Part shown: positions 1 through 34,250 of the stretch, piece by piece
Layout: every line of letters starts with the position of its first letter
Position numbering within the stretch: position 1 is the first letter of the stretch
IMG/VR virus record: IMGVR_UViG_3300008451_000398
Location: 1 to 34,250 of that record
Length of the DNA: 34,250 bases
Strand: one strand, 5' to 3'
DNA from: a virus
The notes under the pieces: generated by a model
What the model was told of the DNA's origin: nothing
Databases searched by the model: none
What the model saw: only the letters and a program-made list of their open reading frames with translations
Position numbers and translations under genes: made by a program

Positions 1-60
1 AATTCCTGCCATTGGCGAAATATCTGCTAACTTTCTACTTTTTGTTAAAGTAACTGCCAT
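1..60 (-). CDS. Tail tube-like protein, N-terminal 20 residues (continues at 34250)
   Basis: ATG at base 60 opens a frame that runs off the left edge after exactly 20 codons, with no stop. The right edge of the window supplies the same frame and strand for another 162 codons, so the two pieces form one 182-residue protein across the circle junction. It lies directly behind the major capsid gene and its terminator. The identification is discussed under the larger piece. Confidence 0.8.
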   Translation of the reverse strand, partial: MAVTLTKSRKLADISPMAGI

Positions 61-74
61 ATTAATTTTGTTTT

Positions 75-102
75 AAAAACCGCCCGAATTAACGGGCGGT
101 TA
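75..102 (-). terminator. Rho-independent terminator behind the major capsid gene
   Basis: A perfect 9-bp GC-rich stem (AACCGCCCG at 78-86 pairing with CGGGCGGTT at 93-101) with a 6-base loop is followed on the minus strand by a run of five T. It sits between the capsid stop codon and the next gene start at base 60. Read-through must occur or a further promoter must exist for the genes beyond it, because no promoter is visible in the 15 bases left before the next start. Confidence 0.85.
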
Positions 103-110
103 TGTTAATA

Positions 111-1157
111 TTATCCGTTGTATAACGTGATGTATTTTTGATTCGTTACAAATGTAGCGATTGAACCTACGTTTTTAATGTAACGCTGCATAGCTCCATT
201 TGCCATTCTATCCACCATTAACGCACTTACATCAGATGTTAAATCCATTAACAATTTTAAGAACGCTCCAGCAGTTAAAATTCTAAATCCAACTAAAGGA
301 ACAAATTTAATTTCAATACCATTGTAGTAGATTTTTTCATTTGCACCAGCTCCCTCAACTAAGAAGTTTACTTGTTGCGCTGCCCCTACTGCATTATTAG
401 CAATCTTAATCAATTGTCTGTCCCCACGTGGTGCAAAAATTACAGGCATCTCGTTTAGATTTGTAGAGTTTACAATTTTCTCAGGCGCACCAGCATAAAG
501 CTTACCATACTCAGCAGCGATATTAGAACTTGTAACGGTTGTTCCTGTTACTTTTATGTAATCCCCTAAACCAGCGCCTGGAGTATCTTTAGCTTGTGAA
601 TCATTGTACAAAATTTTTGTAGCAATAGAATCAAACAAAGTTGTAGGCATAGCAGCAACTAAAGCCTGAGCCGATGCTGTAATTGACCCTTGACCAGCTC
701 CTGGAATTAAAGCCGCAATAGCCGCTTTTGTAGCAGCTGTTGCCCCGTTCCAAATTTTATTTTCTAAATCTTCTCCAATTGCAGGTGCAACTTGAATAAG
801 TACTTTTTTGTCGAACTCATCAGATACGGTATTGAATGCACCAGCAGCCATAGACTTCTCGAATTTAGTACCTTTCAATACGTTGTCATCAATAGTATCT
901 TCGTAGTTGTACGTTAATAATGATACTGGTGTTTTCTTAACGTTTAAGTCAATATTACCAGTAGTTGTAACGCCACCTGTGTTAAGTGCTGTCATTGCAA
1001 CTGCAACTTTGCTTTCGTAAACATCAGTTCCTGATTTGTGTCCCTCTTGTACATCGATAATAGCATCTCTAAATGTACCCGAGTTTGAGTAGATTTCCGC
1101 TACTACTTCCTCTAATTCTGAGTGGTTTCTTGTAGAACCCGTGTAATTAATTCCCAT
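111..1157 (-). CDS. Major capsid protein
   Basis: A 348-residue protein with the composition and size of a phage major capsid protein: an N-terminal part rich in acidic helices, many Ala/Thr/Gly/Val residues in the middle, and a hydrophobic region near the C terminus. No short diagnostic motif is visible, so the call rests on length, on position (behind a protease-scaffold fusion and a 62-residue gene, in front of a tail tube-like gene) and on the strong terminator that follows, which is usual for highly expressed capsid genes. The HK97 fold is inferred. A main tail protein is the alternative, but the neighbouring protease makes capsid more likely. Confidence 0.85.
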   Translation of the reverse strand: MGINYTGSTRNHSELEEVVAEIYSNSGTFRDAIIDVQEGHKSGTDVYESKVAVAMTALNTGGVTTTGNIDLNVKKTPVSLLTYNYEDTIDDNVLKGTKFEKSMAAGAFNTVSDEFDKKVLIQVAPAIGEDLENKIWNGATAATKAAIAALIPGAGQGSITASAQALVAAMPTTLFDSIATKILYNDSQAKDTPGAGLGDYIKVTGTTVTSSNIAAEYGKLYAGAPEKIVNSTNLNEMPVIFAPRGDRQLIKIANNAVGAAQQVNFLVEGAGANEKIYYNGIEIKFVPLVGFRILTAGAFLKLLMDLTSDVSALMVDRMANGAMQRYIKNVGSIATFVTNQKYITLYNG

Positions 1158-1160
1158 TTG

Positions 1161-1349
1161 TTATTTCTTTTTTTTGTTGTTGTTATAAATTTCTAAATCA
1201 CTTTTTAACCATTCGATTTGGTCATTTGTTAAAATGTCTTTGTAATATTTTTCAAGTACTACGTCCTTTGGAAAAGACGCTTGTAAATCTTCGTAATTTA
1301 CACCAGCGTCAAAAGGATTAAGTTTTGCTTTTTCTTTGACTTCTGCCAT
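1161..1349 (-). CDS. Small protein between protease-scaffold and capsid
   Basis: A 62-residue charged protein ending in a lysine-rich tail (NNNKKKK). It fits tightly between the protease-scaffold gene (3 bases) and the capsid gene (3 bases), so it is co-translated with them. It has no signal peptide or membrane segment. The position suggests a head accessory or decoration protein, but this is inference only; the family was not recognised. Confidence 0.75.
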   Translation of the reverse strand: MAEVKEKAKLNPFDAGVNYEDLQASFPKDVVLEKYYKDILTNDQIEWLKSDLEIYNNNKKKK

Positions 1350-1352
1350 AAC

Positions 1353-2312
1353 TTAAATTTTACCTCTGTTATACAAATAACGCTCGTGATTGCTCATCAT
1401 TTCGTAAGGCTTATCAACTTTCTTTTCAGTTGGTAAGTTCGTTACCGATTGAGCTGCTGGTGTTTCGTTTTTGAATTTTTCAAAATCAGCTTTTACTTCT
1501 GAAATTTGCTTTTTCATTGTTTCCAACTCCGTTTCGTCTTTAACTTTGTCAGCTTCCATTGTAGCTAATTTAGTTTCCAATTCTGCAACTTGACTTTTAA
1601 GCTTTGCATTTTCTTCGATAAGCATTGCTTTCTCTTCGTCTGGTGCTTCTGCTGTCGGTGCATCTTCTGCCATGTCCTCAGCTTCTTTTGCTTTTTCTTC
1701 TTCAGCAATTTGCTCTGGTGTTTTCTCTTCCACCTCATCAGCAAACAGCTCTTTGAAAAAAGCGGTCACTTTTTCTAATTTACTCATTTCTATTTCTGTT
1801 TTAAAATTCACTTCTTTATTGTTGAAATGCGCCTCAATAGATAAACCATCTATATTACCATTTTTGCACTCATTCCAAACCTCGTTATTCTCTACTTTAA
1901 AAGCCATTACTAAGTCGCCATCTTCTACGCTTAAACCTAATACTTTAGCTTTGTCAATATCTTTATTCATTACTATCCAACTTTCAAAAGAATAAACGTC
2001 TTTAACACTTTCTTCTGAATGGTTTATATTCGTCTTACTTTGTCCGTTAAATTTAAAATACTTTTGTTGGAATTTCTCAACTGTTTCTTTAGAATAAAAA
2101 ACATATGCTGGCTCTCCTTTAATGTCTTTTCTAAATATTAATTTATTCGGGCGCATTGCAACTGAATAGATAACCCTTTTTTCATCATTAAAAAACACTA
2201 AAGGTTTTTCAGTATTGAAATATAAAAGTGTTTGTTCAACTGCTGGGTCTTTTACCAACGATGTAGTAAAATGTTCCTTATCTTCGTCTAAAAATATTTC
2301 GTATTTTTTCAT
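1353..2312 (-). CDS. Prohead protease (XkdF/S78-like) fused to scaffold
   Basis: A 319-residue two-part protein. Residues 1-170 look like the XkdF-type prohead protease: SVAMRPNKLIFRKD at about 50-63, a histidine in NINHS (H98), and GLSIEAHF with S158, the expected catalytic Ser/His pair. Residues 176-319 are charged and rich in Glu, Lys and Ala with a heptad-like run near 220-285, as expected for a capsid scaffold. A methionine at 176 (EIEMSKLEKV) lies exactly at the boundary and could start a separate scaffold product. The gene stands immediately upstream of the capsid gene, where scaffold and protease normally lie. The family is established; the internal start is inference. Confidence 0.82.
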   Translation of the reverse strand: MKKYEIFLDEDKEHFTTSLVKDPAVEQTLLYFNTEKPLVFFNDEKRVIYSVAMRPNKLIFRKDIKGEPAYVFYSKETVEKFQQKYFKFNGQSKTNINHSEESVKDVYSFESWIVMNKDIDKAKVLGLSVEDGDLVMAFKVENNEVWNECKNGNIDGLSIEAHFNNKEVNFKTEIEMSKLEKVTAFFKELFADEVEEKTPEQIAEEEKAKEAEDMAEDAPTAEAPDEEKAMLIEENAKLKSQVAELETKLATMEADKVKDETELETMKKQISEVKADFEKFKNETPAAQSVTNLPTEKKVDKPYEMMSNHERYLYNRGKI

Positions 2313-2469
2313 AAATATAAATATAAAAAAAGCCTGTCCACTAAATGCAGATAGGCTTTAATTTGTATTTTAGTGCTTTATTTTCAGTGCTGTACATCTT
2401 CATACAGATTTAATTCGGGTTAAAGATAATAAATTATTTTTAATTATTCTAAATAAATTATATTTTTTT
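2313..2469 (-). terminator. Spacer with terminator between tape measure and head genes
   Basis: This 157-bp gap separates the tape measure gene from the head genes. At 2322-2360 lies a stem (AAAGCCT with AGGCTTT, one internal mismatch, 11-base loop) followed on the minus strand by seven T, a good rho-independent terminator or attenuator. It ends 10 bases before the protease start codon. Upstream is a TATCTTTA box near 2425-2432, one base off the Bacteroidetes -7 element, without a clear -33 TTG. The rest is AT-rich and appears empty. Confidence 0.7.
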
Positions 2470-4647
2470 TTAAAAAGAATTACTATCAATTCTATTTCTG
2501 TCTAATGCTTGTGCTGTTGTAACCTCTGAACTAACTACAAAAGCTTGTACTGGTGGCTGCTCGTTTATATTTCCAGCTACTGTTGTTGCAATTTGGTTTT
2601 CGCTACTATTTTGAAAACTAACTTGTGGTGCATTTCCGCCACTTGGTGCGCTCATTCCACTTGCTGAACCTCCACCACTTGCGCTACCGCCACCGCCACC
2701 AACGGCAGACAATGCTTTTGCGGTTGCTGCTATCGAACTTGCGATACCGATACCTGTTATAATATTGTTTAACGCTATTACTGGCGCTGCACTTGCTCCT
2801 GACGTTGCTATTGCTTGCGGAGTTGCTAATGCTCCAATATTCGCACGATTATTATCAATAACCATTTTACCGATACCGATTGCATTTTCAGCTATAATAG
2901 CCGCTTTCTGCATTGCTTTTGATTTTCCAAAAACGCCCGCTAATAATTGAATCCCTTTACTTGCTATTTCGAGTTTCTTATCTTCAATAGCTTCTTTTTG
3001 CTCAAGCATTGCGTCTTCGATAATTTTAGCATCTTCTGCTTTTTTCTTATCTGCTTCCGCTTGTTTGTCGGCTGCTTCTTTGTCTTTTATTGCTTTCTCT
3101 TCGTCTCTTTTAAGTTTTAATTCATCTTCTAAGAGATTGTATTTTTCAGCATTTAATTTTAAAAGATTAGAAACATCTTCGCCCTTTTTTCTTAAAAGTT
3201 CAATTTCTTCTAAGTCGCGTTCTTTTTGTCTTTTTAGTTTTTGTTCGTCTGTTTTATCTTTGATATTTTCAATATCAGTGATATACTTTTCCTCTAAATT
3301 TTTTAAATCTTCTTTTAACTTTTGGCGTGCTTTTAATTCCTCTTCATCTCTGCGCTTTTGCTCCTCTCTTGCTTTCTTTGCAGCCTCCGCACGTTTATCA
3401 GCAATCTCTTTATTTTTCTGTGTTTCTTCTTGTACTATTTCAACTTTATGGTCAATAGCCATTTGACGACGTGCCTTTAAACTATTATTATAGTCGCCAT
3501 TTGTCTTTTGATAAAACTCAGTAGCTTTCTTTGCCGTTTCTTTTTGTGCGTCTGTCGCATCTTCTAAACCTGCAACCCTTTGAGCTTCTAAATAAATAGA
3601 ATAAGCCTTAACAGCATTTAAACGTTTCTCTGCAACTTCTTGATTAATTAATTCTTCTTTTAATTTACGAACTTCGTCAGCGCTTTTGCCTTGTGCTTTT
3701 GCCATTGCAATAGAAGCATCGGCTGAGAATTTCATTTGTTCGTTTGCCTTTTCGTTTGCTTTGGCTAAATTATCAATTTCATTTGATAGCTTTTTGTTCG
3801 CTTTTTCTGCTTTTTCAGCTTCTTCTGCACTATCTTGAAACGCTTTGATAAGAAAATATGCGCCAGCAATTAAAGCGGTTATAGCAACAACTAAAGCACC
3901 AATAGGATTGGCACTCATTGCAACATTCCACGCCCATTGTGCTGCTGTAACTATTCCTGTTGCAACCGCTTGAGCTGAAGTAACCACTACATTTTTAGCC
4001 TTAGCTGCAAAACTTTGATTTTCTGCTAATACATTTGCCTCTGTTGCTGCTGTATTAGCTACTGTTGCCGCTGTGTCTACTGCTTTTGAACTTGTTATTT
4101 TAACAAACATTGCAGTAACTTGAGCCTGAAGTTTACCAATTTCTCCAGCCATATCAAAAATTCCACTAACAGCGTCACTAAACGCCATTGCAGCCTGAAC
4201 TTTTAAAAGTGTTTTTTCGGTTTCTTCGTTAACATCTCCAAATAAAGCCATTCCAGAAGTAACACCTTGCATACCAATTCCTGCTATTTTAGCTGATGTT
4301 GCTAATGCTGTAAATTTTTGGTCAGGATTAAAAGCGTCTGAGAAATCTTTTGTTTCGTCCATCTCATCTTTTAACCTTGCTACATTTTGCGCAGCAGCTA
4401 AAGCCTCTTTTGATGTAACGCCAAACGTTTGAGCAAGTCTTTGATATTCTATGGTTGCCTCTTTAATTTGAGTTTTCATAGACTTGTAAGCCTGCTCTTC
4501 TTTTTTGGTAATCTCATTACCTTTTACCTTTTCATCATTTACATTTTCGTAAGCGTTGTTTAAATTATCAATAGTTTTCGCAGCGTCTAATGCGTTGGTT
4601 TTGTAATTTAAAATTATATTCTGTTGTATGTCTTTTTCGTCTGCCAT
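2470..4647 (-). CDS. Tail tape measure protein
   Basis: A 725-residue protein with the classic tape measure composition: Ala- and Lys/Glu-rich helical segments, a long charged coiled coil from about 275 to 560, a hydrophobic membrane-like segment at 249-270 (PIGALVVAITALIAGAYF), and a Gly/Ser-rich low-complexity stretch near 650-680. The protein presumably sets tail length and helps DNA enter the host; at about 1.5 angstrom per residue the tail would be roughly 110 nm, fitting a siphovirus. It follows the 714-residue tail protein with a 3-base gap. Unusually, it is the last gene of the tail block and is followed by head genes. Confidence 0.9.
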   Translation of the reverse strand: MADEKDIQQNIILNYKTNALDAAKTIDNLNNAYENVNDEKVKGNEITKKEEQAYKSMKTQIKEATIEYQRLAQTFGVTSKEALAAAQNVARLKDEMDETKDFSDAFNPDQKFTALATSAKIAGIGMQGVTSGMALFGDVNEETEKTLLKVQAAMAFSDAVSGIFDMAGEIGKLQAQVTAMFVKITSSKAVDTAATVANTAATEANVLAENQSFAAKAKNVVVTSAQAVATGIVTAAQWAWNVAMSANPIGALVVAITALIAGAYFLIKAFQDSAEEAEKAEKANKKLSNEIDNLAKANEKANEQMKFSADASIAMAKAQGKSADEVRKLKEELINQEVAEKRLNAVKAYSIYLEAQRVAGLEDATDAQKETAKKATEFYQKTNGDYNNSLKARRQMAIDHKVEIVQEETQKNKEIADKRAEAAKKAREEQKRRDEEELKARQKLKEDLKNLEEKYITDIENIKDKTDEQKLKRQKERDLEEIELLRKKGEDVSNLLKLNAEKYNLLEDELKLKRDEEKAIKDKEAADKQAEADKKKAEDAKIIEDAMLEQKEAIEDKKLEIASKGIQLLAGVFGKSKAMQKAAIIAENAIGIGKMVIDNNRANIGALATPQAIATSGASAAPVIALNNIITGIGIASSIAATAKALSAVGGGGGSASGGGSASGMSAPSGGNAPQVSFQNSSENQIATTVAGNINEQPPVQAFVVSSEVTTAQALDRNRIDSNSF

Positions 4648-4650
4648 CGC

Positions 4651-6795
4651 TTAGAAATTTAAAAGGGTTATTTTTGTTTTACCTGTTGTTTTGTCAATCG
4701 TACTTTCTAAAATCTCGAATCTCGTTTCTCCTATTATAATTTCATTTTGTAACCTAAAGCCTGTTGGAGTTTGTCCGCTTCCTGCTACTATTGTAGAATC
4801 ATTTAAGTATATTTCTGAACTTGGCAAAATCAAACTATAAGTCTGACTTAACGCATTTGGATTTAAAAGCCTTGCTATAAATTGCGAATAGTATAATTGA
4901 AAACAACTATTTGTATAATCGATGTTATTAATTCTTAAAATCGAAAATGCTAACGAATGGTTATTAGTTTTATTGAATGGCATTACTTTTATGTAACTTG
5001 TAAGAGGCGAATTTATAAGCACGTTTGAAGTGTTTATATTTTGACAGCCTAAAGTAGTTGTTCCTAAAGAAGTATTGCCGTGAGAATAAAACAAAGTCAA
5101 TTCATCAAAGTTTGGCTGGTACCTAAAATAACCATCTATAATACTTGGGCTTTCATTTGTAAAAGCATAAGCCGTATAAATATTTGATGTTCCATTTATA
5201 AGTACGGGCGGAATAATACTAAAATTTGTTTCTACCTTAAATTCGTTTGCTTTGTCAGGCTTAACACTTGGATAATAAGTTTGTCCGTACTCAATCCCAA
5301 ACTGGTTTTTAAAATCAATATTGCTTCTGTAATTGCTTTGCGCTAATTTGAAGTTATAATAGTTGTATGGATTGTTTACTGATTTCACTACTTCTTTTAC
5401 ATCTGCAAATCTCGTATAGTCGACTACTAATTTACTATAAACTTGCCCACTTGCATTAACATCTTGCGGAGTTAAGAAAAATAAATTTTCATCGTTTGGC
5501 GAGCTGTCAAAAATAGAAATATTAAACGTCTTAAAATAAGAAGTTAAAAAATCTATAATCTTAATATCGGGAATCGTTTTAATTAAATCTATTTTATTTA
5601 AACCTACTGCATCGGCATTGTTGTTATTGTTTGATGTAGATGTAGCAATAACACTTGAAGTATAAAATCTGCAAGTTAATCTCACAGCCGACCACGTTAT
5701 TAACTTTTCGCTTTGAATCGAGATATAAAATTCTAATTCGTTAGCTACGAACATATTTAAAGGTAAATAAAAATCAAAAGTTACCGTTCCAAAGTCAAAC
5801 TCTAAATCACTATTTTCATAAAATAATATATTCGTCCCTTTTTGGTATAACTTTATAGTTACTGGCGTTTCGCTTGTAAAGTCATCGCTTATAATTGTAT
5901 TAGTAAAACTAAAAAACATACGAGGTCTTACCAATGTTGCTGATTTTTCTACCTTAAATGTTCCATCTCCTGAGTTATAGGTAACCTTATTAGTCGCACT
6001 TGAATTGCTAAAAGCGTTATTTATGCTAAAAAACTTCTCTTTACCATCGGTTATCTTTGAATTATTACCATAAATATATAAATCCTGCAATTGTGGTGTG
6101 CTTTCTAAAGGAGTATTTACCACTAAATCATACTTATTTTTAATCAAATCTAATACATCGGTAAACTTTATAGCAGGTCTTATCTCGCCACTTCTAATAC
6201 ATTGCTGAGATGTAGGCGCAATACTTGATTTATAAGCTATATTGTCGTTAAAGTTTTCGTTTGCGTCGTAATTCCAAACCCTATTATTAGAAACTAAAGG
6301 CGCAAAATAACGCAATCCGCTTATAGTCCCAACCCCTGATAGTCTTTGATATACTTCTTTTGAAGTCCATTTAGTTATATGTGTGCCATCGCTTAAAGAA
6401 TGTAGTGTATCATTTCCTATTCTGTCTTTTAAAGATAGTAAAGATGTGTTAAAATTAGCGGTAAAAGAATCAGCTTTGTTATTTTTATACTTAACACTTT
6501 CAAGTTTCAATATTCCGCTTTGGTCAAGCATACCATTAATATATACTTTACAATAGTATTTTGAATCAGGCAAAACCTTTACTACTTCGGTATTTCCAAA
6601 AAACCCAAAAGCCTGCTTATTCTTAGGAGTAGCAGGCAAAGTGAAATTCTTTGAAAATGGTGCGAAAACTTTTGTAATATCTTGTAAATCCTTTTTAGAA
6701 TACTTCATTTCAAAAGCTTCATCTTTGTAAAGGTCAAGTTTTGTAAATTCTAAATTATCAATACTTACATAAATTTCTGTTATTATGGTTGCCAT
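4651..6795 (-). CDS. Large tail or baseplate protein
   Basis: A 714-residue protein, rich in Asn, Ser, Thr and aromatic residues and predicted to be mainly beta. The N-terminal stretch FSKNFTLPATPKNKQAF at about 47-63 matches, from memory, a family of large structural proteins beside the tape measure in Bacteroidetes phages. No enzyme motif is visible. Its position directly before the tape measure gene suggests a hub or distal tail protein. It overlaps the preceding exported-protein gene by 13 bp. The exact tail role is inference. Confidence 0.65.
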   Translation of the reverse strand: MATIITEIYVSIDNLEFTKLDLYKDEAFEMKYSKKDLQDITKVFAPFSKNFTLPATPKNKQAFGFFGNTEVVKVLPDSKYYCKVYINGMLDQSGILKLESVKYKNNKADSFTANFNTSLLSLKDRIGNDTLHSLSDGTHITKWTSKEVYQRLSGVGTISGLRYFAPLVSNNRVWNYDANENFNDNIAYKSSIAPTSQQCIRSGEIRPAIKFTDVLDLIKNKYDLVVNTPLESTPQLQDLYIYGNNSKITDGKEKFFSINNAFSNSSATNKVTYNSGDGTFKVEKSATLVRPRMFFSFTNTIISDDFTSETPVTIKLYQKGTNILFYENSDLEFDFGTVTFDFYLPLNMFVANELEFYISIQSEKLITWSAVRLTCRFYTSSVIATSTSNNNNNADAVGLNKIDLIKTIPDIKIIDFLTSYFKTFNISIFDSSPNDENLFFLTPQDVNASGQVYSKLVVDYTRFADVKEVVKSVNNPYNYYNFKLAQSNYRSNIDFKNQFGIEYGQTYYPSVKPDKANEFKVETNFSIIPPVLINGTSNIYTAYAFTNESPSIIDGYFRYQPNFDELTLFYSHGNTSLGTTTLGCQNINTSNVLINSPLTSYIKVMPFNKTNNHSLAFSILRINNIDYTNSCFQLYYSQFIARLLNPNALSQTYSLILPSSEIYLNDSTIVAGSGQTPTGFRLQNEIIIGETRFEILESTIDKTTGKTKITLLNF

Positions 6796-7130
6796 TTGCA
6801 GTAGTAAATTGTTTGTACGTTTAAATTTTTTCTTTGGTCGTAATTTAAGTAAATCATATAATTATAATCTACTCCTTTTTTCTTGCCATCGCTTTTAACT
6901 ATTTGTAGCCAGTCCGTCATTACACCGTCTGTAATATAAACAATTCCGTTTACATTTTTAACTACATCATAACTAACCACCTTGCCGTCAAAAACAAGAT
7001 TACATTTCGTTTCTGTGATTTCTAAAGTGCCTTTGTACTTTGTAGCGAATGCACCCGAACCAATTAACTCAATGTTATATGTTTGACTATAACTAATTGC
7101 TGATAAAAATAATAATAGTAGTGTTTTCAT
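6783..7130 (-). CDS. Small exported protein inside the tail operon
   Basis: A 115-residue protein with a clear N-terminal signal peptide (MKTLLLLFLSAISYSQ, cleavage probably before Gln16) of the short type seen in Flavobacterium exported proteins. The remaining ~100 residues look beta-rich (YKGTLEITETKCNLVFDG and similar) with no membrane segment, so the product should be periplasmic or secreted. It is overlapped 13 bp by the following tail gene. An exported protein in a virion operon could be a moron acting on the host envelope, for example in superinfection exclusion, but nothing in the sequence proves this. Confidence 0.7.
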   Translation of the reverse strand: MKTLLLLFLSAISYSQTYNIELIGSGAFATKYKGTLEITETKCNLVFDGKVVSYDVVKNVNGIVYITDGVMTDWLQIVKSDGKKKGVDYNYMIYLNYDQRKNLNVQTIYYCKWQP

Positions 7131-7172
7131 AATTTAGACTAATTAAAAATAAGAGCTTAAAGATACAAAAAA

Positions 7173-8345
7173 TTATCTATAATCGTTTATTTTATTTGTT
7201 GTAATTTCAAATTTTAAATTGTAATCAATCATATTCTTATCGTTTACTCTATTCTTTACAGTAAAATCTGTGTCCGTTAAAATAACTGGTATTTGTTCAT
7301 GTGTTTTATACTTTGCTAAATAACTTTCTGTAACACTTAAACCATCAATAGTTGTGTTCAAATCGTCAATAGTTATAAACGTATTATCGATTGTAACGCC
7401 TATTAAAGTTTCTGTTTGAACATCTCCTACAAATCTAATTAAGTAAACCTTTGGACTATACACAATTTGCTCTACTTGATAAACCATATCTTCGGTAAGG
7501 CTTCCTGTATTGATAGTTATAGTTTCTGTAACGTCAAAATTATCAGTCAGTTTAGAGTGAGTGTATGATGTATCAATTCTTGACGGGTCACGATAATTTA
7601 CATTATTGGTTGCCATTTCTTTTTTAGCACTTCTAACAGCTTTGCCGTGAGGTGTAAACATTCCCCATAAACCTACCTTGTTCAAGTAAACAATTAAATA
7701 AGGGTCACGACTAATGCGACTCCATTCATCTGGCGGTGTTACATCTGATACAGTTATAATATTTCCACTTGTAGCGGTTGCAACTGTCTTAGTTAAATCA
7801 AAATCTTGTTCGATGTAGTTATGAATCTTTGGGTTATACCAACGCTCTGAACTTGGGATATCTACATTGTAAAAAGTGTTAGCTGTTTGTTCGTTTGCCC
7901 ATCTGTAACCTAATGTAGCGAATGACGTTCTAAAATTAAAACGTGTTGTAACTCCTGCGCTTGTTATGTCCGCCACAATTTGCCAAAACACACCTTGTCC
8001 CGTGATAGCTGGATTGTTTGCTTCGTTGTAACTAAAATTGGGTTGGTTAGTGTTTGGCGCATTGCTTGGACTTATAAGAAATGATTTTATTTGCTCTGAT
8101 ATTTCAAAGTTCAAATAATTATCTGATGCACTTACTTTTGTTTTATAAAAAGTATGGTTTGGACTTCCTAATGTTTTATTTTGCGCACCGTTCCAAATCC
8201 ATAAATAAACGTAAGCACTTTCAATCGTACTATCTTGTAAAGCGTTTTGTAATCTAATATGAATTGGAGAATTACAAAATGATATATCAGTATCATTTGA
8301 TATATTAGTTCTGTCTAAAACTGGTAATGTGGTTGGTGCTGCCAT
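7173..8345 (-). CDS. Tail structural protein, unknown role
   Basis: A 390-residue beta-rich protein with many Thr/Asn/Asp residues and no signal peptide, membrane segment or enzyme motif. It shares one base with the upstream neck-like gene and lies before the exported protein and the 714-residue tail protein. Composition and position indicate a virion protein, perhaps a distal tail or adaptor subunit. The family was not recognised by name. Confidence 0.6.
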   Translation of the reverse strand: MAAPTTLPVLDRTNISNDTDISFCNSPIHIRLQNALQDSTIESAYVYLWIWNGAQNKTLGSPNHTFYKTKVSASDNYLNFEISEQIKSFLISPSNAPNTNQPNFSYNEANNPAITGQGVFWQIVADITSAGVTTRFNFRTSFATLGYRWANEQTANTFYNVDIPSSERWYNPKIHNYIEQDFDLTKTVATATSGNIITVSDVTPPDEWSRISRDPYLIVYLNKVGLWGMFTPHGKAVRSAKKEMATNNVNYRDPSRIDTSYTHSKLTDNFDVTETITINTGSLTEDMVYQVEQIVYSPKVYLIRFVGDVQTETLIGVTIDNTFITIDDLNTTIDGLSVTESYLAKYKTHEQIPVILTDTDFTVKNRVNDKNMIDYNLKFEITTNKINDYR

Positions 8346-8677
8346 TATTTATTTTTAAAAGGTGCTAAAAGAACCTCGTTAATATCTTTTATAATTACTT
8401 TTGTATTCTCTTCTATATTGTTGTCGATTGCTATTTTAAGGGCGTTCTTTTCGCCTGTATCTTTTCCTGATGGATAGTTAAAAGCTCCGTAAAACATTTG
8501 TCCGAAAACTATCGTAGTGTCTTTCTCAACTCGCCAGTTCATCTCATCTTGAAGCCTACCAGTGTCACGTCTTGAAGTTGGAACAGCCTCATCTAAAACT
8601 ACATCGCCAAACTTCATAAGCCTTGCTTTGATAATCTTATCAGCTTTCATCTGTTCTTTACTCCTGCGCTTCGCCAT
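8345..8677 (-). CDS. Neck/head-closure protein, HK97 gp10-like (second copy)
   Basis: A 110-residue basic protein whose core, RRDTGRLQ followed about 14 residues later by VFGQMFYGAF, has the pattern of HK97 gp10-like neck proteins. The same pattern (RVDQGTLR ... FRQIYYGTF) is in the gene just upstream, which it overlaps by 20 bp, so the two look like tandem paralogues. They probably act at the head-tail joint or in tail completion. Confidence 0.6.
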   Translation of the reverse strand: MAKRRSKEQMKADKIIKARLMKFGDVVLDEAVPTSRRDTGRLQDEMNWRVEKDTTIVFGQMFYGAFNYPSGKDTGEKNALKIAIDNNIEENTKVIIKDINEVLLAPFKNK

Positions 8678-9044
8678 CTTCTTTTTTCTTTTTTATAGCT
8701 GTTATTAATTTTTTAACATTCTTGCTTGTGCTTCTGCTTATAGTATTTTTGACTATTCTTTGCGTTGCTCTACCTTGTTTGGTTTTTCCACTTTCATAAG
8801 TGTTACCACCTAATTCAGTAAGAACAACTTTATAAGCTATTCCGCTTGGCATATACTTACGTGCTAACTCTTCTAATTGCGAGTTATCTCCAAATGTTCC
8901 GTAGTATATTTGTCTAAACGTTACTAAACCCCTGACGTAGGTAAAAGCAATAGAACGCCTCAGTGTGCCTTGGTCTACCCTTGCGGTTGCCTTTGCCTTA
9001 TTAACGATTTCTTGCGCTATTGCTCTTACTTCTAAATCAGTCAT
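8658..9044 (-). CDS. Neck/head-closure protein, HK97 gp10-like (first copy)
   Basis: A 128-residue basic protein with the gp10-like pattern RVDQGTLRRSI at about 22-32 followed by TFRQIYYGTFGD. It ends in a Lys-rich tail. It lies 2 bases behind a 51-residue gene and overlaps the related downstream gene. HK97 gp10-type proteins connect head and tail. The family assignment rests on pattern similarity and genomic position. Confidence 0.62.
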   Translation of the reverse strand: MTDLEVRAIAQEIVNKAKATARVDQGTLRRSIAFTYVRGLVTFRQIYYGTFGDNSQLEELARKYMPSGIAYKVVLTELGGNTYESGKTKQGRATQRIVKNTISRSTSKNVKKLITAIKKKKEDGEAQE

Positions 9045-9046
9045 TA

Positions 9047-9202
9047 TTAATCAATCTTTTTAATAGAATCTAAAAAATTAGCTATGTCGGAATCTGTTAC
9101 ATTCGTTTCATTAACTTTGTTTTTTAAATTAGCTTTACGCTCTTTTGATAATAAATAATTACCAAATCTAATCAAATCCTTTTTGTTGTAATACGTTACC
9201 AT
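9047..9202 (-). CDS. 51-residue conserved small protein
   Basis: ATG at 9200-9202 opens a complete frame of 51 residues beginning MVTYYNKKDLIRFGNYLLS and ending with TAA at 9047-9049, two bases before the next gene's ATG. The N-terminal pattern (YY-KKDL-FGNYLLS-ER) recalls a small protein often seen in Bacteroidetes phages, though that is from memory. It fills an otherwise empty gap in a tightly packed operon. Function unknown. Confidence 0.75.
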   Translation of the reverse strand: MVTYYNKKDLIRFGNYLLSKERKANLKNKVNETNVTDSDIANFLDSIKKID

Positions 9203-9248
9203 TTTTCTATATTTTCAATGGTTATGCCTACTCTATTAGCTTTTCGGC

Positions 9249-9701
9249 TTACGCTTGTGAACCTCTATTATAAATACTTAAATCAATATCAAACTGAAAA
9301 CCATCTAACCCATTACCTTTGTAATTTCTTAATGGTGTCAATGTAGATAAGTTTTGAATCTCAACTACTAAATCGTTATTTTTCCAACGTAAGTAGTTAA
9401 TTAAATCTAAAGCTATACTATTAGTTTCATTCATATTGTCTAATACGTTACTATCGTTTAGTAATTTAGAATTAGTCTTAATAGGTTTAATATCTCGCTG
9501 CTGCAATATAGTAATTTTATATGTAACTATCAAAGCATCTGTTTGAATATCTACATCTGTTAAATCAACATTAACAAGTGGGTAAATATTTTCTTTATTG
9601 AAATCTAAGTCAAACGTTGGAACTATTGAAATAGTATTAACAAGTGGGTTATTTTCAAACCTACCAATTACAAAATCGTTTAAAAGTGTTAATTCATTCA
9701 T
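9249..9701 (-). CDS. Tail terminator-like / tail completion protein
   Basis: A 150-residue protein without signal or membrane segments. Its alternating beta strands and helices, size and place beside gp10-like neck proteins fit a tail terminator or completion subunit. No motif proves this. It starts one base after the stop of the 83-residue gene. Confidence 0.45.
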   Translation of the reverse strand: MNELTLLNDFVIGRFENNPLVNTISIVPTFDLDFNKENIYPLVNVDLTDVDIQTDALIVTYKITILQQRDIKPIKTNSKLLNDSNVLDNMNETNSIALDLINYLRWKNNDLVVEIQNLSTLTPLRNYKGNGLDGFQFDIDLSIYNRGSQA

Positions 9702-9953
9702 CTATTTTATATTTTCTACGTCACGTTTTCTTATTAAATATTCTCCAATCAAAAGAGCCTTTTCAGTTTTCCATTTACCTATCGATTCCATTTTTGTAAA
9801 ATCCCCTTTACATAACACGTACATTATCTCAAAGTAAGCACCATAAAACTCAGCAAATTCTTTTCGAGCTATTGCGCCATCTGTTATCTTTTCAACTGAA
9901 GCTGTAACTGGTTTATTAAAAAGGTATTGAAACGGAGCTTTGATTTGTGACAT
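9702..9953 (-). CDS. Tail assembly chaperone, downstream (T-like) frame
   Basis: An 83-residue frame that overlaps the upstream 153-residue gene by 70 bp in the -1 frame. Just before its ATG, a run of nine T in the upstream gene would allow a -1 slip that reads F-D-Y-M and joins this frame without any stop. This is the arrangement of lambda G/GT-type tail assembly chaperones. It may therefore be made mostly as the C-terminal part of a ~210-residue fusion, although its ATG could also be used directly. Confidence 0.6.
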   Translation of the reverse strand: MSQIKAPFQYLFNKPVTASVEKITDGAIARKEFAEFYGAYFEIMYVLCKGDFTKMESIGKWKTEKALLIGEYLIRKRDVENIK

Positions 9954-10345
9954 ATAGTCAAAAAAAAAGACATTGCCTTTTGACCATCTGATAAACTAAC
10001 CTTATTCACGTCTACTTTTCCAAACCACCACAAAGGGCGTAATATTAATTTAAGTAAACTTTCATAATCTTTGTCATCTTTGAAATTCTCAGCATCTATA
10101 AAATTATCAAACTTGTTTAATTTACCTAATACAAACCAATAAGGAAAAAACCTCTTAGGATTGTTTTGTAATGCTATCCAAAACTCCTCAACATAAAGTG
10201 CCTCGTTTTCTGTAACCTCAGGATAAAAGTGTTCAATTACTTTATCAGCTATTAATACCAAATCTTCTGAATGTTCCGCAATCTCTTGAGAGAATTGTAA
10301 GAACTTCAAATAAGGTATGTCATGCATCGAGTTATACTTTGCCAT
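9884..10345 (-). CDS. Tail assembly chaperone, upstream (G-like) frame
   Basis: A 153-residue mostly helical protein (IPYLKFLQF... near the N terminus, a conserved-looking LRPLWWFGKV near 107-116). Its codons for MSFFL contain a T9 run at 9960-9968, beyond which about 25 more residues are read in zero frame. Length, frame relation to the next gene and position before neck and tail genes fit the G protein of a tail chaperone pair. It overlaps the 69-residue gene by 14 bp. Unlike in lambda, the tape measure gene is about 5 kb further on. Confidence 0.6.
   Translation of the reverse strand: MAKYNSMHDIPYLKFLQFSQEIAEHSEDLVLIADKVIEHFYPEVTENEALYVEEFWIALQNNPKRFFPYWFVLGKLNKFDNFIDAENFKDDKDYESLLKLILRPLWWFGKVDVNKVSLSDGQKAMSFFLTICHKSKLRFNTFLINQLQLQLKR
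9958..9970 (-). other. T9 slippery run, likely -1 frameshift site
   Basis: On the minus strand, TCTTTTTTTTTGAC is read as S-F-F-L-T in zero frame. A -1 slip on the T run yields TTT-GAC-TAT-ATG and enters the 83-residue frame. Poly-T of this length can also give transcriptional slippage. No downstream stem was worked out. Confidence 0.55.
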
Positions 10346-10541
10346 TCTTTTTTAATTTTGGTTGCTTAAACTTACCCCCTGCACTTTGATATTCATAAAC
10401 CGCTTTTAATTTGTAGCTATCAAATAATTCATTTGGAAATAACTCTTTAAAAGTTTCTTCGCTTTTTATTTCTTCTTTTACTATCTGTCTAAATTCCTTT
10501 TTTAAAAAAGGAAAAAAGTGTAATAGGTGTTCTTTTTTCAT
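10332..10541 (-). CDS. Small basic protein behind large terminase
   Basis: A 69-residue protein, Lys-rich at the C terminus (FKQPKLKKNGKV), with a helical N-terminal half (HFFPFLKKEFRQIVKEE). It starts 4 bases after the TerL stop and overlaps the tail chaperone gene by 14 bp, so it belongs to the same transcript. Family and function not recognised. Confidence 0.65.
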   Translation of the reverse strand: MKKEHLLHFFPFLKKEFRQIVKEEIKSEETFKELFPNELFDSYKLKAVYEYQSAGGKFKQPKLKKNGKV

Positions 10542-10545
10542 ATCT

Positions 10546-11826
10546 CTAATGTGTTATCAATCGTTTTCTTAATTGTTCTGTTATAGCGTATCTAAATGCG
10601 TCTATTGCGTGGTTATTATCATCAATCGGTTCTTCTTTTTGTTTATCGCTCCATCGATAATTGTCTAACTCTCTTTGCAAATTTAATGAATTTTTATCAA
10701 TAATTAACTCAAAATCTAAAATACTATTTATCGAATCTACAATTTTTGGTTTTTTACACTCTTTAATATTTAAGCCAGCACCTCTTAACTGAGCTATAAA
10801 CATAGGAACTGCGCTATCACACCATATTCTTTTTGTTCCCACCTCTTCCCTTATTTCTTTTAAAATAGTTTCAGGCGTTTGATGTGTTTTATAAAATATT
10901 TCTTTTAGATATATCTTTTTATTTTTTCTATCTAATAGCGTTTTGACTACTGCAGTTGGGTGTGTATAGCCTTGGTCCATTCCGTAAATTATTCCGTTTT
11001 CATTATCTGGGAAATCTCCAACATTATAGCTAAATATTATGCCCTCTGCAACATCTCTAAACGAACCTAAAACAATGTTCTTGTATTCCATTGCCTCACG
11101 TTTGAACTTAGTAGGTAAATCGTTTCTTAGCCTTGCATCGACTTTTAAATAATCTTCATATATCAAACGCAACCTTTCATATTCTAACCAGTTATGCTCT
11201 GCCATATTTTCTTTTCCATTGTCTAAATAGTTAGTGTGTATGTAAATAATATTATCTTTGATTCCATTAAATCCCTCAGGAATGCCATCGTAAAACTCTT
11301 TGTAAATCCAATGTGTTTTAGTTGGTGGGTTAAAAGATATTATAGACAAACATTGTACATCTTGCGCACGCATAGAACGTTTGATTTTAACCCAATCATC
11401 ATAACCTGTTAACTCTTCTCCCTCGTCTGTTATAAATATCGAATAATCTTCTAACGATTTTAATTTAGCGGTTTGAGTTCCTACGCTTGTTTTTTGTCCT
11501 GTAATAGTTATTTTACCAATCGATGGCTTATGTCTATAATTATTATTTGCAAATTCAAACTCCTGCGAAACGCCTAACATTTCAAGCCTATTATCTAATG
11601 CCTGAGTAATTGAATTGTCAGTACTTGACATTGTTTGTCTTGTGTATAATATCCTATGATTGTAATCACTTGAAGCTACTCCAACAAAAGTAGATAAAGC
11701 AAATGACTTACCACTATCACGACCTCCAGAAATTAGTATAGTATCAATTTTAGCTAATTTCGAGTTTGTTCCTTTAGCGTTCAGTATTTCAAATAACGGA
11801 TTATATTTTTCGCTAAATTGTATCAT
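10546..11826 (-). CDS. terL: Terminase large subunit
   Basis: A 426-residue packaging motor of the PBSX/SPP1-like class. The ATPase domain shows Walker A GGRDSGKS at 34-41, Walker B YSIFITDE with D134-E135, and a coupling motif SIISFNPP at 161-168. The nuclease domain has the three acidic positions expected: D284 in GMDQGYTHP, D337 in RIWCDSAVP, and D409 in NHAIDAFRYA. It cuts and pumps DNA into the prohead together with the small subunit and portal. It overlaps the small subunit gene by 4 bp (ATGA). All key residues appear intact. Confidence 0.95.
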   Translation of the reverse strand: MIQFSEKYNPLFEILNAKGTNSKLAKIDTILISGGRDSGKSFALSTFVGVASSDYNHRILYTRQTMSSTDNSITQALDNRLEMLGVSQEFEFANNNYRHKPSIGKITITGQKTSVGTQTAKLKSLEDYSIFITDEGEELTGYDDWVKIKRSMRAQDVQCLSIISFNPPTKTHWIYKEFYDGIPEGFNGIKDNIIYIHTNYLDNGKENMAEHNWLEYERLRLIYEDYLKVDARLRNDLPTKFKREAMEYKNIVLGSFRDVAEGIIFSYNVGDFPDNENGIIYGMDQGYTHPTAVVKTLLDRKNKKIYLKEIFYKTHQTPETILKEIREEVGTKRIWCDSAVPMFIAQLRGAGLNIKECKKPKIVDSINSILDFELIIDKNSLNLQRELDNYRWSDKQKEEPIDDNNHAIDAFRYAITEQLRKRLITH

Positions 11827-12095
11827 GTTTTTTTAACAAATTCAATCTTAGGGCGTTCTGTTACTTTTATTTCGCCAACGTAATCAACGGACTTAAGAGT
11901 AGGCAAACAGAATTTAGCCATCTCTAAAGTAAACTTAACACGCTCTGCTGGTCTTAGTTGTTCAAAGTCTGATTGTAATTGAACAAGGTTAGCCTCAACA
12001 AGCGCTTGAAATTTCTCTCTTACGTCTGCTGTGGCTTTATTTGGAGTTCCTTTTTGTCTACCTCCTTTTTTCTCTTCTCCTTTTGGTCTTGCCAT
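11823..12095 (-). CDS. terS: Terminase small subunit
   Basis: A 90-residue protein with the basic N-terminal motif GGRQKGTPNKAT typical of small terminases of Bacteroidetes phages, followed by a helical region (VREKFQALVEANLVQLQ). It recognises phage DNA and starts packaging with TerL, whose start it overlaps by 4 bp. It begins the long virion operon and is preceded by a possible promoter and a small palindrome. Confidence 0.88.
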   Translation of the reverse strand: MARPKGEEKKGGRQKGTPNKATADVREKFQALVEANLVQLQSDFEQLRPAERVKFTLEMAKFCLPTLKSVDYVGEIKVTERPKIEFVKKT

Positions 12096-12102
12096 ACTAC
12101 TG

Positions 12103-12142
12103 AAATACTACTTTAGTATTTGGGTGTTTAAATACAAATTTA
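12103..12142 (-). promoter_or_regulatory. Possible promoter and palindrome before terS
   Basis: TAAATTTG at 12135-12142 (minus strand) matches the Bacteroidetes -7 box, but no TTG lies 17-23 bp upstream. Between it and the terS start is a palindrome, AAATACT at 12103-12109 pairing with AGTATTT at 12115-12121, with a 5-base loop. It could be an operator or an mRNA hairpin near the start codon. Confidence 0.4.
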
Positions 12143-12161
12143 GTAAATTAATTGATATGTT

Positions 12162-12302
12162 TTACATTTTTATCCCGAAATATAAAAAATCGAGTAATTT
12201 AATTATCTCTTTCAATCGTTTAGGGTTATCTTTAGAAATGTATAGCTTATCTCTTTCGTTTTCTAATTCTTTGAAGTTTAGTTTAGTTTTTTTATTTTCC
12301 AT
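12162..12302 (-). CDS. 46-residue protein
   Basis: ATG at 12300-12302 opens MENKKTKLNFKELENERDK and the frame ends with TAA at 12162-12164. It overlaps the previous small gene by 25 bp. It is charged and helical with a hydrophobic C-terminal end. Typical of the short accessory genes in this region; function unknown. Confidence 0.55.
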   Translation of the reverse strand: MENKKTKLNFKELENERDKLYISKDNPKRLKEIIKLLDFLYFGIKM

Positions 12303-12454
12303 ACTCCTATTGTGTTTTCATCTGAAAACTCATTAATATCACATTCTTTTAATGGCAAATTTAAGACTTCATTATTTATTTTATCGTTATCCACTAAAAT
12401 ACACTTATCGTTTTCAAAAATAGGTCCGTTATCAACACTATACCCTTTTTTCAT
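12278..12454 (-). CDS. 58-residue acidic protein
   Basis: ATG at 12452-12454 opens MKKGYSVDNGPIFENDKC and the frame ends with TAA at 12278-12280. It overlaps small genes on both sides by 17-25 bp, as in a translationally coupled string. No motif or membrane segment. Function unknown. Confidence 0.55.
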   Translation of the reverse strand: MKKGYSVDNGPIFENDKCILVDNDKINNEVLNLPLKECDINEFSDENTIGVWKIKKLN

Positions 12455-12566
12455 AATCTTTAGTTTTTAATTCGTGTTCATCACAAACTTCATTATTGTA
12501 GTCAATTCTTAAACCGCAAGTATTTTTGTATTTGCAGTTCTTACAAGTTTTTTCGTAATCTTCCAT
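12438..12566 (-). CDS. 42-residue cysteine-rich protein, possible zinc-binding
   Basis: ATG at 12564-12566 is preceded by AAAACTAAACACA, the A-rich leader style of this genome, and the frame ends with TAG at 12438-12440. The sequence has C-K-N-C at 8-11, then C17 and C28, a CxxC-x5-C-x10-C spacing that could bind a metal or an Fe-S cluster. It lies just behind the NinG-like gene. Function unknown. Confidence 0.6.
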   Translation of the reverse strand: MEDYEKTCKNCKYKNTCGLRIDYNNEVCDEHELKTKDYEKRV

Positions 12567-12578
12567 TGTGTTTAGTTT

Positions 12579-13214
12579 TTAGTTATAAATTCCTAATCGT
12601 TCATTATATTTTTTTCTTAGTTCTAATCTTACATTAGCAGAATAAGTTAAATCAGCTTTTTGTAATTCTTTTACTATTTGCCTTGCTATCTTAATTTTTT
12701 CTGCATAATCATTTTTAGCCATTTTAAGCAACGGAAATAATTTTGGTATATCAAACTTTACATATTCCCAATATTGTTTACTATAACGCTCTATTAGACC
12801 TAAATCGTATTTGTGTGTGTTTGCTGACTTCCAATTATTACAATAAAAATCTTGTAAGTGAATATTATCTAAATGAAATCTTATTGTTTTGTTTGAACCA
12901 ACGCTGTGATAATGCCCACCAGCTAAAGTTTTTTGTCCACCACAGCTTATGCAACCCGTTTCTTTGTCGATTAACCTTGCTATGTGATTTATTTCATCTT
13001 GCAAGTCGCTTTCAAAATCGGATTTAGTTTTAAGGCTTTCTTTAATTACTTTCTTTTCCTTTTGCCATTGCTTTACTCTTTGCTTTTCCTTTTCAGCTTT
13101 TACAAACTCGTTAAATGCTTTTATACATTCGTCGTCTGAAAGACAGAAATTTTGAAACTTATACTTAGGTATAAACTTTTCTTTGTGGTATTTACATTTT
13201 GGGAGTCTGTTCAT
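12579..13214 (-). CDS. ninG: NinG/Rap-like recombination protein
   Basis: A 211-residue protein matching lambda NinG (Rap) in layout: an N-terminal Cys/His-containing part (CKYHKEKFIP), a long charged helix, then LQDEINHIARLIDK, CISCGGQ, GGHYHSVGSN and a C-terminal NWKSANTHKYDLGLIERYS. The CxxC and GGHYH residues form the zinc-bound nuclease-like core. In lambda this protein affects recombination and cuts branched DNA. It is close to the NinB-like gene, the ERF protein and the SSB-like protein, which together form a phage recombination set. Confidence 0.85.
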   Translation of the reverse strand: MNRLPKCKYHKEKFIPKYKFQNFCLSDDECIKAFNEFVKAEKEKQRVKQWQKEKKVIKESLKTKSDFESDLQDEINHIARLIDKETGCISCGGQKTLAGGHYHSVGSNKTIRFHLDNIHLQDFYCNNWKSANTHKYDLGLIERYSKQYWEYVKFDIPKLFPLLKMAKNDYAEKIKIARQIVKELQKADLTYSANVRLELRKKYNERLGIYN

Positions 13215-13266
13215 TTTTAATTAGTTGCATAAGTTAATAGCGGTTAGCGAATAGTTATAAGTAACT
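13210..13266 (-). repeat. Leader shared with the gene at 25194
   Basis: Read on the minus strand, the stretch before the NinG-like gene starts AAAGTTACTTATAACT and ends TTATGCAACT. The plus strand at 25156-25202 has the same start (16 of 16) and the same end, with roughly 35 of 46 positions identical by eye. The two copies are inverted relative to each other and 12 kb apart. Confidence 0.55.
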
Positions 13267-13419
13267 TTACTCATCATTGCGGTTAAAGAGATTGCGAAAG
13301 AATTTTTTACGTCCGTATCTTTTCCAAAAACCTTTTTTATAATAATCTTTGATAGGTTTTCCACAATCTCCTTCCCAATAATTGAAGTAGCTTTCTGTTT
13401 TAGGTCTTGCTATTTTCAT
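13267..13419 (-). CDS. 50-residue basic aromatic protein
   Basis: ATG at 13417-13419 overlaps the stop codon of the preceding gene (TAATG) and the frame ends with TAA at 13267-13269. The protein begins MKIARPKTESYFNYWEGDCG and continues with many Lys, Arg and aromatic residues. No domain recognised; it may bind nucleic acid. Confidence 0.55.
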   Translation of the reverse strand: MKIARPKTESYFNYWEGDCGKPIKDYYKKGFWKRYGRKKFFRNLFNRNDE

Positions 13420-13625
13420 TAAAAATTATATTCTTTGTCAATTATAAAAACTTTATAAAGTTCTCCAATTGTATGTTCGTCAGCAACAACTTTATTTTGA
13501 TGTTTAAAAACATACTTTTTGCCACTCGGTGCTTTTTTTACATTTCTTAAACACCATTTTGCAAATTCAATAGCGTGTTGTTCGGCTATTTTTGCACTCG
13601 CTTCAATTTTTTCGTCTTGTGTCAT
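13419..13625 (-). CDS. Small phage protein, paralogue of 13603 and 24711 genes
   Basis: A 68-residue protein containing IAEQHAIEFAKWCLRN, the same core as VADNYAVEFGEYLDSL in the next gene upstream and IFDNYAIEFAEWVRKE in the plus-strand gene at 24711, followed in each by a C-terminal ELxxxF segment. This core (AxEFAxW) is common in small early proteins of Bacteroidetes phages. It overlaps the upstream copy by 23 bp. Function unknown. Confidence 0.65.
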   Translation of the reverse strand: MTQDEKIEASAKIAEQHAIEFAKWCLRNVKKAPSGKKYVFKHQNKVVADEHTIGELYKVFIIDKEYNF

Positions 13626-13842
13626 AATTATTTTCCTTTTTAAATATTTGTAATATTTCTTTTATTGATTTATTTCCAATATCATCAGCAGTTAAACTAT
13701 CTAAATATTCTCCAAATTCAACAGCATAATTATCTGCAACACTTACACATTGTTCAATAGTTTCGAAATCTTCATTTCGCATTAAGTTGTGTCGCATAAC
13801 AATACTATCAAAACTGTTTTTTAATATAAATCCATTTTTCAT
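13603..13842 (-). CDS. Small phage protein, paralogue following element A
   Basis: A 79-residue protein with the VADNYAVEFGEYLDSL core and a C-terminal IKEILQIFKKE, close to KELLEIFKKEKGL of the gene at 24711. Its start lies 17 bases behind the GTT core of the palindromic element A, and its 22-base leader is the same as that of the 24711 gene. The leaders are far more alike than the proteins. Function unknown. Confidence 0.68.
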   Translation of the reverse strand: MKNGFILKNSFDSIVMRHNLMRNEDFETIEQCVSVADNYAVEFGEYLDSLTADDIGNKSIKEILQIFKKENNYDTRRKN

Positions 13843-13858
13843 AATAAAAGCTACTTAT

Positions 13859-13983
13859 AACATCGGCTTTGCTCTATTGCGGTTTTAGGCTTAACTGAAT
13901 GTTCGGTTTGTATTTGTTAATTTTGTTTTTAAATCTAATCTTTTGGCTTCCTTTTCCGCAACAAAGCAAAGCCGAGAAACGTT
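13859..13983 (-). repeat. attC-like palindromic element A
   Basis: A 125-bp element beginning (minus strand) with AACGTTTCTCGGC and ending GCCGATGTT. The outer arms pair over about 21 bases at 18 positions, with a 4-base extra GTTT in one arm that would bulge out. It lies 26 bases behind the methyltransferase stop and 17 bases before the next gene. With its flanks (13840-13985) it is identical at 129 of 146 positions to element D, without gaps. The integron-like interpretation is inference. Confidence 0.75.
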
Positions 13984-14008
13984 ACCAGCAATGCCAGAAC
14001 CGACACCG

Positions 14009-14710
14009 CTAAAACAACCGTAATTGTGATTTAAAGTCATTAAAACGCTTTTCTTGTTTCTCATAATATTCTTGGTCTATTTCAAATCCTACAAAGTTGA
14101 ACCCTCCTTTATACGCTGCAATCCTACTGCTTCCACTTCCTAAATGTGTATCTAAAATCAAATCATTTGGCTTTGCGTAATTGTGGAGCAACCAATCGTA
14201 TAACTTAACTGGCTTTTGAGTTGGGTGTATTTTATCATCTTTTATAGAGTTAATCTGCTTTATAACGCTATTATTAAAACTACAATAAGCTATTTCAAAT
14301 CTTGATAAGTATTTTAAACCAGTAATTTTTTTATCCCAAATAATTAAATTATTAGAATTGCCTAAATGGTCTGTCAGATAATTATAACCCCAAATAATTT
14401 GATTTTTAGAAACTCTTTTTAATTCTGTAAAATATTCTTTATTTGGTGCAACATCCCATTTTTTTGCTTTTTCTGCAAATGCTATACTTTTATTTTTGTC
14501 CCCAGATAATATGTGTTCAATACCACCCCAATTACACCCATAAGGCGGGTCAACTATTGCCAAATCAAAATGCTTATCTGCATAGCGTTTTAATGCCGTT
14601 ACACAATCTTCCAAATAAACCTCCGATGAAGGCACTGCTGGTAACACGTGCTTTACAAAAGCGGGGGTTTCCGTTTTCAAAGGAACATTCTCGTTAAATA
14701 TATCATTCAT
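14009..14710 (-). CDS. DNA methyltransferase, beta class (N6A or N4C)
   Basis: A 233-residue amino-methyltransferase. Motif IV is AIVDPPYG with D54-P-P-Y57; HPTQKPV follows at 162-168; the SAM-binding motif I is ILDTHLGSGSS around 185-195. The order IV then I marks the beta class. It probably protects phage DNA from host restriction. The catalytic core appears complete. The first ~26 residues are encoded within the arm of element B and look unlike the family, so a later start (GTG codons at residues 22 and 26) is possible, although the ATG at 14710 has a good A-rich leader. The gene is bounded by inverted copies of GTTACCAGCARTGCC. Confidence 0.9.
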   Translation of the reverse strand: MNDIFNENVPLKTETPAFVKHVLPAVPSSEVYLEDCVTALKRYADKHFDLAIVDPPYGCNWGGIEHILSGDKNKSIAFAEKAKKWDVAPNKEYFTELKRVSKNQIIWGYNYLTDHLGNSNNLIIWDKKITGLKYLSRFEIAYCSFNNSVIKQINSIKDDKIHPTQKPVKLYDWLLHNYAKPNDLILDTHLGSGSSRIAAYKGGFNFVGFEIDQEYYEKQEKRFNDFKSQLRLF

Positions 14711-14765
14711 CTTTCTAATTAATTTTAGTGGTTAAATGCCCCGCCTTCGCAAAGCACCATACGTT
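14643..14765 (-). repeat. attC-like palindromic element B
   Basis: A 123-bp element beginning (minus strand) TATAACGTATGGTGCTTTGC and ending GCAAAAC-like arm then CACGTGTT. Arms TAACGTATGGTGCTTTGCG and the complement of the right end agree except for a few bases and a short bulge. It starts 12 bases behind the stop of the 90-residue gene, but its second arm lies inside the predicted start of the methyltransferase gene, unlike elements A, C and D. Confidence 0.65.
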
Positions 14766-14776
14766 ATAAGAAATAG

Positions 14777-15049
14777 CTACGATTTCGTTTCCAAAGAAAT
14801 TCCAGTTGATTTAGCTAAATCTTCTTTAAATTTCTCAATTATTTTTTTGCAAGTAAAACTTACATAAAATCCTTGCGTATATTTTTCTCGGTATTCTTTT
14901 ACGATTTCTTCAACCGTCCAAGTATATCCATTTTCTTTGATGAATTTTTCAATACGATTATCTAAATCGGTTATAAATTCGTCCATTTGGTGTAAACCAT
15001 TTTCAATTAAGCTATCCATTTGATTGGCCATATAATTTCCTGTGTCCAT
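14777..15049 (-). CDS. 90-residue protein between elements C and B
   Basis: A helical, charged 90-residue protein (MDTGNYMANQMDSLIENG at the start; YTWTVEEIVKEYREKYTQGF near 53-72) without membrane segments or known motifs. It is flanked by attC-like elements on both sides, C upstream and B downstream, so the gene plus B has the form of a single cassette. Function unknown. Confidence 0.65.
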   Translation of the reverse strand: MDTGNYMANQMDSLIENGLHQMDEFITDLDNRIEKFIKENGYTWTVEEIVKEYREKYTQGFYVSFTCKKIIEKFKEDLAKSTGISLETKS

Positions 15050-15083
15050 TTTAATTTTGTTTTTGCAAACCGCTACTTCTTAT

Positions 15084-15209
15084 AACAAGTGTTTGGCAAA
15101 AAAGCGGGTTCGGTTATTAATTTAATGTTTGTTGTTTACTTTGTTAGTTTAGGGCTTAATCGAAAAATTAGGATTTTTTATCCGCTTCTTCGCCAAGCAC
15201 TCAAACGTT
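15084..15209 (-). repeat. attC-like palindromic element C
   Basis: A 126-bp element beginning (minus strand) TAACGTTTGAGTGCTTGGC and ending GCCAAACACTTGTT. The arms pair as an interrupted stem with small bulges. The stop codon TAA of the NinB-like gene is part of its first core. The flank behind the last GTT, ATAAGAAGTAGC, matches that of A and D (ATAAGTAGC). Confidence 0.7.
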
Positions 15210-15642
15210 AATCTAATTCTAATTTAATATTATCGTTTGGATTCGGTATCATTACTCCAAAGAAGTCAAAAATCCATTCTCTTATTTCTGCAAAGTAATC
15301 CATCATTTGCGAGGTACTTAATTCAGTGCTTGACTTTATACGTTCGATTGTTTCTCCTGTTTGCTCATTCACTAAAATATTTTCTTTTAAGAATTTAAGT
15401 TTTAGTATTTCATGAGTTTGTTCGTTTGACATAACGTGTCCAGCTTCTTTTAAGCAGTTTCTAACTATCGGAATACAACACGACCAATAATAAGCATTTT
15501 GCGGATTTGAGCGTTTCTTTTTAGTTCTTTCAATTCTTATTGTTATTTGCTTACCTTCAAAAGATTGTATTGCATCGGTTAAAAGATTTCTATTTCTTGT
15601 TACTATTCCGTTTTTAACTTCGCTTCTTATTTCGTAAATCAT
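15208..15642 (-). CDS. ninB: NinB/Orf-like recombination mediator
   Basis: A 144-residue protein with the family pattern KKKRSNPQNAYYWSCCIPIV at about 41-60 and a C-terminal MMDYFAEIREW...IPNPND. NinB (Orf) in lambda binds ssDNA and helps load annealing proteins, replacing RecFOR; here it would work with the ERF protein and the SSB-like protein encoded upstream. Its TAA stop overlaps the first core of element C. Confidence 0.8.
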   Translation of the reverse strand: MIYEIRSEVKNGIVTRNRNLLTDAIQSFEGKQITIRIERTKKKRSNPQNAYYWSCCIPIVRNCLKEAGHVMSNEQTHEILKLKFLKENILVNEQTGETIERIKSSTELSTSQMMDYFAEIREWIFDFFGVMIPNPNDNIKLELD

Positions 15643-15664
15643 AACGCAATATACTTATTTTTAG

Positions 15665-15889
15665 TTACTTGTGCAAGTTTTGATTTAAAAATTTCTTAAT
15701 AATATCTATTTGAAATTCATTTAAAATAACTTCAATAAATTCATTTTCTTGCTCTAATGCTATTGAAAAATTGCCATCTTTATAATTGTAAAATTGTAAT
15801 TTAATATTTATTAAATCAAAATTAATTTCATGCTCTGTAATACTTTGTATTTTTAATCTTCTTTTTTCTTCTTCTGTAATATTTTCCAT
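15665..15889 (-). CDS. 74-residue hypothetical protein
   Basis: A charged 74-residue protein (MENITEEEKRRLKIQS start; beta-like middle INIKLQFYNYKDG; C-terminal helix NEFQIDIIKKFLNQNL). It sits between the frameshifted winged-helix gene and the NinB-like gene in the same direction. No family recognised. Confidence 0.55.
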   Translation of the reverse strand: MENITEEEKRRLKIQSITEHEINFDLINIKLQFYNYKDGNFSIALEQENEFIEVILNEFQIDIIKKFLNQNLHK

Positions 15890-15893
15890 AATC

Positions 15894-16062
15894 TTAATTA
15901 TTTTCGTTTAACTTCCATACATACTCACTTCTTCCATACATTCCAATTCGCTTCTCATCTGTTTTAATTAGCTTACCTTGTTTTGTAAGGTTGGTTAATG
16001 CTCTGCGTAACGTTATTCTTTAAAGTTGTTCCGCTTTCTTTTGTTGTGTTATAATAACTCAT
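15894..16062 (-). pseudogene. Frameshifted small winged-helix-like gene
   Basis: ATG at 16060-16062, behind a good A-rich leader, starts MSYYNTTKESGTTLK. In zero frame it stops after 29 residues, but one base further the reading continues as ITLRRALTNLTKQGKLIK...GMYGRSEYVWKLNENN up to TAA at 15894-15896. The whole interval is 169 bases, one more than a whole number of codons. Together they form a 55-residue protein resembling small phage winged-helix proteins. It may be a broken gene, a sequencing error in AAAGAATAA, or a programmed +1 shift. Confidence 0.7.
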
Positions 16063-16066
16063 TGTT

Positions 16067-16276
16067 TTAGTTTTTAAAGGTTTCGTTGTAGTAATGAGTT
16101 CCTAATTCTTCAGTAGCATCGTAATACTCTTGTCTATTACCATAAGTTACTGCATTTTGAATTTGCTTTTTTTCTTTTTCTAAAAGTTCTTCAATTAATT
16201 CTAAAGTGTCTAAAGGAAAGTTTTTAATTCCTTTTTTACCAATATGAATCATTAATTCTTGCATTGCTGTTTTCAT
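16067..16276 (-). CDS. Small conserved early protein (YYNETF type)
   Basis: A 69-residue protein with an N-terminal AMQELM segment, a Lys/Glu helix (LIEELLEKEKKQIQNA) and the C-terminal HYYNETFKN. This AMQEL...YYNETF layout is familiar from short early proteins of Bacteroidetes phages; no function is known. The leader reads TTTAAAAACTAAAACT before ATG, and a TAAATTTG box lies 23 bp upstream. Confidence 0.65.
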   Translation of the reverse strand: MKTAMQELMIHIGKKGIKNFPLDTLELIEELLEKEKKQIQNAVTYGNRQEYYDATEELGTHYYNETFKN

Positions 16277-16298
16277 AGTTTTAGTTTTTAAAGTTTAT

Positions 16299-16306
16299 CA
16301 AATTTA
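16299..16306 (-). promoter_or_regulatory. Possible promoter -7 box
   Basis: TAAATTTG on the minus strand fits the Bacteroidetes -7 consensus and would start transcription about 16 bases before the gene at 16276. No TTG is found 17-23 bp upstream, so it is weaker than the other promoters listed. Confidence 0.4.
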
Positions 16307-16341
16307 CAAATAACTTTTTAATGTTGTATTTTTATTTTAAA

Positions 16342-16491
16342 TTATTTTACTAATTTAGATTGATTATAAATAAATGCTTTCTTTTGTAGTACTCTTGCTC
16401 TAATTGAGTGAATACTAACCAGCCTATGTTGTCCGTTAATAAACAATTCAACTTGTGTGTCGAATTGGTCTTTTAGTAAATTGTATTCCAT
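16342..16491 (-). CDS. 49-residue basic protein behind the RepA-like ATPase
   Basis: ATG at 16489-16491 opens MEYNLLKDQFDTQVELFING and the frame ends with TAA at 16342-16344. The start is 1 base past the stop of the ATPase gene (TAATATG). The C-terminal half is basic (RARVLQKKAF). It is the last gene of the replication operon. Function unknown. Confidence 0.6.
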   Translation of the reverse strand: MEYNLLKDQFDTQVELFINGQHRLVSIHSIRARVLQKKAFIYNQSKLVK

Positions 16492-16492
16492 A

Positions 16493-17329
16493 TTAAAATC
16501 CGTTTTCAATTAAATAAGGTAAAGCATCTTTGTTTATATCAAAAGTAAAGTCATCAAATCGGTAGCCTCGTGAATAAGGATTACTTACTTTTATACTTCT
16601 GTCATCTTGTATTTCTAAGTCGATAACTGTTTCGGCTTTCTTTAAAACGTATGTACCTAAATGCCCTAAAGGTTTATTTGTTACTGCTGATTTATGTATA
16701 ATAGTTGTTATGTGTATGTTATATTCATAAGTCCATTTCATAATATAATCAGATGCTTCTTTACTCATAACAATATCATTTGTATTTTCTACCAAGTCAG
16801 CTATTCCATCAATAGAAACTAATTTTACAGGGTGTTTATATTTATGCTGATTTTTTAAGCAATGGTCAATAAGTAAAAGTCTTTCATTACTACTTAAATG
16901 CCTTGTTGCATAACCTATGTAATTATCGTTTGAAGCTCCTACCATTTCAATAACACGTCTAAACGTTCTTTGTGTGTAATATTTACCTTGTTCAGTATCA
17001 AAGTCCAAAATAGTATATTCGCTATCTCTATGACTTCTAATGTTTGGAAATAGTATTGAACTATTACCATCAATGTAACACGCTAAAAAAGCCGATTTTA
17101 AGAAAGTCTTTTTACTTTTTGATGTTGCTATAATTGCTGAAAACTCACTTGCTGTCATTATTGGCGTTGGGTAAAACTTACCTTTGTACTCATGCGTTCC
17201 AATAGAAAGTAAAATTTCGGGGTGTAGCATTTCTTCTGAAAGGTCAACAAAACAATCCTTTTCTATTTTGTCTAAATCAACTACACTTTCAGTAGATATA
17301 TTTTCTAATTCGTTAAAGTCTAAATTCAT
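16493..17329 (-). CDS. RepA-like RecA-fold ATPase/helicase
   Basis: A 278-residue protein of the RepA/AAA_25 class. The P-loop region reads ASEFSAIIATSKSKKTF, with A68-T-S-K-S-K-K-T75 where a Walker A would be G-x-x-G-x-G-K-T; relatives, from memory, have GKAKSKKTF. Walker B is VKLVSIDG with D174, followed by the sensor-like IIHKS and GHLGT at 222-226. It is likely to unwind DNA or load the replisome at the phage origin. It follows the initiator, loader-like and 142-residue genes with 2-3 base gaps. Confidence 0.72.
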   Translation of the reverse strand: MNLDFNELENISTESVVDLDKIEKDCFVDLSEEMLHPEILLSIGTHEYKGKFYPTPIMTASEFSAIIATSKSKKTFLKSAFLACYIDGNSSILFPNIRSHRDSEYTILDFDTEQGKYYTQRTFRRVIEMVGASNDNYIGYATRHLSSNERLLLIDHCLKNQHKYKHPVKLVSIDGIADLVENTNDIVMSKEASDYIMKWTYEYNIHITTIIHKSAVTNKPLGHLGTYVLKKAETVIDLEIQDDRSIKVSNPYSRGYRFDDFTFDINKDALPYLIENGF

Positions 17330-17331
17330 AA

Positions 17332-17760
17332 TTAAGTATAGTTTTCAATTTCTTTTAATAAGTCGTTTGCTGAATTGTAAAATGATTTTTCAACTACTTC
17401 TTTACTCCAAGTCTTTTTTAATTTATCTAAAACCGCTTCTGGTGTTTCTTGCTTTTGTAGTTCTATCAAGTTTAAATCATAAGTTAATAATTCTATTTGT
17501 CTGTCAAGCGGAATATTTAACTGAAATTTTAGTTCTTTAATTGCGAATTTAACATCTTTATAATGGTGTATATTTTGACGTAAAAATACACAAAGTAATT
17601 TAGCATATAAAAGATTATCTTTTGTTAAAGTCTTTGAGGATTCGTTTATAAATTCATCAAGGTTTTTAAGTGCTTCAATATCTTCTTTGTAAATTCTTTC
17701 TTTGTTACGTTTAAAAGCGTTAAATATCTTTGTTACGTGTCGTTTGTGTTCCCAAGACAT
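17332..17760 (-). CDS. Replication-operon helical protein, unknown
   Basis: A 142-residue, entirely helical and charged protein (MSWEHKRHVTKIFNAFKRNK start). It lies between the loader-like gene (3-base gap) and the ATPase gene (2-base gap), so the three are co-translated. This placement suggests a partner in helicase loading or initiation, but no motif confirms it. Confidence 0.55.
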   Translation of the reverse strand: MSWEHKRHVTKIFNAFKRNKERIYKEDIEALKNLDEFINESSKTLTKDNLLYAKLLCVFLRQNIHHYKDVKFAIKELKFQLNIPLDRQIELLTYDLNLIELQKQETPEAVLDKLKKTWSKEVVEKSFYNSANDLLKEIENYT

Positions 17761-17763
17761 AAG

Positions 17764-18084
17764 TTATATTTTTAAACTTTTATTATTTTTTTCTTTCATA
17801 AATTCACGAATCCAAAAACAAATTTCTTGCGTACTTAATTTATAAGTTCTGCCATACTTACCACTTGAACCATTACGAATTGCTTTTCTAATTTCGTTTA
17901 AACTTAAAAAACTAAATTCATCTTTTATAAAATCAGAAGTATCTTGAATGTTTAAAAGTTCCATTTGAGTTCTATCCATTGCAATAATTAAAGATTGAAA
18001 TAAATCATCTTTTAATTCCTGTTGATTTAATTGCTTCAGTAATAAGTTTGAATTGTTCGGTGTCTGTAATTTTTGTAGTTCCAT
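17764..18084 (-). CDS. Replication-associated loader-like protein
   Basis: A 106-residue protein with FSFLSLNEIRKAIRNGSSGKYGRTYKLS-type residues around 58-85, then QEICFWIREF; this layout is often found beside initiators in Bacteroidetes phages. The frame overlaps the initiator gene by 80 bp, which is long, so an internal ATG at residue 37 (start near 17976) is a possible true start. The role in helicase or primase loading is inferred. Confidence 0.6.
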   Translation of the reverse strand: MELQKLQTPNNSNLLLKQLNQQELKDDLFQSLIIAMDRTQMELLNIQDTSDFIKDEFSFLSLNEIRKAIRNGSSGKYGRTYKLSTQEICFWIREFMKEKNNKSLKI

Positions 18085-18751
18085 TGTTATTATTATTAAT
18101 TGTTATTTCATCATTAAAACGCTCTTGATTTAAATAAGTTGTAGCGTGCGGAAAAGTATATTCTTTAAATGGTTTGTTATTTACAAAATAAGGTAAATGC
18201 TCTTCAATTTTTTGTTTTTGTTCTTTAGATAATTTATTAAATTTTTCTTCGGCTTTTTTCTTATTTGTTTTATTTGGGTACATACTCCAAAAATCATTAA
18301 AAGAATATTCTAAAACTTCAACTTCTAAAAAATCTGTAATAGGTTCTATGTAATATGTATTATGTTTTATTATACTATCATTGCTTTGTACAATGCTTTC
18401 ATCTTGCTTTGTTAAATGCTTTTTACTTGCTTTATCAAGTGCTTTATCAAGTGCTTTGTCAAAATTTGATATAGCTACAATGTTGCTACTGTATTGGTTT
18501 TTTGATTTTTCAATCAATTCTATTAAACCAAATTCAACTAATTCATTTAAAGTTTGAATGTAAGTATTATAACTTCTTATTCCAATAGCCTCTTTACTCA
18601 TTTCAGTAGGTAATCCGAATTTCTTTTTCCACCCTAAACGATTGCAATGCTCAACTATAAATAAATATAATGCACAATGATTAGGTTTAATTTTTTCGGG
18701 ATTCTCAAAAGCAAAATCCCAAAATGCTCGAGTTAATTTAAAATAATCCAT
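18005..18751 (-). CDS. Replication initiator with winged-helix domain (O/DnaD-like)
   Basis: A 248-residue protein starting MDYFKLTRAFWDFAF; the ATG at 18751 is preferred to a TTG five codons upstream because the typical family sequence begins there. Residues ~20-90 form a winged helix (ALYLFIVEHCNRLGW ... EAIGIRSYNTYIQTLNELVEFGLIEL). A linker has the tandem repeat ALDKALDKA. The C-terminal part, FWSMYPNKTNKKKAEEKF ... FPHATTYLNQERF, is that of phage replisome organisers. It should bind the origin and recruit the helicase. It is controlled by its own promoter and a structured leader. Confidence 0.8.
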   Translation of the reverse strand: MDYFKLTRAFWDFAFENPEKIKPNHCALYLFIVEHCNRLGWKKKFGLPTEMSKEAIGIRSYNTYIQTLNELVEFGLIELIEKSKNQYSSNIVAISNFDKALDKALDKASKKHLTKQDESIVQSNDSIIKHNTYYIEPITDFLEVEVLEYSFNDFWSMYPNKTNKKKAEEKFNKLSKEQKQKIEEHLPYFVNNKPFKEYTFPHATTYLNQERFNDEITINNNNNGTTKITDTEQFKLITEAIKSTGIKR

Positions 18752-18763
18752 AATATTATATAA

Positions 18764-18860
18764 CAAAAAACCCTGTCAGTTTCGAGGTGGTGGCTCTACT
18801 CCTGACAAGGTTGTTTAATTGTAAATTTTTAGTTGTAATAAATCCACCACAGATATTACT
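18764..18860 (-). promoter_or_regulatory. Structured leader RNA with two complementary loops
   Basis: Two hairpins fill the leader of the initiator gene. Hairpin 1 (stem 18835-18840/18854-18859) shows GUGGUGG in its loop; hairpin 2 (stem 18771-18779/18802-18810, 9 bp with one G-U) shows CCACCAC in its loop and is followed by six T. The two 7-base loop motifs (18844-18850 and 18787-18793) are exact complements, so they could form a kissing pair. Hairpin 2 could act as an attenuator just before the start codon. Confidence 0.6.
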
Positions 18861-18866
18861 TTAATA

Positions 18867-18896
18867 CAAATATACACAATTATTTTAATATACAAA
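18867..18896 (-). promoter_or_regulatory. Promoter of the replication operon
   Basis: TATATTTG at 18867-18874 with TTTG at 18893-18896, 18 bp apart, fits the Bacteroidetes consensus. The start would be near 18860, at the base of hairpin 1 of the leader RNA. A strong terminator for the upstream operon lies immediately before it. Confidence 0.75.
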
Positions 18897-18905
18897 CTAT
18901 TTTAT

Positions 18906-18935
18906 AAAAAAAAATCCCTAAATTTCTTCAGGGAT
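18906..18935 (-). terminator. Terminator of the early recombination operon
   Basis: ATCCCT and AGGGAT (18914-18919 and 18930-18935) form a 6-bp stem with a 10-base loop, followed on the minus strand by nine T. It separates the ERF/SSB operon from the replication promoter. Confidence 0.8.
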
Positions 18936-19007
18936 AATTAAATCAAATGTGTTTACTAATTCTTTAAATATTGGGTAATTGCTAAAAGGGTAAATCACTT
19001 TCTTCAT
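18918..19007 (-). CDS. Possible 29-residue peptide overlapping SSB-like gene end
   Basis: ATG at 19005-19007, in another frame of the SSB-like gene's last codons, opens MKKVIYPFSNYPIFKELV and ends at TAG inside the terminator stem. The composition looks protein-like and it uses most of the space up to the terminator, but it is too short to be sure. Listed as tentative. Confidence 0.3.
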   Translation of the reverse strand: MKKVIYPFSNYPIFKELVNTFDLIIPEEI

Positions 19008-19341
19008 CGTTTGCAATAGCCTTATTTCTTTGCTCTGAAGTAACTGCTTCAATTACTGGTGCAGTACTTTCATCTTTTGAAATATTCCACCCTTGAATTG
19101 AATTAAAGTACTTTGTTTCTCCTTGTGGATTAACCCACTCACGACCACGTAAATTAATACCTACTTTAACGTTTTGCCCGACTTTGTAATTATCTAATAT
19201 GTCACATTTATCTTGTGCAAACTCGATTAAAATATGCTGTACAAATTGTTCGTTTGTACTTACTACTAAGTTTCTTTTTTTGAAAGAACTACTAACTTGT
19301 TGTGTAGATTCTAAAACCTTAATTACTCCTGTAATTTCCAT
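18982..19341 (-). CDS. Single-stranded DNA-binding protein (DUF3127-like OB fold)
   Basis: A 119-residue protein beginning MEITGVIKVLESTQQVSS with a beta-rich core (VGQNVKVGINLRGREWV ... YFNSIQGWNI) as in the Bacteroidetes DUF3127 OB-fold family. The acidic end NDEESDLPF is like the SSB C-terminal tail that recruits partner proteins. It directly follows the ERF annealing gene (9-base gap), consistent with a role in recombination and replication. Confidence 0.75.
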   Translation of the reverse strand: MEITGVIKVLESTQQVSSSFKKRNLVVSTNEQFVQHILIEFAQDKCDILDNYKVGQNVKVGINLRGREWVNPQGETKYFNSIQGWNISKDESTAPVIEAVTSEQRNKAIANDEESDLPF

Positions 19342-19350
19342 AATTGTAAT

Positions 19351-19848
19351 TTATTTAAGTGTTAATTTTAATTTTTCTTTTAGTTCAAATTCTTGTGTTG
19401 TTGGTTTTGATATTGAAGTGTAAACCTTTTGTAATTCCGTTAAACTTTTACAAGCGTTTAATTTATCAATATTACTTAATTGCTGACCTCCAGCATCGGT
19501 ATCTTTGTCAGTTACTAAACCAAGTGCAGAAGATAACGCATAACGTCTAATATAAGTTATTGCACTTCCTAAAACTTGAAAGTCATTCATTCCTTTTAAC
19601 GTTACGCCTTGCGGAATATCTGTCAAACTTTCTATTTTTTCGCCTGATTCAATATGAAATATAATGGTTTTTACGCCTTGACCTTCTATTAATTGCGTGA
19701 ATCCAAGTCCATTTTCTTTTAATAATGGGTTAATGATTTCAAAAATTGCTGGTAAATCAGCGTAAGAATATCCATAACCTTGCGTTCCTTTGTGTATTAC
19801 TGGAACTTGTTGCTGAAAGTTAGCTAATGCTTTAAATAGGTTTTTCAT
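19351..19848 (-). CDS. erf: ERF-family single-strand annealing protein
   Basis: A 165-residue protein with the ERF core: LFKALANFQQQVP near the start, GYGYSYADLPAIFEIINPLL at about 24-43, GFTQLI, and the end of the core ITYIRRYALSSALGLVTDKDTD. ERF proteins coat ssDNA and anneal complementary strands for phage recombination or circularisation. The C-terminal ~40 residues are a charged tail. Neighbours are the SSB-like and, further on, NinB- and NinG-like proteins. Confidence 0.88.
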   Translation of the reverse strand: MKNLFKALANFQQQVPVIHKGTQGYGYSYADLPAIFEIINPLLKENGLGFTQLIEGQGVKTIIFHIESGEKIESLTDIPQGVTLKGMNDFQVLGSAITYIRRYALSSALGLVTDKDTDAGGQQLSNIDKLNACKSLTELQKVYTSISKPTTQEFELKEKLKLTLK

Positions 19849-19854
19849 AGTTAG

Positions 19855-20070
19855 TTATTTATTTCGTTTTCTGCTTAAATATTTTTGTTCTACATTCCAC
19901 GCTTTTAATCTTGCGTTTCGTATTTTCTTGTAGTTTTCATCTTCTAAATCTGTTTCAGTTGGTAATTGTCTTACTTCCATACCGAGATTAAAAAGATATG
20001 CTTTTTCGTTGTTGTTAAGTTCGTTGTAATGGTATTCACTTAACTTTAGATAATACTCTTTTGCTCCCAT
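19855..20070 (-). CDS. 71-residue hypothetical protein before ERF
   Basis: A helical protein rich in Tyr, Asn and Glu with a basic end (KYLSRKRNK). It is the first gene behind the promoter at 20090-20120 and precedes the ERF gene by 6 bases. No family recognised. Confidence 0.6.
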   Translation of the reverse strand: MGAKEYYLKLSEYHYNELNNNEKAYLFNLGMEVRQLPTETDLEDENYKKIRNARLKAWNVEQKYLSRKRNK

Positions 20071-20089
20071 AATTATTAATTTAGTTTGT

Positions 20090-20120
20090 CAAATTTAAAC
20101 ATTTTTTTGTTATAAAACAA
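20090..20120 (-). promoter_or_regulatory. Promoter of the ERF/SSB operon
   Basis: TAAATTTG at 20090-20097 with TTG at 20118-20120, 20 bp apart, fits the Bacteroidetes consensus. Transcription would start about 13 bases before the 71-residue gene. Confidence 0.7.
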
Positions 20121-20121
20121 G

Positions 20122-20307
20122 TTATTTTATATTAAAATGATTATAAATAGCTTGTATTAAAGTGTTTGCATTATAGAAGTCTTTAAACCAAAATAACTCC
20201 TTTTCAATAGTTCCTTTGCTACAATTAAAAAAGTCTGCTATTTCTTGTACTCTTTGACCTTGACATAGTAAATCAACTATTTCAATTTGTCTTTTTGTTA
20301 TTTCCAT
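20122..20307 (-). CDS. Stand-alone LuxR-type HTH regulator
   Basis: A 61-residue protein that is almost entirely a LuxR/GerE helix-turn-helix: ITKRQIEIVDLLCQGQRVQEIADFF followed by NCSKGTIEKEL. There is no sensor domain. It is encoded in the early minus-strand operon just before the ERF operon promoter, so it could control that promoter; this link is inference. Confidence 0.75.
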   Translation of the reverse strand: MEITKRQIEIVDLLCQGQRVQEIADFFNCSKGTIEKELFWFKDFYNANTLIQAIYNHFNIK

Positions 20308-20319
20308 ACTTTGCGAATA

Positions 20320-20454
20320 TTATTTTATGTTTAATTTTGTTTGCTCTTTCGAATATTTAAGTTTTAATAACTCTTTATTAACTTTCTCATCGTTTAAGCC
20401 ACATCTTCTTAATGTTTTCATAATGCTTAATAATTGTTCTATTCTTTCATTCAT
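20320..20454 (-). CDS. 44-residue basic protein
   Basis: ATG at 20452-20454 overlaps the stop of the 59-residue gene (ATGA) and the frame ends with TAA at 20320-20322. It begins MNERIEQLLSIMKTLRR and is Lys-rich later on. Function unknown. Confidence 0.55.
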   Translation of the reverse strand: MNERIEQLLSIMKTLRRCGLNDEKVNKELLKLKYSKEQTKLNIK

Positions 20455-20630
20455 GGTTTTCTATTTACGTCGTATACAATTGGTTTAGTTTTCAAATGCG
20501 GTAACTCTTTAGCCATTTCAACAACTTCTAAAGCTGTTTTTCTTTCGTTTTGTTTTGACTCGTAACAAATACCAGTATTTTGGTTTTTTGTTGTGTTTCG
20601 TGAGCTGTGTTTACTTGGTGCTAATTTCAT
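20451..20630 (-). CDS. 59-residue basic protein
   Basis: ATG at 20628-20630 overlaps the stop of the MazF-like gene by 4 bp and the frame ends with TGA at 20451-20453. It begins MKLAPSKHSSRNTTKNQN, a flexible basic part, followed by a helix (KTALEVVEMAKELP). Function unknown. Confidence 0.6.
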   Translation of the reverse strand: MKLAPSKHSSRNTTKNQNTGICYESKQNERKTALEVVEMAKELPHLKTKPIVYDVNRKP

Positions 20631-21034
20631 ATGTTTTTAAGTATAAATAGTTTTAATTCTTTAATTGCGTTGTTTAAAAATTTGTGATTATCATAAACGC
20701 CTATAAAATTTCTTTTTGCTCTTTCAATTTCAATAACTTTATATTCGTTTGAAAAATAAGTATTTCCGAAAAACCTTGATTTACTTTCACATAAGTAATG
20801 TATATTTTCAGTAGATGTTAAAGGTAAACAAATTACTTTATCTGTTTTAACTTTAATTATTACACAAGGTCTAATTTTTGAACCAGCTTGATGTTTGATT
20901 ACATCGCCTTTTTTTAGTGTAGTAGGAATAAATCTGTCATCAGTATCAACATCGTTTATTCTTGCAATAACATAACTACCTATGTAAGTTTTTTTAGGGT
21001 CAATATTTTCTATAATTTCGTTTTTACTTTTCAT
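20627..21034 (-). CDS. MazF/PemK-like fold protein
   Basis: A 135-residue protein containing LKKGDVIKH...KIRPCVIIKV and ICLPLTST at about 40-75, the beta-barrel signature of the MazF/PemK family (KGD, RPxVI, PLTS). The family includes mRNA-cleaving toxins but also non-toxic relatives. It overlaps the HTH protein gene upstream by 4 bp, an arrangement like a toxin-antitoxin pair. Toxicity is not shown; an inactive or repurposed phage protein is equally possible. Confidence 0.5.
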   Translation of the reverse strand: MKSKNEIIENIDPKKTYIGSYVIARINDVDTDDRFIPTTLKKGDVIKHQAGSKIRPCVIIKVKTDKVICLPLTSTENIHYLCESKSRFFGNTYFSNEYKVIEIERAKRNFIGVYDNHKFLNNAIKELKLFILKNI

Positions 21035-21306
21035 AAGTCTTGTATATAATTCATTTTAGATTCGTAAATATGATAAACTTCTGTTTCTTTAATTGTAAAA
21101 ACCTTTTCTACTTCAATTTCAATAATTTTAAAAACACGTTTAACATCTTCAATATTGTAGTAAAAAACGTAGTTATATCTATTTAGTTCTTTTTTTGCTG
21201 GCTCTACATTTGCTCTTTTTAATTCTTTTCTAACGTAGTTATAACTTCTTTCTACCATTGTCGCAATCTCTCGCATATCTAAATATAAAGTTTCGTTTGG
21301 TATCAT
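21031..21306 (-). CDS. Small HTH DNA-binding protein
   Basis: A 91-residue protein with a MerR/excisionase-like helix-turn-helix at about 10-32 (LDMREIATMVERSYNYVRKELK) and a wing ending YYNIEDVKRVFK. It overlaps genes on both sides by 4 bp. It may regulate early transcription or pair with the MazF-like protein that follows. Confidence 0.55.
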   Translation of the reverse strand: MIPNETLYLDMREIATMVERSYNYVRKELKRANVEPAKKELNRYNYVFYYNIEDVKRVFKIIEIEVEKVFTIKETEVYHIYESKMNYIQDL

Positions 21307-21530
21307 AGTTTAAAATGTGCGTTTATATTAAATAAAACCCTGTTTTTAGTTTCTTGGTAACTTTCATTGTTCCTTACTACTTCATGGCTGTAAATGGCTT
21401 CTAATTGCTTTTCAAGTAGTTGTTTTAAAAGTTTACCATTTTCATTAAGCGGTCTGCCATCGTCGATAGCTTCTAAAAGTAAATCGGAGCAAACCGCAAT
21501 CGTTTTAAGTTGTAAATCTTTAGTTATCAT
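21303..21530 (-). CDS. 75-residue hypothetical protein
   Basis: A helical protein (LQLKTIAVCSDLLLEAIDDG, LLKQLLEKQLEAIYSHEVV) with no known motif. It overlaps the DUF3310-like gene by 11 bp and the HTH gene by 4 bp. Confidence 0.6.
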   Translation of the reverse strand: MITKDLQLKTIAVCSDLLLEAIDDGRPLNENGKLLKQLLEKQLEAIYSHEVVRNNESYQETKNRVLFNINAHFKL

Positions 21531-21978
21531 ATTCCTTTAAATACAAATCGATTAAATGTTTTGTTTTTTCTAAATCTTCTTTGAAGTTTCCTTTTTTACG
21601 ACTTCTAACCACTCGCTTAATAATATCAAATTCGTAGCTATTAAGGTTTTGATTTTCACAGAATTGATAAATACTTCCTTTTGAATTATCGTAGTGTTTA
21701 GGTGTTTGTAAATCTGTAACGCTTTGAAGTTTTGCTGTTTGTGTTAATTCTTCTTTGTAAGATATTATTTCAGCGTAATTTTGACGAAGAAAAGACCATA
21801 ATAAAATCCAACTACCATTTTTAGAAAAACACCAATAATTATCTGTGCCATTGTTGTTTTTTTCGTTTATTGTTTTAAAATTTATTTCAAATGTTTCTAA
21901 ATTTGCTAAACATTTAACCTCTTTAGCATTTTTAAAATACTCTTTTATTTCTTCTAATGTTGGTTTTTTAGTTTCCAT
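21520..21978 (-). CDS. DUF3310-like early protein
   Basis: A 152-residue protein whose C-terminal third (YQFCENQNLNSYEFDIIKRV, then KKGNFKEDLEKTKHLIDLY) has the pattern of DUF3310, a domain common in phage early proteins and once described as nucleotide-kinase-like. The N-terminal two thirds contain a different, aromatic-rich part (NYWCFSKNGSWILLW). It overlaps the 54-residue gene by 11 bp. Function unproven. Confidence 0.55.
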   Translation of the reverse strand: METKKPTLEEIKEYFKNAKEVKCLANLETFEINFKTINEKNNNGTDNYWCFSKNGSWILLWSFLRQNYAEIISYKEELTQTAKLQSVTDLQTPKHYDNSKGSIYQFCENQNLNSYEFDIIKRVVRSRKKGNFKEDLEKTKHLIDLYLKEYDN

Positions 21979-22132
21979 ATACTTTAATTATTTTTTTGTT
22001 GTTAAATACTTGTGTTTCGATTATTACTCCTGTTGAAAGTTTTTCAATAGTTGTTCTTTTTGGTCTTCTTAGCAACTTATTTAATCGAGTTCTAAAGTTT
22101 ACCGCTTTTCTGTAAAGTGTGATTGTACTCAT
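21968..22132 (-). CDS. 54-residue basic protein
   Basis: ATG at 22130-22132 overlaps the stop of the 55-residue gene and the frame ends with TAA at 21968-21970. It is Arg/Lys-rich in the middle (LLRRPKRTTIEKL). Possibly nucleic-acid binding; not recognised. Confidence 0.58.
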   Translation of the reverse strand: MSTITLYRKAVNFRTRLNKLLRRPKRTTIEKLSTGVIIETQVFNNKKIIKVYGN

Positions 22133-22296
22133 AGTGTTTTAATTAATTCAGTTATTTGTTCCGTTAGTTTTCTTTGTTTTAAATTTAACATATCATCGTT
22201 TCCAAAGCACGTTAATTCAATTTCAATATTTTCTATTTTTCTTGCAAGGTCTTTTAATTCTAAAAGTTTTTCCTCGCTTATTATTGTTCCGTTCAT
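22129..22296 (-). CDS. 55-residue coiled-coil-like protein
   Basis: ATG at 22294-22296, TGA at 22129-22131. The sequence, MNGTIISEEKLLELKDLARK onward, is one long charged helix with leucine heptads. It is coupled to the next gene by a 4-base overlap. Function unknown. Confidence 0.6.
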   Translation of the reverse strand: MNGTIISEEKLLELKDLARKIENIEIELTCFGNDDMLNLKQRKLTEQITELIKTL

Positions 22297-22298
22297 CT

Positions 22299-22511
22299 TT
22301 AATCTTCTATTTGTTCGATTGCTAAATATTGTAAATCTTCTAATTGACTTTCAACTAATATTTCCATTATATCAATTCCATTAACAAAAGCGTTATAAAT
22401 TTCATAAACAGAACCGCAACCTGGATAGTCATGCGTTCTTTTTTCTCCTTCTTGATAATAACCATCTAATTCAAATTCGATTCCGTTATAATCTACTGTT
22501 ACTTTTTTCAT
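22299..22511 (-). CDS. 70-residue acidic early protein
   Basis: A protein with a beta-rich N-terminal half (MKKVTVDYNGIEFELDGYY) and an acidic helical end (MEILVESQLEDLQYLAIEQ). The low pI and early position would fit a DNA-mimic or host takeover protein, but this is speculation. Not recognised. Confidence 0.6.
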   Translation of the reverse strand: MKKVTVDYNGIEFELDGYYQEGEKRTHDYPGCGSVYEIYNAFVNGIDIMEILVESQLEDLQYLAIEQIED

Positions 22512-22523
22512 AATTATATTGTT

Positions 22524-22691
22524 TTAGTTTGAATAAATAAAAAAACCATTTCTTTTAAATCTAAAATAAAGATAATCCCCATTTTGTTTTATTGTTTTAC
22601 CTTTAAACTCTAATATTTTAATTTCGTTTGGTATTGTAGTCAATACTTTACCATTCTTATTAATTGGGTAACCTGTGATAGTTGCTTTCAT
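22524..22691 (-). CDS. 55-residue first gene of the leftward early operon
   Basis: ATG at 22689-22691 and TAA at 22524-22526. Sequence MKATITGYPINKNGKVLTTI onward, ending in an aromatic basic stretch (YLYFRFKRNGFFIYSN). It is the first gene behind the leftward early promoter at 22718-22750. Its leader AACAATATAATT is the same as that of the next gene. Function unknown. Confidence 0.62.
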   Translation of the reverse strand: MKATITGYPINKNGKVLTTIPNEIKILEFKGKTIKQNGDYLYFRFKRNGFFIYSN

Positions 22692-22717
22692 AATTATATT
22701 GTTTTAATTTGATAGGA

Positions 22718-22750
22718 CAAATATACAACCTTTTTTTTCAAACTAACAAA
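22718..22750 (-). promoter_or_regulatory. Leftward early promoter
   Basis: TATATTTG at 22718-22725 with TTTG at 22747-22750, 21 bp apart, on the minus strand. It fits the Bacteroidetes consensus and fires into the long run of small early genes. It lies back to back with the rightward promoter. Confidence 0.8.
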
Positions 22751-22789
22751 TTTTTGTTGTAATTTATAATTAATATAAATAACGTTTAA

Positions 22790-22822
22790 TTGTTGTAAGT
22801 TAAATTATTTTTTGTACATTTG
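22790..22822 (+). promoter_or_regulatory. Rightward early promoter
   Basis: TACATTTG at 22815-22822 with TTG at 22793-22795 (19 bp) or 22790-22792 (22 bp). Transcription would start near 22829, 16 bases before the first plus-strand gene. The AT-rich 40 bp between the two divergent promoters would be a natural site for a shared regulator. Confidence 0.78.
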
Positions 22823-22844
22823 TAAAAATTAAAACGATAAAATT

Positions 22845-23258
22845 ATGAAACAAATTAAAGATTTAAAAGACAAACTACCATTAAATATGCGATTCATTAT
22901 AGATGAGTTTGAAGATGGAATTTATTTAGTCGGAGTTTACGAAAATGGGATTGCACCACATTTAAAAAAATCATTACGAAACCCAACTCAAGAACAAAAA
23001 GAACAGTTGCAAATTGATTGTTTAACTGAATATTTTAAATACTATCTAAAACAAAAATTAAAGAAAGTTATAAATCGTAAACAATTCTTAGAAGATTTAG
23101 CTGTTAAATTAAAAGTTGAACTAAGTTCTATTGAATGGTATTTTAGAAAACGTATGCCAACAGAACATATAAACTATGTTAACAGCCTTTTAGATGAACA
23201 AATTAAAATCGATAAAAAAACAAGGGAGTATGTTGCTAAGGCTTGGGAAAAATTATAA
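22845..23258 (+). CDS. First gene of rightward early arm, possible HTH
   Basis: A 137-residue protein with an N-terminal alpha/beta part (MRFIIDEFEDGIYLVGVYEN) and a helical C-terminal half including FLEDLAVKLKVELSSIEWYF, which could be a helix-turn-helix. As the first gene next to the divergent promoters it is a candidate regulator, but no family was recognised. Its TAA stop overlaps a TAACGTTT motif like that of the attC-like elements. Confidence 0.6.
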   Translation: MKQIKDLKDKLPLNMRFIIDEFEDGIYLVGVYENGIAPHLKKSLRNPTQEQKEQLQIDCLTEYFKYYLKQKLKKVINRKQFLEDLAVKLKVELSSIEWYFRKRMPTEHINYVNSLLDEQIKIDKKTREYVAKAWEKL

Positions 23259-23300
23259 CGTTTAAATATTGTGCTTGTAGCGTGCAAGTACACAAAAACT
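23256..23300 (+). repeat. Degenerate attC-like element (E')
   Basis: TATAACGTTTAAA directly at the stop codon of the 22845 gene matches the first core of elements A, C and D. It is followed by an imperfect stem (GTGCTTG with CAAGTACAC), but no closing GTT arm is found. Perhaps a remnant. Confidence 0.4.
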
Positions 23301-23332
23301 TCGAGTGCGATGGTGCTTTTAAAAACTTTAAT

Positions 23333-23488
23333 ATGACAGAAAAACAGAAATATATTGGCGCTTATTTAGATGGTTATTTTTCAGATAAAAAAATAGAATA
23401 CGGATTTGCTTATTTTAATGAATTAGATAAAGCAACCAAGAAAGCAAAGAAAAAATATAAACAATACAAAAAAAACAATCAATTATGA
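23333..23488 (+). CDS. 51-residue lysine-rich protein
   Basis: ATG at 23333-23335 is preferred to an upstream in-frame TTG at 23243, which would overlap the previous gene and encode an atypical Cys-rich start. The product begins MTEKQKYIGAYLDGYFSD and ends in a Lys-rich helix (KATKKAKKKYKQYKKNNQL). It overlaps the next gene by 4 bp. Function unknown. Confidence 0.6.
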   Translation: MTEKQKYIGAYLDGYFSDKKIEYGFAYFNELDKATKKAKKKYKQYKKNNQL

Positions 23489-23712
23489 TTTGGTATAAAT
23501 TAAAAGAAAAAAGACCATTAGCTTACAAAACAGGCTTATTTGATGGTAAAAAAAGCGACAAAGTTTTAGTTGCTGACCAATATGGAAAATATCACATTGC
23601 TGAAATGTATGAAGGTGTTTTAGATGGTTCGGAATTTTGTGATTTTTACGACACAAGAGATTTTGAAATTAAAAATGTAGAGTATTGGACTGAAATTGAC
23701 AGTCCTTTTTAA
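23485..23712 (+). CDS. DUF551-like small protein
   Basis: A 75-residue protein with the DUF551 layout: W at the start, LFDGKKSDKVLVAD, a beta strand pair YHIAEMYEG, FCDFYDTRDFEIKNVEYWTEI and a final P. DUF551 is a small domain widespread in phages; its function is unknown. It overlaps the preceding gene by ATGA and is followed by a degenerate attC-like element. Confidence 0.75.
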   Translation: MIWYKLKEKRPLAYKTGLFDGKKSDKVLVADQYGKYHIAEMYEGVLDGSEFCDFYDTRDFEIKNVEYWTEIDSPF

Positions 23713-23734
23713 GCGGTTTCCTAGCATCTCGCAC

Positions 23735-23778
23735 AACGTTTTGCGTGTTTATTTCAGTTGTTGAAAGACGCAAACTAA
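23735..23778 (+). repeat. Degenerate attC-like element (E)
   Basis: AACGTTTTGCGTG at 23735-23747 and GACGCAAAC at 23767-23775 form an 8-bp interrupted stem 23 bases behind the stop of the DUF551 gene. The first core resembles the TAACGTTT of the full elements; the GTT at the other end is missing. Confidence 0.45.
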
Positions 23779-23812
23779 CTTTTAATTAATTACTAAAAAA
23801 TACAAATACACA

Positions 23813-24559
23813 ATGACCAATAAATTAAACCAAGAGCAACAATTGAATAAACACGCTGTTACAGGAAGTGTTTATAAAATATTGAATTTATATGCTTGTT
23901 TAGGTGGAAACAGATATAAATGGGATGAAGTTGCTAAAGAAAAAGGAATTGAAATAGAAGTTACAGCAATTGAATATGATGAAGAACTTGCAAGAATGTA
24001 CAAAGAGCGTTTTCCAAATGATATTGTAATTGTTACCGATGCACACCAATATTTACTTGACAACTTTAAAAACTTTGATTTTATTTGGAGTTCTCCACCT
24101 TGTCCAAGTCATTCAAGAGCTAGGTATTGGAATAGTTCAAATTACGATACAACTACACGACCTGTTTATCCTGACATGAAACTTTATGAAGAAATATTGT
24201 TTTTACAGCATTATTACAGAAATGGAAAATTTGTAGTTGAAAATGTAATACCGTATTACGAACCATTAATACCAGCGATTAAAAGAGATAGACATTTGTA
24301 TTGGACAAACTTTAATTTACCAAATAAGTTAAGTAGTAGAAATATTAGCGGTGTTGTATCGCAAGCAAAAGACGAATTAAAAGAGCTTTGCAAAATACAC
24401 GAAATTGATGTTTCTGATTATAAAGGTACACAACCGATGTTGAAAATTGCAAGAAACTTAGTTGACTACGAAGCAGGAAGAACAATTTTTGAAACTGTTT
24501 TAGGAATAGAAAAAAAGCCTAATGTTAATCAAGTTTCGATTTTCGATGCTATTGGGTAA
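23813..24559 (+). CDS. DNA cytosine-5 methyltransferase (short)
   Basis: A 248-residue m5C methyltransferase. Motif I reads ILNLYACLGGN (23-33), motif IV SSPPCPSHS with catalytic C97, motif VI VVENV (E143), a motif VIII-like KRDRHLYW and a motif X-like end QPMLKIARNLVDYEAGRT. It is shorter than most bacterial enzymes, so target recognition must be compact. It probably protects phage DNA from restriction. It is followed 10 bases later by element D, and the β-class methyltransferase on the other strand is also followed by a closely related element. Confidence 0.88.
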   Translation: MTNKLNQEQQLNKHAVTGSVYKILNLYACLGGNRYKWDEVAKEKGIEIEVTAIEYDEELARMYKERFPNDIVIVTDAHQYLLDNFKNFDFIWSSPPCPSHSRARYWNSSNYDTTTRPVYPDMKLYEEILFLQHYYRNGKFVVENVIPYYEPLIPAIKRDRHLYWTNFNLPNKLSSRNISGVVSQAKDELKELCKIHEIDVSDYKGTQPMLKIARNLVDYEAGRTIFETVLGIEKKPNVNQVSIFDAIG

Positions 24560-24569
24560 CATTTCCTGT

Positions 24570-24694
24570 AACGTTTCTCGGCTTTGCTTTGTTGCGGAAA
24601 AGTAAGCCTAAATTATCGATTAAAAAACAATATTAACAAATACAAACCTGACATCGAATTATGCCCGAAACCGCAATAGAGCAAAACCGATGTT
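24570..24694 (+). repeat. attC-like palindromic element D
   Basis: A 125-bp element beginning AACGTTTCTCGGC and ending ACCGATGTT, arms pairing over about 21 bases with a 4-base bulge. It lies between the m5C methyltransferase stop and the ATG at 24711. With flanks (24568-24713) it matches element A, inverted, at 129 of 146 positions. Confidence 0.75.
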
Positions 24695-24710
24695 ATAAGT
24701 AGCTTTTATT

Positions 24711-24968
24711 ATGGAACAAAGAAAACAATCAACATTATTAGAGCTTTGTTATGAATACTCTGGCGATGATATTAATTTAGAAGAAAAAGACCAGAACGAT
24801 GCAAAACATCTGGTAAAAATATTTGATAATTATGCTATTGAATTTGCTGAATGGGTTAGAAAAGAAACGTATTACGAAAATCTAACAAAAGAATTTATTT
24901 TCAATCATAATGTATATAAAAATGAAAAAGAACTATTAGAAATATTTAAAAAAGAAAAAGGATTATGA
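24711..24968 (+). CDS. Small phage protein, paralogue following element D
   Basis: An 85-residue acidic protein with the core IFDNYAIEFAEWVRKE and the end KELLEIFKKEKGL, shared with the minus-strand genes at 13603 and 13419. Its 22-base leader from GTTATAAG to ATG is the same as that of the 13603 gene. Function unknown. Confidence 0.7.
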   Translation: MEQRKQSTLLELCYEYSGDDINLEEKDQNDAKHLVKIFDNYAIEFAEWVRKETYYENLTKEFIFNHNVYKNEKELLEIFKKEKGL

Positions 24969-24981
24969 AAAAAGATTTAAC

Positions 24982-25151
24982 AACAATTTAGAAAAATTGC
25001 GTATAAAAACAAAGGTAAGAATTAGTTAGATTATCAAAGTATCGATAGTGTGCCAATGGTTCTATGAATGTAAGATTACCTGATGCTACTGCACACAAAA
25101 GCAAACAGTGGCAATTCAAAAAGATATGACACCCTCTTTATACGCAATGTT
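24982..25151 (+). repeat. Longer attC-like element (F) in a gene-free stretch
   Basis: ATTGCGTATAAA at 24996-25007 and TTTATACGCAAT at 25137-25148 form a perfect 12-bp inverted repeat; AAC (24982-24984) and GTT (25149-25151) stand at the ends, as in the other elements. It lies 14 bases behind the stop of the 24711 gene. The inner 130 bp contain stop codons in all plus frames apart from a 21-codon ORF. The 225-bp gap from 24969 to 25193 holds this element and the duplicated leader. Confidence 0.5.
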
Positions 25152-25155
25152 CTTT

Positions 25156-25202
25156 AAAGTTACTTATAACTCATCGATTGACGTAACTAAATTATGCAAC
25201 TG
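25156..25202 (+). repeat. Leader shared with the NinG-like gene
   Basis: AAAGTTACTTATAACT ... TTATGCAACT, about 35 of 46 positions identical to the stretch before the NinG-like gene on the other strand. It runs into the start of the gene at 25194. Confidence 0.5.
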
Positions 25203-25421
25203 CCTAAAAATAAAATAATTACAACTACATTTAAAATATATGATTATATCGTATGTTTGAATGATGGGTTTTTATATCAGTTGGAGCATTGCCCAAAAAA
25301 GCGTACTAAAGTATTTCGTAAATTAACTTACAATGAAAAAAGAAGTGCTTATTATATTAATGGTCAATTAGTAAGTAAAAATAGATTAAAGAAATTAGCA
25401 ATAAAAAACCCCGCTATATAA
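25194..25421 (+). CDS. 75-residue basic protein, possibly HNH-associated
   Basis: A basic protein with IYDYIVCLNDGFLYQLEH followed by FRKLTYNEKRSAYYINGQLV and SKNRLKKLA. The second part resembles the modular DNA-binding segments that accompany phage HNH endonucleases, but no nuclease motif is present. It ends inside the bidirectional terminator. Function unproven. Confidence 0.6.
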   Translation: MQLPKNKIITTTFKIYDYIVCLNDGFLYQLEHCPKKRTKVFRKLTYNEKRSAYYINGQLVSKNRLKKLAIKNPAI

Positions 25422-25431
25422 GTGGGGTTTT
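25405..25431. terminator. Bidirectional terminator
   Basis: AAAACCCCGCT at 25405-25415 pairs with AGTGGGGTTTT at 25421-25431 (11 bp, one G-U) around a 5-base loop, with A and T tracts on both sides. It serves the converging genes at 25194 and 25414, whose coding ends overlap inside it by 8 bp. Confidence 0.85.
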
Positions 25432-25827
25432 ACTTTTAATATAATTTAGAATGAAATAAAGTACAAAGAGTATTCCAATTAGCCAAATAAACTTATTTGC
25501 GAGCGTTTCAATAACTACTGAATAATCTTTATCTTTAGTTTGAATATCTTGCTTTAAATCGCTTTTGTTTACTTCATTGCTTTTTTCTTTTATTACTTCT
25601 TTAGAATTGTTATAAATAACCCTTGTGTTATAAATTGTATCTTTGCCTAAAAGAATTGGTTTGTCTAAATCAACAGGCTCTAAAGTAAAAGAGTTTGAAA
25701 ATTTAGTAGCGTCAATTTCTGTATTCTTTTCTGATTCCGTTTTTAAATCAGTTTCAGTACTTGACTTTTTAACCGAACCGCAAGACGTTAATAGAATTGC
25801 GGTTAGTATTAATGTGATTTTTTTCAT
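25414..25827 (-). CDS. Unimolecular spanin candidate
   Basis: A 137-residue protein with an N-terminal lipoprotein signal (lipobox L13-T-S-C16, G at +2) and a C-terminal membrane segment at about 113-130 (FIWLIGILFVLYFILNYI). Between them is a polar, charged periplasmic part. An outer-membrane lipid anchor plus an inner-membrane helix in one chain is the topology of u-spanins such as T1 gp11, which fuse the two membranes in the last step of lysis. It overlaps the exonuclease gene by 4 bp and lies 1.9 kb from the endolysin. An ordinary lipoprotein is the alternative. Confidence 0.7.
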   Translation of the reverse strand: MKKITLILTAILLTSCGSVKKSSTETDLKTESEKNTEIDATKFSNSFTLEPVDLDKPILLGKDTIYNTRVIYNNSKEVIKEKSNEVNKSDLKQDIQTKDKDYSVVIETLANKFIWLIGILFVLYFILNYIKSKTPLI

Positions 25828-26729
25828 ATAAAATTATTTGTTTTAAATTTTAAATAGTTCATATAAGCTGAATTACTTATTTCGTTTGTGCTGTCGCAGT
25901 CATCACATTGCATTAGCCTTTTAATAGTACCTAAAGCGGTTACATTGTTTTTAAGCAAAGTTATATTTTCTGAACCGCAACAACTACAACTATATTTTAA
26001 GTTACCACCTAAAACTCCAGCGTGTGTATTTGGTTTAATATAGTTTTGCATTGTTAAAAATACATCTTCTAAAACTATAATGTCGCCTTCGCAATAGATA
26101 ACCATTTCTTTCATAGCTTCTTTACAGCCTTTTAAAACGTCTTTCCACATATCAAAACCCCGATGCTGTACTTTCGCACCAACTCCTAAAAATTGAGCTA
26201 TGTAATCTAATTTATTTGAATTGAAATTAAATCCTGACTTTGCTTTTTTAAGTGTATCTAAAGTTTTGTATTGTGGTAACATTGGAACTCTATGAAAAAT
26301 GCAACGTGTTCTTATCCACTTAATGTCGAATCTGTCGCCATTGTGTGCTATTAATTCATCAGCTACATTTGCAACCTTTACAAAGTCGATTAACATTTCT
26401 TTGTCGCATTGGTTTTTATCCCAAGTTAAAGTATGTATTTTATCTTCATCTTGCCACTTATACGAAATACAAATTATTTTACGTTCTTCTATAATGTCGT
26501 GAGGTTGAATTGATAAGTTATAACCAGTACACCAAAAATAACCGATGTTTGGACTTGTTTCGATGTCAAAGAATAATCTTTTAATTTGGTGCTGTGGTTC
26601 TCGAAGTTTAAGTAGTTGTACTTCTTGCTCTTTTGTTAGTCGATAACGATTTCTTAAATTAAATTCAAGATTTAGTTTTTTAACTTCTGCATTATTCAAC
26701 CGATAACGTCTGTTTTTGTTTGGTTTCAT
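25824..26729 (-). CDS. DnaQ-like 3'-5' exonuclease with zinc ribbon
   Basis: A 301-residue protein of the RNase H-like exonuclease fold: ExoI RLFFDIETSPN with D55 and E57, ExoII ELIAHNGDRFDIKW with D135, ExoIII IYCEGDIIVLEDVF with Y212 and D216. An extra C-terminal zinc ribbon has CSCCGS at 248-252 and CDDCDS at 275-280. The N-terminal 50 residues are basic. No polymerase domain is present, so it is a stand-alone nuclease for proofreading, recombination or DNA degradation. It has its own promoter and shares its transcript with the spanin candidate. Confidence 0.82.
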   Translation of the reverse strand: MKPNKNRRYRLNNAEVKKLNLEFNLRNRYRLTKEQEVQLLKLREPQHQIKRLFFDIETSPNIGYFWCTGYNLSIQPHDIIEERKIICISYKWQDEDKIHTLTWDKNQCDKEMLIDFVKVANVADELIAHNGDRFDIKWIRTRCIFHRVPMLPQYKTLDTLKKAKSGFNFNSNKLDYIAQFLGVGAKVQHRGFDMWKDVLKGCKEAMKEMVIYCEGDIIVLEDVFLTMQNYIKPNTHAGVLGGNLKYSCSCCGSENITLLKNNVTALGTIKRLMQCDDCDSTNEISNSAYMNYLKFKTNNFI

Positions 26730-26753
26730 AAAAATAGTTTAGAATTATTTAAA

Positions 26754-26785
26754 CAAATTTAGTAAAAAAAGTTTACAATTAACAA
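26754..26785 (-). promoter_or_regulatory. Promoter of the exonuclease-spanin operon
   Basis: TAAATTTG at 26754-26761 with TTG at 26783-26785, 21 bp apart, on the minus strand. It overlaps the upstream part of the plus-strand promoter at 26794. Confidence 0.75.
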
Positions 26786-26793
26786 AAAAGTAT

Positions 26794-26877
26794 TATATTT
26801 GTGTCAGTTAGTTAGTTTTTTCATAGTTTTAGTTTAGTTTTGAAAAGAAAAGGGTGTCTATAAGATGCCCTTTTTTT
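26794..26877 (+). ncRNA. Possible short RNA: promoter to terminator, about 70 nt
   Basis: TATATTTG at 26794-26801 fits the -7 box (no good TTG upstream; TTT at 26772). About 45 bases downstream a hairpin, AAGGGTGTCT pairing with AGATGCCCTT (two G-U pairs, 3-base loop), is followed by seven T (26871-26877). No start codon with a useful frame lies between. This could be a small RNA or an attenuated leader of the gene at 26975. Confidence 0.5.
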
Positions 26878-26974
26878 ATTCCCACTTATTACATCAATAT
26901 ATTCACTTATTACTTTGTTAAAAATAGTGTTTTTATAATACTTAAATTTATTTTTAATTTTTAATTTTAAAAAA

Positions 26975-27652
26975 ATGGGACAATTTAAATGCTTTGTAAA
27001 AGGAAATTATTTCTATCTTATTGACCTTGAAACAACAATAGAATATGAAGGATTGCGAAAAGATGTTTTTATAAGAAGGCATACAGATTCATCTGATAAA
27101 TTCTTTTTTAGCGGTGTTAATCAAGCACCACTTGACTACGAAGGAGGAATACATATAGATGATATTTTAGACGAAAACGGTACGCCTTACGGAAGTGTTG
27201 AGGATTTTATGAATTGGTATCAATCTAATACTGGAAATTTTAATGGGGGTGGGAACACCCCGACATCAATTTTAAAGTATATATTTTCATTAAAAACAAG
27301 TACAACGGGTGCATCAAATGACGAATTAGATGCTCTAGTTTTTAACGCGAATGATTCTGATTTCTTGGGATATATACAATGGAGTAAAGTTGCTGATGGA
27401 ATTTATCACGGTTTTTTAGAAAATGCTTTTACAGAAGATAAAACATTTTCTCCTCAATTTCCATTTTTTTTTGAAGGTAAAAGAAGTTTTATTCCTGTTT
27501 ACGAACAAAATAATACGTTTATAGGTTATATTACAATGTACAGAAAAGATAATTCAATAATAGAAATTCTTTGTTTTGACGATAGAATGAACTTAATTCC
27601 GTTTAGAGAATTGATTACTGAATCAATTTATTTATCAATTTATGTAGGTTAA
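26975..27652 (+). CDS. Isolated plus-strand virion-type protein
   Basis: A 225-residue protein in an otherwise minus-strand late region. DENGTPYGSVEDFMNWYQSN at about 76-95 resembles a motif, recalled from Bacteroidetes phage structural proteins, and the C-terminal half is beta-rich and aromatic, like a decoration, spike or receptor-related protein. There is no signal or membrane segment. The 97 bp before it have no clear promoter; transcripts may read through the terminator at 26850-26877. The codon use and AT content are like those of its neighbours. Confidence 0.55.
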   Translation: MGQFKCFVKGNYFYLIDLETTIEYEGLRKDVFIRRHTDSSDKFFFSGVNQAPLDYEGGIHIDDILDENGTPYGSVEDFMNWYQSNTGNFNGGGNTPTSILKYIFSLKTSTTGASNDELDALVFNANDSDFLGYIQWSKVADGIYHGFLENAFTEDKTFSPQFPFFFEGKRSFIPVYEQNNTFIGYITMYRKDNSIIEILCFDDRMNLIPFRELITESIYLSIYVG

Positions 27653-27660
27653 AAAGAAAA

Positions 27661-27693
27661 GAAAACCGCCCTTTAATTAGAGCGGTTTTTTTG
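27661..27693. terminator. Bidirectional terminator behind endolysin
   Basis: AAACCGC at 27663-27669 pairs with GCGGTTT at 27682-27688, with T tracts on the plus strand and a shorter one on the minus strand. It closes both the plus-strand gene at 26975 and the minus-strand lysis operon. Confidence 0.82.
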
Positions 27694-27695
27694 TT

Positions 27696-28136
27696 TTATA
27701 TGTGAGCAAATATAGCTACATTCTTATTTCGTTTTCTTCTCATTACTTGTCCACCATTTGAATCATTACCTATGGCCGTATTACCTTCAATAGTTTCAAA
27801 CTCATTTTCGTTTAACCATTTTACAAATATTCCTGTATGGTCATAACGGCCGTCTTTATTCCAATCAAAAAAAACAATGTCGCCAGCAATAGGCTTTGTT
27901 GTTAATTGGCCTGATTTCTTAAAGTAGGCCACCGCAGTTTGACAGCCTGCGAAACCTTTACTAAATCCTATCTTTGGTAATTGTTGGCCAGCTTGTGCAT
28001 AACACCAACTTACAAACATTCCGCACCACGCTACACCATCAAAACCAAACCATTTTCCATATTTAGTTTTATTGCTATTTTTAGGAACTTCTACTTGTCC
28101 AACTTCTTTTTCGGCCACTTCTACTATTTTACTCAT
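27696..28136 (-). CDS. Endolysin, CHAP-type amidase/endopeptidase
   Basis: A 146-residue peptidoglycan hydrolase of the CHAP-like family (TIGR02594 type). The catalytic cysteine is in VAWCGMFVSW (C38), the histidine in RYDHTGIFV (H100), and the third position in ETIEGNT (E117). It has no cell-wall-binding domain and no signal peptide, so it depends on the holin upstream. It overlaps the holin gene by 4 bp and ends at a bidirectional terminator. Confidence 0.88.
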   Translation of the reverse strand: MSKIVEVAEKEVGQVEVPKNSNKTKYGKWFGFDGVAWCGMFVSWCYAQAGQQLPKIGFSKGFAGCQTAVAYFKKSGQLTTKPIAGDIVFFDWNKDGRYDHTGIFVKWLNENEFETIEGNTAIGNDSNGGQVMRRKRNKNVAIFAHI

Positions 28137-28666
28137 TTACATACATCGTTTGATTTCTCTTTCAAGAAAGTTACTAAATCAGTTATTTTTTTAATTGTGC
28201 TTTTTATATCGATTCCCATCTTTTTGAAGTTCTCAAAGAATATAGAATAACATTCAACTACGCACCAAAACCCAATAACACCAATTACTAAATTCAATTT
28301 CATATCAGAAACCAATAGTGTAAAAGTTTTTAATTGGAATATTCTTTGTAAAAAGAAAGCTGTTATAATAGTTAAGGAATAAAGCATAAATTTAACGCCT
28401 GAACGCTTTAATTTTTCAGAGCTGATAATTTCTACTAAACCAACTTTTTTATTTGTCTTTCTTATTTCAAAATAGTTACCAACTATGCCAGTGAAAAAAT
28501 CTGTTATCATTAAGAAAATTAACAACTCGATTGCTAAACCTGTTGTTTTTGCCATTGTAACGGGTACAATTACGGGTGCTAAAATCATTCCTTTTTTTGT
28601 AAACATACTTGATGTAACTATTTTAGCTTTTAATAAATAAGCCTTTGCGTAAACTTCTAAAACCAT
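28133..28666 (-). CDS. Holin, phage_holin_4-like
   Basis: A 177-residue membrane protein with about three hydrophobic segments (around 42-62, 93-110 and 122-145) and the family pattern LLIFLMITDFFTGIVGNY with a following KLKRSG and C-terminal ECYSIFFEN. Such holins form holes in the inner membrane that release or activate the endolysin. It overlaps the endolysin gene by 4 bp and the upstream membrane protein gene by 1 bp. Confidence 0.8.
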   Translation of the reverse strand: MVLEVYAKAYLLKAKIVTSSMFTKKGMILAPVIVPVTMAKTTGLAIELLIFLMITDFFTGIVGNYFEIRKTNKKVGLVEIISSEKLKRSGVKFMLYSLTIITAFFLQRIFQLKTFTLLVSDMKLNLVIGVIGFWCVVECYSIFFENFKKMGIDIKSTIKKITDLVTFLKEKSNDVCK

Positions 28667-29103
28667 TATTTTTTATTGTTAAGTAGTGAAACAATAAATA
28701 AAAAGGTCGCTACTGATAAGAAACTAATTGAAACATATAAGTAGTATTTTGAAGCGTTTAAGCAAGTTAAAACCGCTATTGCATTAAATAGATAGTAAAC
28801 CGATAAATAAAACGTTGTAGCGGACTTTCTAAAGCAAAAATGTAATCTATCTTTCCAAAGGAATATTGAAAAAACAAGAATAAACAAAGCTAAATTTGTT
28901 GTGAAAGGTGCAATTTTAGCATCGTAAAAATCAGTAGTTACTTTTGTAACGCCATGAAAATACTTCAAATAAATAAAACTTGCCCATTCAATTAATAGAA
29001 TCATAAAAATAGAATAAACTAAAAAGTTTTTCTTATTTGTTTCTAATTTACTTTTGATATACTCCGCTGGTCTACATAGCGAACAACCATTTAATACTGC
29101 CAT
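28666..29103 (-). CDS. Four-helix membrane protein, possible second holin
   Basis: A 145-residue protein with four likely membrane segments (about 27-47, 66-84, 95-113 and 118-140) and a cysteine pair near the N terminus (CSLC). Its place immediately before the holin, with a one-base overlap, suggests an antiholin or accessory holin. Family not recognised. Confidence 0.6.
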   Translation of the reverse strand: MAVLNGCSLCRPAEYIKSKLETNKKNFLVYSIFMILLIEWASFIYLKYFHGVTKVTTDFYDAKIAPFTTNLALFILVFSIFLWKDRLHFCFRKSATTFYLSVYYLFNAIAVLTCLNASKYYLYVSISFLSVATFLFIVSLLNNKK

Positions 29104-29110
29104 AAACTAA

Positions 29111-29509
29111 CTATTTAAAAATTTTACAATAAGGTACAAATATTAATCCAACTAAAGTTAATAAAATAAATCTAAAAACTCTTATTCCTTTTCCGTTTTT
29201 TTCCATATTCTTAATATATCGAATATCGCAATACCACTTTTTTACAAAGTTTTTATTTGCCCCTTTTAAATATTCGTAATCGTGTAACATTGCGTCTAAA
29301 TCTAAATTTGGTAAATCGTTTAAATCTTTTACAATAGTTGCACCATCGAATTTAAAAGGAAATCTTTGAAAGTATTGAAAAGCACTTTGATAGTCTTTTA
29401 TATCTTTGTCGTTTCTACCTTTTACAAATAGCAAAAGATTCATATTAGAGTATAAATCGTTTAACTCGGTTCGTGTTTTATAAAACGTGTTATTTTTACT
29501 TCCTAACAT
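29111..29509 (-). CDS. Membrane-anchored late protein with HDYEY motif
   Basis: A 132-residue protein with LDAMLHDYEYLKG at 71-83, a motif reminiscent of the HD-x-x-Y of small phospholipase A2-like or DUF1353-like domains, and a C-terminal membrane helix at about 111-128. A C94-D95 pair follows. In phages such proteins may act on host membranes or be virion parts. The enzymatic link is weak and rests on the motif alone. Confidence 0.45.
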   Translation of the reverse strand: MLGSKNNTFYKTRTELNDLYSNMNLLLFVKGRNDKDIKDYQSAFQYFQRFPFKFDGATIVKDLNDLPNLDLDAMLHDYEYLKGANKNFVKKWYCDIRYIKNMEKNGKGIRVFRFILLTLVGLIFVPYCKIFK

Positions 29510-30078
29510 TATATTGCCAACATTTGATTAGTTAATATTTCTGCATCTTCTAAAGTCATTTCAGTAGGTACATTTTCCATCATTAAAGTAATTTGTTCCG
29601 CCTTTTCAAAATCACTTATTTCAATCATTGTCAACGCCTTTGTTCTTGCTCTTTCAATCATTGAAGTATACGCCATAAACACCCCTTTACCTTGTAAGTA
29701 TCTATCAATAATTAATTGACGCATTTGTTCCGACGTTATACCAAAATCATTTGCTTCATTGTCAATCATAGCATTTACAAAAGAATCCGAAACGTTACCT
29801 ATTGCAACCTCATATTTACACGTATATTGGTCTGATTGCTCTTTGATATAATCAAACCCAAAACTAATTGATTTACCTATACTTGAAGCTAAAGCTCTTT
29901 GACGTAATAATGTAAACGCTTTATTTATTCTGTTTGTTAAATCAACTGTTAATTCGTTTAATTCCGTTTGGTTTGGCGTAACGTCAACTTCAATATAATT
30001 TGCGTTTTCTGGCATTGTATCCAAACTTTCATGTTCGATATAACCGCCATTTTCTAATAATTCTCTATAAACTATCAT
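29509..30078 (-). CDS. Fibre-associated protein, unknown role
   Basis: A 189-residue protein, acidic and helical in the C-terminal half (MIEISDFEKAEQITLMMENV). It sits 2 bases behind the tail fibre gene, the usual place of a fibre assembly or host-recognition accessory protein. No motif supports a specific function. Confidence 0.5.
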   Translation of the reverse strand: MIVYRELLENGGYIEHESLDTMPENANYIEVDVTPNQTELNELTVDLTNRINKAFTLLRQRALASSIGKSISFGFDYIKEQSDQYTCKYEVAIGNVSDSFVNAMIDNEANDFGITSEQMRQLIIDRYLQGKGVFMAYTSMIERARTKALTMIEISDFEKAEQITLMMENVPTEMTLEDAEILTNQMLAI

Positions 30079-30080
30079 AA

Positions 30081-31814
30081 CTAAAATGATTTTAAATGGT
30101 TTGGTTTTTCTGGTCGATATTCCACGTAATCTAAAAGCATTAAATCCCTTGCAGTTGTCGCAACTGTTGAAAACATATTAATATTTGCACTAAACCCAGC
30201 AACCGATGAAGATGGTAAATTTGTTGTTGACGTAAATTCAGCTACCACCGTACCAATATCTAACTTAATTTTAAAATAGACTTCTGTTGTGCTTTTAAAC
30301 TCAATCATTAAACTATACCAAGTATTAGCATTTAAAGTGAAAGAAGTTGAAGCAGTTGTAAGTGCAGAACCACGAGTTTTAAAAACTCCCGAATTATTTA
30401 CAATTTCTAAAAAGCAAGAATTAGCAGGTTCAGCTGTTGTCGTTGAGCTATGTGCACCAACATATCCTTTAACATCTGTAACCGTTGGTAGTTTAAATTG
30501 AGTAAAAAACACGTGTTTATCTCCGTTATTTACAATTGTACCTCCATAAAAGAAACAGAAACCTGAATTAAGATTAGCGCTTGAACGTAAAGCAACTAAA
30601 CCTTGATGCCCGACTTCTGAAGTTGCCACTAAGTTTCTATTATAATCAGCAGTACCAGAAGCTAAAGCAATATTAGACATAGGTGCAGAAGTTCCAATAA
30701 GATTAGATAAAGGAAAATCAGTAGCAAATCCTTTTACTTGTAGTAATGATTCTGAACCGCCAAACTCACTCGTAGCCTTTGTACCTTGCGAACCATCTGC
30801 ATTAATGATATAAGCACGCTCGACGCCTGATGTTGTTACTTTTGCAACCGTATCTTCTTGAAGCGCAATCATACCGCTTTTATTAGGAATAAATAATTCA
30901 CGTGTTCCTGTTAACACATCAGCAGTTATATCTACTTCTAAAGCACCTTGAATTAATCTAAACATTGGAGCTCCAATAAAATTTGTAGTAGTATTACCTA
31001 CATCGGTAACTTGCTGTAAATTTTGAGAACCGCCATCAATATCAATAATATTTACAGATTTTCTAATAATTGGAATGTACCAGCCGTTTACCTTTACACT
31101 ACCATCATCATCAGATAAAATATAAATTTCCGCTGGTGCATCTCGCCAATCTTCGTTATCAATAGAAAATGAAACATCTTTTATAAATTGTTCAAAAGTA
31201 AAAACGCTTTTTTCATTCCAACTATCAATAAGTAAATCATATTCAGAAGCAGTGCCAATTCCAAACTTAATATAAAGTCTTAAGTTTTGATTTATAGAAG
31301 TTGTTGAAATAGCTAAATCAGTACGAACTAAAACAGCATCTCCAACTGATAATTTTGTAAAATCAAATTGATTTGTAGATGTGTTCCAAATATCAGAAAC
31401 ACCATACGGAGCCTGTTCATAATTTGTAAAAGCTCCGCCACCATCATTTGTAAGCTGTAAAGGTGTAGACGCAACAAAAGATAAAGGAGTTGTTTGTGTC
31501 GCTAAATCTGATATATGAAAATATCCGAAACTCGCAAACAACTGGTCTGGTTTATTTTTTATAAAATCATCTTGAGTGTCATCATCTTGCAACCAATCAG
31601 CTTGAACGTTTACTTCTGCACCTGCTTCAATTCCTGCTAATTTTGTTACATCAGCATCACTAAAATTATTGTCGCTTAAATCTTTACCAATTACTTTATC
31701 TACTTTATTAGTATATAAGTCGGTATTCATTTCATTTTGATTGTCAAAGGCTGTCCTTAATTCGTCGCCTAAGCCATCATTTGGAGTTGATATGTTGTGT
31801 ATTATTTGTGCCAT
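30081..31814 (-). CDS. Tail fibre / receptor-binding protein
   Basis: A 577-residue fibrous protein. The N-terminal part has the common fibre segment AGAEVNVQADWLQDDDTQDD and FIKNKP at about 64-90, a middle repeat-type motif QNLQQVTDVGNTT, and a beta-rich C-terminal region from about 420 to 565 (aromatic FKIKLDIG type strands) like a LamG/concanavalin lectin domain. It probably binds the host surface. The N-terminal 60 residues likely attach to the virion. It follows the connector gene by 1 base. Confidence 0.75.
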   Translation of the reverse strand: MAQIIHNISTPNDGLGDELRTAFDNQNEMNTDLYTNKVDKVIGKDLSDNNFSDADVTKLAGIEAGAEVNVQADWLQDDDTQDDFIKNKPDQLFASFGYFHISDLATQTTPLSFVASTPLQLTNDGGGAFTNYEQAPYGVSDIWNTSTNQFDFTKLSVGDAVLVRTDLAISTTSINQNLRLYIKFGIGTASEYDLLIDSWNEKSVFTFEQFIKDVSFSIDNEDWRDAPAEIYILSDDDGSVKVNGWYIPIIRKSVNIIDIDGGSQNLQQVTDVGNTTTNFIGAPMFRLIQGALEVDITADVLTGTRELFIPNKSGMIALQEDTVAKVTTSGVERAYIINADGSQGTKATSEFGGSESLLQVKGFATDFPLSNLIGTSAPMSNIALASGTADYNRNLVATSEVGHQGLVALRSSANLNSGFCFFYGGTIVNNGDKHVFFTQFKLPTVTDVKGYVGAHSSTTTAEPANSCFLEIVNNSGVFKTRGSALTTASTSFTLNANTWYSLMIEFKSTTEVYFKIKLDIGTVVAEFTSTTNLPSSSVAGFSANINMFSTVATTARDLMLLDYVEYRPEKPNHLKSF

Positions 31815-31815
31815 T

Positions 31816-32283
31816 TTAATACCATTCTTTTAACTTAGTTACTACTCTATCCTCTGATGTGTATTCAGGAATTGAAATTGTTTTTAGATATTCGTTTAAT
31901 TGAATCTCATAAGTTCCTGCTAAATCTTTAAATTTATTAGCTAATACACTTGCTTCTTTCATATCAACTGCTGTACCTCCCTCAACTGCTAACTTTACAA
32001 TTCCATTGTTTGCAATATGATAACTTCCAAAACCTACAAAATAATAAGCGGAATAATAAGCTAACATCATTAAAACATAATCGTTGTAAATAGTAGCATA
32101 TTCATTTACTAAAGTTTCAGCATCGTAATCATTTACTATTTTATTGTATAAATCAGCTCCTAAAATCCTTTTAATATCGTTTATTTGAGCTGTAAATACA
32201 TGAGGCGCAATTTTATCTACGTCAATATTCCCGCTTAAATTTGTTAATCGTGGAATATCATTTGGTTTAAGCAATAGTATCAT
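31816..32283 (-). CDS. Head-tail connector-like protein (DUF6712 type)
   Basis: A 155-residue mostly helical protein. The stretch KIAPHVFTAQINDIKRILG followed by ADLYNKIV matches, from memory, connector-like proteins (gp6 type, DUF6712) encoded beside portals in Bacteroidetes phages. It overlaps the portal gene by 17 bp, in keeping with a role in closing the head or joining it to the tail. Confidence 0.6.
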   Translation of the reverse strand: MILLLKPNDIPRLTNLSGNIDVDKIAPHVFTAQINDIKRILGADLYNKIVNDYDAETLVNEYATIYNDYVLMMLAYYSAYYFVGFGSYHIANNGIVKLAVEGGTAVDMKEASVLANKFKDLAGTYEIQLNEYLKTISIPEYTSEDRVVTKLKEWY

Positions 32284-33391
32284 TTGTGTCTAATTTTTCT
32301 TCTGAATCAAAATCTTTAAAATCTAAAACTATATCGGCATTTATTAATTTAAAAACCTCATAAAGTCCGTTTAAAAAAGTCAATCTGAAAGGGTTTATAT
32401 TTCTTCGGTATAAATCTTTTATTGCTATTTCTCTCTCATCAGCATTTGAACTAAAACCAGTACCACTATTTGAACCAGCAAATAAAATCGGAGGCGCTGA
32501 GTGTGCTACTATTAATTTACGTTCTGCCTCTTCGCTATAAAATACGTTGTGTTGGCTCATTTCACTTGGCGCAATTCTGTCAATAACTAAAGCATCTTCT
32601 ACACCATCATTAAAACGCACTACTACTTTGCCAGACTTATCAGAACCACAAACATCTTCACGCATTTTATTGGCTTTTTGGTTTGCCAACTCTTCATCAG
32701 CAATATAACCATTATTAACGTTTATAACTGTTAATTCAGAAAGTGTATTTTTAAAATAGTTAAATCCTGCGTTTGCTATTTCGCCCTCCATTCTTGCCCA
32801 ATTAATCCCACTTAAATAGTCAGGAATTGGAAAAAATGGTTCACTCGTTGGTCGTCTTACATAAATAACCTCTAAAGGATTACCAACATATTTGCCTGTG
32901 AATTTCGGGAATAATTGAGGTTTATATTTATATGGATTTTCCCAATCGTAACAAAACCAATATCCGTCTACTTTTGCGGTTTCTTGAATATAATTTACTC
33001 CTAATTTATAAATAGGCATATATTCAATTCTTAATGGCTTGCGGTCTGATTCGTTTGAGTTCCAAATTACTTGAGCTGAAAAACCTCCGTATAACTTCAA
33101 ATCATGGCACATCATTTGTGCGTCTTCTTGCGAAATATATTTGTCGATGTTTGTGCCTTTTTTATCCACCAATCCCTCTGCAAAAATATAACTAACATAA
33201 GCGTTAATTATAGATGCGTTTGTGGGGCTGTCGTCATAAGCATCTTTAAAAATTTTGAACGTTGAATTTTTTAGCCCATTTGTAACCCAATTACGTGCAA
33301 ATACTGGCTTTACATCAATAGGCAAAAAAGCACTAAAATTTTCTTTTCCAAAACTATATATTTGACTATTCTTTGAACCTGAAGTACTCAT
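32267..33391 (-). CDS. Portal protein
   Basis: A 374-residue protein of the PBSX-like portal family. Diagnostic parts are ANAGFNYFKNTLSELTVINV at about 207-226 and AHSAPPILFAGSNSGTGFSS near 300-320, the clip and wing region typical of these portals. The protein forms the ring through which DNA enters the capsid and on which the tail is mounted. It overlaps the 110-residue gene by 26 bp. Its location after the capsid gene and far from TerL is unusual. Confidence 0.82.
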   Translation of the reverse strand: MSTSGSKNSQIYSFGKENFSAFLPIDVKPVFARNWVTNGLKNSTFKIFKDAYDDSPTNASIINAYVSYIFAEGLVDKKGTNIDKYISQEDAQMMCHDLKLYGGFSAQVIWNSNESDRKPLRIEYMPIYKLGVNYIQETAKVDGYWFCYDWENPYKYKPQLFPKFTGKYVGNPLEVIYVRRPTSEPFFPIPDYLSGINWARMEGEIANAGFNYFKNTLSELTVINVNNGYIADEELANQKANKMREDVCGSDKSGKVVVRFNDGVEDALVIDRIAPSEMSQHNVFYSEEAERKLIVAHSAPPILFAGSNSGTGFSSNADEREIAIKDLYRRNINPFRLTFLNGLYEVFKLINADIVLDFKDFDSEEKLDTNDTIA

Positions 33392-33698
33392 TGTTTTGCG
33401 TTTTATATTCGTAATCTTGTACGTTTGTACCCTCTTTTAATACGATTAATTTACCCATATAGATAATATCAACATCGTTATAAATTATTACTTCATATTT
33501 ATTTTGAATAGCGAAGTCTGTCGGCTGTTCCAAAATAGTTATGTTTAAATAATTATTTAAAGTGAATGATATTTCAGGAGTTATAACCTCGTTTGTAGCT
33601 TCATTTCTTAAATGTAGCGAAATAGTATCGGTAATTAACGGATAAAATCGAGGTACTACTTTAAAAATCAAAGGCGTATCTAAAAAAAGTACTTTCAT
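33366..33698 (-). CDS. 110-residue beta-rich virion-type protein
   Basis: An all-beta-looking protein (LFLDTPLIFKVVPRFYPLI, EISFTLNNYLNITIL, KYEVIIYNDVDIIYMGKLI) without signal or membrane segments. It lies between the tail tube-like gene, with its terminator, and the portal gene, which it overlaps by 26 bp. A head or tail accessory role is likely from position only. Confidence 0.6.
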   Translation of the reverse strand: MKVLFLDTPLIFKVVPRFYPLITDTISLHLRNEATNEVITPEISFTLNNYLNITILEQPTDFAIQNKYEVIIYNDVDIIYMGKLIVLKEGTNVQDYEYKTQNNEYFRFKE

Positions 33699-33712
33699 TT
33701 TTGTAAAATTTA

Positions 33713-33746
33713 TAAAAAAAGCCTCTCATTATCTGAAAGGCTTTTA
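33713..33746 (-). terminator. Terminator behind tail tube-like gene
   Basis: AAAGCCTCTC at 33718-33727 pairs with GAAAGGCTTT at 33734-33744 (one mismatch) and is followed on the minus strand by seven T. It closes the tail tube-like gene, so this gene and the capsid gene are each followed by a terminator, as expected for strongly expressed single-gene products. Confidence 0.8.
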
Positions 33747-33761
33747 ATTATTTTCAGAATA

Positions 33762-34250
33762 TTATACGTAAGCTTTTAAAGCCGCTGCATAATCTACCAA
33801 TCCATCGCCTGTTAAGATGTATTTTCTTGAAAAATCAGGCTCCATTGTATTGAAAGTAACGGTATATCCGTTTAAATCTCCAATCTGTCCGCCTGTATCT
33901 CCGTCAGCCGTAGTAACTAAAGCTCCATTTTGAGAACCAGCACAAACAATTGTACCATCGTTACGCTCTAAAAATAAAACCACTTCGCCTTTTAGTAATT
34001 CTGTTACCATTGCAGTAGTTTCTAAATCGCCACCTGATGGAACGTTAAAGATACAAGTAATAGAACCGTTTACACCTGTACTTCTATTGTCGCCACCCGA
34101 GATGCCATTTTCTAAAAACTTAGTAGTGGTATTTTTTAGTTCTAATCTTGCAATAGTAGTAGCTCCGAAGTAAGTCGCTAAATCTGTAACCCCTGTAACA
34201 GTTGTTTGGATTCTTGACAAAGAGTTAAAAGCCCCAATACCGACTGCTCT
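33762..34250 (-). CDS. Tail tube-like protein, C-terminal 162 residues (starts at base 60)
   Basis: The frame is open to the right edge (RAVGIGAFNSLSRIQTT...) and continues into the 20 codons at bases 60-1, giving a 182-residue protein MAVTLTKSRK...AALKAYV. It has a beta-rich core with many Gly/Thr/Asp residues and a segment GQIGDLNGYTVTFNTMEPDF at about 147-166 (full-length numbering), which resembles the NGYTVTF strand of tail tube proteins. The strong terminators before and after it fit an abundant virion protein. An internal TTG within this piece could be mistaken for its start. A decoration protein is the alternative. Confidence 0.65.
   Translation of the reverse strand, partial: RAVGIGAFNSLSRIQTTVTGVTDLATYFGATTIARLELKNTTTKFLENGISGGDNRSTGVNGSITCIFNVPSGGDLETTAMVTELLKGEVVLFLERNDGTIVCAGSQNGALVTTADGDTGGQIGDLNGYTVTFNTMEPDFSRKYILTGDGLVDYAAALKAYV

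Follow-up and report, generated by a model that had tools for sequence, protein, structure and literature searches.

A structured leader RNA with complementary hairpin loops before early genes of Bacteroidota phages

Do two hairpins lying between a promoter and the start codon of a phage replication initiator form a regulatory RNA, and what would such an RNA control? The question was raised by a sequence-only reading of a 34,250-base virus record from a Bacteroidota phage (the whole stretch analysed, here called the window), which carries ssb, Erf, NinB, terminase and a phrog_270 initiator. That reading had described two hairpins with the loops GUGGUGG and CCACCAC, exact 7-base complements, and six U after the second stem, leaving the strand unnamed. 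The description was borne out on the minus strand, upstream of the replication-initiator CDS.

Layout and fold of the leader

All features of the locus are given in minus-strand reading. The end of the ssb gene (18982) is followed by ssb's own terminator (18935-18914, located by terminator scan), a promoter, a first hairpin (H1), a linker, a second hairpin (H2), a U6 run and the initiator ATG. The promoter was assigned from sequence as a flavobacterial sigma-A promoter (18896-18867), with TTTG at 18896-18893, an 18-nt spacer and the -7 box TATATTTG at 18874-18867. A TAnnTTTG box occupies -12 to -5 in Flavobacterium psychrophilum (PMC9723704), which places the predicted +1 at ∼18862, so that the transcript would start practically at H1. 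H1 (18859-18835) is a 5′-terminal hairpin, GUAAUA-UCU-GUGGUGG-AUU-UAUUAC, beginning at about +4, with the kissing loop K1 (GUGGUGG) at 18850-18844. It is separated by an A/U-rich, single-stranded linker (18834-18811, assigned from sequence) from H2 (18810-18771), a terminator-like hairpin of the form CCUUGUCAG-GAGUA-GAG-CCACCAC-CUC-GAAA-CUGACAGGG. H2 consists of an outer stem of 9 bp (11 counting flanking A-U pairs), the internal loop GAGUA/GAAA, the inner stem GAG/CUC and the kissing loop K2 (CCACCAC, 18793-18787), which is the exact 7-nt Watson-Crick complement of K1 and covaries with it in relatives. The internal loop presumably resembles the loop-E/sarcin-ricin AGUA-GAA module. The U6 run (18770-18765) stands directly 3′ of the H2 stem, and the CDS (18751-18005, 248 aa) begins with the ATG at 18751, 13 nt past the U run. 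Its product was identified as a phrog_270 replication initiation protein (E 1.3e-18). H2 was rejected as the terminator of the upstream ssb gene because ssb carries its own.

Minus-strand folds of the leader were more stable than shuffles (z -2.15 and -2.88), with H2 as the driver. The plus-strand fold of the same region was not (z -0.09), and a plus-strand structure was rejected. H1 by itself is weak (-2.1 kcal/mol), so its reality rests on comparison with relatives. Kissing helices of the K1-K2 type gave about -8 to -14 kcal/mol, computed as plain duplexes. A descriptor requiring a stem of ≥9 pairs, a U run, a 7-nt loop complement and an H1 stem of ≥5 pairs matched exactly once in the window, at the initiator leader; shuffled windows gave 0.02 matches per strand, or 0.007 with the promoter box added. 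H2 has the form of an intrinsic terminator, a stable stem with a direct U run, a promoter 5′ and a gene 3′. It was missed by the standard terminator scan because its loop exceeds 8 nt, and it scored 0.9 against 17.2 for the neighbouring ssb terminator, on a score whose calibration is for E. coli.

GTGGTGG occurs five times in the window (0.54 expected). Three further copies are on the strand of K1 (2672-2678, 10025-10031 and 12937-12943, minus), at least one of them inside coding sequence, and these may be due to chance.

Relatives recovered by loop-free scans

Leaders of initiator homologues were found to have the same layout with different loops. Relatives were then collected by scanning 2.9 million viral contigs twice, with a fixed H2 shell and a free loop (NNNNNNN). 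The type-A pattern, GGANTAGAG-N7-CTCGAAAC, gave 27 matches, 24 of them in terminator context, with the conserved H2 shell GGANUAGAG-N7-CUCGAAAC. An exact 7/7 complement of the H2 loop was present upstream, within H1, in 24/24 of the terminator-context matches and absent in the other three (L088, L094 and L102). Five type-A loops were observed: CCACCAC, CCACCAT, CCTCCAC, CCGTAAC and CCGGAAT. The type-D pattern, GAYAAAGA-N7-CTTTTGA, gave, among the matches listed, 32 with a T run, 26 of which carried the exact complement; the remaining T-run matches listed had no outer stem by eye. Three more real members fell outside the T-run criterion (L258, which is cut by the contig end, L317 and L333), giving 29 type-D members with an exact 7/7 upstream complement and six loop sequences among the matches listed. 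Types A and D together hold at least 11 different loop sequences, and homologous leaders keep complementary loops.

A third type, B (AATGAAT..AGGATT), has 8-nt loops in the same layout. Its complements weigh less than the loop-free scans of types A and D because they were found by searching for complements; matches listed from a type-B pattern scan were mostly chance. In a free search for kissing complements, those of 8 nt were enriched over shuffles, 19 against 1. Singletons of the same layout were also seen (L002, L003, L006, L009, L031, L084 and others). Across the members H1, linker, H2, exact loop complement, U run and ORF were found together. The K1-K2 spacing is 46-59 nt in most type-A members, 40-43 nt in type D and mostly 45-47 nt in type B. 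The H2 internal loop differs by type (GAGUA/GAAA in A, GAUA/UUGA in D, AUGAAU/AGGAUU in B), and internal loop and inner stem are near-invariant inside each type. The H1 and H2 loops of type D both consist of an A followed by the 7 kissing bases; this leading A is, to our mind, reminiscent of the flanking purines in retroviral dimerisation loops. Candidate second elements with different loop pairs were noted on the single contigs L112, L095, L101 and L004, for example with CGTCCAC in L101 and L004.

The homologous leaders were then examined for covariation, which was strong in the kissing helix and in both stems. In type D (26 rows) the structure including the pseudoknot was 99.1% paired, and covariation of the whole structure was 0.357 compared with 0.090 in shuffled alignments and ≤0.040 with a slid partner; pairing in the kissing helix was 100%, and three of its columns changed on both sides, none on one side only. 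Type A (20 rows) was 97.3% paired, with covariation of 0.432 compared with 0.144 shuffled and ≤0.077 slid, and its kissing-helix failures all came from one misaligned row, L086. In these type-A rows, L086 included, the H1 stem pairs were 93.9% kept with two-sided changes in 6/6 pairs, and the H2 outer stem was 99.4% paired with a two-sided change in 8/9 pairs. No G-U pairs occurred in the variation of the kissing helix. Because the alignment rows were selected for carrying the loop complement, the kissing-helix figures describe only how the helix varies; the independent evidence for loop pairing is the loop-free scan.

Almost every relative has the promoter box upstream at a constant distance, 9-10 nt from K1 in types D and B and 13-16 nt in type A (46 nt in the type-A exception L086), and H1 starts ∼1-4 nt from the predicted +1. 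No sense promoter box was found between H2 and the ATG (0/55 members). Past the stem the T fraction is ∼0.7-1.0 over 5 positions in types A, B and D and then declines, with only UUUUCU in certain type-A members. The distance from the H2 stem end to the ATG is 14-26 nt in type A (with two outliers), mostly 24-28 nt in type B and 9-12 nt in most members of type D.

No Rfam 15 family reached its gathering threshold in the window apart from the catalogued cis-element DUF805b RNA (RF02914, 43.8 bits, gathering 35.6) at 9225-9257 on the minus strand; a permissive search of the leader region gave nothing close to threshold, and three phages with relatives gave only a tRNA. In the article texts searched, no description of a kissing-hairpin leader was found. 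The RNA structure is near certain to be real. Covariation over many phages, the lack of an Rfam match and the position always directly before an ORF strongly support, at the level of sequence, a new structured element that acts in cis and whose loops interact, and the earlier suggestion of a new cis-regulatory RNA is upheld to this extent. The RNA family appears to be new, while the kind of device, a kissing-loop leader before a terminator, has a known relative.

Downstream genes and carrier phages

Type A precedes several unrelated replication initiators (with DUF6291, Phg_2220_C or HTH_36 domains), a Prim-Pol protein, RNase H, a BRO/KilAC antirepressor, and HNH, NUMOD4, T5orf172 or endonuclease VII genes. 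Behind type D lie mostly homing endonucleases of the NUMOD4-HNH, HNH_3, T5orf172 and GIY-YIG kinds, and relatives also stand before ssb operons and primase-like genes. The assignment as a replication-initiator leader therefore holds for this locus and is too narrow for the element as a whole. A type-D leader was noted at 13317 of L252 (NC_048832) and on many IMG/VR contigs (L260-L364), 9-12 nt before the ATG, and the endonucleases behind such leaders were mostly NUMOD4/HNH/GIY-YIG. Homing genes seem either to travel with the type-D leader or to land behind it.

Named carriers are Olleya phage Harreka, Polaribacter phage Danklef, the Flavobacterium elemo phages and the hattifnatt group. Flavobacterium phage hattifnatt has two elements whose loop pairs differ: the first precedes its endonuclease-ssb genes, the second its replication genes. 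The latter occupies the place orthologous to the window leader (L252 14355, window 18731-18996): identity to the window is 84% over the ssb end, terminator and promoter, and the leader has a different sequence in the same layout, with the loop pair GTGAGACG/CGTCTCAC.

A free-standing small RNA was rejected since real members with enough downstream sequence nearly all lie directly before an ORF. A leader-peptide attenuator was likewise rejected: no conserved start codon was seen by eye, and several members have a stop before or in the frame of the shell. In one genome from each of 84,980 species, the strict type-A shell had 16 matches, all chance-like, and in 395 genomes of the class to which a Bacteroidales genome belongs (families unspecified) type D did not exceed the reversed control, so that a host-borne element was rejected and the element looks phage-borne.

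Proposed attenuation and the alternatives

The leader is best explained as a cis-acting transcription attenuator at the head of phage early operons, with completion of H2 set by the kissing helix; we give this reading a probability of roughly one half. Transcription would begin at the base of H1, which would fold first, and K2, as it emerges, could pair with the waiting K1 loop. The presence or absence of a kissing helix during synthesis of the 3′ arm of H2 would set how well H2 zips before the U run, and thereby the share of polymerases reaching the initiator gene. An attenuator switched by loop pairing had already been put forward from the sequence; it fits the anatomy, and the switching itself stands as a proposal. 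We infer termination at H2, an effect of kissing on it, and a change with some signal or with the phage cycle. Kissing may equally well block H2 or support it. Since promoter and terminator-form hairpin are followed by a gene with no second promoter, H2 would have to be leaky, conditional or not a terminator.

Attenuation is favoured by the two hairpins, their covarying kissing complementarity, the U run, the promoter directly 5′ and the ORF directly 3′, and by the orthologous hattifnatt locus, which keeps the promoter and swaps the leader for one with another loop pair. Against it stand the weak terminator score of H2 and the UUUUCU of certain type-A members; neither an alternative (antiterminator) stem nor a common ligand-like core was found in the leaders. 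The type-D hairpin base, mostly 9-12 nt from the ATG, also suits translation control. Kissed 5′ hairpins beginning next to the predicted +1 could shield the end of the mRNA, with H2 limiting or timing ribosome loading and the U run serving as an unstructured standby or S1-type site. Initiation in Flavobacterium johnsoniae is reduced by structure close to the start codon (PMC6847099), and hairpins at the gene start hold down expression of the phage homing endonucleases mobE and I-TevI (PMC3014915). Both leaders and mobE/I-TevI hairpins are RNA structures before homing endonuclease genes; the latter sequester the ribosome site (PMC3014915), whereas the present leader leaves the start codon outside H2 and has a second, kissing hairpin. 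With these precedents and the type-D spacing, control of translation or mRNA stability is a credible though clearly less probable account. The U run, however, abuts the stem in every type, and the spacing to the ATG is not constant (∼10, 20 and 26 nt by type, and variable within A), which favours a terminator.

Loop-loop recognition is familiar from plasmid copy-control RNAs such as ColE1 RNA I/RNA II, in which fully paired loops of ∼7 nt set specificity and control replication. The leader shares these traits and differs in having both loops in one transcript, no antisense promoter and many targets other than replication initiators. Phage P4 CI RNA likewise belongs to a replication-operon leader with self-complementary segments and premature termination; P4 uses a processed trans RNA and immunity, whereas the present leader has an intrinsic-terminator form and a 5′-terminal hairpin, and no evidence of trans-action was found. 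By the same logic a short terminated leader might accumulate and bind, loop to loop, leaders still being transcribed from the same phage or from a co-infecting relative, with dosage feedback or superinfection immunity as the outcome. The self-complementary loops, their strict Watson-Crick covariation, the many loop variants within conserved shells and the two loop pairs of hattifnatt would suit such a trans-acting RNA, which we nevertheless consider unlikely. One loop pair dominates type D and another type A across unrelated phages, unlike diversification for self-recognition, and the module is found as an ORF leader. Antisense promoter boxes over the leader were absent in the window and rarer in relatives (2/55) than in the reversed control (9/55), and a plasmid-type antisense RNA was rejected on this count. 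A ligand-free modular attenuator whose loops act as a rewritable address, with a private pair for each early operon and leader RNAs setting termination on other genome copies or on phages with the same pair, is a similarly speculative idea.

Judged by analogy, the closest mechanical counterpart is the guanidine-IV riboswitch, which also has two hairpins, a kissing loop and a terminator stem with a U tail (PMC11611296). There kissing opposes the terminator, stem and U tail competing with the kissing loop during transcription (PMC11611296). Guanidine-IV responds to guanidine, whereas the phage leader sits in early operons, its loops vary freely in matched pairs, and it has no shared ligand core; the conserved guanidine-IV core was not found, with no Rfam match (the library being assumed to hold the family) and no conservation of the loops. 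A true riboswitch, with a small molecule or protein bound by the H2 internal-loop module or at the kissing junction, as near-invariance within each type and the guanidine-IV precedent might suggest, is very improbable given that the internal loop differs among types, the downstream genes have no common pathway and no Rfam riboswitch matches. In phage HK022 putL, as here, early transcripts open with two hairpins (PMC9378689), and put RNAs act on transcription through RNA polymerase binding. A folded leader that similarly bound polymerase and made it resistant to later terminators is improbable as well: put RNAs are described with neither loop kissing nor a U run against the second stem, whereas the leader hairpin ends in terminator form and its sequence core varies by type.

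Should kissing control termination without a ligand, the leader would amount to a simple natural switch that can be reused. To our knowledge, little is known of early-gene timing in phages of Flavobacterium, Olleya and Polaribacter and their relatives, and a widespread, uncatalogued structured RNA appears to stand before early genes of these phages and of uncultured relatives.
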